Shown piece after piece: positions 1 through 64,000 of a DNA stretch of 64,000 bases. How positions within the stretch are numbered: position 1 is the stretch's first letter; each line of letters opens with the position of its first letter. The DNA comes from an uncultured Roseobacter sp. (GTDB lineage Bacteria > Pseudomonadota > Alphaproteobacteria > Rhodobacterales > Rhodobacteraceae). Position numbers and translations under genes: made by a program. The notes under the pieces are model-generated. The model was not told the origin of the DNA, did no database searches, and saw nothing but the letters and a program-made list of their open reading frames with translations. The DNA is taken from assembly GCA_947501635.1 (NCBI GenBank), contig CANMWT010000007.1, positions 62,001 through 126,000 of the forward strand. Reading direction: 5' to 3'.

Positions 1-1
1 G

Positions 2-898
2 GATGTTGTGATCGAAAATTACAAACCCGGCGGCCTTAAGAAATACGGACTTGGTCACGAAACGCTCTGCGCCGCGCACCCGGGCCTTGTGTACTGCTCG
101 ATCTCCGGCTTTGGCCAGACAGGCCCCAACCGTGACCAGCCCGGTTATGATCTGATGGCACAGGGCTATGGCGGGATAATGTCGTTAACTGGATCACCGG
201 AAGGCCCGCCAATGAAAGTCGGTGTTGGCATTGCGGATGTGATGTGCGGCATGTACGCGACAATCGGTATTCTTGCAGCGTTGCGCCACCGCGATGCGAC
301 CGGCGAGGGTCAGCATATTGATCTGTCGTTGGTCGATGCACAGATGGCGTGGCTTATCAATGAAGGTACTAACTTTCTAACATCGGGGCAGCTGCCCAAG
401 CGCCGTGGCAACGCGCACCCCAATATCGTTCCGTACGAAGCTTTCGCCTGCAGCGATGGTCACATTTTGATTGCGGTTGGAAATGACGCTCAGTTCAAAC
501 GCTTTTGCGACGCGATAGATATCGCGCACCTGGGATCGGACCCAAGGTTTGCCACCAATCTGGACCGGATCGCACACCGCGAAACGTTGATCCCGCAGAT
601 CAGCGCGCGCTTGGCCAGCCTGCCCAAGAAGGACGCGATCGCACGGCTGCAAGCGGTCAAAGTGCCGGTGGGTCCGATACACACCGTTGCTGAAGCGCTT
701 GAGAGCGATCAGGCAAAAGCCCGTGAAACAGTCGTCGAGGTTGCGCATCCCGATGTGGCGGACGGGCATGTCAAGCTTTTGGCCAATCCACTGAAACTAT
801 CGCGCACACCCGTGCGCTACCGCTCCGCACCGCCGCGTTTCGGTCAGGATACCCAAGCGGTTTTGGACAGTTTGCACACCGAAAGCGACGAGGTCTGA
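2..898 (+). CDS. CaiB/BaiF (family III) CoA-transferase, 5' end cut by window
   Basis: Family III CoA-transferases move CoA between organic acids or acyl carnitines in the cytoplasm. The reading frame is open to the window edge and begins with DVVIENYKPGG, a conserved stretch that lies about 90-100 residues into complete family members, so roughly a quarter of the gene is missing. The segment IDLSLVDAQ carries the Asp that forms the acyl-aspartyl intermediate in this family. The C-terminal region with GPIHTVAEAL and the RTPVRYRSAPP end are also typical. The substrate cannot be told from the sequence. The downstream gene is separated by about 175 bp and is probably not part of the same unit. 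Confidence 0.9.
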   Translation, partial: DVVIENYKPGGLKKYGLGHETLCAAHPGLVYCSISGFGQTGPNRDQPGYDLMAQGYGGIMSLTGSPEGPPMKVGVGIADVMCGMYATIGILAALRHRDATGEGQHIDLSLVDAQMAWLINEGTNFLTSGQLPKRRGNAHPNIVPYEAFACSDGHILIAVGNDAQFKRFCDAIDIAHLGSDPRFATNLDRIAHRETLIPQISARLASLPKKDAIARLQAVKVPVGPIHTVAEALESDQAKARETVVEVAHPDVADGHVKLLANPLKLSRTPVRYRSAPPRFGQDTQAVLDSLHTESDEV

Positions 899-1072
899 AA
901 CTTTACCGCCGTTTTGCCCCGGCGTCGGCCACTAACAACACTGCTGAGCAGCCGAAAACGTGAAATATTAAGCGATTTCAAACACACGCAATCACGTTGG
1001 CGTGTAACGCCCCGCCAACGCCTATCTCAACGCGCATATTGCGGTAAACGTAGTCAACGTTTGCGAAAAGGT

Positions 1073-2431
1073 ATGCCCAATATGATGTTCGATCTCTGCC
1101 AAAGTCCTGTTTCTCTGTCGCAAAAACAGAGCTTGTCGGAATGGAACAGTATGATACGCGCCTTTCTGGCGCATGGCACGGCAACACCGCTACACCTGGG
1201 CGCAGTGCTGACGGCGGAACCTGATTTCGCGATGGGACACACGGCACGCGGCCTTTTTTCGCTGATGATGGGGCGCAAGGAACTGGTCGTCACAGCGCAA
1301 GAGGCACTAAGCGCCGCGAAGAAAGCGCGTGGTGGTGCTGCAGTCACCCGCCGCGAAGTGCTCTGGATAGAGGCGTTGGAACACTGGCTTGCGCGCAACC
1401 CGGCGGGCGCCGTTTCTGCCATGGAAGAAGTGCTGTCAGCGCACCCCGCTGACACGCTCTCGGCCAAGGTCAGCCATGCGATCCGGTTCATTCTGGGGGA
1501 TGTCAAGGGAATGCGCATGTCGATCGAACGCGTGCTGCCCGCACATGACGGCGCGCATGCGCTGCGCGGTTTCGCGCTCGGATGCCATGCCTTCACGCTC
1601 GAAGAAACGGGCGATTACCATGCCGCGGAAAGTGCCGGGCGCGCTGGTCTGGAGTTGACCTCGGATGACGCTTGGGGCCTGCATGCCGTGGCCCATGTCT
1701 TTGACATGACCGCCCGACCGGATCTGGGCATAGACCTTATCGAAACGCACTGCTCTGCCTGGGATCACTGCAACAATTTCCGTTATCACGTCTGGTGGCA
1801 CAAAGCGCTGTTGCACATGGATCGCGGTGAATTTGATGTGGCGCTCGGGCTTTATGACGCTCAGATCCGCGCCGACAAGACGGATGATTACCGCGACATT
1901 TCCAACGCGACCTCGCTGCTGGTACGGCTCGAACTGGAAGGGTTGAACGTTGGCGCGCGATGGGAAGAGCTGGCCGATCTGGCCCGAAAACGCACCGATG
2001 ACGGCTGCGTGGTTTTTGCCGATCTGCACTATATGCTGGCACTGTCGGGCGCAGACAATGCGGACGCGCGTGCGGCAATGACCGCCCGCTTTGCGCGGGA
2101 CGCGACCCAGCATGGTGACATGCAGAAGCGCTATGCCAACCCCGGGGTCGCCGCACTGGCCGGTCTCAACGCTTTTGCTGAAGGCCGCTATGACGCAGCC
2201 TTTGCCGATCTGGTGGCCGCGCGCCCCGCGATGCAGAGTATCGGAGGCAGCCACGCACAAAGGGATGTCTTCGAGCGGCTGACCATAGACGCAGGCCTGC
2301 GTGCAGGCCGCTACACTCAGGCACAATCGCTGTTGGAAGACCGCCAGGCGCTGCGCGGCGGCTACGCCGACCGCTACACGCTTTCGCGTCTTGAAAGCCT
2401 CTCGGGGGCGCAGCAAATCCCTGCTCAGTGA
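1073..2431 (+). CDS. TTC38-like tetratricopeptide repeat protein
   Basis: About 450 residues of helical repeats, without signal peptide or membrane segments, so probably cytoplasmic. The overall pattern (AVAHVFDMTARPDLGID, WWHKALLHMDRGEFDVAL, HDGAHALRGFALG) matches the bacterial proteins named after human TTC38, whose biochemical role is not established. The frame is open back to 914, but the first 53 codons look non-coding (Arg-rich). I prefer a start in the ATG cluster 1073-1085, with AAAAGG at 1066-1071; ATG 1082 has the best spacing. No operon partner is evident: opgC begins 47 bp downstream and looks like a separate functional unit. Confidence 0.75.
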   Translation: MPNMMFDLCQSPVSLSQKQSLSEWNSMIRAFLAHGTATPLHLGAVLTAEPDFAMGHTARGLFSLMMGRKELVVTAQEALSAAKKARGGAAVTRREVLWIEALEHWLARNPAGAVSAMEEVLSAHPADTLSAKVSHAIRFILGDVKGMRMSIERVLPAHDGAHALRGFALGCHAFTLEETGDYHAAESAGRAGLELTSDDAWGLHAVAHVFDMTARPDLGIDLIETHCSAWDHCNNFRYHVWWHKALLHMDRGEFDVALGLYDAQIRADKTDDYRDISNATSLLVRLELEGLNVGARWEELADLARKRTDDGCVVFADLHYMLALSGADNADARAAMTARFARDATQHGDMQKRYANPGVAALAGLNAFAEGRYDAAFADLVAARPAMQSIGGSHAQRDVFERLTIDAGLRAGRYTQAQSLLEDRQALRGGYADRYTLSRLESLSGAQQIPAQ

Positions 2432-2478
2432 ATTGATCGACTGATGACAAAACCCCATCGACGACATAAAGACCGGCC

Positions 2479-3699
2479 ATGACCCTCGCCGAGACAACGC
2501 CCATGCCATCACCCGCCGCCAAAGCCGCAGTCACCTCAGCGCAAAGCGGACAACGGATTCGCGATCCGCGTCTGGATTTCTTCCGCGGGATCGTCATGTT
2601 CATCATCCTGATTGCACATACCCCGGGAAACTGGCTTACCCTTTGGATACCGGCGCGTTTCGGCTTTTCAGACGCGACCGAAGTGTTTGTGTTTTGCTCC
2701 GGCATGGCCTCTGCCATCGCGTTTGGCGCCGTCTTCCGCGATCAGGGCTTGCTGATGGGAGCCGCGCGCACGGCCTTTCGATGCTGGCAGGTTTATTGGG
2801 CGCATATCGCTCTGTTCTTTGCGATAGCCGGCACCATGGTCGTGCTCAACAATACCGGCTGGTTTGAACGCGACTACGTGGGTCAGTTGAACCTTTACCC
2901 CTTCTTCAAACGCCCCGAAGAAAACCTGGTGGGCCTGCTGACGCTGACTTACGTGCCAAACTACTTTGACATCCTTCCGATGTATTTGGTGGTGCTGGCC
3001 ATGATGCCTGTGGTTATTGCAGCCCATCGCGCGCACCCTTTGCTGGCACTGGCGTTGGTGGCCACGGTCTGGTTCGGCGCTCAGATTGAGTATCTCGCCC
3101 TTCCCGCGGAGCCTTGGTCGGCGCGCGAATGGTTTTTCAATCCTTTTGGCTGGCAACTTGTCTTCTTCACCGGTTTTGCTTTCATGGCTGGCTGGTTGCC
3201 TGCGCCACCACGCAACAAACTGCTGGTGATACTGGCGACGGTGGTGGTCGTTGTCATCATCCCGCTGGCTTACTACCGGATCACGCGCCAGCTGCCCGAA
3301 GTGCGCGCCTGGCGTAAAGAGTATAACTTTTTGATTGCGAAAACAGATTTCGGCATCCTGCGATACGTTCATTTTCTCGCACTCGCCTATCTCTGCTGGA
3401 TCGCCGTCGGCGAAGCGGGTCGGCGTATTCTGCCCCCGCAGACCGGCGGCATTCTGGCCGACGTCTGGCGCAAGGCGCTGGCCATCATCATGAAGGTCGG
3501 GCAGCAATCACTGGCGGTCTTTATCACATCCATGTTCACGGCACGACTGCTTGGCGTCGCCCTCGACACGCTGGGGCGAAAATCCCTGTTCAACCAGCTT
3601 GTGGTGAACCTTGCGGGTTTCATGATCCTGATTGGCGTCGCCTACGGTGTGGGCTGGTTCAAATCCCAGCCGTGGCGCAAAAAGGCGGTGACAGGGTGA
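2479..3699 (+). CDS. opgC: OpgC, periplasmic-glucan succinyl-transfer membrane protein
   Basis: Polytopic membrane protein of 406 residues of the OpgC family, distantly related to acyltransferase 3. Members add succinyl groups to osmoregulated periplasmic glucans; OpgC was described in Rhodobacter sphaeroides. The N-terminal signature RLDFFRGIVMF followed by a conserved His (about residues 30-47) begins the first of roughly ten hydrophobic segments, followed by FSDATEVFVFCSGM, which is typical of the family. The stop codon overlaps the GTG start of opgG, and opgH follows, so synthesis and modification of the glucan are encoded in one unit. The role is inferred from family and context. Confidence 0.9.
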   Translation: MTLAETTPMPSPAAKAAVTSAQSGQRIRDPRLDFFRGIVMFIILIAHTPGNWLTLWIPARFGFSDATEVFVFCSGMASAIAFGAVFRDQGLLMGAARTAFRCWQVYWAHIALFFAIAGTMVVLNNTGWFERDYVGQLNLYPFFKRPEENLVGLLTLTYVPNYFDILPMYLVVLAMMPVVIAAHRAHPLLALALVATVWFGAQIEYLALPAEPWSAREWFFNPFGWQLVFFTGFAFMAGWLPAPPRNKLLVILATVVVVVIIPLAYYRITRQLPEVRAWRKEYNFLIAKTDFGILRYVHFLALAYLCWIAVGEAGRRILPPQTGGILADVWRKALAIIMKVGQQSLAVFITSMFTARLLGVALDTLGRKSLFNQLVVNLAGFMILIGVAYGVGWFKSQPWRKKAVTG

Positions 3700-5219
3700 T
3701 ACGGCGTGATGTCCTGAAATCCCTGCTGGCCCTCACCGCGGTACCAACCGCGGGCATTGCCGAAGAGCCGGGATTGCAACTTGGCGACGGCGTACCCTTT
3801 GACGCCGAATTGATGCGCACACGGGCACGTGCGCTGGCAGCAGCCGATTACAAACCCCGGCCGCTGATCCCTGCGAGCTGGCGGAACCTCACCTACGATC
3901 AGTACCGCAAAATCTGGTTTGATGGCCGCAATGCACTCTGGGAAGGGTCGCAGACGCCGCAGCGGGTCGATGTATTCCCGCCGGGCCTTTATTTCCCGCA
4001 GGCGGTCGAGATAAACGTCGTCGAAGACGGCCGTGCGCGTCCGCTTCGTTTTGATATGGATGTCTTTGACACCACGGATAAGTTTCCCAAAGTCAAAATT
4101 GATGACACCCTCGGATACTCGGGTCTGCGCCTGCGCGCGGAACTTGAACAGGCCGGCATCTTTCAGGAATACGCGGTCTTTCAGGGTGCGAGCTATTTCC
4201 GCGGTATCGGCACGGGTGAAACCTACGGGCTTTCCGCGCGGGGGCTGGCTCTCAAGACAGCGGAACCCGAGGGCGAAGAGTTTCCGGATTTCACGGCCTT
4301 CTGGCTGGAGACCCCGGCACCCGGTGCGCCCAACGTCATTCTGCATGCGCTTTTGGACAGCCCGAGCTGTGCAGGCGCGTACCGTTTTGACATCACCCAT
4401 GGAGAGACGCTCAACATGCAGGTTGAGGCAGAGCTTTTCGCCCGCGAAGACATGCGACATGTGGGCATCGCGCCGCTCACCTCGATGTTTCTGTTTGACC
4501 AAACCATGCGCGACCGCTTTTCAGACTTCCGACCGGCTGTGCACGACAGCGACGGGTTGATGATGTACAACGGCGCGGGTGAGGTCATCTGGCGACCACT
4601 TGCCAACCCCAAGACCTTGCAGATCAGCGCTTTTACCGACAAGGACCCGCGCGGCTTCGGACTGATGCAACGCGCGCGTGCATTTCGTGATTTTGCCGAT
4701 CTGGAAGCGCTTTACCACAATCGCCCGGCGCTGTGGGTGACCCCCGGCGAAAACTGGGGGCCGGGCGCTGTGACACTGGTTGAGATCCCCGCAGATCTTG
4801 AGATATACGACAACATCGTGGCCTATTGGCGCCCCAGCACGCCGATCCTTGCCGGACAAAGCCACAAAATGACGTATCAACTCGATTGGGCGGACGACCC
4901 CGCGCCCCGCGCCTCCATGCCGCTGCGGGTGTTGGATACAGCGATGGGCGACCGGCCCGAAGGCGGGACAGTTGTTGCGATCGACTTCGAAGGGCGCGCA
5001 GATGTGCCCGAAGATCTGAATACACTGGACATCATCTTGCGCAGCAGTACCGGAGATATCTCGGACGGGCTGGTGCAGCGCAATCCCGAAACAGGCGGGC
5101 CGCGTCTGGCCTTTACCTTCTACCCAGCAGATGCAGGTCTTGTGGAGTTCCGCGCACAATTGCGCTTGAACGGCGCCCCTTTCAGCGAAGTCTGGCTCTA
5201 CCGGTGGACCGCCGCATGA
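3696..5219 (+). CDS. opgG: OpgG/OpgD family periplasmic glucan biosynthesis protein with Tat-like signal
   Basis: MdoG/OpgG-family protein of about 507 residues, needed for making or branching osmoregulated periplasmic glucans in the periplasm. The start is taken as GTG 3696, which overlaps the opgC stop (GTGA) and follows AAAGGCGGTGACAGG; an upstream ATG at 3672 is in frame but lies inside opgC. With this start the protein opens with VIRRDVLKSLLALTA, a twin-arginine-type signal as in OpgD, rather than a plain Sec signal as in E. coli OpgG. The conserved N-terminal part includes WRNLTYDQYRKIWF and LYFPQAVEINVV. It also overlaps opgH by ATGA. Confidence 0.9.
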   Translation: MIRRDVLKSLLALTAVPTAGIAEEPGLQLGDGVPFDAELMRTRARALAAADYKPRPLIPASWRNLTYDQYRKIWFDGRNALWEGSQTPQRVDVFPPGLYFPQAVEINVVEDGRARPLRFDMDVFDTTDKFPKVKIDDTLGYSGLRLRAELEQAGIFQEYAVFQGASYFRGIGTGETYGLSARGLALKTAEPEGEEFPDFTAFWLETPAPGAPNVILHALLDSPSCAGAYRFDITHGETLNMQVEAELFAREDMRHVGIAPLTSMFLFDQTMRDRFSDFRPAVHDSDGLMMYNGAGEVIWRPLANPKTLQISAFTDKDPRGFGLMQRARAFRDFADLEALYHNRPALWVTPGENWGPGAVTLVEIPADLEIYDNIVAYWRPSTPILAGQSHKMTYQLDWADDPAPRASMPLRVLDTAMGDRPEGGTVVAIDFEGRADVPEDLNTLDIILRSSTGDISDGLVQRNPETGGPRLAFTFYPADAGLVEFRAQLRLNGAPFSEVWLYRWTAA

Positions 5220-7108
5220 GACTTGAGATGCCCCATGCCTTTCGTGTGATGCCCCCGCCTGCGCCGCTCGAGATGGAGGTGCAAAGGCTCAACCGGTGCC
5301 CTGCTGTCGGCGCGGCCGCAGCTGCCCCGGCCCGCCGCTCGTTTTTCTGGCGCCTTGCGCTTTTTGGTCCGGCGGTTCTGGGCACTTTTTTGATGTTGAA
5401 TGGTCTTCACGGCTGGTTCGCAGAAACCGGGATGTCCGGGTTGGAGTGGGTGCTTCTCAGCATGATCGGCTTTACTTTCATCTGGGTCAGCCTGTCGGTC
5501 AGTACCATTGGTCTTGCCATCGCAGGCCTTTTGGCGCGGGAGCGGCCCTTTGACCCCGCAACCGTGGAGACGACACCCATGTCGGTGGCTTTGTTGCTAC
5601 CGATCTACAACGAATCCACCAGTGATGTGTTTGGCAACGCCTCCGCAATGCTCGACGATTTGGCTGCGCGCGATAGCCGGCACAGCTATGCGCTGTTTGT
5701 GCTGTCAGACACCAATGAACCGGATGTTGCCCGACAGGAACAACATGCCTTTGCGTTGCTGCAGGCGACGGCACCAGAGGGCATTCGGGTTTTTTACCGC
5801 AGGCGCGCTGTGAACACCGATAAAAAGGTGGGCAATCTCATGGACTGGATCACCGGCTGGGGTGCTGCATTCGAAGCCATGGTCGTGCTGGACGCCGACA
5901 GCCTGATGAGCGGCCGGGCGATCAACTGCCTGGCGGATGAATTGAGCCTGGACCCCCATGCAGGCTTGATCCAGACATGCCCTGTACTGATCGGAGCGGA
6001 TACGCTTTTCGCGCGGATGCAGCAGTTTTCCAACATCGCCTACGGCTGGTTGCTGGCGGAAGGGCTGGCACGGTGGTCGCGCAGCGAGGGCAACTACTGG
6101 GGCCACAACGCCATCATACGAACCAGGGCCTTTGCCGCCTCGGCGGGGTTGCCGCATCTGACCGGCCGGCGCGGCACCACACAACTGATCCTCAGTCACG
6201 ACTTTGTCGAGGCAGGGCTCTTGCGTCGCGCAGGCTGGCGGGTCCGCTTTATGCCACGGCTCAGCGGAAGCTACGAAGAAACGCCGCGCACGCTCGTGGA
6301 CTACGTCTTGCGCGACGAGCGCTGGTGTCGCGGCAATTTGCAACATTTGCGTCTTTTGGGAACAGCGGGTCTGCATCCGGTGTCGCGGTTTCATCTGTTG
6401 CACGGGGCAGTCAGCTACCTTTTGTCGCCTGCATGGTTTCTGCTGCTGGTGATCTGGTTCCTGCTCGGCAAGGATCAGGACACGAATGTGGTGCGCTACT
6501 TTAACGAAGCCAACCCTCTGTTCCCGGATTGGCCCCCCGCGATGAGCCACATCGATTCAGCGGTGTTCCTCGTTATCATGTATGCGTTGTTGTTGACCCC
6601 CAAACTGGTCGGTGCGGCGATCATCGCCTGCCACGCGAAGGCCACGCGTGTTTATGGCGGACGGCGCAGCTTTTTCATCGCCTTTGTTGTTGAGTTGTTT
6701 CTGTCAGTTGCCTACGCGCCGATCCTGATGGTGCAGCAAACTCGTGCGGTTTTACGGACCTGCCTTGGAACCTCGTTGAACTGGGGAGCGCAAAATCGCA
6801 ACGCCACACACTACCCACTGCGTTCCCTGCTCCGCTTTCACTGGGTTGAAACGGCCTTGGGTATCGTTTTGACCGCAGGCCTGCTTTCGGGGCTGGTGTC
6901 GCTTTGGCTGATCCCGATCGCCGCAAGTCTTTTGCTGGCGGTTCCGCTTTCTGCGCTCAGCGCTGTTGCCGTGATGCGCCATCTGCCCGCGCCTCTGCGC
7001 ATGCAAAGCCCGCACACCTTGCGGGAACCCTCTATCGTTCTGAAAGCGAAAGAAAAGCGCGGCAGAGTGCTTGCTGTGCTCGATGCCGCGCAAATGCCGG
7101 CTGACTGA
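5216..7108 (+). CDS. opgH: OpgH, glucans biosynthesis glucosyltransferase H
   Basis: Inner-membrane glucosyltransferase (GT2 family) that polymerises UDP-glucose into the backbone of osmoregulated periplasmic glucans. The 630-residue product has two N-terminal membrane segments (about 45-65 and 80-105), then the GT2 domain with LLLPIYNES (127-134), the DAD metal site (226-228), SHDFVEA (327-333) and a (Q/R)xxRW-type motif RDERW (366-370), then several C-terminal membrane helices. It is much shorter than E. coli OpgH (847 residues), mainly at the termini. The start is ATG 5216, overlapping the opgG stop; a longer open frame back to 4826 lies in another frame of opgG and is rejected. Confidence 0.93.
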   Translation: MRLEMPHAFRVMPPPAPLEMEVQRLNRCPAVGAAAAAPARRSFFWRLALFGPAVLGTFLMLNGLHGWFAETGMSGLEWVLLSMIGFTFIWVSLSVSTIGLAIAGLLARERPFDPATVETTPMSVALLLPIYNESTSDVFGNASAMLDDLAARDSRHSYALFVLSDTNEPDVARQEQHAFALLQATAPEGIRVFYRRRAVNTDKKVGNLMDWITGWGAAFEAMVVLDADSLMSGRAINCLADELSLDPHAGLIQTCPVLIGADTLFARMQQFSNIAYGWLLAEGLARWSRSEGNYWGHNAIIRTRAFAASAGLPHLTGRRGTTQLILSHDFVEAGLLRRAGWRVRFMPRLSGSYEETPRTLVDYVLRDERWCRGNLQHLRLLGTAGLHPVSRFHLLHGAVSYLLSPAWFLLLVIWFLLGKDQDTNVVRYFNEANPLFPDWPPAMSHIDSAVFLVIMYALLLTPKLVGAAIIACHAKATRVYGGRRSFFIAFVVELFLSVAYAPILMVQQTRAVLRTCLGTSLNWGAQNRNATHYPLRSLLRFHWVETALGIVLTAGLLSGLVSLWLIPIAASLLLAVPLSALSAVAVMRHLPAPLRMQSPHTLREPSIVLKAKEKRGRVLAVLDAAQMPAD

Positions 7109-7132
7109 AGCAGGCGCTTGGGCGATATGGCG

Positions 7133-7630
7133 TCATGATTTGTACGCGACGACCGGCAGACCACGCTGCAACCAACCGGGCCCCGCGCCCGATCCCAGCA
7201 TTCCTTCCGGCACATCGATGATCTGCGTGAACCCTGCCGCGGCCAGCCGCGCGGACAGACGCCTTGAGCGCACACCCCGCGCACAGATCAGCGCGACGGG
7301 CCTGCTCCGGTCACCGTCAGCCACAGCCGTCAAAGTCTGTTCAAAATCCTGGCGCCGCATGTCAATCGGCACAGCACCCTCACCGATACCCGTACGCGCC
7401 CATTCATCAGGCCGCCGGATGTCGATCAGCAACACATCTCCGGACAAGGCCGCCTGATGTACCTGCGGTGGGCTCAGTGCCGCCGCGCCGTTTTCGCCCA
7501 GCACATTGTACCACTGAGCAGCCACTGCGCCGCCCGTGGCAATGCCGGTCACACCAAGCACCAGCAAACCCCGCCGCGTCAAACGCAGCGGGGCTTTCTG
7601 GCTTTGCTCTACCGGGTCCGGCAGTGTCAT
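7133..7630 (-). CDS. Membrane-anchored or exported rhodanese-like protein
   Basis: Single-domain rhodanese (sulfurtransferase fold) of 165 residues. The active-site loop is CARGVRS with Cys117, so it should be catalytically competent. Other family marks are LLIDIRRPDEWARTGI (about 67-82) and GFTQIIDVPEGM. The N-terminus has RLTRRGLLVLGVTGIATGG (16-34), a twin-arginine-like signal or anchor that places the domain outside the cytoplasm. It ends 24 bp from the convergent opgH and starts one base from the end of the YHS-protein gene on the same strand, so the two are probably co-transcribed. The sulfur acceptor is unknown. Confidence 0.88.
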   Translation of the reverse strand: MTLPDPVEQSQKAPLRLTRRGLLVLGVTGIATGGAVAAQWYNVLGENGAAALSPPQVHQAALSGDVLLIDIRRPDEWARTGIGEGAVPIDMRRQDFEQTLTAVADGDRSRPVALICARGVRSRRLSARLAAAGFTQIIDVPEGMLGSGAGPGWLQRGLPVVAYKS

Positions 7631-7631
7631 A

Positions 7632-8153
7632 TCAGTTCACCGGAGCGGCGCTGCTGAACTGCGGGATCGGGTTCGTAGATGCTGCGTTGCCTTCGATGCT
7701 CACCCAGTTGTTCTCCGCCAGTGTCAGGTTTCCGGGAATGTCTTCTTCCCAGAAGCCTACCACATTTTTGGTAATGTTGAGATAGAGTTTGTTATCGACA
7801 ATGCGCCACAGGTTGGGGTTACCCGGCACCTTACCACCTTTGGAAACGCCATATGCACAATGCCCATCATACTGCGGAACATAGGCGTCGGGGTTTGCAG
7901 CGAATTTCGCTTTATTGGCCTCTGAAGAAAAGGCGAATGTTGCGCCGTTGTATTCTACGGTGATGTCCTTGTCACCGGGTACCGCAGCGGGCTGCGCCTG
8001 ACCGACAGGTGCCTGAGCCAGGTCAAAGTAAGCGACAACATCATAACCGGACACAGCATAACCAGTCTTGTCGATGTACTGATCGCCTGCGAGGGCGGAT
8101 GTGGCCATGGTAAGCGCGGCGGCAGTGGAAATGACAAACAGGGGTAAGCGCAT
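7632..8153 (-). CDS. Exported YHS-domain protein
   Basis: A 173-residue secreted protein with a Sec signal peptide (MRLPLFVISTAAALTMATSALA). It contains one YHS domain: GYAVSGYDVVAYF at 31-43 and YVPQYDGHCAYGVSKG at 91-106, with His98 and Cys99 as likely metal ligands. YHS domains often bind copper or other metals. GGAG seven bases before ATG 8153 supports the start. The following gene on the strand is the exported rhodanese, so the pair may act together on sulfur or metal outside the cytoplasm; that is inference from adjacency only. A 169-bp gap on the 5' side should hold the promoter. Confidence 0.88.
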   Translation of the reverse strand: MRLPLFVISTAAALTMATSALAGDQYIDKTGYAVSGYDVVAYFDLAQAPVGQAQPAAVPGDKDITVEYNGATFAFSSEANKAKFAANPDAYVPQYDGHCAYGVSKGGKVPGNPNLWRIVDNKLYLNITKNVVGFWEEDIPGNLTLAENNWVSIEGNAASTNPIPQFSSAAPVN

Positions 8154-8322
8154 GGGATAGCTCCAATCAATAGTGTTTCGGACGGAGCATCGTGCCCCGA
8201 TGGCCCTGATCTAACCCCAAGGCGTGTCGTCTTGCACCCTTTTGACGCATGCCTCTCAGGCTTGTGAGAAATCAGGCGTCCGCGTGATCGTTTTGTGAAG
8301 ATCGGGGCCAAAAACGGCGTAA

Positions 8323-9120
8323 TTATTTCAGTTTCGGCGGTTTGTCGGGGTCCGACCCCGGTGCCGGGCGGTCTAGTGTTACGGTATCCTGCGGTTGCGG
8401 CAGATCAAACCTGAGGCCCACACGGCTGAGTTTCGCGACCATCGCATCGCCCGCTTCGAAAAAGCCTACATCCATCGCGCCTGCTTCAATACCCGAGAAT
8501 GTCAAAGCTTCGGATGCAGCTTGCGTCAATGCGGCTTGCGCCTGTGGAAGTGCGCCAACGAAGGCCAGCAGGTGACCCCGCGCGCCCGTGTCGAACGCGA
8601 CCGCGACAAGATAGGCGGACTGTGCCAGCCCCATTGCCGTGGCCAGTCGCGTATCCAGCGCTTCGATCAGATTTTCCGGCAACCCCGCCGGCGGAAAGAC
8701 CTGCACGATCCGTGCCTCGATCTCGTCTGGTGCATTGCCCAGCGTTGCATACAGCCACGCCACAGCGTCCTGCGGCAGCAGGATCGCGGATGGTGCCACC
8801 TCAAGATTGACGCCCAATCCTATGCCCTGCCCATCCAGCATTTCGCAGATTGCACGACCGGAAAGGGCAACATATGGCGTCGCTTTGCCCGCGAAAGCGG
8901 CTAGACGTTCTGCGCGGTCAAACACCAGAACATATCGCGCGCTGTCGGTCTCGATCAGTTCCGGGGTGACCGTTTCAGAAGCGTCATCAGGATCTGATAC
9001 GATCATCAGAAACAATTCGCAGGCCGCCAGGGTCTCGTAAAACCGCAGGCGCGCCCTGTCGTCATCCGGGGCGGCCTGCATGTCGGCATGGGCGATGTCC
9101 AAGGGTGTTTGGTCAGTCAT
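8323..9120 (-). CDS. SseB-family N-terminal domain protein
   Basis: Soluble 265-residue protein related to the SseB N-terminal domain family. The pattern is ARLRFYETLAACELFLMI, ARYVLVFDRAERLAAFA, YVALSGRAICEML and LGVNLEVAPSAILLP, which is how this widespread but poorly understood domain looks. No signal peptide or membrane segment is present. The start ATG (9118-9120) lies inside the 3' end of the upstream UDG-like gene (8-bp overlap), which suggests translational coupling. The function is unknown; in enterobacteria SseB is linked to rhodanese activity enhancement, but nothing here tests that. Confidence 0.8.
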   Translation of the reverse strand: MTDQTPLDIAHADMQAAPDDDRARLRFYETLAACELFLMIVSDPDDASETVTPELIETDSARYVLVFDRAERLAAFAGKATPYVALSGRAICEMLDGQGIGLGVNLEVAPSAILLPQDAVAWLYATLGNAPDEIEARIVQVFPPAGLPENLIEALDTRLATAMGLAQSAYLVAVAFDTGARGHLLAFVGALPQAQAALTQAASEALTFSGIEAGAMDVGFFEAGDAMVAKLSRVGLRFDLPQPQDTVTLDRPAPGSDPDKPPKLK

Positions 9121-9694
9121 TCAGTACCTCCTGAATCCGCGCCTGCAGTCTGGGCAGAACCTCTTGGGCAAACCACGGATTTTTCTTCAGCCACCCAGTA
9201 TTGCGCCAGCTTGGGTGCGGCAAGACAAAGATGCTGCCGTCACGCTCCCGCCAGTCTGCAACAGCCTGCGTGACGGGCATCTTCCGGCCAAGATGATACT
9301 TCATTGCATATCCGCCGATCACCACTGTCAGCCGGACCTCGGACAGTTGCGCCATGACCTGCCCGCGCCAGGTTTGCGCACATATCCCGGGCGGCGGCAG
9401 ATCACTGCCGTTTTGCGCGTATCCCGGAAAGCAAAAGGCCATGGGCACGATCGCGATCTGCCGGCGGTCGTAAAAAACCTTGGGCGTGAGCCCCATCCAT
9501 TCCCGCAAACGGTCTCCCGAAGGGTCCGTAAATGGCTTCCCCGAGTGGTGAACCCGCATCCCCGGCGCTTGGCCTGCAATCAGAATACGCGCTTGCCGTT
9601 CGAACCAGACAACAGGTCTGGGCGCATGGGCCGTCCGCGTTTGAGCAAACCGGTCCTTGCACAGAGTACAGCGCACAATATCGTCTTTGAGCAT
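9113..9694 (-). CDS. Uracil-DNA glycosylase superfamily protein
   Basis: Protein of 193 residues with the two diagnostic regions of the UDG fold: GQAPGMRVHHSGKPFTD (41-57), which holds the pocket residues, and HPSWRNTGW near the C-terminus, the leucine-loop region. UDG-fold enzymes remove uracil or damaged bases from DNA. N-terminal Cys9 and Cys12 (RCTLC) recall the cysteines of family 4 enzymes, but a full four-cysteine iron-sulfur set is not obvious, so the exact family and activity are uncertain. I chose ATG 9694 (MLKDDIVRC) because the upstream extension to 9817 is Cys/Arg-rich and unlike the family. It overlaps the SseB-like gene by 8 bp. Confidence 0.8.
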   Translation of the reverse strand: MLKDDIVRCTLCKDRFAQTRTAHAPRPVVWFERQARILIAGQAPGMRVHHSGKPFTDPSGDRLREWMGLTPKVFYDRRQIAIVPMAFCFPGYAQNGSDLPPPGICAQTWRGQVMAQLSEVRLTVVIGGYAMKYHLGRKMPVTQAVADWRERDGSIFVLPHPSWRNTGWLKKNPWFAQEVLPRLQARIQEVLND

Positions 9695-9882
9695 GGTCAC
9701 GTCTGGTGTTTGGCAAAGCCACGCACCGCACTCTCTCTCATCGTCACTTTTCGCATGCAGGCGCCAATGTCGCCCCCGCGACAAAGCTTTGGTGAAACAG
9801 CTATTACAGACCAGCACATTTTTGCCACGCCTTCAGCGGCCTTCGGCCATTAGGTTGTACATTTCGAATTAAATGAGACATA

Positions 9883-9906
9883 GTTTATCCAAAGCGGTAG
9901 ATAAAC
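9883..9906. promoter_or_regulatory. Inverted repeat in the kpsT promoter region
   Basis: GTTTATC (9883-9889) and GATAAAC (9900-9906) form a perfect 7-bp inverted repeat with a 10-bp spacer in the AT-richer 260-bp gap before kpsT. A dyad of this size upstream of an operon is a plausible operator, but no known regulator motif is recognised. No clear -35/-10 pair could be fixed nearby. Confidence 0.3.
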
Positions 9907-9955
9907 CGTTACCAACCTCTGATAACAGAGAACGACGTGGGTTTTGCAGGACCTC

Positions 9956-10633
9956 ATGAGCAGCGGAGCAGGCATGCTGACGTTCGAAAATGTATCCAAG
10001 TCCTTCTGGACCGGAACACAGCACAAGGTGATCCTTGACGACGTCTCCTTTAAGGTGGAGCCGGGCAATTCGCTTGGCATTCTGGCACCCAACGGCACCG
10101 GAAAGACCACTCTGGTCAACATGATTGCAGGGCTTGAAAAACCGGATGAAGGCGAAATCCGCCGCGAGTGCAAAATCTCCTTTCCGCTGGGTTTCATGGG
10201 CGGCGTGGTCAACAAGATTTCCGCAATGGAAAATGCACGCTACATCGCGCGGCTTTACGGCCTTGATCCCGACTATGTAGAAAGCTTTTGCCGGTGGCTT
10301 TGCAACCTCGACGAATACTTCGATCAACCGCTTGGCACCTACTCGGCGGGGATGCGGGCGCGGTTTTGTTTTTCGCTGATGCTTGCGCTTGATTTCGACA
10401 TGTATCTGATCGACGAAGGGATGCCTTCGACCACTGACGCCGAATTCAACCGGAAAGCGGGCGAAATACTGCAGGAACGTTTGCGCAATACGACGATCAT
10501 CATCGTGTCGCACCAACCCAAAACAATCGAAAAGTTTGCCCGTTCCGCAGCCGTGCTGCTGGGTGGTCAACTTCATATGTTCGATACTCTGGAAGAAGCG
10601 AAACAGCTTTATGACTACGAAACCGACGGCTAG
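9956..10633 (+). CDS. kpsT: KpsT-type capsule polysaccharide export ATPase
   Basis: ATP-binding subunit of the ABC transporter that moves group 2-type capsular polysaccharide across the inner membrane. Counting from ATG 9956, the Walker A is APNGTGKTT (44-52; Ala replaces the usual first Gly), the signature is TYSAGMRAR (128-136, the KpsT/TagH form rather than LSGGQ), and Walker B is DMYLIDEG (148-155). Starts at ATG 9956 (AGGA four bases upstream) and ATG 9974 (GGAG five bases upstream) are both possible. kpsE overlaps its 3' end by 23 bp. No gene for the partner permease KpsM is present in the window. Confidence 0.9.
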   Translation: MSSGAGMLTFENVSKSFWTGTQHKVILDDVSFKVEPGNSLGILAPNGTGKTTLVNMIAGLEKPDEGEIRRECKISFPLGFMGGVVNKISAMENARYIARLYGLDPDYVESFCRWLCNLDEYFDQPLGTYSAGMRARFCFSLMLALDFDMYLIDEGMPSTTDAEFNRKAGEILQERLRNTTIIIVSHQPKTIEKFARSAAVLLGGQLHMFDTLEEAKQLYDYETDG

Positions 10634-12200
10634 AAAGTTCCGGATCAAACGCCCCACGGCGGCGGCACAACCGGAACAGGCCAACACTGGTAAGCAGGCT
10701 ACAGCGGCTGGCGGTACGGCTGCACAACCTGCGCAGCCTGCGATGAATGTAGCACTGGAACTTGACACCATCCGCCGCGAAGGTCTGACAGGCCGCCAGT
10801 TGCGCATGGCACGCAGGGTCGCCCAAAAACACGGGCTTGCGCCGACCTCGGACATTGATGCGGTCCGCCTGCTGCGCAAAAGCGGCATTGATCCTTTCCA
10901 ACACTCGAACATGCTGGAACTGGTCGTGCCGAAGGAAGGTGCAGCAGGCAAAGCGGGCCAAGGCGAGGCACCAAAAGAGAACATTCAACTGCCGCAGACG
11001 ATCCCCACCGATCGCGAAACCTTGCCTTCCACCGATGTCAGCCCGATCGAACGGCGCAACCGAGAGATTTCTGAAATCCAGAAAGACATCTCGCGCAGGC
11101 GACGCAAAAAGATACGAAACCTCACAGCGCGCTTGTCGTTCTTTGTCTTGCTGCCGACCCTGCTGGCCGGCTGGTACTTTTTCGGCATCGCGACCCCGAT
11201 GTACGCAACCAAATCCGAGTTTCTGATCCTGCAGGCGGACAATCAAGGCGGCTCTGGTCTGGGAGGCCTTTTGACTGGCACGCAGTTTGCCACTTCGCAA
11301 GACAGCATCGCGGTGCAGTCGTTCCTGCAATCGAAAGATGCGATGCTGCGCCTTGATTCAGACGTCGGCTTCAAATCCCACTTTACGCAGGATTACATTG
11401 ATCCGATCCAGCGCCTGACAGAGGCCCCCAGCAATGAAGAGGCCTACAAGACATACCGCAAAAACATAAAAGTTGGTTATGACCCCACCGAAGGCGTGTT
11501 GCGTATGGAGGTGATCGCCGCCGACCCGCAAACCAGCGCCCAGTTCAGCGAGGCCCTGATCAACTACGCCGAAGAACGCGTCAACGAGTTAAGTCAGCAA
11601 AAGCGTGGTGACCAGATGTCGGACGCCGAGGCCAGTTTCCGGCAAGCAGAAGCCGAAAGGCGCGCTGCACAGGAGGCATTGGTCAACCTGCAACTGGAAG
11701 GTGCGACTTTGGACCCCGAAGCGGTGATCGCGTCGTTGCGCTCACAGATCAATCAGGTTGAACTGCAAATTCTGGAAAAAGAACTGCAACTGTCAGCACT
11801 CTTGGACAACGCGCGCCCCAATCAGTCACGCGTGGACGGCGCCCGCGGAGATATCCGTCGCCTGAACGAACAGCTTGATGAATTGAACGCACGGATGACC
11901 GACGTCAGTCAGGGTGAAAACTCGCTGGCGCAGCTCAGCGTGCGCATCCAGATGGCGCAAGCAGACCTTGCAACCCGCGACATGCTGCTGCAATCGGCAT
12001 TGCAGCAGATGGAACAGACCCGGATGGAAGCCAACAGGCAGGTCCGCTACCTGACCACAAGCGTAAAGCCTGTTGCCCCGCAAGAAGCGAGCTACCCGCG
12101 CAGTTTTGAGAACACCATTCTGGCATTCTTGATCTTTGCTGGTATCTATCTGATGATATCGCTTACGTCGTCCATTCTCAGAGAACAGGTTACCTCTTGA
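10611..12200 (+). CDS. kpsE: KpsE-type capsule export inner-membrane protein (polysaccharide co-polymerase) with long N-terminal extension
   Basis: Polysaccharide co-polymerase that links the capsule ABC transporter to the outer-membrane exporter. The 529-residue product has one membrane helix at about 175-195, a Wzz-like periplasmic region, a long coiled coil rich in Glu/Gln/Ala (about 330-470) and a second helix near the C-terminus (about 500-520). The first 170 residues are a cytoplasmic extension, first Ala/Gln/Pro-rich, then a compact stretch (LTGRQLRMARRVAQKHGLAP) and a basic SRRRRKK before the helix. E. coli KpsE (382 residues) lacks this. The start ATG 10611 lies inside kpsT, and an upstream in-frame extension to 10536 is rejected. 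Confidence 0.88.
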   Translation: MTTKPTARKFRIKRPTAAAQPEQANTGKQATAAGGTAAQPAQPAMNVALELDTIRREGLTGRQLRMARRVAQKHGLAPTSDIDAVRLLRKSGIDPFQHSNMLELVVPKEGAAGKAGQGEAPKENIQLPQTIPTDRETLPSTDVSPIERRNREISEIQKDISRRRRKKIRNLTARLSFFVLLPTLLAGWYFFGIATPMYATKSEFLILQADNQGGSGLGGLLTGTQFATSQDSIAVQSFLQSKDAMLRLDSDVGFKSHFTQDYIDPIQRLTEAPSNEEAYKTYRKNIKVGYDPTEGVLRMEVIAADPQTSAQFSEALINYAEERVNELSQQKRGDQMSDAEASFRQAEAERRAAQEALVNLQLEGATLDPEAVIASLRSQINQVELQILEKELQLSALLDNARPNQSRVDGARGDIRRLNEQLDELNARMTDVSQGENSLAQLSVRIQMAQADLATRDMLLQSALQQMEQTRMEANRQVRYLTTSVKPVAPQEASYPRSFENTILAFLIFAGIYLMISLTSSILREQVTS

Positions 12201-12201
12201 T

Positions 12202-13035
12202 ATGAAACAAGTTTCTATAGGTAACTTGACGGTCGGAAACGATTGCCCCCTGACAGTGATTGCAGGCCCCTGCCAGCTTGAAACCGAAGACCACGCACAG
12301 ATGATAGCGGGGCGGATGAAGGAAGCCTGCGATGCGGTGGGCGCGCAATATGTCTTCAAAGCCTCATATGACAAGGCCAACCGCACATCCCTTTCCGGCA
12401 TCCGGGGCCCGGGCATAGATGCAGGGTTGAAAACCTTGCAGTCGGTGGGAAAGTCCATTGGCGTGCCGGTCCTGACAGATGTGCACAATGAGGCACAATG
12501 TGCCATGGCGGCAGAAGCGGCGGACATCCTGCAAATCCCCGCTTTCCTCTGCCGTCAAACCGATATGCTTTTGGCGGCGGGCAACTCAGGCGCCGCAGTC
12601 AACGTCAAAAAAGGGCAGTTTCTCGCTCCGTGGGAGATGCCCAACATCGTGACCAAGATCGAAAGCACTGGCAACAAACGCATCCTGCTGACCGAGCGCG
12701 GTACCTCTTTCGGCTACAACACGCTGGTTGCAGACATGCGGTCCCTGCCCCAGATGGCACAAACGGGCTACCCCGTTGTCATGGATGCGACCCATTCGGT
12801 GCAGCAACCGGGCGGCAAGGGCGGCTCGTCGGGTGGTCAGCGCGAGTTTGCGCCGGTTATGGCCCGCGCGGCCGTGGCAATCGGTGTGGCTGCAGTGTTT
12901 ATCGAAACCCACGAAGATCCGGATCGATCCCCGTCCGATGGCCCCAATATGATCTACCTCGACCAGATGCCCGGTCTTGTCAAAACGCTGATGCAATTCG
13001 ATGCACTGGCCAAAGCCAACCCGTTGACCTTGTAA
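12202..13035 (+). CDS. kdsA: 3-deoxy-8-phosphooctulonate synthase (KDO-8-phosphate synthase), metal-dependent type
   Basis: Condenses arabinose-5-phosphate with phosphoenolpyruvate to KDO-8-phosphate, the precursor of KDO in lipopolysaccharide and in the lipid linker of group 2 capsules. The 277-residue length is normal. AGPCQLE has Cys24, the position that is Cys in metal-dependent enzymes such as that of Aquifex aeolicus and Asn in the metal-independent E. coli enzyme. The other ligands fit: His in [10 protein letters not shown], Glu in FIETHEDPD and Asp in SDGPNM. ATG 12202 follows the kpsE stop by one base, so this copy is probably expressed with the capsule genes. Confidence 0.95.
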
Positions 13036-13120
13036 AAAGACAGTCCCCTGCGCAGCGACGCTCACAGCAGGCGACCTGCGGCACTTCCCCCCGCGGCACA
13101 ACTGCACTATAGCCCAGCCT

Positions 13121-14500
13121 ATGAGCACAAACCCACCTGAGCTGCGACCTGATCTGGCCCCCAAAGCACGTCTGAGCACCCCCGCGCGCCCCGGACAGCC
13201 GACCATTGGCATGGTCAGCCTTGGCTGCCCCAAAGCGCTGGTTGACAGCGAACGCATCCTGACGCGCCTGCGCGCCGAGGGTTACGGCATCTCGCCTGAC
13301 TACGACGGTGCCGATGCGGTGATCGTGAATACCTGTGGGTTTCTCGACAGCGCCAAGGCAGAATCGCTCTCGGCTATCGGGGAGGCCCTGAAAGAGAACG
13401 GGCGCGTGATCGTCACCGGATGTCTGGGTGCAGAGCCCGAGTATATCACCGGCGCCCACCCGAGTGTTCTGGCCGTCACCGGCCCGCACCAATATGAACA
13501 GGTGCTCGATGCGGTCCATGATGCTGTACCGCCCAGCCCTGACCCCTTTGTCGATTTGTTGCCTGCCTCGGGTGTAAGCCTGACACCGAGACATTTCAGC
13601 TATCTGAAAATCTCGGAAGGATGCAATCACAAGTGCAAGTTCTGCATCATTCCCGACATGCGTGGAAAGCTGGCCAGCAGGCCTGCCCACGCGATCCTGC
13701 GGGAAGCAGAAAAGCTTGTTGAGAATGGCGTAAAAGAGCTGCTGGTCATCAGTCAGGACACCTCGGCTTACGGCATCGATATCAAACACGCGGAAAGCCG
13801 GGGCCACAGGGCGCATATCACCGATCTGGCGCGCGATCTTGGCGGATTGGGCGCTTGGGTGCGGCTGCATTATGTGTACCCCTATCCGCATGTACGCCAG
13901 TTGATCCCGCTCATGGCCGATGGTCTGGTGCTGCCCTATCTCGACATTCCTTTCCAGCATGCCCATCCGGAAGTTTTGCGTCGCATGGCGCGGCCCGCAG
14001 CCGCTGCCAAAACACTAGATGAAATCTCTGCCTGGCGTGCGATATGTCCTGATCTTACTCTGCGTTCGACATTCATCGTGGGCTACCCCGGCGAGACAGA
14101 GGAAGAGTTCCAGACACTGCTGGACTGGATGGATGAGGCCCAGCTCGACCGGGTTGGATGTTTCCAATACGAAAACGTCGCCGGCGCGCGCTCAAACGCG
14201 CTTCCCGATCATGTCCCGCCGGACGTCAAACAGGACAGATGGGACCGGTTCATGACCAAGGCGCAGGCTATTTCAGAGGCAAAGCTCGCCGCCAAAGTCG
14301 GGCAGCGCGTTTCAGTCATCGTGGATGAGGTCGATGCGGATGCCGCCACGTGCCGCACCAAAGCAGACGCGCCCGAAATTGACGGAAACCTCTTTATCGA
14401 CGAGGGTCATGAGGCGCTGGTACCAGGCGATATCGTGACCGTCGAGGTAGACGAGGCTGGCGAGTACGATCTGTGGGGCCGGTTGATCAAGAGGGCCTGA
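13121..14500 (+). CDS. rimO: Ribosomal protein uS12 (Asp88) methylthiotransferase RimO
   Basis: Radical-SAM enzyme that methylthiolates a conserved Asp of ribosomal protein S12. The N-terminal MTTase domain carries three cluster cysteines (Cys36 in [11 protein letters not shown], Cys72 in [13 protein letters not shown], Cys101 in [10 protein letters not shown]). The radical-SAM CxxxCxxC is CNHKCKFC (168-175). A C-terminal TRAM domain ends with [10 protein letters not shown]. The length of 459 residues is as expected, with a short extra N-terminus typical of alphaproteobacteria. ATG 13121 is the natural start, with the core beginning near TIGMVSLGC. Confidence 0.95.
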
Positions 14501-14520
14501 GCCCAAAAGCCACGCTGCAG

Positions 14521-14547
14521 GTAGCCTTTGGCGACAAAAAAGGCTAC
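14521..14547 (+). other. Stem-loop between rimO and the CDGSH gene
   Basis: GTAGCCTTT (14521-14529) pairs perfectly with AAAGGCTAC (14539-14547) across a 9-nt loop. It ends about 20 bp before the Shine-Dalgarno AGGAG of the CDGSH gene. There is no following T-run, so it is not a standard terminator; it could be an RNA-processing or stability structure. Confidence 0.4.
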
Positions 14548-14577
14548 GTGCTCTTCTATGCAAGAGAGGAGAACGCT

Positions 14578-14820
14578 ATGTCGGACACCCCCAAGATTGC
14601 CCAGAAAGCGCCGTACCCTGTCGAAGTTACCGCCGGAAAGTCCTATTTTTGGTGCAGCTGCGGACAGTCATCGAACCAGCCTTTCTGCGACGGTTCGCAT
14701 AAGGACACAGGCTTCACACCGTTCAAATACGACGCCGAGACCGACAAGACCGTTTACTTTTGCGGCTGCAAGGCGTCAGGCAAAGCCCCGCTCTGTGACG
14801 GAGCGCACAACAAGTTGTGA
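14578..14820 (+). CDS. CDGSH iron-sulfur protein with two CDGSH motifs
   Basis: An 80-residue protein carrying two CDGSH-type [2Fe-2S] binding motifs. The ligand sets are Cys26, Cys28, Cys37 and His41 (CSCGQSSNQPFCDGSH) and Cys62, Cys64, Cys73 and His77 (CGCKASGKAPLCDGAH). The two-motif architecture without a membrane anchor resembles the soluble Miner2-like class; such proteins bind two clusters. AGGAG seven bases before ATG 14578 fixes the start; a longer frame from 14473 overlaps rimO and is rejected. Electron-transfer or cluster-transfer partners are unknown. Confidence 0.93.
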   Translation: MSDTPKIAQKAPYPVEVTAGKSYFWCSCGQSSNQPFCDGSHKDTGFTPFKYDAETDKTVYFCGCKASGKAPLCDGAHNKL

Positions 14821-14876
14821 CGCGACCGGTGCGGTGAATTGTCCTGCGTGCTGGCAGCAGAAGTCCTGACCTCTAC

Positions 14877-15275
14877 ATGTCTGGCATGATCGATACACCC
14901 GACAAAGAGACCTGCGTTCTCTACAACGCCGAATGCCCCGTTTGCAGCTACGAGATCGACCACTACGCCGCCTATACGGCACGCGAAGACTTGCCGATCC
15001 GGTTTGACGATCTGAACAATGCCGCTGCGCTGTCGTCTTGGGACATCGACCCCAACCGCGCTGCGCGCCGTCTGCATGTGCTGAAAAACGGCGAACTTTT
15101 GCAAGGAATACCAGCCTTTATCGCCCTTTGGGAGGAAATGCCGCGCTACAGAAAGCTGGCCACCTTTGTGCGCCTGCCCGGGGTCTTCCATCTGGCCTGC
15201 GCGATGTATGACCATGTGCTGGCACCGGTCATCTACTGGACCCACCTGCGCCGCCTGCGCAGGGCTGCGGGCTGA
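14877..15275 (+). CDS. DCC family (DUF393) thiol-disulfide oxidoreductase-like protein
   Basis: A 132-residue member of the DCC1-like/DUF393 family. The thioredoxin-like redox motif is CPVC in LYNAECPVCSYEIDHY, at Cys20 and Cys23, followed by the usual ARRLHVLKNGELLQGIPAFI. The normal family signature begins (L/F)YDG.CP.C; here it is YNAECPVC. No signal peptide is present, so it is cytoplasmic or peripheral to the membrane through its hydrophobic C-terminal part. It ends two bases from the convergent M48 gene. The substrate is unknown. Confidence 0.85.
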   Translation: MSGMIDTPDKETCVLYNAECPVCSYEIDHYAAYTAREDLPIRFDDLNNAAALSSWDIDPNRAARRLHVLKNGELLQGIPAFIALWEEMPRYRKLATFVRLPGVFHLACAMYDHVLAPVIYWTHLRRLRRAAG

Positions 15276-15277
15276 AT

Positions 15278-16006
15278 CTACAGGCCGGCAGCAACACGCC
15301 GAACGGTATTGATACGCTGCGCGTTGGGCGGATGCGTGCCAAGAAAGCGGTTCCCAGGATCGGGAATGCGCGTGAAGAAGGCGGCACCGCGCACAGGATC
15401 ATATCCTGCACGCGCGGCAATCACAGTACCAAGCGCATCCGCTTCCAGTTCGAACTCTTTTGAATAGGTGCGCGCTCCAACCTGCGCACCGCGTTGCTGT
15501 GCCTCTTGCACAGCGTCCGTATCGCCGCCCAGCAGCACAGCGAGACTGCCCGCGATAACCGCGCCTGCAACCGCGTTCTGCTGCTGGCGGTCAATGTGAC
15601 CTGCAATATGGTGTGCCGCCTCATGGCCCAGCACGAATGCCAGCTCATCCTGATTGCGTGCGTCGGCAATCAGCGCAAGCGTGAAGGCAACGATGGGCCT
15701 GCCTGTTCTGTCCACCGTCTGGAACGCATTGGGCGGCTGATCTGGTCGGTCGTCGACCACGATTTTGAAATCGCAATTGACCCGCGTCGTGCGCGCCTTG
15801 CATTCGCGCTCTGCCACCGGCTCCACCGTTCGTACGACCTGTATGAAACCGCGCATGATGCGCGACGCGGCAACCTGCGTGGAGTCGTTTTGCGGAGTCA
15901 ACGTGCCCGGGGTCTGCGCAGGCCCCGTACTAACCGTCAGGTCGCCGCCAGCGCAGCCTGCCAACATCAGGGTCAATAACCCCGTACCGATTAACCTGCG
16001 CACCAT
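15278..16006 (-). CDS. M48-family metalloprotease lipoprotein
   Basis: Peptidase M48-type zinc protease on a lipoprotein anchor, likely periplasmic, as in the YcaL/LoiP group. The start at ATG 16006 follows AAGGG and gives a lipoprotein signal ending LAGC (Cys18). An alternative ATG at 16030 only adds MPQQKGRK. The zinc motif is HEAAH (128-132, within VLGHEAAHHIAGH), and the third ligand is the Glu of FELEADALGTVIAARAGYDP. The length of 242 residues is normal for the periplasmic M48 group, which is linked to quality control of envelope proteins. Confidence 0.9.
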   Translation of the reverse strand: MVRRLIGTGLLTLMLAGCAGGDLTVSTGPAQTPGTLTPQNDSTQVAASRIMRGFIQVVRTVEPVAERECKARTTRVNCDFKIVVDDRPDQPPNAFQTVDRTGRPIVAFTLALIADARNQDELAFVLGHEAAHHIAGHIDRQQQNAVAGAVIAGSLAVLLGGDTDAVQEAQQRGAQVGARTYSKEFELEADALGTVIAARAGYDPVRGAAFFTRIPDPGNRFLGTHPPNAQRINTVRRVAAGL

Positions 16007-16129
16007 TTTACGGCCCTTCTGTTGCGGCATGCGATCCCGCTACATGTAGCATCATTCCACACGATCACCAGAGCCGGCTCACGCTCTTGTGCCTCTTGCA
16101 AAGCCGCGCACAACACCTAATGTCAAAGC

Positions 16130-16357
16130 ATGTTTACGATCGAACACGAATTTGACGCGACAGTCGTCACGCTGGTTGATGAGGGCAGCGCGCCGCTGCA
16201 AGAAGACGTGACCGTTCACGCAACCGAAAGCGCCATACTGCTTAATCAATATGACCCGCGTACTGACAAAATGGTGTCGGTTACGCTGTCGCCCGAGCAA
16301 TGGCGCGATCTGACTTCTGCGCTTAATCTGCCCGAGGGTGTGTACCGCGCGGAATAG
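16130..16357 (+). CDS. Conserved small hypothetical protein (75 aa)
   Basis: A 75-residue acidic protein beginning MFTIEHEFDATVVTLVDEG. It has no signal peptide, membrane segment or cysteine. The alternation of hydrophobic and polar residues suggests a small beta-rich fold. I recognise no domain. It lies alone between the divergent M48 gene and the aminotransferase gene, 73 bp upstream of the latter. The composition is protein-like and the opposite strand offers nothing better, so it is probably a real gene, but the ribosome binding site is weak. Confidence 0.65.
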   Translation: MFTIEHEFDATVVTLVDEGSAPLQEDVTVHATESAILLNQYDPRTDKMVSVTLSPEQWRDLTSALNLPEGVYRAE

Positions 16358-16430
16358 CCTGCGCACGGCCCGTTGACGCTGCTGCAGAACCCTGCAACGG
16401 TGCGCCAAGCAAGACTTGGGAGAGCGCCAG

Positions 16431-17297
16431 ATGGCAACCGGTACAAATATTTCCACATGGTTTGAGGGTCGCTGGCACGGCGAAGATCTGATGGTGATGC
16501 GCGCGGCTGATCATGGCAGCTGGCTGGGCAGTAACGTCTTTGACGGCGCGCGATACTTCAACGGCACAGCACCCGACCTGCTCGCGCATTTCGAACGCGT
16601 CAATCGCTCTGCCGAAGCGTTGATGCTGACCCCCAGCATGACACCGCACCAGATGGTCGAGATCGCGGCTGAAGGTTTGAAACGGTACGACAAAGGCGAT
16701 GCGGTCTACATCAGACCGATGTATTGGGGCATACACGGTGACACAACGGCGATCGTGCCCGACGCCGATACAGTTGGGTTCGCCATGGTGCTCGAGCAGA
16801 TACCAATGGCCCCGGCAGATGCGTCCGTCACTCTGGGCCGCACCCGGTTCCGCCGTCCCGTTCTCGAAGACAGCGTGGTCAATGCCAAAGCCGGCTGCCT
16901 CTATCCCAACAATGCGCGCATGCTCAGAGAAGTGCGGGGCCGCGGCTTTGGCAACGCCCTGGTGGCCGATGCCATGGGAAATGTCGCCGAAAGCGCCACG
17001 GCAAATGTCTTTATGGTCAAGGACGGCGAGGTGCTGACCCCTATCGCCAATGGTACCTTTTTGTCAGGCATCACCCGTGCCAGGCATATTGCGAATATGC
17101 GCCAAGAGGGGATCGCAATCCGCGAAACCGTTCTTGGCTTCAGCGATTTCGAACAGGCCGACGAGGTGTTTCTGACGGGCAACATGTCCAAGATCACTCC
17201 GGTGACAGGCTTTGAGGACAAAAGCTACCAGATCGGTCCCGTGGCGCGGCGCCTGCGCGAGATGTATTGGGATTGGGCTGCGTCAGAGACCTTGTAG
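16431..17297 (+). CDS. Class IV PLP aminotransferase, branched-chain amino acid type
   Basis: Fold-type IV PLP enzyme of 288 residues, of the kind annotated as branched-chain amino acid aminotransferase (final transamination step of Ile, Leu and Val). The PLP-binding Lys is probably Lys153 in VVNAKAG, and Glu187 in NVAESATANVF is the conserved partner of the PLP pyridine nitrogen. GGGAGAG about seven bases before ATG 16431 sets the start. The motifs around the Lys differ from classical IlvE, so substrate range is uncertain; D-amino acid or aromatic substrates cannot be excluded. Its 3' end overlaps the convergent BLUF gene by 15 bp. Confidence 0.8.
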   Translation: MATGTNISTWFEGRWHGEDLMVMRAADHGSWLGSNVFDGARYFNGTAPDLLAHFERVNRSAEALMLTPSMTPHQMVEIAAEGLKRYDKGDAVYIRPMYWGIHGDTTAIVPDADTVGFAMVLEQIPMAPADASVTLGRTRFRRPVLEDSVVNAKAGCLYPNNARMLREVRGRGFGNALVADAMGNVAESATANVFMVKDGEVLTPIANGTFLSGITRARHIANMRQEGIAIRETVLGFSDFEQADEVFLTGNMSKITPVTGFEDKSYQIGPVARRLREMYWDWAASETL

Positions 17298-17693
17298 GCC
17301 GCTCTGGTTGGCCAGACGCAGGAACACGGACCTGACGTCCCTGACAGAGGCGTTGTCTAGAGCGCCGGCGTCGATCTCTTTTTTTGTCCAAAGCCAGGAG
17401 GCCGCAGGGTCGTGGCGCATGGCCCAATCCGGGAAAAGCCTGTCTTCTACCTGACTGCGCACAAGCACGCGTACCTCGGTGTGACGATCGTCCTTGCAGA
17501 TCCTCTCGAAGGTGTTTTCCGTTTTGCCAACTGGCCCCTCAAGCAGTTGCAGATAGATGTCTGCACGACAAATCAACGCGCCGGTTATGTCATTCTGAGC
17601 ATTCCGAACCCGGGAAGCGGACAAAATACCCGCAAGATGTGACGTGTCGTATCCAAATGGACGTGACGCGTAGATCAGCTGTTGCATGAGCAT
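17283..17693 (-). CDS. Short BLUF-domain blue-light photoreceptor
   Basis: A 136-residue stand-alone BLUF (FAD-binding blue-light sensor) protein. The photocycle residues are present: Tyr8 (QLIYASR), Asn31 (SRVRNAQNDITGAL), Gln49 (YLQLLEGP) and the Trp/Met of FPDWAMRH. Short BLUF proteins signal by contacting a separate partner; in this family PixD and BlrB are examples. No output domain is fused and no obvious partner is adjacent. The start is ATG 17693 (or 17687); an extension to 17792 is rejected because it precedes the conserved first strand. Upstream and divergent is the uspA-like gene. Confidence 0.9.
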   Translation of the reverse strand: MLMQQLIYASRPFGYDTSHLAGILSASRVRNAQNDITGALICRADIYLQLLEGPVGKTENTFERICKDDRHTEVRVLVRSQVEDRLFPDWAMRHDPAASWLWTKKEIDAGALDNASVRDVRSVFLRLANQSGLQGL

Positions 17694-17833
17694 GGCAGCG
17701 CTGGTCCTTTTCAATTTCGGCACGACTCTGTGCGGGATTTTCGCGCCTGTCCAGTGAAATACGCGATCAGATAGCGATTGCGTCACGCCCACAGTGAGTT
17801 CATGATTGCGTACAAACGGGGGAGCCTTCGGTC

Positions 17834-18289
17834 ATGCGCAAGTTCTTGGTGATTTTGGATGACAGCAGAGAATGTCTGAACGCGATGCGCTTTGCCGCGA
17901 TGCGCGCGGCAAGTACCGGCGGCGGTGTCGAGGTACTTTCGGTCATTCCTCCAGATGATTTCAATCACTGGATCGGCGTGGGCGAAGTGATGCGCGAAGA
18001 AGCCCGCGAGCGGATCGAAGTACACTTTGAAGTGTTCGCCAAGTGGATGCGGGACCGCCAACACGTGAACCCTAAGCTGGTCATACGCGAAGGCGAACCC
18101 GTGGACGAGATCATGGCCCAGATCCGCGACGACCCCGAAATCGGGGTTCTGGTACTTGGCGCGGGGACCGACAAGAAAGGACCCGGCCCACTGGTGACGC
18201 AGCTGACCAAAAATGCGGGCAGCTTGCCCATTCCAATCACGATCGTGCCCGGCGATCTGAGCAAGGAAAAGCTGGAAGCAATCACGTAA
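17834..18289 (+). CDS. Universal stress protein (UspA family)
   Basis: Single-domain USP of 151 residues. It starts with MRKFLVILDDSRECLNAMRFA and contains LVLGAGTDKKGPGPLVTQL, which resembles the ATP-binding GxxGx9G(S/T) motif of UspA-type proteins but is imperfect. Cytoplasmic, function in stress survival inferred from family only. GGGGGAG precedes the ATG at a usable distance. It is divergent from the BLUF gene with about 140 bp between them, so the two may share regulatory DNA. Confidence 0.88.
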   Translation: MRKFLVILDDSRECLNAMRFAAMRAASTGGGVEVLSVIPPDDFNHWIGVGEVMREEARERIEVHFEVFAKWMRDRQHVNPKLVIREGEPVDEIMAQIRDDPEIGVLVLGAGTDKKGPGPLVTQLTKNAGSLPIPITIVPGDLSKEKLEAIT

Positions 18290-18418
18290 CACAGCCTCAG
18301 ACAGGGCACGCAAAAATGCGCGGCTTGCATCCTGTGGTTTAGCCAGTTTAGAATCGTTCCAAACCTTGACTTGTCACCTTGCGATCCGCATATCTGACAG
18401 AACTTCAGGAGAATGCCG

Positions 18419-18982
18419 ATGTTTATCCAGACCGAATCCACACCGAACCCCGCAACGCTGAAATTTTTGCCCGGCCAGACCGTACTGGAAATGGGCACCG
18501 CGGACTTTCCCACCGCGGACACCGCCGATAAATCTCCTTTGGCTGCGCGTCTCTTTGCCGTTGAAGGCGTCGCCGGCGTATTTTTCGGGAATGACTTTGT
18601 CACCGTGACCAAAGCGGAACCAGTGGACTGGGATCACATCAAACCTGCGTTGCTTGGCGCGATCATGGAGCATTTCCAGTCCGGTCAGCCCGTGCTCGCA
18701 GGCGACCACACACCGGCATCAGGGCACGCTGAGCATAGTGGCGAAGACGGCCCTATTGTCAACCAGATCAAAGAGTTGCTTGACAGTCGTGTCCGTCCCG
18801 CTGTCGCGCAGGACGGGGGTGACATTACCTTCCACGGGTTTGATCGTGGCGTTGTGTACCTGCACATGCAAGGCGCTTGCGCTGGTTGCCCATCGTCCAC
18901 GCTGACGTTGAAAATGGGCATCGAAAACCTGCTGCGCCACTATATTCCTGAAGTGACAGAGGTTCGCCCCGTCGCCACCTGA
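18419..18982 (+). CDS. NifU-like (Nfu) iron-sulfur scaffold or carrier protein
   Basis: A 187-residue Nfu-type protein that carries Fe-S clusters to client enzymes. The N-terminal Nfu domain starts MFIQTESTPNPATLKFLPG, and the C-terminal NifU domain ends with the cluster-binding CAGC (Cys154, Cys157 in QGACAGCPSSTLTLK). AGGAG seven bases before ATG 18419 fixes the start over ATG 18413. tsaB begins 21 bp downstream, followed by an overlapping rimI, so the three are probably one transcript. Confidence 0.9.
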   Translation: MFIQTESTPNPATLKFLPGQTVLEMGTADFPTADTADKSPLAARLFAVEGVAGVFFGNDFVTVTKAEPVDWDHIKPALLGAIMEHFQSGQPVLAGDHTPASGHAEHSGEDGPIVNQIKELLDSRVRPAVAQDGGDITFHGFDRGVVYLHMQGACAGCPSSTLTLKMGIENLLRHYIPEVTEVRPVAT

Positions 18983-19003
18983 CGCGTGGCACACGCCGGT
19001 TTG

Positions 19004-19618
19004 ATGGCACCCCTTACGCCCAACATGCTGGCCTTTGACACCAGCCAAGCGGCTTGTGACGTGGCGCTTGTCCAAGAAGGGCAGCTGCGCGCGCACCGTT
19101 TTGAGGAAATGTCGAAAGGTCAGGCGGAACGCCTGCTTGTGATCTGTCAGGAGCTTCTGACCGAAGCCGGTCTAAGGGCCTGCGACCTTTCAGCGATTGG
19201 CGTAGGCATCGGCCCCGGTAACTTTACGGGCATCCGCATTTCCGTTGCGGCGGCACGCGGCCTCGCGCTCGGGCTCGGCATACCCGCGATCGGGGTCTCG
19301 GGGTTTGAGGCGCTCCGCTATGGATTTGAAGGCCCTTGCACGACCAGCATAACCGCCAGGCGCGATCAGGTTTACGTGCAGACATTCAGCCCCGAAGGTA
19401 TGCAAGAGCCGCGGCTGATGCCGCTGTCCGAAGTGGGCAACCTCCCCGGCCCCCTGATCGGGGCCGGTGGCGCGGCAGCGCACTGCGCGACATCTATCGC
19501 TATCGCCCATATCGCAGGTATGCGCGTTGACAGGCCGCATCCCCGACCCGCCCCCTTGTATCTGCGCCCGGCCGATGCCGCGCCCGCCAAAGATGCGGCT
19601 CCGGCGATCCTGCCATGA
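19004..19618 (+). CDS. tsaB: tRNA threonylcarbamoyladenosine (t6A) biosynthesis protein TsaB
   Basis: ASKHA-fold partner of TsaD in making t6A37 on tRNAs that read ANN codons. The start of the fold is MLAFDTSQAACDVAL, and GIGPGNFTGIRISVAAARGLALG is the most conserved TsaB block. About 204 residues from ATG 19004; ATG 19025 (MLAFDTS) is an equally plausible start, and neither has a strong Shine-Dalgarno. Its ATGA overlap with rimI is a common pairing in bacteria. Confidence 0.92.
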   Translation: MAPLTPNMLAFDTSQAACDVALVQEGQLRAHRFEEMSKGQAERLLVICQELLTEAGLRACDLSAIGVGIGPGNFTGIRISVAAARGLALGLGIPAIGVSGFEALRYGFEGPCTTSITARRDQVYVQTFSPEGMQEPRLMPLSEVGNLPGPLIGAGGAAAHCATSIAIAHIAGMRVDRPHPRPAPLYLRPADAAPAKDAAPAILP

Positions 19619-20064
19619 CACCACAAGACATGGCCCGTCTTCATGCGGCGGCGTTTGCCCCGCAAAGGGGCTGGTCGGCGCAAGAGTTTCAGTCACTTTG
19701 TGCGTCACCACATGTAAGGTGCTTGTCCCGGACGCACGGATTTGCGCTGGTGCGGACCTTGGCCGGCGAAACCGAGCTTTTGACGCTCGCGGTTGACCCC
19801 CAACACAGACGCAAGGGGATCGCCAACCGCATCCTGTGCGACTGGCTTGGAAGCACAGACGCGCAAACCGCATTTCTGGACGTCGCCGCCGACAATGCAC
19901 CCGCACGCGCACTTTACGCGCTGCATGGATTCGCAGAAACCGGGCGGCGCAAAAGCTATTATCACCGCCCGGATGCCCCGCCCGTGGACGCGGTGCTCAT
20001 GCAAGCCGCAGTGACCCACCGTCAGGGAGTTGAATCCTCAAGCCACACGCCAAAAACCGGTTGA
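19615..20064 (+). CDS. rimI: RimI-type GNAT N-acetyltransferase
   Basis: GNAT acetyltransferase of 149 residues, the RimI family that acetylates the N-terminal Ala of ribosomal protein S18 in E. coli. The acetyl-CoA motif is AVDPQHRRKGIANRIL (Q/RxxGxG/A type), followed by FLDVAADNAPARALYALHGFAETGRRKSYY. The start overlaps the tsaB stop (ATGA). The assignment as RimI rests on the tsaB-rimI pairing; GNAT substrate cannot be read from the sequence. Confidence 0.85.
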   Translation: MTPQDMARLHAAAFAPQRGWSAQEFQSLCASPHVRCLSRTHGFALVRTLAGETELLTLAVDPQHRRKGIANRILCDWLGSTDAQTAFLDVAADNAPARALYALHGFAETGRRKSYYHRPDAPPVDAVLMQAAVTHRQGVESSSHTPKTG

Positions 20065-20180
20065 CCCTGCCTGTGCCTTGGGCCCTAAATTGCGCAGGAC
20101 CAGAATTAATCTGCTCAATCCGGGTGGCAGCGCGTCACAAAGCGCCCTGACCGCCCCAATATCAAACTGGGAGACACCAA

Positions 20181-21179
20181 ATGACCCTCATGAAAAAATT
20201 CTTCGGCGCGACGGCTGCGCTGGCCCTTTCCGCCGGTGCGGCACTGGCCGAGCCCGCGTTGATTTTCGATCTTGGCGGCAAGTTCGACAAATCCTTTAAC
20301 GAAGCAGCACATAACGGCGCGCAACGCTGGGCGCAGGAAACGGGTGGTACCTACCGCGAAATCGAGCTGCAATCCGAAGCGCAGCGCGAACAGGCCCTGC
20401 GCCGCTTTGCCGAAGCAGGGGCCAACCCCGTTATCACAATGGGATTTGCGATGGCAGACCCGCTTAGCGCCGTAGCACCTGACTATCCCGACACGAAATT
20501 CGTCGCCATTGACGTCACATGGCTTGATGCGCCGAACATTCGCCAGATCGGCTTTGCAGAACATGAAGGGTCGTATCTTGTTGGCATGATGGCTGCTCTG
20601 GCGTCCAAAACGGGCACAGTTGGATTTATCGGCGGCATGGATATCCCCCTGATCCGCCACTTTGGGTGCGGCTACGCCCAAGGCGTCAAAGCGGTGAACC
20701 CAGACGCAACCGTCGTCGCCAACATGACCGGTACCACTCCCTCAGCATGGAACGACCCTGTAAAAGGCTCCGAGCTGACAAAAGCGCAAATCAGCCAAGG
20801 TGCTGACGTGGTTTATGCTGCTGCTGGCGGTACGGGTGTCGGCGTGCTGCAGACTGCAGCTGACGAAGGCATTCTGTCGATCGGCGTGGACAGCAACCAG
20901 AACTACCTGCACCCCGGCAAGGTACTGACATCCATGCTGAAGCGCGTGGACGTGGCGGTCTATGACGCCATGAAGGCCGGAACAGACCTTGAAACCGGTG
21001 TGTTTGCCTGGGGCCTGGCGCAGAATGGTGTCGGCTACGCGATGGACGAAAACAACGCGCCTCTGGTAAGCGCTGAGATGGAAGCCGCCGTGGAAGAGGC
21101 CCGGCAGCAAATCATCGACGGAGAATTGGAAGTCGTCGCCTACTACACCAACGACAGCTGCCCTGTTCTGGACTTCTGA
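20181..21179 (+). CDS. BMP-family ABC transporter substrate-binding protein (nucleoside or purine)
   Basis: Periplasmic binding protein of 332 residues of the BMP/PnrA/TmpC family, whose members bind nucleosides. There is a signal peptide (MTLMKKFFGATAALALSAGAALA) followed by the family start EPALIFDLGGKFDKSFNEAA. Other blocks are FAEHEGSYLVGMMAAL and GTVGFIGGMDIPLIRHF. It is the first gene of a four-component transporter (binding protein, fused ATPase, two permeases), with a stem-loop immediately after it, as commonly seen when binding protein is made in excess. Confidence 0.93.
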   Translation: MTLMKKFFGATAALALSAGAALAEPALIFDLGGKFDKSFNEAAHNGAQRWAQETGGTYREIELQSEAQREQALRRFAEAGANPVITMGFAMADPLSAVAPDYPDTKFVAIDVTWLDAPNIRQIGFAEHEGSYLVGMMAALASKTGTVGFIGGMDIPLIRHFGCGYAQGVKAVNPDATVVANMTGTTPSAWNDPVKGSELTKAQISQGADVVYAAAGGTGVGVLQTAADEGILSIGVDSNQNYLHPGKVLTSMLKRVDVAVYDAMKAGTDLETGVFAWGLAQNGVGYAMDENNAPLVSAEMEAAVEEARQQIIDGELEVVAYYTNDSCPVLDF

Positions 21180-21204
21180 TCGTTGTGACATTTTGACAAA
21201 GATC

Positions 21205-21232
21205 AAGCCGCGCCGGTTTTCTGGCGCGGCTT
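21205..21232 (+). terminator. Stem-loop/attenuator after the substrate-binding protein gene
   Basis: AAGCCGCGCC (21205-21214) pairs perfectly with GGCGCGGCTT (21223-21232) around an 8-nt loop and runs into TTTC. A 10-bp GC-rich hairpin with a short T-tract should stop part of the transcription, leaving the ATPase and permease genes less expressed than the binding protein. Confidence 0.7.
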
Positions 21233-21253
21233 TCTGGGGGACAGGGAACAGGC

Positions 21254-22780
21254 ATGGCAGACAATGCGCCGGCAATTGAACTCAAGGGCATATCCAAAGC
21301 CTTCGGTCCGGTTCAAGCCAACAAAGACATCTCGATCAGCGTCATGCCGGGCACAATCCACGGTATCATCGGAGAGAACGGGGCCGGCAAATCCACGCTC
21401 ATGTCCATTCTCTACGGATTTTACAAAGCCGACAGAGGCGAGATTTTCATCTCGGGCCGGAAAACCGAGATACCCGACAGTCAGGCGGCCATATCCGCAG
21501 GCATCGGCATGGTTTTCCAACATTTCAAGCTGGTGGAAAACTTCACCGTGCTGGAGAATATTATTCTGGGCGCAGAAGACGGCGGCCTCCTGCGCCCATC
21601 GCTTGCCAAGGCGCGCAAGACATTGGTCGAGCTGGAACAGGAATACGGGCTGAACGTGGATCCCGATGCTGTCATTCAGGATCTGGGCGTCGGCATGCAA
21701 CAACGCGTCGAAATCCTCAAAGCGCTGTATCGGCAGGCCGATATCCTGATCCTTGATGAGCCGACGGGCGTGCTGACCCCTGCCGAAGCTGATCAACTTT
21801 TCCGTATTCTGGGCCGTCTGCGCGAAGAGGGTAAAACGATCATCCTGATCACGCACAAGCTGCGCGAGATCATGGAGGCAACAGACACCGTCAGCGTGAT
21901 GCGGCGCGGCGAGATGACGGCAACCGTAAAGACACATCAAACTTCTCCTGCTGAGCTGGCTGAGCTTATGGTGGGGCGCAAGGTTTTGCTGAGGGTCGAT
22001 AAAAAGCCTGCAACCACCGGCGATGTCGTGCTCGACATCAAGGGGTTGCGGGTCGTGGACGATCAGAAAGTCGAACGGCTCAAGGGGATCGACTTGCAGG
22101 TGCGTGCGGGCGAAATTCTTGGCATCGCAGGCGTGGCCGGCAACGGACAATCGGAACTGCTCGAAGTTTTGGGCGGATACGAAAAGGCCACTGGTTCGAT
22201 CACGTTGAACGGCCAACCGCTGGACCTGACAGGCAAGGGATCAGACGGGCGGACCCGCCGCCAGCGCGGTATCGGCCACGTCCCCGAAGACCGCCAGCGC
22301 GAAGGCCTCATCATGGATTTTTCCGCTTGGGAAAACACGGCATTTGGCTACCACCGCGCGCCCGGCTACCAGAATGGGGTGTTGATGGACAATAGCGCCA
22401 TCCGCGAAGATACGGCCGCCAAGATGCAGCGTTTCGACGTACGCCCGCCGAACCCCTCGCTCGCTGCCAAAAGCTTTTCGGGCGGCAATCAGCAAAAGAT
22501 TGTTCTGGCCCGCGAGATCGAGCGTAATCCCGATCTTTTGCTGGTTGGTCAGCCAACCCGTGGTGTGGATATTGGTGCCATTGAATTCATCCACCAGCAA
22601 ATCGTAGCACTGCGCGATCAGGGGAAAGCCATCCTGCTTGTCTCGGTGGAGCTTGAGGAAATCCTCGCGCTGGCCGACAGGGTGGCGGTTATGTTCGACG
22701 GCGTCATCATGGGCGAGCGCATGTCAGATCAAACTGACGAAAAAGAACTGGGCCTGCTCATGGCCGGGGTAGCGGCATGA
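21254..22780 (+). CDS. BMP-type nucleoside ABC transporter ATP-binding protein (two fused ABC domains)
   Basis: A 508-residue cytoplasmic ATPase with two ABC domains, as in NupO/YufO. Domain 1 has an intact Walker A (GENGAGKST, 40-48), an LGVGMQQRVEI signature and ILILDEPTG. Domain 2 is degenerate in the usual way for this family: GVAGNGQSE replaces Walker A, while the signature FSGGNQQKIVL is good and Walker B reads LLLVGQPTRGVD with Gln at the catalytic Glu site. ATP hydrolysis is therefore expected mainly at the site with domain 1 Walker A. It starts 21 bp after the preceding stem-loop. Confidence 0.93.
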   Translation: MADNAPAIELKGISKAFGPVQANKDISISVMPGTIHGIIGENGAGKSTLMSILYGFYKADRGEIFISGRKTEIPDSQAAISAGIGMVFQHFKLVENFTVLENIILGAEDGGLLRPSLAKARKTLVELEQEYGLNVDPDAVIQDLGVGMQQRVEILKALYRQADILILDEPTGVLTPAEADQLFRILGRLREEGKTIILITHKLREIMEATDTVSVMRRGEMTATVKTHQTSPAELAELMVGRKVLLRVDKKPATTGDVVLDIKGLRVVDDQKVERLKGIDLQVRAGEILGIAGVAGNGQSELLEVLGGYEKATGSITLNGQPLDLTGKGSDGRTRRQRGIGHVPEDRQREGLIMDFSAWENTAFGYHRAPGYQNGVLMDNSAIREDTAAKMQRFDVRPPNPSLAAKSFSGGNQQKIVLAREIERNPDLLLVGQPTRGVDIGAIEFIHQQIVALRDQGKAILLVSVELEEILALADRVAVMFDGVIMGERMSDQTDEKELGLLMAGVAA

Positions 22781-22902
22781 GACGCCCTGCACCGCTCCGC
22801 ATTCTGGGCGCCAGCGGCGGATCTGCACGCGACGCAGGAAACACCCCACGTGCCGGGCAATGCTCTGCCAGGCACAAGACCGGAGCCGCGATATGGATGT
22901 GA
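22777..22902 (+). CDS. Possible 41-aa coupling ORF between ATPase and permease genes
   Basis: The ATG at 22777 overlaps the ATPase stop (ATGA), and the TGA at 22900-22902 overlaps the second in-frame ATG of the permease (TGATG at 22902). It encodes 41 residues starting MRRPAPLRILGASGG, basic and without homology I recognise. It may simply keep ribosomes moving across a 112-bp gap that would otherwise be untranslated, or be chance. No Shine-Dalgarno is needed for re-initiation. Confidence 0.3.
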   Translation: MRRPAPLRILGASGGSARDAGNTPRAGQCSARHKTGAAIWM

Positions 22903-23987
22903 TGCCTAAATGGGCCGAAGTCGTTCTCGTGCCATTGATCTCGCTAATCCTTGCGGCATTGATCTCGGCGCTGGTGATCCTTGGCATCGGAGAGGACCCG
23001 ATAGCCGCGGTCGAGCTAATGGTAACCGGCGCTTTGGGCAGTACCTACGGATGGGGCTACACCCTTTACTACGCAACCAATTTCCTTTTCACAGGACTGG
23101 CCGTCTCGGTCGCTTTTCACGCAGGGCTTTTCAACATTGGCGGCGAAGGGCAGGCCATGCTGGGCGGTCTGGGTGTGGCACTGGCCTGTTTGCTGATCCC
23201 GTGGCCGCACTGGACGCTGGCACTCCTGGGCGCAAGCCTTGCGGCTGCTCTTTTCGGTGCCGCCTGGGCTGCGATCCCCGCGTTCTTGCAAGCCAAGCGC
23301 GGCAGCCACATCGTTATCACAACCATCATGTTCAATTTCATCGGCGCCGCCGTGCTGAACTATGTGCTGGTCAATGTGATGCGCCCCGCCGGCAGCATGG
23401 ATCCGGCAACAGCCCGTTTTCCCGAAGCAGTCCATCTGCCGACACTGCATGACATACTTGGTGTGGTGGGCATCTCTTTCTCGCGCGCAGCGCCCGCGAA
23501 CATTACCTTTCTGATCGCGATCGTCGCCTGCTTTCTGGTCTGGTTGCTGCTTTGGCGCACATGGCTTGGGTATGAAATCCGAAGCTACGGCAAATCGGAA
23601 CCCGCTGCGAAATATGCCGGCATCTCGCCTGTCGCCATCACCATGATCGCAATGCTCATCTCCGGCGCGCTTGCAGGGCTGATGGCCATCAACAACGTCA
23701 TGGGCGAAGCCGAACGACTGGTACTGAACGCGGTCGAGGGAGCGGGCTTTATCGGGATTGCGGTGGCGCTTATGGGGCGCAGCCACCCTTTCGGTGTCTT
23801 TCTTGCGGCCCTTCTCTTTGGGTTCCTCTATCAGGGCGGGGCAGAGCTGGCGCTCTGGACCTCCATTCCCCGCGAACTGATCGTCGTGATACAGGCACTT
23901 GTCATCCTCTTTACCGGGGCGCTCGACAATATGGTCCGGATGCCGCTTGAAAAGCTGTTCCTCCTGCTCAAGCGTAAGGAGGCGTAA
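22893..23987 (+). CDS. Nucleoside ABC transporter permease (first subunit)
   Basis: Membrane permease of 364 residues of the BPD_transp_2 family, with about eight to ten hydrophobic helices. FHAGLFNIGGEGQAMLGGLG is the diagnostic NupP/YufP-type stretch, and SGALAGLMAINNVMG with a conserved loop also fits. GGAG seven bases before ATG 22893 supports that start (MDVMPKWAEV); ATG 22902 is an alternative. Its TAA stop overlaps the ATG of the second permease. Confidence 0.92.
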   Translation: MDVMPKWAEVVLVPLISLILAALISALVILGIGEDPIAAVELMVTGALGSTYGWGYTLYYATNFLFTGLAVSVAFHAGLFNIGGEGQAMLGGLGVALACLLIPWPHWTLALLGASLAAALFGAAWAAIPAFLQAKRGSHIVITTIMFNFIGAAVLNYVLVNVMRPAGSMDPATARFPEAVHLPTLHDILGVVGISFSRAAPANITFLIAIVACFLVWLLLWRTWLGYEIRSYGKSEPAAKYAGISPVAITMIAMLISGALAGLMAINNVMGEAERLVLNAVEGAGFIGIAVALMGRSHPFGVFLAALLFGFLYQGGAELALWTSIPRELIVVIQALVILFTGALDNMVRMPLEKLFLLLKRKEA

Positions 23988-24955
23988 TGGACTTTCTGAC
24001 GCTCATCCAACTGCTCGACAGCACCGTCCGGCTGGCCACTCCGCTGCTGCTGGCCTGTCTGGCTGGCCTGTTTTCAGAACGTGCCGGCATATTCGATATC
24101 GGCCTCGAGGGGAAAATGCTCGCCGCAGCGTTCTTTTCCGCTGCAGTGGCCGCCATTACCGGCTCTGTCTGGCTTGGCTTGGCTGCGGGGATCGCATCGT
24201 CTATCGCCCTAAGCCTGCTGCATGGCGTGGCCTCGATTACCTTTCGCGGCAACCAGCTGATATCTGGCGTGGCGATCAATTTCCTGGCCGCAGGGCTTAC
24301 GGTTCTGATCGCACAGGACTGGTTTCAACAAGGCGGGCGCACGCCCTCGCTGATGGGCGGGGGCCGGTTCGAACCGATTACCCTGCCCTTTGCAGATGCG
24401 TTGGCGTCGGTGCCGGTGCTCGGCCCGATATACGCCGAGCTGATTTCGGGCCATTCCTTTCTGGTCTATCTGGCCTTTGCCGCTGTCCCTTTGACCTGGT
24501 GGGTTCTCTTTCGAACCCGCTTTGGTCTGCGCCTGCGCGCTGTCGGCGAAAACCCCGCGGCCGTTGATACGGCTGGCGTCTCGGTCGTCGCTCTGCGCTA
24601 CGCCGCCGTTTTAATCTGCGGTGTGTTGTGCGGCATCGCCGGAGCATACCTGTCGACCGCCTTGCAAGCCGGATTTGTCAAAGACATGTCCGCCGGACGC
24701 GGATTTATCGCTCTGGCGGCTCTGATCTTTGCCAAATGGCGCCCTTGGTACGCGCTCTGGGCCACGCTCCTTTTTGGACTGTTCGGCGCTTTGGAGACCC
24801 GCCCCGACGTTATTCAGGCCGTGATCGGCATGAAGGTTCAAGGCCAATTGCTGGGCGCGTTGCCCTACATCATGACGGTCATCATTCTTGCAGGCTTTGT
24901 CGGCAAAGCGGTCCCGCCGCGTGCCGGTGGCGAACCCTATGTGAAAGAACGCTGA
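23987..24955 (+). CDS. Nucleoside ABC transporter permease (second subunit)
   Basis: Second permease of 322 residues, also BPD_transp_2 family. The conserved stretch is FSERAGIFDIGLEGKMLAAAF near residue 25-45, equivalent to NupQ/YufQ-type subunits, and the end has GRGFIALAALIFAKWRPW. About nine membrane segments are visible. It overlaps the first permease by one base (TAATG), completing a binding protein-ATPase-permease-permease operon for nucleoside uptake. No nucleoside catabolic gene lies next to it, although deoD is present 10 kb away. Confidence 0.93.
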   Translation: MDFLTLIQLLDSTVRLATPLLLACLAGLFSERAGIFDIGLEGKMLAAAFFSAAVAAITGSVWLGLAAGIASSIALSLLHGVASITFRGNQLISGVAINFLAAGLTVLIAQDWFQQGGRTPSLMGGGRFEPITLPFADALASVPVLGPIYAELISGHSFLVYLAFAAVPLTWWVLFRTRFGLRLRAVGENPAAVDTAGVSVVALRYAAVLICGVLCGIAGAYLSTALQAGFVKDMSAGRGFIALAALIFAKWRPWYALWATLLFGLFGALETRPDVIQAVIGMKVQGQLLGALPYIMTVIILAGFVGKAVPPRAGGEPYVKER

Positions 24956-25050
24956 AGGCATAAGACCAGTTTCTTGCTTTGCATCAGTCCTGTTTGCCGC
25001 ACAGCAGCGTCTAGGATTGATTTTGACGCGTCCAGTGCCTAAACGGGGAC

Positions 25051-25965
25051 ATGCAGATTTACCTCCCCATTGCCGAAGTTTCGGTCAACGCATTCCTCCT
25101 CCTTGGTTTGGGCGGAATTGTTGGTGTGCTGTCGGGCATGTTTGGCGTGGGCGGCGGTTTTCTCATGACGCCTTTGCTGTTTTTCATTGGCATTCCTCCG
25201 GCGGTTGCCGTCGCGACCGAAGCGAACCAGATCGTCGCCTCGTCCTTTTCCGGTGTGCTGGCGCATTTGAAGAGGAAAACGGTGGATTTGAAGATGGGCA
25301 CTGTCTTGCTCATCGGCGGCCTCGTGGGGGCCGCGCTGGGTGTTGTGGTATTCAACTACCTGAAGTCGCAGGGTCAGGTCGATCTGCTGGTCAAACTTTG
25401 CTACGTCGTCTTTCTGGGCATCATCGGCAGCCTGATGTTCATCGAAAGCCTGAACGCAATCCGAAAGACAAAATCCGGCAAACCACCCCCGCGCAAAAAG
25501 CACAATTGGATACACGGCCTGCCCTTTAAAATGCGCTTTCGCGTGTCCGGCCTTTACATCTCGGTCATCCCGCCGCTGCTGGTTGGTGTGTCCGTGGGTG
25601 TGCTGGCGGCCATTATGGGTGTAGGCGGCGGGTTTATCATGGTCCCCGCTATGATCTACCTGCTTGGCATGCCGACCAAAGTAGTTGTGGGAACCTCGCT
25701 CTTCCAGATCATTTTTGTGACCGCATTCACCACGCTGTTGCATGCCACAACCAATTACACGGTCGACATCGTGCTTGCCGTGCTACTGCTGGTCGGCGGC
25801 GTCATCGGCGCGCAAATCGGAACCCGCATCGGCGTCAAGATGAAGGCGGAACAATTGCGCATTCTTCTGGCGTTGCTGGTTCTGGTTGTCTGCGGAAAAC
25901 TGGCACTCGACCTGCTGCTGCAACCATCCGAGCTTTACTCCATCGGCGCAAGCGGAGGGCACTGA
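25051..25965 (+). CDS. TSUP family (TauE/SafE) sulfite/organosulfonate exporter-like permease
   Basis: A 304-residue membrane protein of the TSUP family, which exports or imports sulfite, thiosulfate or organosulfur compounds. The two conserved halves are visible: GIVGVLSGMFGVGGGFLMTPLL (N-half) and GVLAAIMGVGGGFIMVPAMIYL (C-half). The next gene is a TIGR02186 membrane-anchored protein only 5 bp away, a pairing that recurs in Rhodobacteraceae. Substrate unassigned. Confidence 0.88.
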   Translation: MQIYLPIAEVSVNAFLLLGLGGIVGVLSGMFGVGGGFLMTPLLFFIGIPPAVAVATEANQIVASSFSGVLAHLKRKTVDLKMGTVLLIGGLVGAALGVVVFNYLKSQGQVDLLVKLCYVVFLGIIGSLMFIESLNAIRKTKSGKPPPRKKHNWIHGLPFKMRFRVSGLYISVIPPLLVGVSVGVLAAIMGVGGGFIMVPAMIYLLGMPTKVVVGTSLFQIIFVTAFTTLLHATTNYTVDIVLAVLLLVGGVIGAQIGTRIGVKMKAEQLRILLALLVLVVCGKLALDLLLQPSELYSIGASGGH

Positions 25966-25970
25966 TCAAC

Positions 25971-26741
25971 ATGAAAAGTGCCCTGTTCAGCCTTGTCTTC
26001 AGCATCCTCTGCATGGCTATGACCGCAGCTGCAGCAGAAGAAGTCGTGCTGGGCCTGAGCAAGGATCGCATCTCGATCACCACCAATTTCGACGGGTCCG
26101 AGATCTTGATTTTTGGGGCCGTGAAACGAGAAGACGCGATACCGGATGGCCCGCCCGTCGAGGTCATCGTGACTGTGGCAGGCCCCTCAATGCCCATCAC
26201 CGTCCGCCGCAAGGAAAAGCGCCTTGGCATCTGGGTCAATATCGACGCGGTTGAAGTGGACCGCGCGCCAAGCTTTTACGCTGTGCATACCAGCGGTCCC
26301 CTGAACGAAGTGCTCAAGGATATCGAGGACCTCAGGCACAAGATTTCCGTGCCACGTGCGATCAGATCCGTTGGCGCACCTGACAATATTCAGGATTCGA
26401 TGAGCTTTACCGAAGCACTCATCCGGATCCGCGAAAACTCAGAGATTTACCAACTGCGTGAAGGCAGTGTCACCGTGGACGAACAAACCCTCTTTCGCAC
26501 GGCTGTCCGCTTGCCCGCCGCCCTGACCGAAGGCGACTACGCGACGCGCATCTTTCTGACCCGCGGCGGCGATGTCGTTTCAAGCTTTGAGACAAGTATC
26601 GACGTTGAAAAAGTCGGGTTGGAACGCTGGCTTTTCGAATTGTCACGACAACAGCCGCTGATCTACGGTCTTATGTCGCTGGCCATCGCCATCTTTGCGG
26701 GCTGGGCGGCCTCTGCCGTCTTCAGATTTATCAAAGCCTGA
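25971..26741 (+). CDS. TIGR02186-family membrane-anchored exported protein
   Basis: A 256-residue protein with a signal peptide (MKSALFSLVFSILCMAMTAAAAEE), a periplasmic beta-rich region and a C-terminal membrane helix (LIYGLMSLAIAIFAGWAASAVF). This matches the uncharacterised alphaproteobacterial family TIGR02186, recognised by GLSKDRISITTNFDGSEI and by the place next to a TSUP permease. It probably assists or gates the neighbouring exporter on its outer side; that role is inference. Translation starts 5 bp after the TSUP stop. Confidence 0.85.
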   Translation: MKSALFSLVFSILCMAMTAAAAEEVVLGLSKDRISITTNFDGSEILIFGAVKREDAIPDGPPVEVIVTVAGPSMPITVRRKEKRLGIWVNIDAVEVDRAPSFYAVHTSGPLNEVLKDIEDLRHKISVPRAIRSVGAPDNIQDSMSFTEALIRIRENSEIYQLREGSVTVDEQTLFRTAVRLPAALTEGDYATRIFLTRGGDVVSSFETSIDVEKVGLERWLFELSRQQPLIYGLMSLAIAIFAGWAASAVFRFIKA

Positions 26742-26757
26742 CACACCGCCCCGCGAC

Positions 26758-28293
26758 TCAGGCGTCATCGTCCTGTGACACGAGGCTGAGAGGAGCCACC
26801 GGCTCTGCCCGCAGATCATCTACCATCAGCCCTTGCGATGGTTTCGCCAACCTGTTGCGCACAACCCAGATCAGCCTTTCCTGCGCGCGGGTGATCGCGA
26901 CATAGGCCAACCGCTTCCACAAAGGCTGCCCCGCCTCAGACCGGCCCATGCGGGCAGCTGCATAAAGATCGGGAGCAAAGACCTGCACAGTGTCCCACTG
27001 GCTACCTTGCGCCTTGTGGATCGTAACGGCTGCCCCGTGCAGAAAGGTGGCCCCCATCCGCGCGGCATAGGGAATAAACGGCTCTTCCTCATCCGGTTTT
27101 TCAATTTTTACAATGGACGCAGCCGACACCCGAGGGTCTTCGGCCCCCATCACATGCAACCGCGAAAATCCGGGCTTGCGCCCCTCGCCCAGATAAATCA
27201 CCTGCGCCCCTTTTATAAGGCCGCGCGCCTCGAGGTCGAGCCGCTTCTTGCGGTGTTTCAATGGCAGTTCCAACCCGTCGCAGATCAAAGGCTCACCGGC
27301 CAGCAAAGCGTCTTCTGGGGCGTCGTGGACACGCCTGAACGCATTGATGAGGCGGATACGGGTGGCATTGCGCCAGACCAGCACGGGGCTGCGCGCCATA
27401 AGGTCAACCTCCACCCGCTGCCCCCAGACAACACGCGGATCGCCCGCCGCAGCATCCTGCACCATGCGCTCGAAATCCTCGAACCCAAGCGCCGGATCGG
27501 CCAGCGCATGGGCCAGATCCAAGATCGGATTATCTGCGTCCTGTCTATGAATACGGCTTAGGTTCAGCACTTTCGGCGCGGGCAGTTTTTCAAAAACCAT
27601 CGTGCCTGACTGGTTCACCGGCGCCAGCTGCGCCGGATCGCCAAACAAAAACAGGGTTGGAAAAATCTCTTGCAGGTCTTCAAACTGCCGGTCGTCCAAC
27701 ATCGAGGATTCGTCAACAAAACCGATGTCGAGCGGCTCTTCGCGGCGCTTCCAACCTGTGATGAAATCCGAACCCCTCAAACCGGCCGCCGCCAAGGCAC
27801 CGGGGATGGACTTGTTGCCTGCGTAGAAGGCAGCCGCCCGCTCCAGCGCCTGTTCGGTCAGCCCTTCGACCTCGGGCTGCTCCCCGTTTCCGGTCAGCCA
27901 TTCGGCGATCCGCTCGTATTCGGGATCATAGACAGGGGTATAGAGAATGCGGTGGATCGTGGTTGCCGGCACCCCGCGCAGGCGCAAAACAGAAGCAGCC
28001 TTGTTGGTCGGCGCAAGGATAGCAAGCGTTCGGCGGTCCTGTTTGCGCCGCGGTTCGTAGTCTCCTGAAACGACCTCGACGCCGGCGTCTGCAAGGGCTT
28101 TGTACAACTCTCCCAACAGCAGCGTCTTGCCCGAACCCGCCTTGCCCGTCACCGCCATCACAGCCGACTTCGTGCTCTTGGGCGGGCGCAAAAGCTGGTT
28201 GTCCAGATCAATACCCGCACTTTGCAAAAGCTCGACAACAGTATCGTAAGCTGCGGCCTGATCATCGGAATACTGGACAGTAAGAGAGTTCAT
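26758..28293 (-). CDS. RecD-like ATP-dependent DNA helicase (SF1)
   Basis: SF1B-type helicase of 511 residues. The Walker A is GKAGSGKTLLL (motif I), Walker B is GFVDESSMLDD (motif II) and motif III is FLFGDPAQLAPV. The C-terminal UvrD_C_2-type end has TIHKAQGSQWDTVQV and AYVAITRAQERLIWV. No nuclease domain or RecBC partner is present, so it is a RecD2/Pif1-like helicase rather than part of RecBCD. It starts 55 bp after luxI on the same strand and may be transcribed with it. Its convergent neighbour is the TIGR02186 gene. Confidence 0.9.
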   Translation of the reverse strand: MNSLTVQYSDDQAAAYDTVVELLQSAGIDLDNQLLRPPKSTKSAVMAVTGKAGSGKTLLLGELYKALADAGVEVVSGDYEPRRKQDRRTLAILAPTNKAASVLRLRGVPATTIHRILYTPVYDPEYERIAEWLTGNGEQPEVEGLTEQALERAAAFYAGNKSIPGALAAAGLRGSDFITGWKRREEPLDIGFVDESSMLDDRQFEDLQEIFPTLFLFGDPAQLAPVNQSGTMVFEKLPAPKVLNLSRIHRQDADNPILDLAHALADPALGFEDFERMVQDAAAGDPRVVWGQRVEVDLMARSPVLVWRNATRIRLINAFRRVHDAPEDALLAGEPLICDGLELPLKHRKKRLDLEARGLIKGAQVIYLGEGRKPGFSRLHVMGAEDPRVSAASIVKIEKPDEEEPFIPYAARMGATFLHGAAVTIHKAQGSQWDTVQVFAPDLYAAARMGRSEAGQPLWKRLAYVAITRAQERLIWVVRNRLAKPSQGLMVDDLRAEPVAPLSLVSQDDDA

Positions 28294-28348
28294 GGCGCGA
28301 CCCTACAGGCTGGCAGCGCCGGGTGCCAGATCGCTGGTGCCCTGCCCT

Positions 28349-28993
28349 TCAGCCAGCTGCTGCAACGGGGTTGAACGCAGCCCTGCCAAAGGCACGCTCA
28401 AACCACAAGCGCGACAATTCCACCGGCAATCCCGCCTTGGCTGCCACCTTTTCCTGCGCATCTTTCGTAAACTCCCACAGACCGACGCTGATCGCATCCC
28501 GCCCGTGACCCGTTGTTCCAAGCACCTCGGGGGAAGAGCCGATCAAGCGGTAGATACGCACCATGCGCGCGTCAAAGACACCCACAAAATGCGCGACGCC
28601 GAACCCGTTCATGATTTCACCCCCCGCCAGCATGAGCGCTGCAGCTACGCGGCTTTCAGCATTCCGGTTCAGACAAAAGCGCGTGCATTCCCAAATCAGC
28701 GGGCTGGTGATCGTGCCACCGCCCAAAAGGTCGGTGAAGTGTTCGTTTACCATCGTACGCTCGGTCGTGGGCAGAAACCGCATTGACCCGCCATGCGTGC
28801 CATCGCTGTTTTCCCAAATGACGTAGAGCGGATTCAGATCATCGTATTGATCACGTTCAAAACCGGCTGAATCCACGGTGACTTCCCACCCAAGACGGGT
28901 CTTGAACTGGTCTGCGCGATCGCGAAACATGCTGTCGCGCAGTTTCGGGTGAGCATTGATTTGGTCGGCGTAAAGATAGCGGATCACAGGCAT
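28349..28993 (-). CDS. luxI: LuxI-family acyl-homoserine-lactone synthase
   Basis: Makes N-acyl-homoserine lactones from S-adenosylmethionine and acyl-ACP (or acyl-CoA). Nearly all LuxI invariants are present: Arg24, Trp36, Asp48 and Asp51 (ERDQYDD), Arg72 (SMRFLPTTERTMV), Phe86, Glu102 and Arg105 (WECTRFC). The length of 214 residues is normal. The start ATG 28993 gives MPVIRYLYADQ, which fits the family; a longer frame to 29023 is rejected. luxR lies 111 bp upstream on the same strand. The acyl chain length cannot be read from the sequence. Confidence 0.93.
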   Translation of the reverse strand: MPVIRYLYADQINAHPKLRDSMFRDRADQFKTRLGWEVTVDSAGFERDQYDDLNPLYVIWENSDGTHGGSMRFLPTTERTMVNEHFTDLLGGGTITSPLIWECTRFCLNRNAESRVAAALMLAGGEIMNGFGVAHFVGVFDARMVRIYRLIGSSPEVLGTTGHGRDAISVGLWEFTKDAQEKVAAKAGLPVELSRLWFERAFGRAAFNPVAAAG

Positions 28994-29026
28994 ATTCCTT
29001 CGGAGGCGACGTTCGATGCCCAAAGG

Positions 29027-29055
29027 ACTAGCTTGACGTAGCTTAATGCAGTCAA
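29027..29055 (-). promoter_or_regulatory. Possible luxI promoter
   Basis: On the minus strand TTGACT (29050-29055) and GCTAGT (29027-29032) are separated by 17 bp, a possible sigma-70 -35/-10 pair about 35 bp before the luxI start. On the plus strand the same stretch has TAGCTTGA and TAGCTTAA starting at 29029 and 29039, a 10-bp-spaced direct repeat. The -10 match is weak. No clear lux box palindrome was found here. Confidence 0.3.
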
Positions 29056-29104
29056 AGCGCGTCGTGCGCGCCCTTAACTAATGCGCGCAACAGCACGAAG
29101 GTGT

Positions 29105-29824
29105 TCACACTACGATCAGCCCACGGCTCAGCGCGCGCGCCACTGCATGTGTGGTATTGGTCGCACCCAATTTGAAGCGCGCGCTTTCAATGTACACGCG
29201 CAAGGTATGTTCAGAAATCGAGAGGGTTTCAGCCACCTGCGCGCGGCTGTACCCGATCGCCAGAAGGGTCATCGCGTCAATTTCGCGAGGCGAGAGTGCT
29301 TGCGATTGTTCGGGCTTCTTGGCTGGCTCAAACTCCAGCGCTTTTTGGTTAAAACAATGCGCAATCAGTATCAGCTCACGCCGGTTACGCTCTGTGAACT
29401 CCGCCCATGTCTCGTCATCGCAGGAGGTGTTGACCGTAAACAGGGCGAACTGCCCGTTCGGTCCCCTGATCGGTATCGAATAGCCCTGGTTGCCAACCCC
29501 GTAGCCTGCAGCTTCCTTCTGAAAGGCGCGAGCCGCCTTGCTGGACCAGTCAAGCCGCTTCCAGTCCACAGGGTGAAAGCGTTGGTAGCAACCGACGACC
29601 ACAGGGTCTATGCGAATGTAGTTTTGCTCTTGGTATCGGGCAGCCCAATCAAGTCTGTAGGTGCCGTATCCGTATTGGTCGCCTGCGCTGTCGACCCAGT
29701 GGTATACCATGTTCTCAACGCCGAAATGTTCCCGCAGGGTAAAGATGGCGTCGTTGATCGCTTCAAGCGTGTTCGCTTGCTCCAGCGTCGCTAAAACGTC
29801 CTCCACTGTTGTGTTCGTCGCCAT
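29105..29824 (-). CDS. luxR: LuxR-family autoinducer-binding transcriptional regulator
   Basis: Quorum-sensing regulator of 239 residues. The N-terminal autoinducer domain keeps the ligand-pocket residues: Trp60, Tyr64, Asp73, Pro74 and Trp88 (WAARYQEQNY, RIDPVVV, VDWKRLDW). The C-terminal GerE-type HTH is LSPREIDAMTLLAIGYSRAQVAE to ISEHTLRVYIESARFKL, about 175-235. The start is ATG 29824 (MATNTTVEDV); the upstream extension to 29932 is unlike the family. The first 62 bp overlap a 71-codon gene in another frame. luxI follows 111 bp downstream, so they form a likely luxR-luxI circuit. Confidence 0.93.
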   Translation of the reverse strand: MATNTTVEDVLATLEQANTLEAINDAIFTLREHFGVENMVYHWVDSAGDQYGYGTYRLDWAARYQEQNYIRIDPVVVGCYQRFHPVDWKRLDWSSKAARAFQKEAAGYGVGNQGYSIPIRGPNGQFALFTVNTSCDDETWAEFTERNRRELILIAHCFNQKALEFEPAKKPEQSQALSPREIDAMTLLAIGYSRAQVAETLSISEHTLRVYIESARFKLGATNTTHAVARALSRGLIVV

Positions 29825-29978
29825 GGGATTTGCTTTGCGTCCTTTCATGCAGCGCGGCGATTTCGGCCAAAGCAACAATTGCAGTGTCGTCAAGCTGCTC
29901 GGCCAGAACGGGCAACTCGTTCGCAGTGGCAAAAGTCTTGAGATCCGTCAGTACATCCAAAATCCAGTCACTTCGCAT
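29763..29978 (-). CDS. Small hypothetical protein overlapping the start of luxR
   Basis: A 71-residue product starting MRSDWILDVLTDLKTFATAN. Its first 45 residues form plausible amphipathic helices (LAEQLDDTAIVALAEIAAL); the last third lies in the region shared with the luxR start and is more polar. It overlaps luxR by 62 bp in a different frame, so its translation would control ribosome access to the luxR start. The pattern resembles small proteins found before luxR genes in other roseobacters, but I know no function. The Shine-Dalgarno is weak. Confidence 0.6.
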   Translation of the reverse strand: MRSDWILDVLTDLKTFATANELPVLAEQLDDTAIVALAEIAALHERTQSKSHGDEHNSGGRFSDAGASEHA

Positions 29979-30016
29979 AGCAGCATCACTTTCTAAAGGT
30001 TAACGATTGATTAATA

Positions 30017-30044
30017 CAACTCTACCATGTGCAAACTAGAGTTG
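30017..30044. promoter_or_regulatory. 28-bp dyad upstream of the luxR transcription unit
   Basis: CAACTCTA (30017-30024) and TAGAGTTG (30037-30044) are perfect 8-bp inverted repeats with a 12-bp spacer, 39 bp upstream of the 71-codon gene. It lies in an AT-rich stretch that should hold the promoter. It does not match a classical lux box (about 20 bp, CTG-N10-CAG core), but could be an operator for LuxR or another regulator. Confidence 0.4.
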
Positions 30045-30131
30045 AAAATTCGCATATATTAACTCCCCATAAATAGTGAGTGCTGAATTTGTAACGCATT
30101 GATCTAAATGAGTGCCACTAGCAAAACGCAA

Positions 30132-30167
30132 TGCACCCGCGAACCATCACGATGATTCGCGGGTGCA
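30132..30167 (-). terminator. Stem-loop terminator downstream of ccr
   Basis: A 12-bp perfect stem, TGCACCCGCGAA (30132-30143) against TTCGCGGGTGCA (30156-30167), with a 12-nt loop. On the minus strand it lies 30 bp past the ccr stop and is followed by TTGCGTTTT, a usable but imperfect U-tract. It separates ccr from the luxR promoter region. Confidence 0.7.
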
Positions 30168-30196
30168 CTATCGCAGAAATTTACTCGCCTTAGGGT

Positions 30197-31477
30197 TTAG
30201 CGACGGGCCTCCAGCGCGTCTTCCAGCGTCCGCAGGCCCGTTGTAGGTGCCTGAACCAGAACTGACATGTTTCCGGGCTTGTGCTGGTTGTGCATCATTT
30301 TCATATGCGCCTGCGGCAGGTCCGCCCATGTAAAGACTTCGGACATGCACGGATCGAGGCGGCGTTCCAGCATCAGGTTGTTGGCGGCACTCGCCTGCTT
30401 GAGGTGGGCAAAGTGGCTGCCCTGCAAACGCTTCTGATGCATCCACATATAGCGGACGTCGAAGGTCAGATTGAAACCTGTCGTGCCGGCGCAGATCACA
30501 ACCATGCCGCCCTTTTTGACGACAAAGGTCGACACCGGGAAAGTGGATTCGCCCGGATGCTCGAACACCATGTCGACATTGTTGCCCTTGCCTGTGATAT
30601 CCCAGATGGCTTTGCCGAACTTGCGCGCTTCTGTGAACCACGCGGCATACTCAGGCGTGTTAACGGTGGGCAGCTGGCCCCAGCAGTTAAAGTCCTTGCG
30701 GTTCAGGACCCCCTTGGCCCCCAAATCCATTACAAACTGACGTTTGCTCTCATCCGAGATCACGCCGATCGCATTGGCACCCGCCGTATTGATAAGCTGG
30801 ATCGCGTAAGAGCCCAGCCCCCCCGAAGCGCCCCAGACCAGAACGTTCTGGCCCGGCTTGAGATCATGCGGCTCGTGGCCGAACAGCATCCGGTAGGCGG
30901 TGGCAAGGGTCAGCGTGTAGCAGGCCGCCTCTTCCCATGTCAGATGTTTGGGACGTGGCATCAGCTGCTGGCTTTGCACGCGGGTAAACTGCGAAAATGA
31001 CCCATCCGGCGTCTCATAGCCCCAAATCCGCTGTGAGGGGGAATACATCGGGTCGCCGCCGTTACATTCCTCGTCATCGCCATCGTCCTGATTGCAGTGA
31101 ATCACGACTTCATCGCCCACTTTCCAGCGGGTAACCTTGTCGCCAACAGCCCAGACGATTCCCGCGGCGTCGGAACCCGCGATATGGTAAGGTTGCTTAT
31201 GGCCATCGAAGGGGCTGATCGGCACGCCCAGGGCGGCCCAGACACCGTTGTAGTTCACGCCTGCCGCCATCACCAGCACAAGAACGTCCTGACTGTCGAG
31301 CTTGGGCACATCGACCACTTCCTGCAACATTGCCTTGTCGGGGTCGCCGTGCCGCTCGCGGCGGATGGCCCACGCGTACATTTGCTTTGGCACATAGCCC
31401 ATCGGTGGCATTTCACCGACCTCATAGAGATCTTTCTCCGGTGCGTCGTATTGCGCGATTGTTGTATCGAGTGCCAT
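30197..31477 (-). CDS. ccr: Crotonyl-CoA carboxylase/reductase
   Basis: Key enzyme of the ethylmalonyl-CoA pathway: NADPH-dependent reductive carboxylation of crotonyl-CoA to ethylmalonyl-CoA. It is an MDR-family protein of 426 residues. The Asn at position 77 (AAGVNYNGVWAALG) corresponds to the CO2-binding Asn described in other Ccr enzymes, the nucleotide-binding turn is WGASGGLGSYAIQL (215-228), and a conserved His lies in GSHFAHLKQA. The start is ATG 31477, five bases after GGAGG; the frame is open upstream to 31570 but that part is not conserved. A strong stem-loop follows. Confidence 0.96.
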   Translation of the reverse strand: MALDTTIAQYDAPEKDLYEVGEMPPMGYVPKQMYAWAIRRERHGDPDKAMLQEVVDVPKLDSQDVLVLVMAAGVNYNGVWAALGVPISPFDGHKQPYHIAGSDAAGIVWAVGDKVTRWKVGDEVVIHCNQDDGDDEECNGGDPMYSPSQRIWGYETPDGSFSQFTRVQSQQLMPRPKHLTWEEAACYTLTLATAYRMLFGHEPHDLKPGQNVLVWGASGGLGSYAIQLINTAGANAIGVISDESKRQFVMDLGAKGVLNRKDFNCWGQLPTVNTPEYAAWFTEARKFGKAIWDITGKGNNVDMVFEHPGESTFPVSTFVVKKGGMVVICAGTTGFNLTFDVRYMWMHQKRLQGSHFAHLKQASAANNLMLERRLDPCMSEVFTWADLPQAHMKMMHNQHKPGNMSVLVQAPTTGLRTLEDALEARR

Positions 31478-31548
31478 TGCAGCCTCCAGCCAGTTAATAT
31501 CATGCCGCGTCGCAGAATCACGCCGCCGTCTGACTTCTGATATGTCGA

Positions 31549-31566
31549 GTTGCGCAATATTGCAAC
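31549..31566. promoter_or_regulatory. TTGC/GCAA dyad upstream of ccr
   Basis: GTTGC (31549-31553) and GCAAC (31562-31566) flank 8 bp, and the left half contains the perfect palindrome TTGCGCAA (31550-31557). It lies about 75 bp before the ccr start. Similar TTGC/GCAA elements occur upstream of ecm, mcl2 and mdh. RamB-type regulators, known to control the ethylmalonyl-CoA pathway in Paracoccus, are a candidate reader; that link is inference. Confidence 0.35.
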
Positions 31567-31613
31567 ACAAATGGGGTCATTTTTGTAATTTTATGACCCT
31601 GCAGGCGCAGAAA

Positions 31614-32984
31614 CTATTCTGCAACCGCACGATTGTCTTCAAATCTGTGCGCAATCGATGCCGCATAGAAGTCGAGAACCGCCGTTTGATCGGCCTGCAT
31701 CTCCCACCCGCTGTCCGTTTTGGACAATAGTTTGTTGCGCTGCATGCTGACCAAGCCCTTGTCGACGGCTTCGGCCAGCTCTTGTGGTGTCATGCTTGGC
31801 ATATGCTGACCAAGGTCGAGCGCGTCCCGTGCCACCTGATCGATCAGCGCATCCCGGGTCAGCGGCGCATCCGCCTGCCTGAAGCGGCGTGCCAACAGCG
31901 GCACCATTAGCACCGGCATTGCCTCCTCGATCCGCGTCATAAGTTCGGCCCCCAGCGCCTCGACCGGCCGCCCTACCCCGAATTCCTTCAGGGAAAGCGG
32001 TGTACCAAAGGCCATGGCCGCGGTCCCGAAACGTACATAGCGTCCACGCGCTGCTTGCCAGAACTTGCGCAGGATAAAGCCGACAACCACCGAAATACGC
32101 GCACCAAACCTGCGATCGCCACGCTGACCGGCAGCGATCAGCACGCGGTCCTCCAGCACCCGGTCATAGTTGATTGCCACAGGCACAAAGACGACATCGC
32201 GCTCAGCATCACTCTGCCCCTGAACCAGATAGGACAACAATCCCAGTTTGGGGGGCATCAACTGCCCCGTCAGGCTCAACCCGCCCTCGGGGAAAATCCC
32301 CTGCGACACGCCCCCCGCTGTGGCCATCTGCACATACCGTTCAAGCACCTTGCGATAAAGCGCACCGCGCGATTTTCGCCTTATGAAGTAAGCGCCCATC
32401 ATCCGGATCAGTCGACTGAGCGGCCAGACCCGCGCCCATTCTCCCACAGCGTAAGACAGGGCTGATGTGCGTGCCGCCAAATATGTGACGAGCACGTAAT
32501 CCATATTCGAACGATGGTTGATAATGAAAACAATGGTGGCATCTCTCGGGATGGACTGGATCATCTCGTCATTGCGTGCGCCGGTGCGTACTTCGTAGAT
32601 CGAATTGACCAGCATCCGCGCCATCCGAATACCCAGACCAAAATATGTAAAGGCACTGAAACTCGGCACGATCTCGCGCGCATAGCTGCGAGCCTTCTCA
32701 AATCCCACGTTTTCGGGGACACGGTGCTCTCGGGCGTAGTTAACGATTTCTTGCGAGACATCCGGATCATAGATGAGGCGCTGGATCATATCGTAACGCC
32801 GCGCCAGCTTGAACGGCTCGATCGGACGGGCCAGACGTTCGTTCAGCCGCTTGACCGCTTTTTCCAGCCGTCGCCGGAAAAACCAGCGCACCGACGGGAA
32901 CAGGAAATGCGAGGCAAAGGTCACCGCCGCAAACAGCAGGATCAGCACAAAAAACCAGAGCGGCAATTCCACTGTCGAAGTCAT
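31614..32984 (-). CDS. PlsB/PlsC-like glycerolipid acyltransferase (membrane)
   Basis: Membrane acyltransferase of 456 residues. The catalytic HX4D block is NHRSNMDYVLV and the phosphate-binding block is FPEGGLSLTG, as in glycerol-phosphate acyltransferases. A membrane helix sits at the N-terminus (LPLWFFVLILLFAAVTFASHFL). The size and order of blocks are closer to PlsB-type glycerol-3-phosphate acyltransferases than to short PlsC, but the precise acyl acceptor is uncertain. TTG at 32999 is upstream in frame; I prefer ATG 32984. It faces the divergent ecm gene. Confidence 0.8.
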   Translation of the reverse strand: MTSTVELPLWFFVLILLFAAVTFASHFLFPSVRWFFRRRLEKAVKRLNERLARPIEPFKLARRYDMIQRLIYDPDVSQEIVNYAREHRVPENVGFEKARSYAREIVPSFSAFTYFGLGIRMARMLVNSIYEVRTGARNDEMIQSIPRDATIVFIINHRSNMDYVLVTYLAARTSALSYAVGEWARVWPLSRLIRMMGAYFIRRKSRGALYRKVLERYVQMATAGGVSQGIFPEGGLSLTGQLMPPKLGLLSYLVQGQSDAERDVVFVPVAINYDRVLEDRVLIAAGQRGDRRFGARISVVVGFILRKFWQAARGRYVRFGTAAMAFGTPLSLKEFGVGRPVEALGAELMTRIEEAMPVLMVPLLARRFRQADAPLTRDALIDQVARDALDLGQHMPSMTPQELAEAVDKGLVSMQRNKLLSKTDSGWEMQADQTAVLDFYAASIAHRFEDNRAVAE

Positions 32985-33234
32985 GCTGGTTTGTTTCAAG
33001 AATCGCGTGGCGGGTAAACCTTTTTATACGCAAACCAACCCGGTCCGCCGCCCGAGCGGGTGAGGCGATTGCCCGCATAGGGCTAGTGCCGCCGCCGGGA
33101 TAGACAAAAAGAGCCGGAATAGCGCGTCGATTGATGTATTTGCTGCAACGCGGCGAATTTGCATTGATATAATCTTCCGATTATGACAGCTTGCGCGACA
33201 GAAAATTACTCAACGTGATTCAGGATGACTTAAG

Positions 33235-35202
33235 ATGACGCACCCGCAGAAAGACCGCCCCTGGCTGATCCGGACCTACGCCGGACACTCGACCGCCAAA
33301 GCGTCAAACGAGTTGTACCGCGCGAACCTGCAAAAGGGCCAGACCGGTCTTTCCGTGGCCTTCGACCTGCCGACACAGACAGGATACGACAGTGACCATG
33401 TGCTCAGCCGCGGCGAAGTGGGCAAGGTCGGGGTGCCGGTGGGCCATCTGGGCGACATGCGGACCCTTTTCGACCAGATCCCCCTGGACCAGATGAACAC
33501 CTCCATGACCATCAACGCCACAGCGCCCTGGCTTTTGTCGCTCTATATTGCTGTGGCCGAAGAACAAGGGGCAGATATCTCCAGACTGCAGGGCACCGTG
33601 CAGAACGACCTCATCAAAGAGTACCTGAGCCGCGGCACTTACATCTGCCCACCCGCGCCCAGCCTCAAGATGATCGCCGATGTGGCGGAATACTGCTATT
33701 CGAATGTGCCCAAATGGAACCCGATGAATGTCTGCTCATATCACCTGCAGGAAGCCGGCGCGACACCCGAACAAGAGCTGGCCTTCGCGCTGGCGACGGC
33801 AACAGCGGTGCTTGACGCGCTGAAACCGCGTGTACCGGCGGAAGATTTCCCCGCGCTGGTGGGGCGCATATCGTTCTTTGTGAACGCAGGTATCCGCTTT
33901 GTCACCGAAATGTGCAAGATGCGTGCCTTCGTGGATCTGTGGGACGAAATCTGCCGCGACCGCTACGGCGTCGAGGACCCAAAGTACCGTCGCTTCCGCT
34001 ACGGTGTGCAGGTCAACTCGCTGGGGCTGACAGAACAGCAGCCTGAAAACAACGTCTACCGTATCCTGATCGAAATGCTGGCCGTCACGTTGTCGAAAAA
34101 AGCGCGGGCACGGGCCGTGCAACTGCCTGCGTGGAACGAAGCTTTGGGCCTGCCGCGCCCTTGGGACCAGCAGTGGTCTATGCGGATGCAACAGATCATG
34201 GCCTATGAGACGGATTTGCTGGAGTTCGACGACCTTTTTGACGGCAACCCCGCAGTGGATGCCAAAGTGGACGCGTTGAAAGAAGGCGCGCGTCAGGAAC
34301 TGGCCAGCCTCGACAGCATGGGCGGCGCCATCGAAGCGATCGACTATATGAAAGCACGACTTGTCGACAGCAACGCGGAACGGCTTGGCCGGATTGAAGC
34401 CGGCGAGACGATTGTGGTTGGTGTCAACAAATGGCAGCAGGGTGAGCCGTCGCCACTGATGACAGGAGACGGCGGCATCATGGTCGTCGACCCGGCAGTG
34501 GAAGCCGAACAGATTGAGCGCCTCAATGCATGGCGAGCAGACCGCGACGAAGGGCGGGTCAAAGCGGCGCTTGCGGATTTACGCGCCGCAGCACAAGAGG
34601 GCAAGAACGTAATGCCTGCGTCGATTGCTGCAGCCAAAGCTGGTGTGACCACAGGGGAATGGGCTGCGGAAATGCGCGCGGTCCATGGAGAGTACCGCGG
34701 ACCCACCGGTGTCTCCGGCGCGCGGTCGAACAAGACCGAGGGTCTGGACGATCTGCGCAATGCGGTGGATGCGGTCAGCGACAAGCTGGGACGCCGGTTG
34801 AAGTTTCTGGTGGGTAAACCCGGACTGGACGGGCACTCGAACGGCGCCGAGCAGATTGCCGTGCGCGCACGCGACTGCGGCATGGACATTTCCTATGAGG
34901 GCATTCGCCTGACCCCTGCCGAGATTGTCAGCGCCGCCCTGGAAGACGATGCGCATGTGGTGGGCTTGTCGATCCTTTCCGGCAGCCACATCCCGCTGGT
35001 CGAAGACCTGATGGCGCAGATGCGTGCGGCAGGGCTCGCGCATATCCCGGTGATCGTCGGCGGCATCATTCCTGACGAGGACGCAGAACGCTTGCGGGCA
35101 ATGGGTGTAGCGCGTGTCTATACGCCGAAAGACTTTGAGCTGAACACGATCATGATGGACATCGTCACCCTCGCTGATCCGCAGGCCGTGGCTGCCGAGT
35201 AA
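33235..35202 (+). CDS. ecm: Ethylmalonyl-CoA mutase (coenzyme B12-dependent)
   Basis: Converts (2R)-ethylmalonyl-CoA to (2S)-methylsuccinyl-CoA in the ethylmalonyl-CoA pathway. It has an N-terminal methylmalonyl-CoA mutase-like barrel (NELYRANLQKGQTGLSVAFDLPTQ-type start, shared with MeaA) and a C-terminal B12-binding domain whose base-off cobalt ligand His is in LDGHSNGAEQ at about residue 535. The length of 655 residues matches Ecm/MeaA rather than the longer methylmalonyl-CoA mutase large subunit. Position beside ccr and mcl2 supports Ecm. A TTGCTGCAA dyad lies 87-95 bp before the start. Confidence 0.93.
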   Translation: MTHPQKDRPWLIRTYAGHSTAKASNELYRANLQKGQTGLSVAFDLPTQTGYDSDHVLSRGEVGKVGVPVGHLGDMRTLFDQIPLDQMNTSMTINATAPWLLSLYIAVAEEQGADISRLQGTVQNDLIKEYLSRGTYICPPAPSLKMIADVAEYCYSNVPKWNPMNVCSYHLQEAGATPEQELAFALATATAVLDALKPRVPAEDFPALVGRISFFVNAGIRFVTEMCKMRAFVDLWDEICRDRYGVEDPKYRRFRYGVQVNSLGLTEQQPENNVYRILIEMLAVTLSKKARARAVQLPAWNEALGLPRPWDQQWSMRMQQIMAYETDLLEFDDLFDGNPAVDAKVDALKEGARQELASLDSMGGAIEAIDYMKARLVDSNAERLGRIEAGETIVVGVNKWQQGEPSPLMTGDGGIMVVDPAVEAEQIERLNAWRADRDEGRVKAALADLRAAAQEGKNVMPASIAAAKAGVTTGEWAAEMRAVHGEYRGPTGVSGARSNKTEGLDDLRNAVDAVSDKLGRRLKFLVGKPGLDGHSNGAEQIAVRARDCGMDISYEGIRLTPAEIVSAALEDDAHVVGLSILSGSHIPLVEDLMAQMRAAGLAHIPVIVGGIIPDEDAERLRAMGVARVYTPKDFELNTIMMDIVTLADPQAVAAE

Positions 35203-35265
35203 CGTACTTGCGGGCGTTGCAAAGGTGCAGTTAACTGCCCCTTGTATTGCGCAAGGAGCCTGCAG

Positions 35266-35970
35266 ATGACCATTCATATCGGGGCCGAGCCAGGCCAGAT
35301 TGCGGAAACCGTTCTGATGCCGGGCGACCCTTATCGCGCGCGTTGGGCGGCAGAAACCTTTCTGGAAGGGGCCAAACTGGTCAACGAAGTGCGGGGCATG
35401 CTTGGGTTTACCGGCACGTACAAGGGCGAGAGGGTAACCATTCAAGGCTCAGGCATGGGTATGCCTTCGCTGTCGATCTACGCGAATGAGTTGATATCGA
35501 CATATGGCGCACAAACGTTGATCCGGATCGGGTCCTGTGGCGGGATGCAGCCGCATGTCGCTGTGCGTGATGTGATAATCGCGATGTCCGCAAGCACGAT
35601 AACCTCGCCGTCCTCTGCCATCTTCCGGGAGTTCAACTTTGCCCCGACCGCGCATTTTGGGCTATTGGCGGCCGCTGTGGCTGCGGCCGACAGCAAAGGC
35701 ATTCGAAGTCACGTGGGCGGGATATATTCGTCGGACGTCTTTTATGCCGAGCGGTCAGATCTGGATGAGCAGATGGTACGGCATGGCATTCTGGGGGTCG
35801 AGATGGAAGCGGCGGAGCTTTATACATTGGCCGCACGCCACGGGCGCCGCGCTCTGGCCGTGCTGACGGTGAGCGATCACTTGCAAACCGGTGAGGCGCT
35901 TCCCGCGCAGGACCGCGAGCAAACCTTTGGCGATATGGTGGAAATAGCGCTTGAGGCGGCCTTTGCATGA
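35266..35970 (+). CDS. deoD: Purine-nucleoside phosphorylase, DeoD type
   Basis: Splits purine (deoxy)nucleosides with phosphate to base and (deoxy)ribose-1-phosphate. It is the hexameric DeoD type of 234 residues: [10 protein letters not shown] (20-29), [24 protein letters not shown] and the catalytic Asp in [17 protein letters not shown] eight bases before ATG 35266 fixes the start (upstream in-frame ATG 35242 rejected). It follows ecm by about 60 bp but is not functionally related to it. The BMP-type nucleoside transporter in this window is a possible partner. Confidence 0.94.
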
Positions 35971-36002
35971 GTGCCAAACCGCAGACGGAGTGGAGATTGC
36001 GG

Positions 36003-36037
36003 GTGCCTCCGGCGGGGATATTTGAGGACCAAAGAAG
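36003..36037. repeat. Intergenic GCCTCCGGCGG-type element typical of Rhodobacteraceae
   Basis: The stretch contains GTGCCTCCGGCGGGGATATT followed by GAGGACCAAAGAAG. Elements of this form (GCCTCCGGCGG, then ATTT, then GG-CCAAAGAAG-like) recur between genes in many Rhodobacteraceae genomes as I recall. It lies between the convergent deoD and DUF1989 genes. Only one copy is seen in this window, so the repeated nature rests on recollection and not on the window. Confidence 0.5.
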
Positions 36038-36065
36038 CCGGGCACAGGCCCGCTTCAGCGCCCCA

Positions 36066-36911
36066 TCAGGTGCCGTGTGTCCGGTCGTAGCTGTTGCGCG
36101 CTGGTGGCGACCATGCCCCGAGCGCGCCGTCAGCAGGTTTGAAGATGTCGACGCGCATCGGATGGCAGGCAGCCTGATCGCTTGAATGTGTTGTCGAGCA
36201 GTCGCCCCCCGGGCAGGCCGACAGATTGCCCAAAAGATCGATTTCGGCAAAGAATTCGATGTAGTCACCGGGCCTTACTGGGCTTGCTTTCATGAAATAC
36301 TGACCGGTGTCACGGGTAAAGCCAGTGCACATGAACACGTTGAGCACATCATGCACCAGCGGTTCGGCTTCCGAGCGCGGGATATTGAGGTATTCAGCAA
36401 GTGCGCGCGTCAGGTTGGAATGGCAACAGTGGTGGTACTGCCCCCCGTTTGACAGCAAGGCGTGTGTGTAGGGGTCGCATCTTGTGCCGATAACGTCATG
36501 TACCGATCCGCCGTAGGCATCGATGCCATACCAGTTCAATGTATCCTCTGTCACCGTCGCCATCGGGCGCAGATGCGGAAAACCCGACCACATACGTTCT
36601 CCGGTGGTGATATGGGTGCCGTGCAGGGCACGTGTCTTGCCGGAGTAGAACCTCTCGGCCACATCTTTGGCATTATGCAGGTTCAGGTCACCGACCTGTG
36701 GCCCTTCGATGGATGTGATCCGGAAAAAATGACCCGCCGGCGCCAGAAAGCAGCGTGCTTCGCGTGGGGGCACAGTGACTTCGTCGACTTTTTGCGCCGT
36801 GTCACGTGCTGCCGCATAGAGCGCCAGATCAGGTCGCGGCAGTGTGTCGGGCGGATAGCACACAACGGGTGCAACTGCGCGGCGGACATCGGCATCGCTG
36901 GGTTTTGTCAC
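36066..36911 (-). CDS. DUF1989 / urea carboxylase-associated-like protein
   Basis: A 281-residue protein of the DUF1989 family, often found near urea-amidolyase genes. The family look is visible in FFRITSIEGPQVGDLNLHNA, THITTGERMWSGFPHLRPM and DVLNVFMCTGF, with multiple conserved His and Cys (QYHHCCHSNL, CPGGDCSTTHSS). The function is unestablished, and no urea carboxylase or transporter is nearby. It begins with GTG (36911), eight bases after AAGGAT. It is convergent to deoD. Confidence 0.85.
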   Translation of the reverse strand: MTKPSDADVRRAVAPVVCYPPDTLPRPDLALYAAARDTAQKVDEVTVPPREARCFLAPAGHFFRITSIEGPQVGDLNLHNAKDVAERFYSGKTRALHGTHITTGERMWSGFPHLRPMATVTEDTLNWYGIDAYGGSVHDVIGTRCDPYTHALLSNGGQYHHCCHSNLTRALAEYLNIPRSEAEPLVHDVLNVFMCTGFTRDTGQYFMKASPVRPGDYIEFFAEIDLLGNLSACPGGDCSTTHSSDQAACHPMRVDIFKPADGALGAWSPPARNSYDRTHGT

Positions 36912-36988
36912 GGGGCTATCCTTTTGGCTTTGACGGGTCTCGCGGCAGGTTCACCGTTGCGCCACGGAACGTCAAGGCAGTCGCCCAG

Positions 36989-37198
36989 TCACAGGCTTTC
37001 GTCGAGCTTGCAGTACCGTGGTGGCCCGGGCTTGTCGGCAAAGCCCTCGGCGCCACAGGCCATGCATCTGTACTTGCGCAAACCGTCCCGATCACCGGTT
37101 TTGTCCGCACGCCAGCGGCACTGGCGAGTGGCGTGGTTCCTGCGCGCAAACAGCAGGACCAGCAAAAAGGCGATCACAAGGCCAATGACGATATGCAT
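36989..37198 (-). CDS. Small membrane-anchored protein with cysteine pairs
   Basis: A 69-residue product: an N-terminal membrane helix (MHIVIGLVIAFLLVLLFA), then a basic segment and a small possible zinc-binding part with Cys in RQCRWR, CMAC and RYCKL. Too short for a named domain; it looks like a membrane-tethered zinc-ribbon. Its start overlaps the ZIP transporter stop by one base (TGATG), so it is made with it and might assist metal handling. Function unknown. Confidence 0.7.
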   Translation of the reverse strand: MHIVIGLVIAFLLVLLFARRNHATRQCRWRADKTGDRDGLRKYRCMACGAEGFADKPGPPRYCKLDESL

Positions 37199-37902
37199 CA
37201 GATCAGTAAATCTCCTGCCAGCCCCAGGCCGAAGCCCAGAATACCACAGAGCGGCGGCAAAAAGGTGTTTTCCAGACGCACCTGCGGTGCGATGTCCTGA
37301 AGCATCAGATAGATGATACCGCCAGAGGCGACCATCATCACCGCTCCGACAACAGCTTCCTGCTCTGCAGGAAGGATGACGCCCACGTAGGCTGCAAGAG
37401 GCCCCAATGGGACCATGAGCCAGAAGAGCCAGAGCGAAACGGGTCTGTCCTGTGCCATCTCCCGCATCGCGTTGAAGCCTTCGGGCAGGTTTTGCAGCGC
37501 GATCAGTCCCGCCACCAACAGTGCGGCCGACGCATCACCCGCAATCAGCGCGCCAAGCGCCATGGCCTCGGGCAGGTAATCCATCATCATCGCGAGGAAC
37601 TGCCCCAAGCGACTGCCGGAACGCTCCAGAACCGTGTTGATGACAGCAAAACCGATGCCACCGGCAAAAAACCAGATCAGCGCCGGAACCGGTTCAAGCC
37701 GTTCTCTGCCTTCCGGCAATAACACCAAGGCAACCGCAGCCAGCAAGGCACCCGCGCCAAAAGCGATTACGCCGTGACGGGTCTCTTCCTCCAGCCAGCC
37801 CGGCATGATGGTGTTGTGCCACGTGCCCAGCCACGCGCCCACAGGAATTGATCCGCCCGCAAGCGTCGCCAGTAAAAGCGCCGTCCACAGGGTCTCCGAC
37901 AC
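37198..37902 (-). CDS. ZIP-family divalent metal transporter
   Basis: A 234-residue ZIP (SLC39-like) protein for import of Zn2+ or a related ion across the inner membrane. The membrane signature is DYLPEAMALGALIAG, with ALQNLPEGFNAMRE as the conserved NxPEG metal-binding helix. About seven membrane helices are visible. GTG 37902 is the likely start, 4 bp from the sdhB stop, so it rides on the sdhB transcript; the link to succinate dehydrogenase is positional only. It overlaps the downstream 69-codon gene. Confidence 0.9.
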   Translation of the reverse strand: MSETLWTALLLATLAGGSIPVGAWLGTWHNTIMPGWLEEETRHGVIAFGAGALLAAVALVLLPEGRERLEPVPALIWFFAGGIGFAVINTVLERSGSRLGQFLAMMMDYLPEAMALGALIAGDASAALLVAGLIALQNLPEGFNAMREMAQDRPVSLWLFWLMVPLGPLAAYVGVILPAEQEAVVGAVMMVASGGIIYLMLQDIAPQVRLENTFLPPLCGILGFGLGLAGDLLI

Positions 37903-37906
37903 GGGG

Positions 37907-38686
37907 TCAGACGCGGCGTTCGACCATCATCTTCTTGATGTTCGCAATCGCCTCTGCGGGGTTCAGACCTTTGGGACAAGTCTTGGCGCAGTTCATGATC
38001 GTGTGGCAGCGATAGAGTTTGAAAGGGTCTTCAAGATCGTCCAGACGCTCGCCCGTGGCCTCATCGCGACTATCGATGATCCAGCGGTAGGCGTGCAGCA
38101 GCGCCGCGGGCCCAAGGTACCTGTCACCGTTCCACCAGTAACTGGGGCAGGAGGTCGAACAGGAGGCGCACATCACACATTCATAGAGACCGTCAAGCTT
38201 CTTGCGGTCCTCAATAGACTGTTTCCACTCCTTGGCGGGACGGTTTGTCTTGGTTTCCAGCCACGGCATGATCGACGCGTGTTGCGCGTAGAAATGCGTC
38301 AGGTCCGGGATCAGGTCCTTGACCACGGGCATATGCGGCAGCGGGTAGATTTTCACGTCCCCTTTCACTTCGTCCATCCCATAGATGCAGGCGAGCGTGT
38401 TGATGCCGTCAATGTTCATCGCGCACGACCCGCAAATACCCTCACGGCAGGAGCGCCGGAAGGTCAGGGTCGGGTCGATTTCATTCTTGATCTTGATAAG
38501 CGCGTCCAGAATCATCGGGCCGCAGCTGTCCATATCAACGAAATAGGTATCGACACGCGGATTTTTCCCGTCGTCAGGGTTCCAGCGGTAGATCTGGAAC
38601 TTCCGCAGGTTTGTCGCGTCTTCCGGCTTGGGCCAGGTGGTGCCCGTGGTCATACGGGAGTTCTTGGGAAGAGTAAGCTGTACCAT
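37907..38686 (-). CDS. sdhB: Succinate dehydrogenase iron-sulfur subunit
   Basis: Iron-sulfur subunit of respiratory complex II, carrying electrons from the SdhA flavin to ubiquinone. The [2Fe-2S] ligands are Cys80, Cys85, Cys88 and Cys100 ([22 protein letters not shown]), the [4Fe-4S] motif is [12 protein letters not shown] and the [3Fe-4S] motif CHTIMNC followed by AKTCPKG. The length of 259 residues is normal. AAGGA about ten bases before the ATG supports the start. It is separated from sdhA by three unrelated genes and a 185-bp gap, so it may have its own promoter. Confidence 0.98.
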
Positions 38687-38871
38687 CGTGTCGTTTCCTT
38701 TCCTGCCAAAGTTTTTACAATAAGCAAAAGGCTTTGACCATCGTTTGAAGGGCAGTTCGCCTGCCTCAAAATAGCGCAGTCGCAGTACCTGAGCCTATGT
38801 GCGGCACCATTTGGAAGACTGCTGGGTTCATGTTGTCATATCCGGTGATTTATCCGTCTGAGCACACCTTT

Positions 38872-39213
38872 TTACTGAACAAAAGCTTCGGCCATCTGCG
38901 CATCGCCGATCTTGGCGCGCAGACAGTCCTGCGTCTCGGGCCGGGCCAGAATGCCGGTCACGACATCCGCCGTGCCCTGATCGGCACCGACAAGGGCATC
39001 TGCGGCGAGGGTTTGCACCTCATTGGCGGTCGCGAATTCGACGACACAATGGGTAAAGGGTTCAAAAAAGGCTTTCGGAACCTGCGGGAAATAAAGCGCC
39101 AGTGTTTCGGGCATCACCGTGGTTGCCGCATCGCGGCCCGCATTATCTGTGGCCGTTTTTATTTCGCTGCAGGCCCCCAGAAAAAGACATATCACGATCA
39201 ACGCACGCTTCAT
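38872..39213 (-). CDS. Small predicted lipoprotein
   Basis: A 113-residue product with lipoprotein signal MKRALIVICLFLGAC (lipobox LGAC, Cys15) and a mature part containing two further Cys (FTHCVVEFATANEV, QDCLRAKIGDAQ). No known domain is recognised. Start ATG 39213 follows AAGG eight bases upstream and overlaps the stop of the FkbM-type gene (ATGA). A longer reading frame on the opposite strand (38797-39246) lacks these features and is rejected. It sits inside the sdhA-sdhB interval. Confidence 0.75.
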   Translation of the reverse strand: MKRALIVICLFLGACSEIKTATDNAGRDAATTVMPETLALYFPQVPKAFFEPFTHCVVEFATANEVQTLAADALVGADQGTADVVTGILARPETQDCLRAKIGDAQMAEAFVQ

Positions 39214-39893
39214 GACGCCCACCTTGTAAACAGTACATCCAGATAGCGCGGGTGCGCCTTTTTGCCGGGTCCCGCGCCGATGTTGAGAACATCGCGCAAC
39301 TGCAACCCCGCATCCGCCAGATGAGAGACCAGCGCAGACGGGACGCCAACGCCTTCAAAGCGCGGGCTCACCGACATTTCAAGGATCACAAACTCGCAGC
39401 GTTTCAGCGTCTCGGCAGCGCCTGCTATTGCTTCAAGTTCGAACCCCTCGGTATCAAGTTTGAGGCCAGCACGCCCCGGGTACGCGACTGCGATCTCGTC
39501 CAGAGGTTTTACAGGTACCTCCACCGCCTTTTGGCGCACGAAGCTTTGCGCCAGTTTATCCGTTCGCACCTTGAGGCTTGCCATGGCGTGTTCCTGCTTG
39601 GATTCGGAATAGGGAATGTTCAGCGTCGCAACTCCAGCATTCGCGCCCAGGGCGGCCGCATGGAAATGAAAGTCCTGCAGATGGCCCTTGGTGCGCACCC
39701 GTTCGGCACAGTCTTCCTGCGGGTCGATCAACACAAAGCGCGCATTGGGGAAACTGCGGTAAAGCCATGGCGTGCCATTGGCGACCCCGACATCAAAGAC
39801 AACATCGGGATCAAAGCCGTAACTGCGAAGATAGGGCGCACGGGTTTTGTTCGGTGAAACCACCATTCCCTGCGCCCTGAGCGCATTGCGCAT
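39210..39893 (-). CDS. FkbM-family methyltransferase
   Basis: SAM-dependent methyltransferase of 227 residues, FkbM family. VVFDVGVANGTPWLYRSFPNARFVLIDPQ is motif I with the adenosyl-binding acidic residue, and PLDEIAVAY with LKLDTEGFELEAIAGA is the family end. FkbM enzymes methylate hydroxyls, often on surface sugars. The start is ATG 39893; the frame runs to TTG 39926. It lies between the small repeat protein and the lipoprotein gene in the sdhA-sdhB interval and is not obviously part of complex II. The substrate is unknown. Confidence 0.85.
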   Translation of the reverse strand: MRNALRAQGMVVSPNKTRAPYLRSYGFDPDVVFDVGVANGTPWLYRSFPNARFVLIDPQEDCAERVRTKGHLQDFHFHAAALGANAGVATLNIPYSESKQEHAMASLKVRTDKLAQSFVRQKAVEVPVKPLDEIAVAYPGRAGLKLDTEGFELEAIAGAAETLKRCEFVILEMSVSPRFEGVGVPSALVSHLADAGLQLRDVLNIGAGPGKKAHPRYLDVLFTRWAS

Positions 39894-39928
39894 CTGTTGA
39901 ACCGTGTCAGGTCCCGTGCGTGACAACG

Positions 39929-40231
39929 TCAGCCGCGTCCTGCAACACAGTACAGATTGCCGCGATACATGCCCGTCATGTGGTCAGGGCACAGGTGGCT
40001 GCGTGGCGCGATGACCTGATACTCAGGGTTGCGGCAGTACAGATCACCACGATAGATTTCACGGTACTCGGGTGGGCAGTTGTTCATCACTGTGCTGCTG
40101 CCGGAATACTTCCCTGCCTTATAGCTCTGGTCGGTGATCTTACCGCCGCTGTGGCCGTCAGCCTGCGCGGCGACGGCTGTGGTCAGGCACATCGCAGCGG
40201 CCGCTGCTGCAGCGCAAAAAATGCGTTTCAT
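39929..40231 (-). CDS. Small exported protein with two CPx6YRG(D/N)LYC repeats
   Basis: A 100-residue product with a signal peptide ([24 protein letters not shown]). The mature part holds two copies of a 15-residue unit: CPPEYREIYRGDLYC (52-66) and CPDHMTGMYRGNLYC (81-95), spaced 29 residues apart and probably each a disulfide or metal-binding hairpin. No named family recognised. Its ATG overlaps the sdhA stop by one base (TGATG), so it is translated right after SdhA, and the FkbM gene follows. Confidence 0.8.
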   Translation of the reverse strand: MKRIFCAAAAAAAMCLTTAVAAQADGHSGGKITDQSYKAGKYSGSSTVMNNCPPEYREIYRGDLYCRNPEYQVIAPRSHLCPDHMTGMYRGNLYCVAGRG

Positions 40232-42036
40232 CAGAATGTCCTTTTCTTCGGAGCAATTTTCTTGGGATCAATCCCACCGTCATTGTGACTGGTCAGAGGC
40301 TGTTCGTGAACCCCCCGATATCCAAGAGAAGCTTTGTTCCCTTTGAACCAGATCAGCGAGTGCTTGCGCCAGTTCTCGTCATCGCGCTCCGGGAAATCCT
40401 CATGCGCATGCGCGCCGCGGCTTTCCTTGCGTGCCTCGGCCCCCGTGATCGTCGCGACTGCATTGGGGATCAGGTTGGCGAGTTCCAGTGTTTCCATCAG
40501 GTCCGAATTCCACACGAGGCTGCGGTCGGTCACGCCGACGTCTGCCCATTTGTCTGCCACTTCTTCCATCGCCTTCTTGCCTTCGGCAAGGGTCTCGTTG
40601 GCGCGGAAAACCGCGGCATCCTTTTGCATGGTTTGTTGCATTTCCAAACGCAGCTCTGCGGTGGACATGTGCCCCTTGGCATAACGCGTGTTGTCAAACC
40701 GGTCGAGCGCCGCATCAACCGATTTCTGGTTCGGCGCGGGTACAGGGCTGTCAGGATCAACGATCTTACCGGCACGGATGGCCGCCGCGCGACCAAAGAC
40801 GACAAGGTCAATCAGGGAGTTCGACCCAAGGCGATTGGCCCCATGCACAGAGGCACAACCCGCTTCTCCCACAGCCATCAGACCAGGGCTCACACGGTCG
40901 GGGCTGTCGGCTGTCGGGGCCAGCACCTCGCCCCAATAGTTCGTGGGAATACCTCCCATGTTGTAGTGCACGGTGGGCAGCACGGGGATCGGCTCTTTGT
41001 TGAGGTTCACACCCGCAAACACACGTGCACTTTCAGAGATACCGGGCAGACGCAGTTTCAGCGTCTCGGGCGGCAGGTGGTTGAGGTTGAGGTGAATGTG
41101 ATCGCCATTGGCACCCACCCCGCGGCCTTCGCGGATTTCCATGGTCATGCAGCGGCTGACATAGTCACGCGGTGCAAGGTCCTTGTACTGCGGTGCGTAA
41201 CGTTCCATGAACCGCTCGCCCTCGGAGTTGGTCAGATACCCCCCCTCGCCGCGCGCGCCTTCGGTAATCAGACAACCCGCACCATAAATACCGGTGGGGT
41301 GGAACTGCACGAACTCCATATCCTGCAGTGGCAGTCCGGCGCGCGCCGTCATGCCGCCGCCGTCACCGGTGCAGGTGTGTGCGGACGTGGCCGAGAAATA
41401 GGCGCGCCCGTATCCGCCCGTGGCCAGTACAACCATTTTCGAGCTGAACAGGTGCAATGTGCCGTCATCCAGTTTCCAGCACAAAACCCCCTGACACACA
41501 CCGTCGTCCGACATGATGAGATCGATGGCGAAATACTCGATGTAAAACTCTGCGTTGTTCTTCAGCGACTGGCCATAAAGCGTGTGCAAAATAGCGTGGC
41601 CGGTCCGGTCGGCGGCCGCACAGGTTCTCTGGACCGCGGGACCTTCCCCAAATTCCGTCGTGTGACCGCCAAAGGGACGCTGGTAGATTTTGCCCTCTTC
41701 AGTACGCGAGAACGGCACGCCGTAATGCTCAAGCTCGTAAACCGCCTTGGGCGCTTCGCGGGCCAGATACTCCATGGCGTCTGTATCGCCCAGCCAGTCA
41801 GACCCTTTGACCGTGTCATACATATGCCACTGCCAGTTGTCGGGGCCCATGTTGGACAGCGACGCGGCGATGCCCCCTTGTGCCGCCACCGTGTGCGAGC
41901 GTGTCGGAAATACTTTGGTCACACAGGCAGTACGCAGCCCCTGCTCCGCCATCCCAAGTGTCGCACGCAGCCCTGCGCCACCGGCACCAACGACGACCAC
42001 GTCGTATTCGTGCGTTTCGTATTCGTATGAAGCCAT
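40231..42036 (-). CDS. sdhA: Succinate dehydrogenase flavoprotein subunit
   Basis: FAD subunit of complex II: oxidises succinate to fumarate at the inner membrane. The FAD-binding start is [21 protein letters not shown], the covalent FAD His lies in [15 protein letters not shown], and [20 protein letters not shown] is the substrate-domain block. The length of 601 residues is normal. GGGGAG about eight bases before ATG 42036 marks the start; a frame extension to 42144 is rejected. It is the third gene of sdhC-sdhD-sdhA. Confidence 0.98.
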
Positions 42037-42085
42037 GGAATTCTCCCCTGGAACTTTTTGGCGCGCTTGCCCGCGCCTGAATGGA

Positions 42086-42457
42086 TTACAGCGCGAGCCG
42101 GACGATGGCGTAAAGCCCAAAGCCCATTGCCGCATAGCTGACACAGGTCATCGCGATCATGGCAACCTTCTGCGCCATGCCGTGCACATAGTCTTCGATC
42201 AGCGCCTGAACCCCGTCGGCAAAATGCTTGAAGGTCACAACAATCGTGAGCCCCGCGACGACCGCCGGGAAGGGCCGGGCAAAGTAAGCTGTCACTTCTT
42301 CATACGACGCCCCGAGCATAGGCCCGAAAGTAAAGACAAAGAGAGGGATCAGGATCAGCAGAGCGCCGGAGCTCACGGTCATGGCCCAATGATGCTCGGT
42401 ACCGGATTTCGCGGACCCCATGCCGGTGGCGCGCTTGCGGTCGGTCAGATAACTCAT
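42086..42457 (-). CDS. sdhD: Succinate dehydrogenase membrane anchor subunit
   Basis: Complex II anchor with three hydrophobic helices, 123 residues. It starts [24 protein letters not shown], a common alphaproteobacterial SdhD form, and carries the heme-region pattern [20 protein letters not shown], with conserved His and Asp-Tyr residues near the quinone and heme b site. It lies 12 bp from sdhC and 49 bp from sdhA on the same strand, in the usual order sdhC-sdhD-sdhA. Confidence 0.95.
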
Positions 42458-42468
42458 GTGCGGCTCCT

Positions 42469-42852
42469 TTAAACGATAGCGATTGTCAGCAGGGTAAGCA
42501 CAAACGACCCGCCAATCACCGCATAGCCAAGTTTGTAGGCTGTCTCGAGGTCAAGGCCCACGCCCTGATCCCAGATCAGATGCCGCACACCCGCCAGTGT
42601 GTGATACCACAGCCCCCAAAGCGACAAGGTCATCACCAGATCCCCGAACCAGCTCGTCAACACACCATTGGCAATATCGAAATACTCTGGCGAAGTCGCC
42701 GCGGCCAGAAACCACCAGACAACGAGCAAAGCCGAGATCAGCAGGGCATTCCCCGTTATCCGCGTCAAAATCGACGTCATCGAGGTCAGTTGCGGGCGGT
42801 AGATCGTCAGATGCGGCGACAAGGGGCGATTGCCCCGATTCACATCAGCCAT
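42469..42852 (-). CDS. sdhC: Succinate dehydrogenase cytochrome b556 subunit
   Basis: Cytochrome b-type anchor subunit of complex II, 127 residues with three membrane helices. The family start is NRPLSPHLTIYRPQLTSMTSILTRITG, and the heme His is in WYHTLAGVRHLIWDQG. It is the first gene of the sdh operon. The 150 bp upstream hold a 31-bp bipartite GTGATCAC element also found before sucC. Confidence 0.97.
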   Translation of the reverse strand: MADVNRGNRPLSPHLTIYRPQLTSMTSILTRITGNALLISALLVVWWFLAAATSPEYFDIANGVLTSWFGDLVMTLSLWGLWYHTLAGVRHLIWDQGVGLDLETAYKLGYAVIGGSFVLTLLTIAIV

Positions 42853-42974
42853 TGTAGATTCCTTTTGTTCCCTGCCTCCTTTTTACTCCAATTTAGGCAC
42901 ATGTCACGCGCGGCATCGCCTCACAGCCGCGTTAAATTGGCGCGATTTGCAGAAAAAATCCGAAATTCTCGCAG

Positions 42975-43005
42975 TTGTGATCACAGCAGCCAAAAGTGTG
43001 ATCAC
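42975..43005 (-). promoter_or_regulatory. Bipartite GTGATCAC operator-like element upstream of sdhC
   Basis: Read toward sdhC (minus strand) it is GTGATCACACTTTT, six variable bases (GGCTGC), then TGTGATCACAA. The two palindrome centres are 21 bp apart, two helical turns, at about 128 and 149 bp from the sdhC ATG. All 25 non-spacer positions are identical to the element before sucC, so it is very likely the operator of a regulator shared by sdh and suc. The regulator is not encoded in the window. Confidence 0.85.
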
Positions 43006-43006
43006 G

Positions 43007-43675
43007 CTACTGCAAGCCACTGAGTTGACGTGTCGTTTCCCGCTGAAGCTTGCGTTTGATCTGTTCGGGGTAGTCCTCGAAACCGTTCGCCGTCACGACA
43101 AAAGCTCCCTCCCCGTGGATCAGGTTTTCAAAAAACCACGCGGTCAGGTCTTCCTCATCAGTTTCAATCGCAAGGGCGTTCACCGTCACGCCCAGTTGTG
43201 TCAGTGCCGCACGACGCGTGCTAGGGTCGACCCCCTCATTTGACGCACCATCGCCAGACACATCCACAACCTTACGCCGGCACTCCGGCACCTCTGCAAA
43301 GGCGCGCTCGGCCGCGATCAGCGCTTCGCCTACCGCCGTTGAGTAATTGCGCCACACGCGCTGATCTTCCGTCACGCGCGCGGCAAATGCTGCCACGTCC
43401 TGGGCCGACCGGATGCGTTGCCAGGGGATTGTCTGTCGCTGCCGGCTAGACCCTGTCCATTGAATCAAGGTGACCATCGCCTGCTGGTCGATCAACGCGT
43501 CCACCACAATGCCGTCATTCAAAGCGGCGGCAAGTCCGCGCATCTGGATGTCATACTCGCGTGCATCCACCGACCCTGAGACATCCACCGCCAGCACAAG
43601 CGCCAGTTGACACGCCCGCGCACCCGCAGAAGCCACCAGAAAACCAAGAAAAAGTACGGCACGGATGAATTTCAT
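43007..43675 (-). CDS. DUF1194 VWA-like exported protein
   Basis: A 222-residue protein with a signal peptide (MKFIRAVLFLGFLVASAGARA) and a von Willebrand A-like domain. The MIDAS metal site begins DVSGS (31-35), with VVDVSGDGASNEGVDP for the following strand and loop. It belongs to the DUF1194 family; binding partners are unknown. It ends 2 bp from the sdh regulatory element and is transcribed toward the sdh operon, so read-through into sdh is possible. Confidence 0.88.
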   Translation of the reverse strand: MKFIRAVLFLGFLVASAGARACQLALVLAVDVSGSVDAREYDIQMRGLAAALNDGIVVDALIDQQAMVTLIQWTGSSRQRQTIPWQRIRSAQDVAAFAARVTEDQRVWRNYSTAVGEALIAAERAFAEVPECRRKVVDVSGDGASNEGVDPSTRRAALTQLGVTVNALAIETDEEDLTAWFFENLIHGEGAFVVTANGFEDYPEQIKRKLQRETTRQLSGLQ

Positions 43676-43765
43676 ACTGCCATCCTAGCCGCTTTGACGC
43701 GCGATGCATCTGCCAATTCGACGACAGCCGACAAGCATAGCCGCGCGGCCCGCGGCATTCGCCCG

Positions 43766-44800
43766 CTAAAGCGGCATCAGTACCCAATAGTCGAGGTCAA
43801 GCAACACATCCGGCAGATACTTGCCATCCTCACCGCGCAACACAAAGGGGGCACCCCCCTTAGTCGCCACCAGCCGCAACCGCAGCGCCCCCACACCGGG
43901 TGCATTCGTCTCGGCCTTGTCCAGAACCTCAGACCATGCGCGCACCGTGTCGCCACTGGTGCAGGGGTTGGCATGCGCCCCGGCATTTATGCCAACGATC
44001 ATCTGCGCATTCGCCAGACCGTTAAAGGACAGGGCCCGCGCCATGGAAATCACATGCCCGCCGTAGATCAACCGCGACCCGTCGGGCCGCGCCGACGTGT
44101 CGAAATGTACCTTTGCGGTATTCTGCCAGAGCCGCGTGGCCAGCATATGCTCCGCCTCTTCGATGGTCACACCGTCTACATGGTCGATCTGTTCACCGAT
44201 CTCGTAGTCTCCCCAGCGATGCGGCTCGCCCGCCAGACCAAAGTCATACCCCGCAAAGGTCATACCCCGCGGCACGCACAGGTCAGAAGGCGCGATCACC
44301 TTGTCTAGCTGCGGCACAACGGTTTCCGGCGCAGGCGCATCGATATCCTTTTTACGCACCATGACCCAGCGCACGAATTCAAGCACAGTCGCCCCATGCT
44401 GATTGATGCCGCGCGTCCGCACGTAAACGACGCCCGTTTTGCCATTCGAATTCTGCTTGAGCCCGATAACCTCGCTTTCCGACCGCAGCGTGTCCATGGG
44501 CCAGACGGGCTGCAGAAAGCGGCCCTCCGCATAGCCAAGATTGGCCACCGCATTAAGCGATATATCAGGCACCGATTTGCCGAACACCGTGTGAAAGACG
44601 ATCATGTCATCCAGCGGGCTGAGGTTCATACCGCACGCCCGCGCAAACTCATCAGACGAATAAAGTGCATGCCGCGCCGGATACAGCGCATGGTAAAGCG
44701 CCCGTTCGCCACCCGACAGCGTCCGCGGCACCGCATGGTCGATCACCTCTCCCAATTGGTAGTCTTCAAAAAACCGGCCTGCATTTGTCTTCGGCGCCAT
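43766..44800 (-). CDS. mch: Mesaconyl-CoA hydratase (beta-methylmalyl-CoA dehydratase), MaoC-type
   Basis: Hydrates mesaconyl-C1-CoA to beta-methylmalyl-CoA in the ethylmalonyl-CoA pathway. A 344-residue double-hotdog protein: GRFFEDYQLGEVIDHAVPRTL at the start, HTVFGKSVPDISLNAVANLGYAEG in the first domain and WSEVLDKAET in the second. The clustering with ccr, ecm and mcl2 gives the specific name; the fold alone would only give MaoC-like. It is the last gene of the mcl2-nnrU-DUF1737-mch unit; its ATG overlaps the previous TAA. Confidence 0.92.
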   Translation of the reverse strand: MAPKTNAGRFFEDYQLGEVIDHAVPRTLSGGERALYHALYPARHALYSSDEFARACGMNLSPLDDMIVFHTVFGKSVPDISLNAVANLGYAEGRFLQPVWPMDTLRSESEVIGLKQNSNGKTGVVYVRTRGINQHGATVLEFVRWVMVRKKDIDAPAPETVVPQLDKVIAPSDLCVPRGMTFAGYDFGLAGEPHRWGDYEIGEQIDHVDGVTIEEAEHMLATRLWQNTAKVHFDTSARPDGSRLIYGGHVISMARALSFNGLANAQMIVGINAGAHANPCTSGDTVRAWSEVLDKAETNAPGVGALRLRLVATKGGAPFVLRGEDGKYLPDVLLDLDYWVLMPL

Positions 44801-45003
44801 TACTGTTCTCCTAGTTTGAGGTCAGGCGAATAGGTGCCCGGCACCTCCTTGACGACGGCCTGACCACAGCGCATCACTTCTGCGTTGTTGTCCCACGTTT
44901 GCGTGGGGCTGCCGTACAACTCCCACCCCGCATTCAAAGCCGCAGTAACCTTGTGGCAAAAGGCAGACGTGTCTTCTTCAGACAAAAAACGGTAAAGCTT
45001 CAT
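44800..45003 (-). CDS. DUF1737 small protein
   Basis: A 67-residue product of the DUF1737 family (KLYRFLSEEDTSAFCHKVTAALNAGWELYGSPT), also called DUF1737 domain-containing. Its function is unknown. The short helix-strand pattern and the conserved AALNxGWELYGxP signature make the family assignment firm. It is squeezed between nnrU and mch, with its stop overlapping the mch start, so it is expressed with these genes. Confidence 0.85.
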   Translation of the reverse strand: MKLYRFLSEEDTSAFCHKVTAALNAGWELYGSPTQTWDNNAEVMRCGQAVVKEVPGTYSPDLKLGEQ

Positions 45004-45014
45004 CGCGCTGTCTT

Positions 45015-45572
45015 TCAGAGGGGGAAGGGCCAGACGCCCAGCCAGATATGAACAGCCACCACGACCGCAAAAATGACTGCCGAAATGATGGCATGCCGTA
45101 TATAGCCCTGCGCCCCCGCAGGTTCGGACGGTGTCCAGTCGGGTTCGGATTTATTGATCAGAATGACCTCTCCCACAGCCCAGCCCAGCAGGCCGCCAAA
45201 CAGCAGCACCGACGCCAGATCACCGTTCACCAGCAAATGCGCCAGCGCCCAGATCTTGAAACCGATAAGCTGCGGGTGACGCATCTTGTAGCCTGGCCAG
45301 ACCTTAGCGCCTTTCGCCGCACCCGACCCGTAAACCCAGAACGCCAGCAACATGAGCGTGTTGTTGATGTGCACCATAAAGCTGGGAGGGTACCACAGCG
45401 GGATGACGTCCGCCGCCCTGTAGCCCATCACCATCAAGGCCACCGATCCGATCAGGGCAACGGCCACCAGCGCCTTTCCGGCATTGCCCAAAGCCGCACG
45501 CTGCACCGGCATCAAACGTTTGAAATAATGGGCGAGCGTCCAAAGGATCAGGCCGGCAATCAAGAGAGACAT
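45015..45572 (-). CDS. NnrU-family membrane protein
   Basis: A 185-residue membrane protein of the NnrU family with about five helices (LLIAGLILWTLAHYFKRLMP at the start and YKMRHPQLIGFKIWALAHLLVNG, the conserved NnrU/isoprenylcysteine-methyltransferase-like segment). NnrU was first linked to nitrate/nitrite reduction genes in Rhodobacter, but here it lies in an ethylmalonyl-CoA gene cluster, 4 bp after mcl2. Its actual role here is unknown. Starts at ATG 45572. Confidence 0.85.
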   Translation of the reverse strand: MSLLIAGLILWTLAHYFKRLMPVQRAALGNAGKALVAVALIGSVALMVMGYRAADVIPLWYPPSFMVHINNTLMLLAFWVYGSGAAKGAKVWPGYKMRHPQLIGFKIWALAHLLVNGDLASVLLFGGLLGWAVGEVILINKSEPDWTPSEPAGAQGYIRHAIISAVIFAVVVAVHIWLGVWPFPL

Positions 45573-45576
45573 TGCG

Positions 45577-46434
45577 TTACTCCGCTGTGAGGGTTGCTAT
45601 TGCATCCCTCTTTGCCAGTGTTTCGCGGGCCGTGGCAACATGAAGGTTCTCTACAATGCGCCCGTCCACCACCGCAACCGCCTGCCCCTCGGCCAGCGCC
45701 GCCTCATAGGCCGCGATCTGCCGCTCGGCCAGTTCGACTTCCTGCGCGCTCGGCGCGAAAGCAGTATTGGCAATGTCGACCTGCGCGGGGTGAATGAGCG
45801 TTTTGCCGTCAAAGCCCATGTCGCGGCCCTGTTCGCACTCGCCCCGCAAGCCGTCCTCGTCTTTGAAAGCGTTATAGACCCCGTCAACGATGGCCACACC
45901 ATGCGCTTTTGCCGCCAGAACGCACAACCCCAGCCCCGTCATCAAAGGCAAACGGTCCGCACGAAACCGCGTTCCCATGTCCTTGGCAAGGTCATTGGTG
46001 CCCATCACCATGCCCGCGCAAAGCCGGTGCGCTGCAATTCCGGCCGCATTCATCATACCCAGCGGTGTTTCCATCATCGCCCACAGCGGAACATCGCCCG
46101 TGATCCCAGCCAACGCTTCCAGATGCTCGGGTCCGTCCACCTTGGGCAGCAGAACCGCATCCGCGCCCATCTCGCGTGCCGCGGCCGCATCCTCGGCTCC
46201 CCATTCTGTATCGAGGCCATTGATCCGCACAATTTTCAGCCGCGCGCCATAGCCTCCCTGAGCAAGTGCCGCGGCCAGCGTCGCGCGCGCGGCCACCTTT
46301 TCATCCGGCGCAACAGCGTCCTCAAGATCAAAGATGATCGCGTCCACCGAAAGCGAGCGCGCTTTGTCCAGCGCCCGCGGCTTTGAACCGGGGATGTACA
46401 GAACAGAACGCAGAGGGCGTGTGGCATGGGTCAT
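45577..46434 (-). CDS. mcl2: (3S)-malyl-CoA thioesterase, Mcl2-type HpcH/HpaI-CitE family protein
   Basis: CitE-like protein of 285 residues. It starts RPLRSVLYIPGSKPRALDKARSL, with the metal-site DLEDAVAPDEK, VRINGLDTEWG and METPLGMMNA. This start form fits Mcl2, the (3S)-malyl-CoA thioesterase of the ethylmalonyl-CoA pathway, rather than Mcl1, the lyase, whose start I recall as different; the difference is by recollection, not alignment. ATG 46434 (GGAG six bases upstream) is chosen over a long upstream extension to 46566. A TTGCGCGCAA dyad is 71-80 bp upstream. Confidence 0.85.
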   Translation of the reverse strand: MTHATRPLRSVLYIPGSKPRALDKARSLSVDAIIFDLEDAVAPDEKVAARATLAAALAQGGYGARLKIVRINGLDTEWGAEDAAAAREMGADAVLLPKVDGPEHLEALAGITGDVPLWAMMETPLGMMNAAGIAAHRLCAGMVMGTNDLAKDMGTRFRADRLPLMTGLGLCVLAAKAHGVAIVDGVYNAFKDEDGLRGECEQGRDMGFDGKTLIHPAQVDIANTAFAPSAQEVELAERQIAAYEAALAEGQAVAVVDGRIVENLHVATARETLAKRDAIATLTAE

Positions 46435-46794
46435 GGTTGGCTCCGGCTTGCTGGCGCGCGCGGGGCCTTTACCATCAAAAGAATCCCGCGGCTGCGATAT
46501 AAAGTTGCGCGCAAAGGGGCATTTTTTTAACGAAACTTCAAGCGCTTTTGTGCCGCAATGCAGCAAATCTCAAATTGAAGCGGATTGCGCGCGCAGCATT
46601 AACCATTATTTTAGAGGCGTCATGGATGGTTTCGCTGTCGGATATCAGAGCTGAGGCCAAAACGGATCCACCCGGTGATGCACCACATCTTCTGATCGCC
46701 TGACAAATATGAAACCAAGGCCGCCCCGTCTTAGCCGAGCAACCGGCAGACCAGATGACAGCGGGTGCAGCCTTTGACATGAGGCAGATTTGAT
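46435..46794. other. 360-bp intergenic region between mcl2 and the divergent small exported-protein gene
   Basis: No convincing gene: reading frames that cross it on either strand lack a family signature and a ribosome binding site. It holds the promoters of both neighbours. A perfect TTGCGCGCAA palindrome lies at 46505-46514, followed by a T-run at 46524-46530; an AT-richer stretch around 46550-46620 may hold one promoter. I could not place -35/-10 boxes reliably. Confidence 0.6.
46505..46514. promoter_or_regulatory. TTGCGCGCAA palindrome upstream of mcl2
   Basis: Perfect 10-bp palindrome, 71-80 bp before the mcl2 start, at a position like that of the TTGC/GCAA elements before ccr and ecm. 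Short and not rare in GC-rich DNA, so only suggestive of a shared operator. Confidence 0.3.
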
Positions 46795-47130
46795 ATGAAC
46801 CGCACCATGAAAGTACTGCACCTTTGCGGCCTGACCGCCGCTGCTGCGTTATACATAGCATCCACGACCGACGCCGCCGCCCAGAACGCGCGCAATTGCG
46901 GGCCGCGTGAGGCCGTGCTGGACCGTCTTGCGGAAGGTTATGGCGAGACACGGCAATCCATGGGTCTCGGGGCCAATAACGCAGTGGTAGAGGTTTTCGC
47001 CTCCGAGGAAACAGGCACCTGGACGATTACGGTCACAACACCGAACGGACTGACATGTCTTGTCGCCTCAGGCCAGTCCTTTGAAACCCTTGCCGAAGCG
47101 TTGCCCGCCAAAGGCAAGGAAGACGCCTGA
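46795..47130 (+). CDS. Small exported hypothetical protein
   Basis: A 111-residue product with a signal peptide (MNRTMKVLHLCGLTAAAALY to DAAAQ). The mature part has two Cys (ARNCGPREAVLDRLAEGYGETRQ and NGLTCLVASG), likely a disulfide, with VVEVFASEETGTWTITVTTPNG between. This resembles small secreted proteins common in Rhodobacteraceae but no function is known to me. ATG 46795 or 46807 are both possible starts. It is convergent to the TSUP gene, with a short GCAGGC/GCCTGC hairpin between them. Confidence 0.75.
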   Translation: MNRTMKVLHLCGLTAAAALYIASTTDAAAQNARNCGPREAVLDRLAEGYGETRQSMGLGANNAVVEVFASEETGTWTITVTTPNGLTCLVASGQSFETLAEALPAKGKEDA

Positions 47131-47163
47131 ACCGTTTCCGGGCAGGCGCCAGCCTGCACACCG

Positions 47164-47919
47164 CTATGTCAGACCGTCCCAGATCAGCTTGACGCCAGTC
47201 ACGGTCAACAAGACATATGTGAGCGCGAAAAACAAACGCTCAGGCACGATCATATGCGCCTTGACGCCCAGCCAAGCGCCCAAAAGCGCAAACGGCGCCA
47301 GCACCAGATTGGCGATGCCCGTTTGCAGTGTGAACATCCCCAAAAACGCATAGGGTACAAACTTGGCGATGTTGACGATCCAGAAGACCAGAACAGTTGT
47401 CGCCTGAAATTCGGTTTTGCTTAGCCGCTTTGACAACAGATAAACCGCCGCTGGCGGACCGCCAGCGTGGCTTACGAAACTGGTAAAGCCGGCCACCAGC
47501 CCGGCAAAAGCACCTGCGCGTGTTGACAACGTCTGCGCCGCGGCCCGCACCCAGCCGCGCCGCACCGCAAACTGCCACAGCACAAATCCAACCGATATGG
47601 CGCCGATCAGAACGCGGAACACATCCGCGTCTGCCACCTTGTAAAGCGCAGCCCCCAAGGCCACTCCCGGCACGGCCCCGGCAATCAGCAACACCGCGGC
47701 CTGACTGTCCCATTTGCGCCAATAGGGCCGAAGCGTGCTTACGTCGATCAACATCAAAAGCGGCAGCATCACGCCCAGCGCCAGCCCCGGCTCGACCACC
47801 AGCGCCAGCACGCTCGCCGATGCAAAAGCGGCCCCCGACCCAAAGCCTCCCTTCGAGATTCCGGCAAAGAGCACCGCCGGCCCCGCGATCAGAAAAAATG
47901 TGGTATCAAGCGTCAGCAT
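47164..47919 (-). CDS. TSUP family (TauE/SafE) permease
   Basis: Second TSUP protein of the window, 251 residues with about eight helices. The signature halves are AVLFAGISKGGFGSGAAFAS near the N-terminus and GLVAGFTSFVSHAGGPPAAVYLL in the middle, the form of sulfite/sulfonate exporter-like permeases. The start is ATG 47919 (MLTLDTTFFLIAGPAVLF); the Arg-rich extension to 48021 is rejected. No TIGR02186 partner here, unlike the other TSUP gene. It is divergent from mdh, and the shared upstream region holds a TTGCGCAA site. Confidence 0.85.
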   Translation of the reverse strand: MLTLDTTFFLIAGPAVLFAGISKGGFGSGAAFASASVLALVVEPGLALGVMLPLLMLIDVSTLRPYWRKWDSQAAVLLIAGAVPGVALGAALYKVADADVFRVLIGAISVGFVLWQFAVRRGWVRAAAQTLSTRAGAFAGLVAGFTSFVSHAGGPPAAVYLLSKRLSKTEFQATTVLVFWIVNIAKFVPYAFLGMFTLQTGIANLVLAPFALLGAWLGVKAHMIVPERLFFALTYVLLTVTGVKLIWDGLT

Positions 47920-48028
47920 CCATGCCCTTTTGGCCCGCCCTCGCGGCCTTGTCCACTGCATGCGCTGCCTGCGACCCCATCCCGCACCCCTCCGATGCGA
48001 ACTTGCGCAACGCCACGTCATTCGCTAG

Positions 48029-49030
<1,002 letters not shown>

Positions 49031-49056
49031 TAAAAACCGTTTCCAAAACAAAAATA

Positions 49057-49085
49057 ATGGCCGGGGCTCAGCGCCGGCCATTTTT
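49057..49085 (+). terminator. Rho-independent terminator of mdh
   Basis: ATGGCCGG (49057-49064) pairs perfectly with CCGGCCAT (49074-49081) around a 9-nt loop, followed directly by a TTTTT run (49081-49085). It lies 27 bp past the mdh stop. Confidence 0.88.
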
Positions 49086-49293
49086 ACGTTTGTGGCCAAT
49101 TTAAGGCAAGCACCTCTACCTTAACGAGAAAAATGAACGATTTCTGACAAATTCTGCTTTTTGGGCATCCCCTTCGCCCCACAGCACCGCTATATCTTTA
49201 ATTGTTCAGTAACGTCTGCGGACCTGACGACCTGAGGGTGTTCCTCTCTATTCCGGTCAGTTCAGGGGCGCGATTTATGAGTGAGATTGGAAC

Positions 49294-50064
49294 ATGACAA
49301 AACTCAAGACCTTTACCGCGATTGCGGCTTTGCTCGCATCCTCGTCCGTTGTCCATGCCGCCACGCTGGACTGGACTTATTACGCCGCCGGCGATCTGGC
49401 GACGGCCAAGACCGACCGGGCCCTGATTGACGATAACTTCCTGATCGCCTTCGAAGATTTCGAAAGCTTCTCAACAGTACCCAACGGCGGGACCGGCGTA
49501 TCGGGGTCAACCGCCACGCCACTTGACACCAACGTGGGGCAGTTCACCACCGATGACGGCGCGAACAATACGTGCGGCGGGTCTTGCGACACGCCAGAAG
49601 ACGAAAGCCTTGTCCGCTCCACGTCCAATTTTGGCCGGTACGACACGACCACGGGCACAGGCAACTGGCTCGACAGCAACGACAACTCGCAGCTCAGCCT
49701 GTCCGTCGACAACCTGACAAAGCAGTTCGACCGGATCAGCTTCTTTCTGACAGATGTGGATGACGTCGGCCCCAAAACCTTCAGCATCACAGTCGACGGA
49801 ACAGCATTTGATCTGACGCTCGACTATCCCGAAGGCGGCGCACCAGACAACGGAGACCTCTTCCTGGTGTCCATCGGCCTGCACGAACTGGCAAGCACAG
49901 CCGTGGTTGATTTCAACATTGACGATGGCGACGGTTTTGGCATCGATGACTTCCGCATCGGCTCTTCCGTAAACCCCATTCCTGTTCCGGCGTCGCTGCC
50001 GTTGCTCGCAGCCGGTCTTGGCGCGATGGGGTGGGCTGCACGGCGCCGCAAGCGCGCGTCGTAA
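49294..50064 (+). CDS. VPLPA-CTERM sorting-domain exported protein
   Basis: A 256-residue secreted protein with signal peptide MTKLKTFTAIAALLASSSVVHA and, at the C-terminus, PVPASLPLLAAGLGAMGWAARRRK, the VPLPA-CTERM form of PEP-CTERM tripartite signal (motif, membrane helix, basic tail). Proteins with this tail are processed and anchored by an exosortase system in the envelope. The mature part is Asp-rich and lacks a named domain, with one Cys pair (CGGSCDTPED). It lies between mdh and sucC with its own terminator, so is a separate unit. Its ligand is unknown. Confidence 0.88.
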   Translation: MTKLKTFTAIAALLASSSVVHAATLDWTYYAAGDLATAKTDRALIDDNFLIAFEDFESFSTVPNGGTGVSGSTATPLDTNVGQFTTDDGANNTCGGSCDTPEDESLVRSTSNFGRYDTTTGTGNWLDSNDNSQLSLSVDNLTKQFDRISFFLTDVDDVGPKTFSITVDGTAFDLTLDYPEGGAPDNGDLFLVSIGLHELASTAVVDFNIDDGDGFGIDDFRIGSSVNPIPVPASLPLLAAGLGAMGWAARRRKRAS

Positions 50065-50085
50065 CCCCGCACAATCCACAGCATC

Positions 50086-50113
50086 AAGCCGGCCGCCGAG
50101 GCCGGCTTTTTTT
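50086..50113 (+). terminator. Rho-independent terminator after the VPLPA-CTERM gene
   Basis: AAGCCGGCC (50086-50094) and GGCCGGCTT (50100-50108) form a perfect 9-bp stem with a 5-nt loop, followed by a T-run (50107-50113). It starts 22 bp after the stop and precedes the suc promoter region. Confidence 0.9.
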
Positions 50114-50211
50114 GTGGCCGCGTGAATTTCACATGATGTATACAGCGGCATACTGCGCTAAATTGACGCAAACCTTATGATTCTCAACGCATTCTGCATT
50201 TCTTGGAATTT

Positions 50212-50242
50212 GTGATCACACTTTTTAAACGTGTGATCACAA
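50212..50242 (+). promoter_or_regulatory. Bipartite GTGATCAC operator-like element upstream of sucC
   Basis: GTGATCACACTTTT, six variable bases (TAAACG), then TGTGATCACAA. Palindrome centres are 21 bp apart and lie about 115 and 136 bp before the sucC ATG. All 25 fixed positions match the element upstream of sdhC. Flanks are AT-rich. This is strong evidence for a common regulator of the sdh and suc operons, identity unknown; CceR and AkgR regulate such genes in Rhodobacter sphaeroides, but I cannot match this motif to either. Confidence 0.85.
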
Positions 50243-50350
50243 ATTCGGTTTTTAGGTCGGATTTGCCTGTTTTCAACTAAAATATGCTTCCCAGGCACGT
50301 TTTCAGTGTGCCTATAAAGCATGCAAAGGTAGCTAAACGGGACAAACCAG

Positions 50351-51544
50351 ATGAACATCCACGAATACCAAGCCAAAGCCCTTCTGCGAAGCTATGGCGC
50401 CCCCGTCTCTGACGGACGCGTTGTTTTAAAGGCGGAGGACGCGAAAACCGCGGCGGGCGCTCTTGATGGCCCGATGTGGGTGGTCAAAGCCCAGATCCAT
50501 GCCGGCGGACGCGGCAAAGGCACTTTCAAAGAGGCGGACGCGGGCGACAAGGGCGGCGTGCGCCTGACCAAATCCGTCGAGGAAGCCGCGGAAGAAGCGA
50601 AAAAGATGCTGGGCCGTACATTGGTCACGCATCAGACCGGTCCCGTGGGCAAACAGGTCAACCGCATCTACATCGAGGACGGCTCGGGCATTGAAACTGA
50701 ACTCTATCTCGCGCTGCTGGTGGATCGCCAGACCAGCCGCGTCAGCTTTGTGTGTTCGACCGAAGGCGGCATGGACATCGAAGAAGTCGCCGCTGCCACG
50801 CCCGAGAAAATTCTCTCGTTCTCCGTAGACCCCGCGACGGGCTATCAGGCGTTCCACGGTCGGCGCATCGCCTTCGCGCTTGGCCTCGAGGGCAAGCAGG
50901 TCAAGCAATGCGTCGGTTTGATGGGGCTGCTCTACAAAGCCTTCATCGAAAAAGACATGGAAATGCTCGAGATCAACCCCCTGATCGTGACCGATGGTGG
51001 CGATCTGAAAGTGCTGGATGCAAAGGTGGCCTTCGACGGTAACGCGATCTACCGCCACGCGGATATCGCGGAACTGCGCGACACAACCGAAGAAGACAGC
51101 AAAGAGCTGGAGGCGTCCAAATACGACCTCAACTACATCGCACTGGATGGCGAGATCGGCTGCATGGTGAACGGTGCCGGTCTGGCGATGGCCACAATGG
51201 ACATCATCAAACTCTATGGCGCGGAGCCTGCGAACTTCCTCGATGTGGGCGGCGGCGCGACCAAAGAGAAAGTAACCGAGGCGTTCAAGATCATTACGTC
51301 CGACCCCAACGTCAAAGGTATTCTGGTCAATATCTTCGGCGGCATCATGCGCTGTGACGTCATTGCCGAAGGCGTGGTTGCCGCGGTTAAGGAAGTCGGC
51401 CTTCAGGTGCCGCTGGTTGTGCGCCTCGAAGGCACCAACGTGCAGCAGGGCAAGGACATCATCAACAATTCCGACGTTGATGTGATTGCCGCCGATGACC
51501 TGAAGGACGGCGCGCAAAAGATCGTGAAAGCGGTCAAGGGCTAG
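50351..51544 (+). CDS. sucC: Succinyl-CoA synthetase beta subunit (ADP/GDP-forming)
   Basis: ATP-grasp subunit of succinyl-CoA synthetase; 397 residues with the family start [44 protein letters not shown] covers the nucleotide-binding loop, and the C-terminal CoA-ligase-type domain has [31 protein letters not shown] and [14 protein letters not shown]. First gene of a long operon; gene 2 starts 5 bp downstream. The partner sucD is separated by three secreted-protein genes. Confidence 0.98.
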
Positions 51545-51549
51545 GACCC

Positions 51550-52161
51550 ATGCGGTTTGCGGCGGCCATATTATTCTGGGTGGCAGGCGCGGCGGGAACA
51601 CTCGCCGACGCCCCCACCGTCGTTGCGCGAGGTTTTGCGCAATTCGAACAAGCTTGCGCCGCCGCGATATCGAATCCTCAGAACTACGTGAACGGGGTGC
51701 CGAACCCGGGCCCGCTGGGCAACAAAACCGTCTCGGTCAGCCCCGACGGTCAGGTCGTGCGCGTGGTCCACCTCCGCGAGAGTGTTACCGAAGACGTCAC
51801 ATTCGTACGCATGCCACAGACGCTCACCGTCTATTGCATGACCCACTACACAGACATGGATGGCGAAAGCCTGATCCACGGTCTCGGCTCCCACGAAGGC
51901 TTCCAACAGTACAGCAAGGATCTGAACGAGGCCCTTCTGGCCTATGCCGACAGCCGCGCGGACCTGACGTTGTTTGGCGGACAAACACCGCAGGAATATG
52001 CGTCGCAATACGGAGGGCAGATCCAGCGCGTGGACTTCCCCAACACATATACATACGGATTTCTGCTGGATGCGGACGGCACACCCGTGCACAGTTTTCT
52101 GGAAATCGAAGCCGGCGGCGTAGGCCTGCACGCGGTACACGTCATCGAGGTCGGCCAATGA
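51550..52161 (+). CDS. Exported hypothetical protein between sucC and sucD (gene A)
   Basis: A 203-residue product with signal peptide MRFAAAILFWVAGAAGTLA. The mature part has Cys36 and Cys96 and a pattern (VVHLRESVTEDVTFVRMP, HGLGSHEGFQQYSKDLNEAL, LLDADGTPVHSFLEIEAGG) that I do not match to a named domain. It begins 5 bp after sucC and its stop overlaps the next gene by ATGA. Nothing suggests a role in succinyl-CoA synthetase. It is probably a periplasmic or secreted protein whose synthesis is coupled to the operon. Confidence 0.78.
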   Translation: MRFAAAILFWVAGAAGTLADAPTVVARGFAQFEQACAAAISNPQNYVNGVPNPGPLGNKTVSVSPDGQVVRVVHLRESVTEDVTFVRMPQTLTVYCMTHYTDMDGESLIHGLGSHEGFQQYSKDLNEALLAYADSRADLTLFGGQTPQEYASQYGGQIQRVDFPNTYTYGFLLDADGTPVHSFLEIEAGGVGLHAVHVIEVGQ

Positions 52162-53153
52162 TGCGCGCCCTCGCCCTTTCTCTGGCGGCCAGCCTTGCCG
52201 TGGCGCCCGTTCAGGCACAGACGCCTGCGCCGGTGTCTGTGGCCAATGACCTGCGGGCCTGTATCGTTGGCGAAGGTGGCTTCCGCGACGCGCAGCGCAT
52301 CGGTCAGCTTGACGCATCGATGGCACGCGTGCCGAACAAGCGCTGGACCAACGTCGTCGAAATAGCGCCCGGTGTACATCGCATCACCGACAGGACATCC
52401 GATATCACCATCGAAATCAAACTACGCGACGCCACGGGCGCGGCCCATTGCGTGGCTTTCGGGCCCAAACTGCGCCCCGGCGACGGTGCACGCGCAGCCG
52501 ACAAATTTGTCGAACTGGGCTTTCTGACAGGTCTTGTGCAAAGCCCGCCGCGCGCAGGCACGCAGCGGCGCTATGTGATCGCAAATGCACCCTACACCGC
52601 CGAATTGATCGCCATGCAGACCGCAGCGCAGGGTGATGTGGTGGGTTTCGTTTTTGCTGACCTGCCCGAGGGCCTGACCACCCGCGCCTTGTCGCGCGGT
52701 GACGCCGCTGTCCTTGCCCCGGCCGCTCAGCTGGCACTTGGCAACGGCATCAACATCTGCTTGCGCCAGTTCTTCCAAACCGACAGCGTGCCCCGGTCAC
52801 TGGCCGCGGCAGGGTTCGAGCTTGGCTTTGAAACCGGCGGCAGCGCGCCGCGCCGAACCTATTTCACCGCCGACAACGCTGTTTCGGTCTCCGTCGGCCC
52901 CGGCAGTTGCAGGGTCGAGACGACTTACCTCAGCGTGGAAAGCGCCCGGCAGATCACCGCGCAAGCGCTTGAACGTAACGCACCGGGTATGTTCCGTTTC
53001 TCCGGTTCGAGCTATGATGGCTGCCCCGCGTTCTTCGCAGGCCCCGGCCTGAACCTGCCGCTGGCGGTCAGCATCTCGAACCTGTCCAGCGGCGGGCGCA
53101 CGACCTGCGTCCCCGACGGCACCAGCCGGATCAGATTCGAGGTGGTGGGATGA
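52158..53153 (+). CDS. Exported hypothetical protein between sucC and sucD (gene B), two modules
   Basis: A 331-residue product with signal peptide MMRALALSLAASLAVAPVQA. It has an N-terminal module (Cys35, Cys98) and a C-terminal module (Cys201, 251, 289, 317) beginning ICLRQFFQ, with PRSLAAAGFEL, a Cys-containing strand GSCRVET, and ending CVPDGTSRIRFEV. The C-terminal module repeats in the next gene. ATG 52158 overlaps the previous stop; a longer reading frame back to 51654 in this frame overlaps gene A and is rejected. It overlaps gene C by ATGA. Confidence 0.78.
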   Translation: MMRALALSLAASLAVAPVQAQTPAPVSVANDLRACIVGEGGFRDAQRIGQLDASMARVPNKRWTNVVEIAPGVHRITDRTSDITIEIKLRDATGAAHCVAFGPKLRPGDGARAADKFVELGFLTGLVQSPPRAGTQRRYVIANAPYTAELIAMQTAAQGDVVGFVFADLPEGLTTRALSRGDAAVLAPAAQLALGNGINICLRQFFQTDSVPRSLAAAGFELGFETGGSAPRRTYFTADNAVSVSVGPGSCRVETTYLSVESARQITAQALERNAPGMFRFSGSSYDGCPAFFAGPGLNLPLAVSISNLSSGGRTTCVPDGTSRIRFEVVG

Positions 53154-53662
53154 TGCGCTCTGCCCTCTTCTGCGGCGCACTGCTGGCCGCTTCGACAGCC
53201 GTCGCCCCCGCTTTCGCCCAAGGCAAGCTTGCCGCGGGCACGCAAAACATGCGCCTTGCAATGGAGCTGTGTCTGCGCAACTACCGCACCCCCGCCAGTC
53301 TGCAACAGGCACTGGCAAACGCGGGTTTTACCCTGCTCCCCGGCGCTGACAGCGACAGCTTTGAATTCAACGGTCCCGGTGTCTGGGGCAACGCGGCGCT
53401 CAGCCCGCCCTACTGCAACATCCAGTCATCGGACGTGCCGCTCGCACTCGCCGAAGAGATGGGGCTCAAGCTGGCCACAAGCCTGTTTGGCGAAACCGTC
53501 GAACGCGGCAGCCCCGAGCGCAACATCGCCACCCCGGTTCAACCCTGCGAAGGTTTGCACATCTTTGCCACGCAAACCGTCATTCGCATCACCTATTCCG
53601 CCGCCGGTAACAGCGGCGAGTGTCTCAACGATGGCACCTCCGCCATCCAAATTCAGATGTAA
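53150..53662 (+). CDS. Exported hypothetical protein between sucC and sucD (gene C), single four-Cys module
   Basis: A 170-residue product with signal peptide MMRSALFCGALLAASTAVAP to AFA. The mature part is one four-cysteine module (Cys41, 89, 133, 158) like the C-terminal half of gene B: CLRNYRTPASLQQALANAGF, PCEGLHIFATQTVIRITY, ECLNDGTSAIQIQM. Function unknown. It overlaps gene B by ATGA and lies 15 bp before sucD, whose AAAGGAAG Shine-Dalgarno is in the gap. Confidence 0.78.
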   Translation: MMRSALFCGALLAASTAVAPAFAQGKLAAGTQNMRLAMELCLRNYRTPASLQQALANAGFTLLPGADSDSFEFNGPGVWGNAALSPPYCNIQSSDVPLALAEEMGLKLATSLFGETVERGSPERNIATPVQPCEGLHIFATQTVIRITYSAAGNSGECLNDGTSAIQIQM

Positions 53663-53677
53663 GTCAAAGGAAGCAAA

Positions 53678-54565
53678 ATGGCCGTACTCATCGATGAAAA
53701 CACCAAAGTGATCTGTCAGGGTCTTACCGGCTCACAGGGCACATTTCACACCGAACAGGCAATTGCCTATGGCACGCAGATGGTTGGCGGTGTCACGCCG
53801 GGCAAAGGTGGCCAGACACACCTCGACCTGCCGGTGTTCAACTCCGTGCACGAGGCCAAACACGTGACAGACGCCAACGCATCCGTGATCTACGTGCCAC
53901 CTCCCTTTGCGGCAGATTCGATCCTCGAAGCGATTGACGCCGAAATGGAACTGATTGTCTGCATCACCGAAGGCATTCCCGTGCTCGACATGATGAAGGT
54001 GCAGCGCGCGCTCGAAGGGTCGAAGTCGCGCCTCGTGGGCCCCAACTGCCCCGGCGTTATCACACCCGACGCCTGCAAGATCGGCATCATGCCGGGCCAC
54101 ATCCACAAGCGCGGCTCCTGCGGCGTGGTCTCGCGCTCGGGCACGCTGACTTACGAAGCGGTAAAACAGACCACCGATCTGGGCTACGGCCAGTCTACGG
54201 CTGTCGGCATCGGCGGCGACCCCATCAAGGGCACAGAGCATATCGACGTGCTCGAAATGTTCCTCGCTGATGACGAAACACAGTCGATCATCATGATCGG
54301 CGAAATCGGCGGCTCTGCCGAAGAAGATGCGGCACAATTCCTTGCTGATGAGAAAAAGAAAGGCCGCTGGAAGCCGACGGCTGGTTTCATCGCGGGCCGC
54401 ACGGCCCCTCCCGGTCGCCGGATGGGCCACGCAGGCGCGATCGTTGCCGGTGGCAAAGGTGGTGCCGAAGACAAGATCGAAGCCATGCGCGCCGCAGGTA
54501 TCGTGGTCGCCGACAGCCCCGCGACGCTGGGGGAAGCGGTGCAAGAGGCTATCGCAAAAGGCTGA
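53678..54565 (+). CDS. sucD: Succinyl-CoA synthetase alpha subunit
   Basis: CoA-binding and phosphohistidine subunit of succinyl-CoA synthetase, 295 residues. The CoA-binding start is [19 protein letters not shown], and the phospho-His is in [30 protein letters not shown] and [11 protein letters not shown] are also conserved. Its start has a good AAAGGAAG site. It stops by overlapping the start of gene D (TGATG). Confidence 0.98.
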
Positions 54566-55305
54566 TGCGTACTCTGTTGGCATATGCGCTTGCTGGCGCT
54601 GCGAGCTATCTCGCAGCAGCGCCAGCTTTTGCTGTGCCAAGTGTTGCATCAACACTCACCCAGTGCCTCAGGCCGCACGAGGACGTAGAACAGGTGCATC
54701 AAGAAGTGATGCGCCTGGGCTGGATGACATTGGACCAGATCGCCCCGCAAGGTACGCGAAACTCAGATAGGCTTTTTGTACCCGATGCAGATTTTGAAAA
54801 TGCCTTTGTTGCGCATTATCATGCCTTCTGGTTCCGTTTGCATGCGTTCTATGACCATGAGAACGGATTGAACTCCGCTCTTGAGCGGTCCTACGACAAG
54901 CACCCCCAAGCCGGTTACTTGATCGACTTCCAGTCAAACGGGCTGCGCAACATTTTCTTTTCCGATACAGAGATGACTTTCGCTCTTTACGTGTTGTCAC
55001 ACGCCGGGCGCCCGGGAAAAAGCGGGCACGGATGTTTGGTTGTCGGAGCAGAACTCGAAGAAGACTTGGCACAGGTTTTTGCCGGTCAACGCGAAATAGA
55101 AACCGAAGTCTCACCCTATCAGCTGGAAAAGCGCTTTTTTCAGGATGCCGGGAAGATTTCCGTTTCGGACCACACGATCTTTGCGCGTTGGGGCGGCAAT
55201 TATGTTCACTGGAACAGTGCAAAACTTGCAGAAGAAACGCAAAACCGGGTCGCACTGGGCGTGTCAACTTCCGCGCACATAACATGGGAAATACCGGTGG
55301 AATGA
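54565..55305 (+). CDS. Exported hypothetical protein between sucD and DUF805 (gene D)
   Basis: A 246-residue product with signal peptide [20 protein letters not shown] to AFA. The mature part opens LTQCLRPHEDVEQVHQEVMRLGW, a Cys-Leu-Arg start like the modules of genes B and C, but the rest (FVAHYHAFWFRLHAFYDH, FLIDFQSN-like region, FARWGGNYVHW) does not repeat their pattern clearly. Few Cys. It overlaps sucD by TGATG and the DUF805 gene by ATGA. Function unknown. Confidence 0.72.
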   Translation: MRTLLAYALAGAASYLAAAPAFAVPSVASTLTQCLRPHEDVEQVHQEVMRLGWMTLDQIAPQGTRNSDRLFVPDADFENAFVAHYHAFWFRLHAFYDHENGLNSALERSYDKHPQAGYLIDFQSNGLRNIFFSDTEMTFALYVLSHAGRPGKSGHGCLVVGAELEEDLAQVFAGQREIETEVSPYQLEKRFFQDAGKISVSDHTIFARWGGNYVHWNSAKLAEETQNRVALGVSTSAHITWEIPVE

Positions 55306-55808
55306 CCTTTCAGCAATCCATCATCACCTGCCTGCGCAAGTATTTCACCTTTTCGGGCCGCGCCACGCGCTCCGAATACTGGTGGTTTTTCCTCTTCTGC
55401 ATCCTCGGCGGCATGATCTTCGGCGCGCTCGAGCAGTTTATCAACGGCATAACCCGCACGCCCAACGGGCCGACACTGCTGTCAGGCGCGTTCAACCTCG
55501 CCACGTTCATCCCCAGCATTGCCGTGGGTTTCCGGCGGATGCACGACACAGGCCGCTCGGGCCTCTATCTCTTTTACCCGATGATCGCGATCATCGGCCT
55601 TCTGACCTTTATCGGCTTTGCCGGCGGGGTCGAAGCACTCGACTCCGAAACGCCGCTCGCGCTCTTTGAAGGCGCATTCGGCGTCATCATCGGGCTTGCG
55701 ATCATCGTGGTCGCGCTTTCACCCTTTATCGTTCTGTGGTGGCTCACCCGCCCCAGCCAACCCGGCCAAAACCAATACGGTCCCAACCCCCATGAGGTAC
55801 ATCCATGA
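55302..55808 (+). CDS. DUF805 membrane protein
   Basis: A 168-residue membrane protein of the DUF805 family: RKYFTFSGRATRSEYWWFFLF is the signature, with about four helices and the C-terminal LSPFIVLWWLTRPSQPGQNQYGP. Function unknown. I take ATG 55302, which overlaps the previous stop (ATGA) and is preceded by GGTGGA. Its own stop overlaps the start of sucA. A frame extension to 55032 is rejected because it lies in gene D in another frame. Confidence 0.85.
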   Translation: MTFQQSIITCLRKYFTFSGRATRSEYWWFFLFCILGGMIFGALEQFINGITRTPNGPTLLSGAFNLATFIPSIAVGFRRMHDTGRSGLYLFYPMIAIIGLLTFIGFAGGVEALDSETPLALFEGAFGVIIGLAIIVVALSPFIVLWWLTRPSQPGQNQYGPNPHEVHP

Positions 55809-58768
55809 CCGAACAAAGAAATGACCAGTTCCACGCCTCCAGCTTTATGCAGGGCCACAACGCCGAATACCTTGAACAGATGTATGCGCGCTACGCCAAC
55901 GATCCGGTCGCCGTTGATGAGGCATGGCAGGCGTTCTTCAAGGCCATGGGCGATGATGAGGTATCCGTCAAACACGAGGCCGCCGGCCCCTCCTGGGCCC
56001 GCAGCGACTGGCCACCGCAACCGGGTGACGACCTGACGGCCGCCCTGACCGGCGAATGGGCCCCCGAGCCTGCAGAGGCCAAAGCGGCAGGCAAGAAAAT
56101 TCAGGCAAAGGCGGCCGAAACGGGCGTGGAAGTGTCAAACGACCAGATCAAACGCGCCGTGCTCGACAGCATCCGCGCGCTGATGCTGATCCGTGCCTAC
56201 CGGATCCGGGGGCACCTCGTGGCTGACCTTGATCCGCTTGGCATGCGCGACAACACCCCACACCCAGAGCTTGACCCCAAGTCCTATGGCTTCACCGAAG
56301 CCGACATGGACCGCCCGATCTTTATCGACAAGGTCCTCGGCCTTGATATCGCATCCATGCGCGAGATCATCGCGATCGTCAAACGCACCTATTGTGGCAC
56401 CTTCGCCCTGCAATACATGCACATCTCCAACCCCGAAGAGGCCGGCTGGCTGAAAGAGCGCATCGAGGGTCTGGGCAAGGAAGTCCAGTTCACCCGTGAG
56501 GGCCGCAAGGCGATCCTGAGCAAGCTGGTCGAGGCCGAAGGTTTCGAAAAGTTCCTGCACGTCAAATACATGGGCACAAAACGCTTCGGCCTTGATGGCG
56601 GCGAAAGCCTCGTACCCGCGATGGAACAGATTATCAAACGCGGCGGCGCACTGGGCGTCAAGGATATCGTCATCGGCATGCCCCACCGCGGGCGTTTGTC
56701 GGTTCTGGCCAATGTGATGGCAAAACCCTACCGCGCGATCTTCAACGAATTTCAGGGCGGCAGCTTCAAGCCCGAAGACGTCGACGGCTCGGGCGACGTG
56801 AAATACCACCTTGGCGCATCTTCAGACCGCGAGTTCGACGGCAATTCGGTCCATCTCAGCCTGACGGCAAACCCTTCCCACCTTGAGGCGGTGAACCCCG
56901 TCGTGCTGGGCAAATGCCGCGCCAAGCAAGACCAGAACAACGATCCTGCGCGCACGTCGGTCATGCCCATCCTGCTGCACGGCGACGCAGCATTTGCCGG
57001 GCAGGGCGTGGTGGCCGAGTGTTTCGCGCTATCGGGCCTGCGCGGTCACAAGGCGGGCGGTACGATGCACATCGTGGTCAACAACCAGATCGGCTTTACC
57101 ACCGCGCCGCACTTCTCACGCTCCAGCCCCTACCCCACCGACAACGCACTGGTGGTCGAGGCACCGATCTTCCACGTCAATGGCGACGATCCCGAAGCGG
57201 TGGTGCATGCCGCCAAAGTTGCCACGGAGTTCCGGCAGAAGTTTGGCAAGGACGTCGTGATCGACATCTTCTGCTATCGCCGGTTTGGCCACAACGAGGG
57301 CGACGAGCCCATGTTCACCAACCCGATCATGTACAAGAAAATCAAAGGCCACAAAACCACGCTCAGCCTCTACACAGAGCGTCTGGTCAAGGACGGCTTG
57401 ATCCCCGAAGGCGAGATCGAAGACATGAAGGCCGCCTTTCAGGCCTATATGAATGAAGAATTCGAGGCCGGAAAGGAATACCGCCCCAACAAGGCTGACT
57501 GGCTGGATGGCAAGTGGTCACATCTGGATAAAATGGCCGAGAAGAAGTACCAGCGCGGCAAGACCGCCATTTCCAAAAAGACCATGGAAGAGGTTGGAAA
57601 AGCGCTTGTCTCCGTGCCGGAAGGCATTCCGATCCACAAAACGGTCGGACGGTTGCTGGATGCAAAAACAGAAATGTTCAAATCCGGCAAGGGCTTTGAC
57701 TGGGCCACCGCCGAAGCGCTGGCATTCGGGTCGCTGCTGACCGAAGGCTTCCCCGTGCGGCTTGCCGGGCAGGACAGCACGCGCGGCACCTTCAGCCAGC
57801 GGCATTCAGGCCTTGTGAACCAGAACACCGAAGAACGCTACTACCCGCTCAACAACATCAAGCCGGGTCAGGCACAGTACGAAGTCATAGACTCCATGCT
57901 GTCGGAATACGCGGTTCTTGGGTTCGAATACGGCTACTCACTGGCCGAACCCAACGCGCTGACCCTGTGGGAGGCCCAGTTCGGTGATTTCGCCAATGGC
58001 GCGCAGATCATGTTCGACCAGTTCATCTCTTCCGGCGAAAGTAAATGGTTGCGGATGTCCGGCCTTGTCTGCCTGCTGCCCCACGGGTTCGAAGGTCAGG
58101 GCCCCGAACACTCCTCCGCCCGCCTCGAACGCTTCCTGCAGATGTGCGGACAGGACAACTGGATCGTGGCCAACTGCACCACGCCGGCAAACTACTTCCA
58201 CATCCTGCGGCGGCAAATCCACCGGTCTTTCCGCAAACCGCTGATCCTGATGACGCCGAAATCGCTATTGCGCCACAAGCTCGCGATATCCACGGCAGAC
58301 GAGTTCACAACAGGCTCCAGCTTCCACCGCCTGATGTGGGACGACGCCCAACACGGCAACTCCAACACCAAACTGGTTGCAGACAACAAGATCAAACGCG
58401 TCGTCATGTGTTCAGGCAAAGTCTACTACGACCTGCTGGAAGAACGCGACGAACGCGGTATCGACGATATCTACCTTCTGCGTGTTGAACAGTTCTATCC
58501 CTTCCCCGCACAATCCGCGGTCAAGGAACTGGAACGCTTCAAACAGGCCGAAGTTGTCTGGTGTCAGGAAGAGCCCAAGAACCAGGGCGCCTGGACCTTC
58601 ATCGAGCCAAACATCGAATGGGTCCTCGGCCGCATCAAAGCCAAGCATCCGCGCCCGCGCTACGTGGGCCGCGCCACATCCGCCTCGCCCGCAACTGGGC
58701 TCGCAAGCCAACACAAAGCACAGCAAGCAGCACTTGTGAACGAAGCGCTGTCGATTGAAGGGAAATAA
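55805..58768 (+). CDS. sucA: 2-oxoglutarate dehydrogenase E1 component
   Basis: Thiamine-diphosphate-dependent E1 of the 2-oxoglutarate dehydrogenase complex, 987 residues. It has the short N-terminal E2-binding region (FMQGHNAEYLEQMYARYA), GMPHRGRLSVLANVMAKPY in the TPP domain, NNQIGFTTAP and GHNEGDEPMFTNP. Start ATG 55805 overlaps the DUF805 stop. Product: succinyl-dihydrolipoyl-E2 and CO2 from 2-oxoglutarate. It is followed 3 bp later by the E2 gene. Confidence 0.98.
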   Translation: MTEQRNDQFHASSFMQGHNAEYLEQMYARYANDPVAVDEAWQAFFKAMGDDEVSVKHEAAGPSWARSDWPPQPGDDLTAALTGEWAPEPAEAKAAGKKIQAKAAETGVEVSNDQIKRAVLDSIRALMLIRAYRIRGHLVADLDPLGMRDNTPHPELDPKSYGFTEADMDRPIFIDKVLGLDIASMREIIAIVKRTYCGTFALQYMHISNPEEAGWLKERIEGLGKEVQFTREGRKAILSKLVEAEGFEKFLHVKYMGTKRFGLDGGESLVPAMEQIIKRGGALGVKDIVIGMPHRGRLSVLANVMAKPYRAIFNEFQGGSFKPEDVDGSGDVKYHLGASSDREFDGNSVHLSLTANPSHLEAVNPVVLGKCRAKQDQNNDPARTSVMPILLHGDAAFAGQGVVAECFALSGLRGHKAGGTMHIVVNNQIGFTTAPHFSRSSPYPTDNALVVEAPIFHVNGDDPEAVVHAAKVATEFRQKFGKDVVIDIFCYRRFGHNEGDEPMFTNPIMYKKIKGHKTTLSLYTERLVKDGLIPEGEIEDMKAAFQAYMNEEFEAGKEYRPNKADWLDGKWSHLDKMAEKKYQRGKTAISKKTMEEVGKALVSVPEGIPIHKTVGRLLDAKTEMFKSGKGFDWATAEALAFGSLLTEGFPVRLAGQDSTRGTFSQRHSGLVNQNTEERYYPLNNIKPGQAQYEVIDSMLSEYAVLGFEYGYSLAEPNALTLWEAQFGDFANGAQIMFDQFISSGESKWLRMSGLVCLLPHGFEGQGPEHSSARLERFLQMCGQDNWIVANCTTPANYFHILRRQIHRSFRKPLILMTPKSLLRHKLAISTADEFTTGSSFHRLMWDDAQHGNSNTKLVADNKIKRVVMCSGKVYYDLLEERDERGIDDIYLLRVEQFYPFPAQSAVKELERFKQAEVVWCQEEPKNQGAWTFIEPNIEWVLGRIKAKHPRPRYVGRATSASPATGLASQHKAQQAALVNEALSIEGK

Positions 58769-58771
58769 GAA

Positions 58772-60289
58772 ATGACCACCGAAGTACGTGTACCCACACT
58801 GGGTGAATCAGTGACCGAGGCGACTGTCGCCACATGGTTCAAAAAACCCGGAGAAGCGGTCGCCGTAGATGAAATGCTCTGCGAGCTGGAAACCGACAAA
58901 GTCACCGTAGAAGTGCCATCGCCCATGGCAGGCACATTGGGCGAAATAATCGCCGCTGAAGGTGATACCGTCGGCGTCGACGCACTGCTGGCCACATTGA
59001 TCGAAGGCGATGGCGCAGCAGCGCCGGCAGCGCCTGCCAAAGCCGAAGCAGCCGCGCCGGCAGCAGCCGAAAGCAGCGGCGCATCGGTGGACGTGATGGT
59101 GCCCACGCTCGGCGAAAGCGTGACCGAGGCCACCGTCAGCACATGGTTCAAAGCCGTAGGCGACACCGTGGCACAGGACGAAATGCTCTGCGAACTGGAA
59201 ACCGACAAGGTGTCTGTCGAGGTACCCGCACCGGCCGCTGGCGTGCTCAGCGAAATTCTGGCCCCTGAAGGCGAAACCGTCGCCGCAGGCGGCAAGCTTG
59301 CGGTGATGTCCTCAGGCGCAGGTGCCGCCGCTGCAGCGCCCGCAGCCCAAGACGCGCCCGCCCCTGCGGCAGCCCCCGCCGCCGCTGCCGGCAAAGACGT
59401 CGAGGACGCGCCTTCCGCCAAAAAGGCAATGGCCGAGGCGGGCATCAGCGCCGATCAGGTCACCGGCACAGGCCGCGACGGGCGCATCATGAAAGAGGAC
59501 GTGGCCAGCGCCATCGCCGCAGCCAGCGCTGCACCAGCGCCTGCCGCAGCCCCCGCCGCTCCGCGCGCGCCGGTCTCTGCAGATGATGCCAGCCGCGAGG
59601 AACGGGTCAAGATGACCCGCCTGCGCCAGACCATCGCCAAGCGCCTCAAGGACAGCCAGAACACCGCGGCCATGCTGACCACCTACAACGAGGTCGACAT
59701 GACCGAGGTGATGGCGCTCCGCAACGAGTACAAAGACCTGTTCTTCAAAAAGCACGGCGTGAAACTGGGCTTTATGTCCTTCTTTACCAAAGCCTGCTGC
59801 CACGCACTGAAAGAAGTACCGGAGGTTAACGCCGAGATCGACGGCACCGACATCGTCTACAAGAATTTCGTGCACATGGGCATCGCCGCCGGCACGCCCA
59901 CGGGGCTTGTCGTGCCGGTGATCCGCGACGCGGATTCGATGTCTTTCCACGCCATCGAACAGGCCATCGCCGAAAAAGGCGCGCGCGCCCGCGACGGCAA
60001 ACTCAGCATGGCTGAAATGCAGGGCGGCACCTTCACGATTTCCAACGGCGGTGTCTATGGCTCGCTCATGTCCTCGCCCATTCTGAACCCGCCGCAATCG
60101 GGTATCCTTGGCATGCACAAGATTCAGGACCGCCCGATGGCAATCAACGGGCAGGTGGTAATCAGGCCGATGATGTATCTGGCGCTGTCCTACGACCACC
60201 GGATCGTCGATGGCAAAGGGGCCGTCACTTTCCTCGTCCGCGTCAAGGAAGCCCTCGAAGATCCACGGCGCCTGCTGATGGATTTGTAA
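58772..60289 (+). CDS. sucB: Dihydrolipoyllysine succinyltransferase (E2 of 2-oxoglutarate dehydrogenase), two lipoyl domains
   Basis: E2 core of the 2-oxoglutarate dehydrogenase complex, 505 residues. It has two lipoyl domains, each with the lipoyl Lys in ELETDKV (Lys43 and Lys146), separated by an Ala/Pro linker, then a peripheral-subunit-binding domain (about 211-247) and the catalytic domain with the active His in [11 protein letters not shown]. coli SucB has one lipoyl domain. The two repeats are alike at DNA level (about 58775-59005 and 59087-59311). It starts 3 bp after sucA. Confidence 0.97.
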
Positions 60290-60302
60290 CGCAACCGCTC
60301 AC

Positions 60303-60329
60303 GGCAGGGCGCACCGGACGCGCCCTGCC
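60303..60329 (+). terminator. Stem-loop after sucB
   Basis: GGCAGGGCGC (60303-60312) and GCGCCCTGCC (60320-60329) make a perfect 10-bp GC stem with a 7-nt loop, 14 bp after the sucB stop. There is no U-tract after it, so it may work as an mRNA-stabilising 3' end or partial terminator, separating suc from the genes leading to lpd. Confidence 0.45.
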
Positions 60330-60349
60330 CCCAACCAAAAAGTCACGGG

Positions 60350-60820
60350 ATGCAGCATCAGGCCAAACCAGACATGAACGCGAAACAGGCGCTTCTCGCC
60401 CTGTGCCTCTATGCGGTGTCTTACGGGGCCTTTTTGTGCTTCTGGATCGATGTCATGCTCAGCACAGCCGCCCATCTGGCCTTTCTGGTCTCAAGCGCAT
60501 CCTTGTGGCTGCTGTCCGGCGTGTTGGCGATCCGCACACAGTTTTTCTACATCGACCGCAAGGCATGGAACCGCGTACCGCTGTGCCGCTGGGAAAAGCG
60601 CAACCGCGACACGCTGGCCACAGCCTTTTTCCTGTGGAACATTCTCAACATCATCGTGCTCGCCGTGGACGCCACCCTGCGCAAAACCGGCGCAACCAGC
60701 GCCGCCTACCCGTGGTTTATGATGGCGAGCATCTCGCTCGGCTATGCCGCTCTCGCATGGCGCTGCGCGGTACTGGCCTTCCCCGTGGCGCTAAACGCAC
60801 ACACAGAACCGGAGAACTAG
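60350..60820 (+). CDS. Small membrane protein, hypothetical
   Basis: A 156-residue protein with about four hydrophobic segments (LLALCLYAVSYGAFLCFWIDVM, HLAFLVSSASLWLLSGVLA, FFLWNILNIIVLAV, WFMMASISLGYAALAW). I recognise no named family. ATG 60374 (MNAKQALLAL) is an alternative start. It lies 60 bp after sucB and is followed by two MAPEG genes, 3 bp away, so probably co-transcribed with them. Confidence 0.7.
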   Translation: MQHQAKPDMNAKQALLALCLYAVSYGAFLCFWIDVMLSTAAHLAFLVSSASLWLLSGVLAIRTQFFYIDRKAWNRVPLCRWEKRNRDTLATAFFLWNILNIIVLAVDATLRKTGATSAAYPWFMMASISLGYAALAWRCAVLAFPVALNAHTEPEN

Positions 60821-60823
60821 ACA

Positions 60824-61207
60824 ATGACAGAAGTAACAGTATTGGTGCTCTACGGCTTTCTCGTCATCGTGACCCTGCTCTTGCAGGCAACGGGTGCGAT
60901 GACACAACTGGGCATGGGTTACCTTCTGGGCAGCCGTGACGAAGGGCGCACCGTCGAAGGCATCGCTGCGCGACTGGAACGCGCCCTGAACAACTCCATC
61001 ACCGCCATGGTGCTCTTCGCGCCTGCCGTTTTGCTGGTGGTGGTCACAGACAGCTCGAACAACCAGACGGTTCTGGCCGCGCAGGCCTTTCTGATCGCGC
61101 GTCTGGTATACCTGCCGTCCTACGCTTTTGGCATCACTGGCATTCGCAGCCTCGCCTGGACGACCGGCCTGCTGGCGACCGCGCTGATGTACTTTCAGGT
61201 GCTCTAA
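60824..61207 (+). CDS. MAPEG-family membrane protein (first copy)
   Basis: A 127-residue four-helix membrane protein of the MAPEG family (eicosanoid and glutathione metabolism in eukaryotes). The family pattern is RLERALNNSITAMVLFAPAVLL and ARLVYLPSYAFGITGIRSLAW. The bacterial substrate is unknown. It shows clear relation to the second MAPEG gene at 61497. It starts 3 bp after the preceding small membrane protein. Confidence 0.88.
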   Translation: MTEVTVLVLYGFLVIVTLLLQATGAMTQLGMGYLLGSRDEGRTVEGIAARLERALNNSITAMVLFAPAVLLVVVTDSSNNQTVLAAQAFLIARLVYLPSYAFGITGIRSLAWTTGLLATALMYFQVL

Positions 61208-61222
61208 AGGATACCCCGTGCC

Positions 61223-61507
61223 ATGACCACAAATCCGCTCCAACCCGCGCCAACAGAAAAAGCCGTCTCCACCTTGCTTGATGTCGTGCTGGGCCTCGTC
61301 GCGGGCCTCATCGAAACCCCCACACAGACCGCGCGGCGCGTCGCGACGGTCGTGACCGTGGCCGCAGCCGCGATTACCGGCGGCGCAGCCCTGCTCGGTC
61401 TGGGCTCTGCTGCGGGGCTGGGGCTTGGCATGGTCTACGCGGGCAGCTGCTGGGCGCTGTGGCTCTATCTCAGCACAAAGCGCGGAAGCACCGACAATGA
61501 CCGCTGA
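61223..61507 (+). CDS. Small hydrophobic hypothetical protein
   Basis: A 94-residue product with a polar N-terminal segment, then two hydrophobic helices (TVVTVAAAAITGGAALLGLG and LGLGMVYAGSCWALWLYLS). No named family. AAGGA lies about eleven bases before ATG 61223. Its 3' end overlaps the next MAPEG start by 11 bp, so it belongs to the same translational unit. Confidence 0.65.
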   Translation: MTTNPLQPAPTEKAVSTLLDVVLGLVAGLIETPTQTARRVATVVTVAAAAITGGAALLGLGSAAGLGLGMVYAGSCWALWLYLSTKRGSTDNDR

Positions 61508-61886
61508 GCTTTTTGTCCTCACCCTCGCCGCACTCTTGCAGGTCGCGCAGATGACAGCCTACTCTGTGGCGGCCAATGCGCAGGTCGATCTGGGCACGGC
61601 GCTGGGTCCGCGCGACACGCCCGTCACGCTCGCAGGCACCGCCGCACGGCTCCAGCGCGCGATGAACAACCATTTCGAAGGGCTGCCGCTCTTTGCCATC
61701 GCCTGTATCGTGACAACCCTCTCCAACCAGTCCGGCGCCTTCTCGACCGCCTGCGCTTGGACCTATCTCGCCGCGCGTACCGCCTATGTACCCGCCTATG
61801 CCCTTGGCCTCAGCCCATGGCGCTCGGTGCTGTGGATGATCGGCTTTGGTGCGACAACGGCGATGTTGATCGCGGCGCTTATATGA
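61497..61886 (+). CDS. MAPEG-family membrane protein (second copy)
   Basis: A 129-residue four-helix protein, again MAPEG: ARLQRAMNNHFEGLPLFAIACIV and ARTAYVPAYALGLSPWRSVLWM. It shares spacing of the RAxNN, LFAxA and ARxxYxPxYAxG blocks with the first copy, so the two may form a heteromer or have arisen by duplication. ATG 61497 lies within the preceding gene; a frame extension to 61425 is rejected. Function unknown. Confidence 0.88.
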   Translation: MTAELFVLTLAALLQVAQMTAYSVAANAQVDLGTALGPRDTPVTLAGTAARLQRAMNNHFEGLPLFAIACIVTTLSNQSGAFSTACAWTYLAARTAYVPAYALGLSPWRSVLWMIGFGATTAMLIAALI

Positions 61887-61927
61887 TGTCTCCTCCCCGC
61901 CAACCCATAACCGACCGCGCGCCGTGC

Positions 61928-61971
61928 ACCGACGTATTACCGTCGCCAGACCGACGCGCTACCGACGCATA
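61928..61971 (+). repeat. Four 11-bp tandem repeats upstream of lpd
   Basis: ACCG(A/T)CG occurs at 61928, 61939, 61950 and 61961, exactly 11 bp apart: ACCGACGTATT, ACCGTCGCCAG, ACCGACGCGCT, ACCGACGCATA. The array ends 20 bp before the lpd ATG and lies just before the AAAGGA Shine-Dalgarno. It is one helical turn per unit, which could bind a protein side by side, or form an RNA structure in the leader. Confidence 0.6.
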
Positions 61972-61991
61972 AAACTAAAGGAAAACTCCCC

Positions 61992-63380
61992 ATGGCAAGT
62001 TACGACGTAATCATCATCGGCTCGGGTCCGGGCGGCTATGTCTGCGCCATACGCTGCGCGCAACTCGGCCTCAAAACAGCCTGCGTGGAAGGGCGCGACA
62101 CCTTGGGCGGCACCTGCCTGAATGTCGGCTGCATCCCTTCCAAAGCCCTCTTGCATGCAAGCCACATGTTGCATGAGGCAGAACACAACTTTGCCGCCAT
62201 GGGCCTTAAAGGCAAAAGCCCCTCCGTCGACTGGAAACAGATGATGGCCTATAAGGAAGACACCATTGGCCAGAACACCAAAGGCATCGAATTTCTTTTC
62301 AAAAAGAACAAGATAGATTGGCTGAAAGGCTGGGGATCGATCCCTGAGGCAGGCCGCGTAAAAGTCGGCGAAGAGGTGCATGAGGCCAAGCATATCATCA
62401 TCGCCTCGGGGTCCGAACCTGCGTCCCTGCCGGGCGTTGAAGTCGATGAAAAGGTCGTGGTCACATCAACCGGCGCGCTGGAGTTGGGCAAGGTGCCCAA
62501 GAAAATGGTGGTCATCGGCGCGGGCGTCATCGGGCTCGAGCTTGGGTCTGTCTACGCGCGTCTGGGCGCCGAGGTGACAGTGGTCGAATTTTTGGATGCC
62601 ATCACCCCCGGCATGGACGGCGAAATTCAGAAAACCTTCCAAAGGACACTGAAAAAACAGGGCCTTAACTTTGTCATGGGGGCAGCCGTCCAGAAAACGG
62701 AAGCCACCAAAACCAAAGCCAAAGTGCACTATAAACTGCGCAAAGATGACAGTGAACACGTGCTGGACGCAGATGTGGTGCTGGTCGCTACGGGCCGAAA
62801 ACCCTTTACCGAAGGGCTTGGGCTGGACGCACTGGGCATGAAAATGTCCCCGCGGGGACAGATAGAAGTTAACGCCACATGGGAGACATCGGTGCCCGGC
62901 ATCTATGCCATCGGCGACGTCATCGCAGGCCCGATGCTCGCCCATAAGGCCGAAGACGAAGGCATGGCAGCGGCCGAGCAGGTCGCAGGCAAACACGGTC
63001 ACGTCAACTACGGCGTGATCCCCGGCGTGATCTACACACACCCCGAGGTCGCCAACGTGGGCCACACCGAAGAAGAACTCAAGGAAGCCGGACGCGCCTA
63101 TAAGGTCGGCAAATTCAGCTTTATGGGAAATGGACGGGCCAAGGCGAATTTTGCCGGCGACGGCTTTGTCAAAATTATCGTGGACAAGGAAAGTGATCGT
63201 ATTCTCGGCGCGCATATCATCGGGCCGGCAGCAGGTGATCTTATTCACGAAATCTGCGTTGCCATGGAATTCGGCGCCTCCGCCGAGGACCTCGCCATGA
63301 CGTGCCACGCGCACCCGACATACTCCGAAGCGGTCCGCGAAGCCGCTCTCGCCTGCGGCGATGGACCCATCCATATGTGA
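61992..63380 (+). CDS. lpdA: Dihydrolipoyl dehydrogenase (E3)
   Basis: FAD/NAD enzyme that reoxidises the lipoyl groups of E2 in 2-oxoglutarate (and other 2-oxoacid) dehydrogenase complexes, 462 residues. The FAD motif is [12 protein letters not shown], the redox disulfide is Cys42 and Cys47 in [13 protein letters not shown], the NAD motif is [19 protein letters not shown] and the C-terminal catalytic pair is [16 protein letters not shown] precedes the ATG. It follows four small membrane proteins, so it lies near the suc operon but is not tightly coupled to it. Confidence 0.98.
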
Positions 63381-63417
63381 TACGCATCCGCGAAAGCGGC
63401 TTGCGGGGACCGGGGGC

Positions 63418-63448
63418 ACACCCTGCCGTTTACGCGGCAGGGTGTTTT
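63418..63448 (+). terminator. Rho-independent terminator of lpdA
   Basis: ACACCCTGCCG (63418-63428) pairs with CGGCAGGGTGT (63435-63445), 11 bp, loop 6 nt, followed by a T run (63445-63448). It lies about 38 bp after the lpdA stop. Confidence 0.9.
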
Positions 63449-63507
63449 CCGTGCAGCCCTCCGGCCTCGCTAAGCAATCAGAACCAGCTGCCTGGTGAAG
63501 GCCTCGC

Positions 63508-64000
63508 CTACCACATGGTCTTGGCCGCGCGCGCGGGCCACGCGTCATCATAGGCGGCACCGCCCTCTTCGCCATCTGTCATCTCGGCAAGTATCTCGCC
63601 CGGCGAAGGCAGCCCCGCGCTGTGATCCACCCCCGACCATAGCCCCGCACGGATCTGGGCGCGAGCGCATTGCGTATAGATCTCGGCGATTTCGATCACA
63701 ATCACCGTGGCCGGCTGCCGCCCCGCCTTGTCGAAGCGCGCCCGCAGTCCTGCATCCGCCGTGAGCCACGCGCGCCCATTCAGGCGCACAACCGTGTTGG
63801 ACCCCGGCACCATGAACATGAGCGACACACGACCGTCTTCAACAATATTTCTAAGTGAATCCACGCGATTGTTCCCGCGCCAGTCAGGCATAAGCAACGT
63901 ACCCGGGTCCTGTTCCAGCACCACGGGGCCGTCATCGCCGCGGGGGCTTCCGTCGGTCCCACCCGCGCCCACTGTCGTCAGAACACAGAAGCGGGAAGCC
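63508..64000 (-). CDS. PPOX-type FMN flavoprotein (pyridoxamine oxidase-like), 5' end cut by window
   Basis: C-terminal 164 codons of a pyridoxamine 5'-phosphate oxidase-like FMN protein; the frame stays open to the window end with the family segment SRFCVLTT before GAGGTDGSPRGDDGPVVL. It includes LLMPDWRGNNRVDSLRNIVEDGRVSLMFMVPG, where the FMN phosphate contacts lie. This resembles the MSMEG_1061-type PPOX family, substrate unknown. GTG 63972 is inside the frame and not a likely true start. It is convergent to lpdA. Confidence 0.85.
   Translation of the reverse strand, partial: ASRFCVLTTVGAGGTDGSPRGDDGPVVLEQDPGTLLMPDWRGNNRVDSLRNIVEDGRVSLMFMVPGSNTVVRLNGRAWLTADAGLRARFDKAGRQPATVIVIEIAEIYTQCARAQIRAGLWSGVDHSAGLPSPGEILAEMTDGEEGGAAYDDAWPARAAKTMW

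Follow-up and report, generated by a model that had tools for sequence, protein, structure and literature searches.

A paired GTGATCAC element upstream of sdh and suc in an uncultured Roseobacter sp. as a predicted AkgR double operator at whole-turn distances from putative promoters

Two central operons of the TCA cycle, sdh and suc, are each preceded in this DNA by the same bipartite element, and this raises the question of which protein reads the two copies and how it might act from them. Within the window (the whole stretch of DNA analysed, 64,000 nucleotides from an uncultured Roseobacter sp.), the sdh element occupies 31 bp on the minus strand (43005-42975), upstream of sdhC, and reads GTGATCACACTTTT-GGCTGC-TGTGATCACAA; the suc element occupies 31 bp on the plus strand (50212-50242), upstream of sucC, and reads GTGATCACACTTTT-TAAACG-TGTGATCACAA. 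A first-pass annotation, made from the letters alone, had given these positions, an identity of 25 out of 25 non-spacer positions and a distance of 21 bp between the palindrome centres of both elements, all of which the sequence bears out. Each element holds the palindrome GTGATCAC twice. In the sdh pair the promoter-distal copy lies at 42998..43005 (minus strand; placed from the sequence and from the N13 pair of genus relatives) and the promoter-proximal copy at 42977..42984 (minus strand; placed from the sequence, with AA following at 42976-42975), and in the suc pair the distal and proximal copies lie at 50212..50219 and 50233..50240 (plus strand; both placed from the sequence and by comparison, for the distal copy within the genus), the latter being followed by AAA. 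The ATG of sdhC (42852) lies 122 bp from the edge of its element and that of sucC (50351) 108 bp, in fair agreement with the 115-150 bp or so estimated at first.

On the minus strand, sdhC (cytochrome b556 subunit; 42469..42852; Pfam Sdh_cyt, NCBIfam succ_dehyd_cytB) is the first gene of one presumed regulated operon, with sdhD (42086..42457; Pfam Sdh_cyt, named from its position), the sdhA open frame (40231..42144; Pfam FAD_binding_2 and Succ_DH_flav_C) and sdhB (iron-sulfur subunit; 37907..38686; domain and family matches); the true start of sdhA is probably inside the annotated open frame, given the overlap with sdhD. On the plus strand, sucC (50351..51544; NCBIfam PRK00696) is the first gene of the other presumed regulated operon, and downstream of it on the same strand lie sucD (53678..54565; Pfam CoA_binding and Ligase_CoA), sucA (2-oxoglutarate dehydrogenase E1; 55805..58768; Pfam) and sucB (E2; 58772..60289; Pfam, named from its position). 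The frames between sucC and sucD (51654-53662; 499 and 170 amino acids) and the frame after sucD (54565-55305; 246 amino acids) gave no Pfam or NCBIfam match, and in the suc region of the genus relative G016, with about 2.8 kb between sucC and sucD, no relative of these extra frames was found.

As a single word, GTGATCAC carries little information. The window contains four exact copies, every one inside the two elements, in agreement with the earlier remark that no further copy was seen there, and 31 copies with one mismatch where 25.6 are expected, that is, no enrichment. The whole 4.2-Mb genome has 54 exact copies, which is the chance level (56 expected from base composition or 69 from dinucleotides, both computed from the make-up of the window); a reversed-word control gave 2 and was discarded, the word containing a CTAG tetramer. 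The paired arrangement GTGATCAC-N13-GTGATCAC is of another order, with two pairs in the genome and 0.0007 expected by chance from 54 sites. Random scatter through the genome had been named beforehand as the observation that would speak against the element; the N13 pair is not scattered, both copies being those at sdh and suc.

The pair is also present in relatives, where its absence would likewise have counted against it. The genus was represented by 19 genomes, of which 18 have two N13 pairs and G016 has one, with no match for the reversed-pattern control; an N13 pair stands before sdhC in all 19, and the sucC pair of G016 is N12. Across the family (248 genomes, one per genus), 222 carry a pair with a gap of 0-30, and the control pattern matched one genome. 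Among the matches listed (75 pairs from 37 of the 222 genomes), 64 pairs are N13, 6 are N12 and 5 have other gaps (5, 10, 19 and 23, one or two each). N13 puts the two centres 21 bp apart, or two helical turns, and N12 puts them 20 bp apart. We placed 86 pair-bearing sequences, of which 44 lie before sdhC, 41 before sucC and one before sucA; 83 of the sdhC and sucC pair sequences are distinct. These 85 pairs (83 N13 and 2 N12) are biased as a sample of spacings, the genus loci having been found through N13 and the family loci chosen by hand. The pair before sucA belongs to G195 (L319, 5433-5461), where the suc genes begin with sucA and the pair lies directly upstream of it.

The conservation first read into the 25 identical positions holds for the palindromes, which are kept in relatives, and fails for the ACTTTT between them, whose sharing by the two window elements is partly coincidence, since the 13-bp inner spacer varies in relatives except at its ends and in an A/T-rich middle. 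The core conserved across relatives is approximately (T)GTGATCAC(A/G)-N11-(T/C)GTGATCACAA, with A/T-rich outer flanks and, in most cases, AAA after the proximal palindrome. A wider survey took in 387 alphaproteobacterial genomes (completeness filter 90), six of them in the family and 381 outside it. All six family members have two pairs each (N12 twice in G073 and once in G228), and 22 of the 381 others contain a pair (gap 0-30), which is N13 in only two of them (G392 and G435), that of G435 with a GC-rich spacer; the N13/N12 pair is thus largely a feature of the family.

In what follows we take AkgR of R. sphaeroides to be the protein RSP_0981, and CceR to be RSP_1663. The primary AkgR paper, by Imam et al. 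in 2015, reportedly describes direct activation of TCA genes by AkgR. Excerpts of another source describe the AkgR of R. sphaeroides as an activator of transcription with the motif GTGATCAC (PMC6365646), and excerpts of a further one give the GntR-family protein RSP_0981 as predicted regulator of sucCD (RSP_0967-6) and sdh (RSP_0974-6), as well as of the alpha-ketoglutarate dehydrogenase genes (RSP_0965-62; PMC4344238). The regulator, the motif and the targets are already known, that is, from the relative R. sphaeroides. In the present genome the AkgR motif stands twice in each element, both genomic N13 pairs precede targets of the AkgR/RSP_0981 type (sdhC and sucC), and the element occurs where an orthologue of the candidate regulator gene occurs (219/3/5/21 in 248 genomes, broken down below). 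Our main reading, to which we would give a probability of about 80%, is that each element is a predicted double operator from which AkgR, encoded elsewhere in the genome, activates sdh and suc; the GntR family, GTGATCAC and the sdh and suc/alpha-ketoglutarate dehydrogenase targets would all be the same as in the R. sphaeroides regulon. The first-pass annotation had named CceR, AkgR and Crp/GntR-type motifs for comparison, and GTGATCAC matches that of AkgR (PMC6365646, in excerpt) while the CceR and CRP/FNR patterns are absent. Its further suggestion, that one regulator binds two sites on the same face of the DNA, gains support from the 21-bp spacing, the AkgR motif and the predicted RSP_0981 targets.

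The same annotation had stated that the regulator is not encoded nearby, and the 14 FCD-type GntR genes of the genome indeed include none on the contig of the window. The best candidate regulator gene is G000:C1:280412-281059 (L033), on contig C1, which has TTTGTGATCACAAA just upstream of its ATG. Its protein carries GntR (PF00392) and FCD (PF07729) domains above cut-off, as does its match in a named Cereibacter johrii, and the closest solved structure by sequence is McbR (PDB 4p9f, presumably from E. coli; E=1.3e-20, residues 20-212). The C. johrii genome has a single match to the candidate, of 78%, the next best reaching 31%. The DNA of G069 is 95.6% identical to that of C. johrii over 19.7 kb, and in G069, the genome in which the synteny of sdh and akgR was observed, the candidate's orthologue lies about 0.75 kb beyond sdhB and 21-bp pairs precede both sucC and sdhC. 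A gene at this place beside sdh fits the order implied by the locus tags RSP_0974-6 and RSP_0981 (PMC4344238, in excerpt). The genome of the window differs in that akgR lies on another contig from sdh.

Presence of the pair and presence of the orthologue go together. Among the 248 genomes, with an orthologue defined at E<=1e-50, a pair by a gap of 0-30 and one genome taken per genus, 219 have both, 3 only the pair, 5 only the orthologue and 21 neither, counts that ignore kinship. The pair stands without a clear orthologue in G037, G132 and G114, the last of 77% completeness. Among the genomes with only the orthologue, G058 carries the two pairs, each with a single mismatch, G140, G165 and G184 are less than 80% complete, and G173 (92% complete, in about 370 contigs) has no exact pair and seven matches with one or two mismatches. 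Shared ancestry inflates this co-occurrence, because a control GntR/FCD paralogue (L030, 35% identical) is also associated with the pair, being present in 118 of the 222 pair-bearing genomes versus 2 of the 26 pair-less ones (P = 5e-6). Two genomes have a broken akgR-like gene and no exact GTGATCAC pair with a gap of 0-30: in G127 (L282) the gene is in pieces in different frames, and in G175 (L279) it has internal stops, although assembly error is not excluded for either.

Upstream of sucC, a putative -35 box (TTCCCA, 50288..50293, plus strand) starts 47 bp after the proximal palindrome, and a tentative -10 box (TATAAA, 50313..50318, plus strand) may be placed at a weak A/T peak (+72/+73), at a long spacing from the -35. 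In the suc regions compared (n=40), T stands at +47 in 95% and at +48 in 93%, the offset being fixed and the alignment free of gaps. After the pair, A/T-rich stretches are repeated near +1, +11, +22, +32 and +40, a repetition which suggests that the DNA behind the suc pair may be bent. Upstream of sdhC, the putative -35 box (GTGACA, 42902..42907, minus strand) belongs to a conserved GTGAC[AT] that lies 16 bp before a likewise conserved TA-rich -10, here putatively TAAAAA (42880..42885, minus strand). This GTGAC[AT]-N16-TA promoter is found at 48, 57-60, 69-71 or 78-79 bp from the pair in 40 of 43 sdh sequences, and the three without GTGACW were assigned no distance.

A search for the N13 pair with GTGACW at 50-80 bp, a range that places other distances outside its reach, matched 232 of 394 genomes. 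Among the matches listed (150 rows from 149 of the 232 genomes), the distance is 57-60 bp in 132, 69-70 bp in 9 and 77-80 bp in 7, with one row at 55 bp and one at 66 bp. The rows at 55 and 66 bp, together with both rows at 77 bp, lie before sucC and were rejected as sdh promoters, being chance words. We re-fetched 39 of the 150 rows (18 outside 57-60 bp and 21 inside), the other 111 (at 57-60 bp) being mostly without sdhC confirmation, and the 42 sdhC-confirmed promoters fall at 48 bp (1), 57-60 bp (21), 69-71 bp (15) and 78-80 bp (5), with no other distances among them. The classes, near 48, 59, 70 and 79 bp, thus follow each other in helical-turn steps, and a crude null for the four centres gave 0.003. 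Between the pair and the sdh promoter there is a further conserved element, GCGCCAATTTAACGCGG (42927..42943, minus strand), made up of GCGCCAA, an A/T-rich stretch and CGCG. Of the 43 regions upstream of sdh, 20 contain GCGCCAA. With the -35 at 59-60 bp it sits at +23/24, and with the -35 at 69-70 bp at +33/34; because GCGCCAA moves with the -35 where it is present, the extra turn lies, in these cases, between GCGCCAA and the AkgR pair.

On an SdhA tree of 38 rows, built without four short fragments (G001, G003, G011 and G018), the four distance classes need 13 changes and the 70-bp class needs 9, with well-supported branches forcing at least 7 transitions to or from the latter class. Shuffled labels gave values as low in 25 of 200 cases for all classes and in 183 of 500 for the 70-bp class; with clustering scarcely better than after shuffling, the tree is a poor guide to the history of turn gains, and the history of sdhA need not equal that of the species.

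The promoter of akgR itself offers a different arrangement. In all 30 of the closest akgR orthologues fetched, GTGATCAC lies upstream of the start, and in 29 of the 30 (L039-L068, with L042, L044 and L057 assigned by inspection and L060 not matching) it forms part of TTGA[CT]-GTGATCAC-ATG, the ATG following a few bases after the palindrome. If the promoter spacing is taken as 17 bp, the -10 would share bases with the palindrome, transcription would start at or near the ATG, and the architecture suggests a leaderless, self-repressed akgR. The palindrome is absent from the akgR promoter of G069, unlike that of the window's genome, and from those of G058 and G173, and in G205 a close pair takes the place of the single palindrome.

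These arrangements can be joined in one model. Two AkgR dimers would occupy adjacent sites on the same helix face, one on each GTGATCAC palindrome and two turns apart, at about -88/-109 (suc) and -107/-128 (sdh) relative to the putative starts, and would activate sucC-sucD-sucA-sucB and sdhCDAB from upstream, in response to whatever signal AkgR may sense. The distance from the pair to the sdh promoter could grow by whole helical turns with AkgR still keeping to the face of RNA polymerase, and on the single palindrome over the putative akgR core promoter one dimer would repress akgR, which is probably autorepressed in this way. We moderately favour the form of this model in which AkgR is a FadR/GntR-type activator that works at long range and in strict dependence on the face of the helix from a double operator, with one dimer silencing a leaderless akgR. 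Only whole turns would then be tolerated (sdh -35 at about 48, 59, 70 or 79 bp, suc at 47 bp), and a spacing that changed several times, always in phase in the confirmed cases, would amount to a natural helix-phasing experiment. The whole-turn spacing would offer a direct handle on how a GntR-family protein activates transcription. A point against the model is that the palindromes, at -88 or farther upstream, are distant for the contact made by a classical activator.

GntR-family proteins are often repressors, and AkgR might accordingly be thought to bind the pair and repress sdh and suc, the more so as the palindrome in the akgR core promoter seemingly puts it in a position for autorepression. 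The pairs, however, lie 47-80 bp upstream of the putative -35 boxes and not over them, the helical phase with the promoter is kept where a steric repressor would not need it, and R. sphaeroides AkgR goes by the name of activator in the excerpts cited above; repression of the two operons seems unlikely to us. An RNA structure or terminator was considered for the element on account of the suc copy, whose 20-nt arms are 95% complementary with 1 nt between them and could form a 20-bp hairpin. In the sdh pair the arms match for no more than 9 bp; either palindrome is complete by itself, a single one stands at akgR, and both elements are located upstream of the putative starts. Of the 12 mirrored spacer positions (38 suc and 43 sdh sequences), 10 pair less often than shuffled columns and one equally often, the sole position above its shuffled value being suc 4/10 (0.42 vs 0.31); there being no consistent covariation in the 81 spacers, the RNA hairpin or terminator was rejected, and its probability is close to negligible.

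The pair might also be read by another protein than AkgR. TGTGA..TCACA resembles a CRP site, a likeness that was counted in favour of CceR, a CRP/FNR-type regulator or some other global factor as the protein bound. Exact copies of the CRP/FNR consensus patterns, TGTGA-N6-TCACA and TTGAT-N4-ATCAA, are nevertheless absent from both elements on both strands. RSP_1663 and NtrC are also predicted at R. sphaeroides sdh in excerpts of PMC4344238, but the RSP_1663 motif given there, [AGT]GTT-N6-8-AAC[ACT], is likewise absent from both elements on both strands. The presence of the pair tracks akgR, and a global factor of this kind is very improbable. The same co-occurrence bears on another GntR/FCD paralogue with a similar recognition helix, such as that encoded at G000:C1:55612-56409, which is 35% identical to the AkgR candidate and has a TP.REA.RRL stretch in common with it; our paralogue comparison covered 2 of the 14 FCD proteins of the genome. 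In G392, of another family, an N13 pair (L317, C189, 992-1020) lies about 170 bp upstream of a GntR gene 30% identical to AkgR, from which the paired design may exist elsewhere in the GntR subfamily. PS417_07240, the GntR protein of the Pseudomonas simiae deoxyribonate cluster, is 32% identical to AkgR and is assigned the same GTGATCAC; it differs in serving another pathway and in having a single palindrome, located at positions -47 to -40 relative to its own gene, and excerpts of the source mention no pair (PMC6365646). Because of the G392 pair and this Pseudomonas motif, GTGATCAC is taken to be shared within the subfamily. Of the 222 pair-bearing genomes, however, 104 lack the paralogue (E>1e-50) and only 3 lack the AkgR orthologue, and the 3.3-kb locus of the paralogue holds no exact GTGATCAC, so that binding of the pair by this or a similar paralogue is quite unlikely.

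With AkgR as the predicted reader of the pair, the elements indicate which protein would control two central operons of the TCA cycle in most family genera sampled, and the known R. sphaeroides regulon would be extended to those genera. CceR of R. sphaeroides and Paracoccus denitrificans resembles AkgR in governing central carbon metabolism, and excerpts of the literature place R. sphaeroides sdh in its regulon. It differs in belonging to the LacI family and in its predicted motif (PMC4344238, in excerpt), and the P. denitrificans CceR regulon, as excerpted, leaves out sdh and 2-oxoglutarate dehydrogenase. Excerpts of PMC11323563, PMC4344238, PMC6365646, PMC7471390 and PMC4419725 contain no description of a paired, phased arrangement, the primary 2015 AkgR paper being outside the scope of this comparison. 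The 21-bp double-operator spacing, the phasing of the pair with the promoter along the helix and the palindrome at the akgR core promoter look like useful extra detail, for which we claim no priority.

We considered and rejected a function for the single GTGATCAC copies at other places in the window's genome. Using a crude coding filter, we sorted 46 singles, the akgR site among them (from the 50 of 54 copies listed), into 42 coding and 4 intergenic. None of the intergenic singles (L171, L178, L184 and L194) has TGTGATCACA; one single labelled coding (L192) does have it. The akgR site (L073), labelled coding via an overlapping reverse-strand frame, is the only single with TTTGTGATCACAAA among the matches listed.
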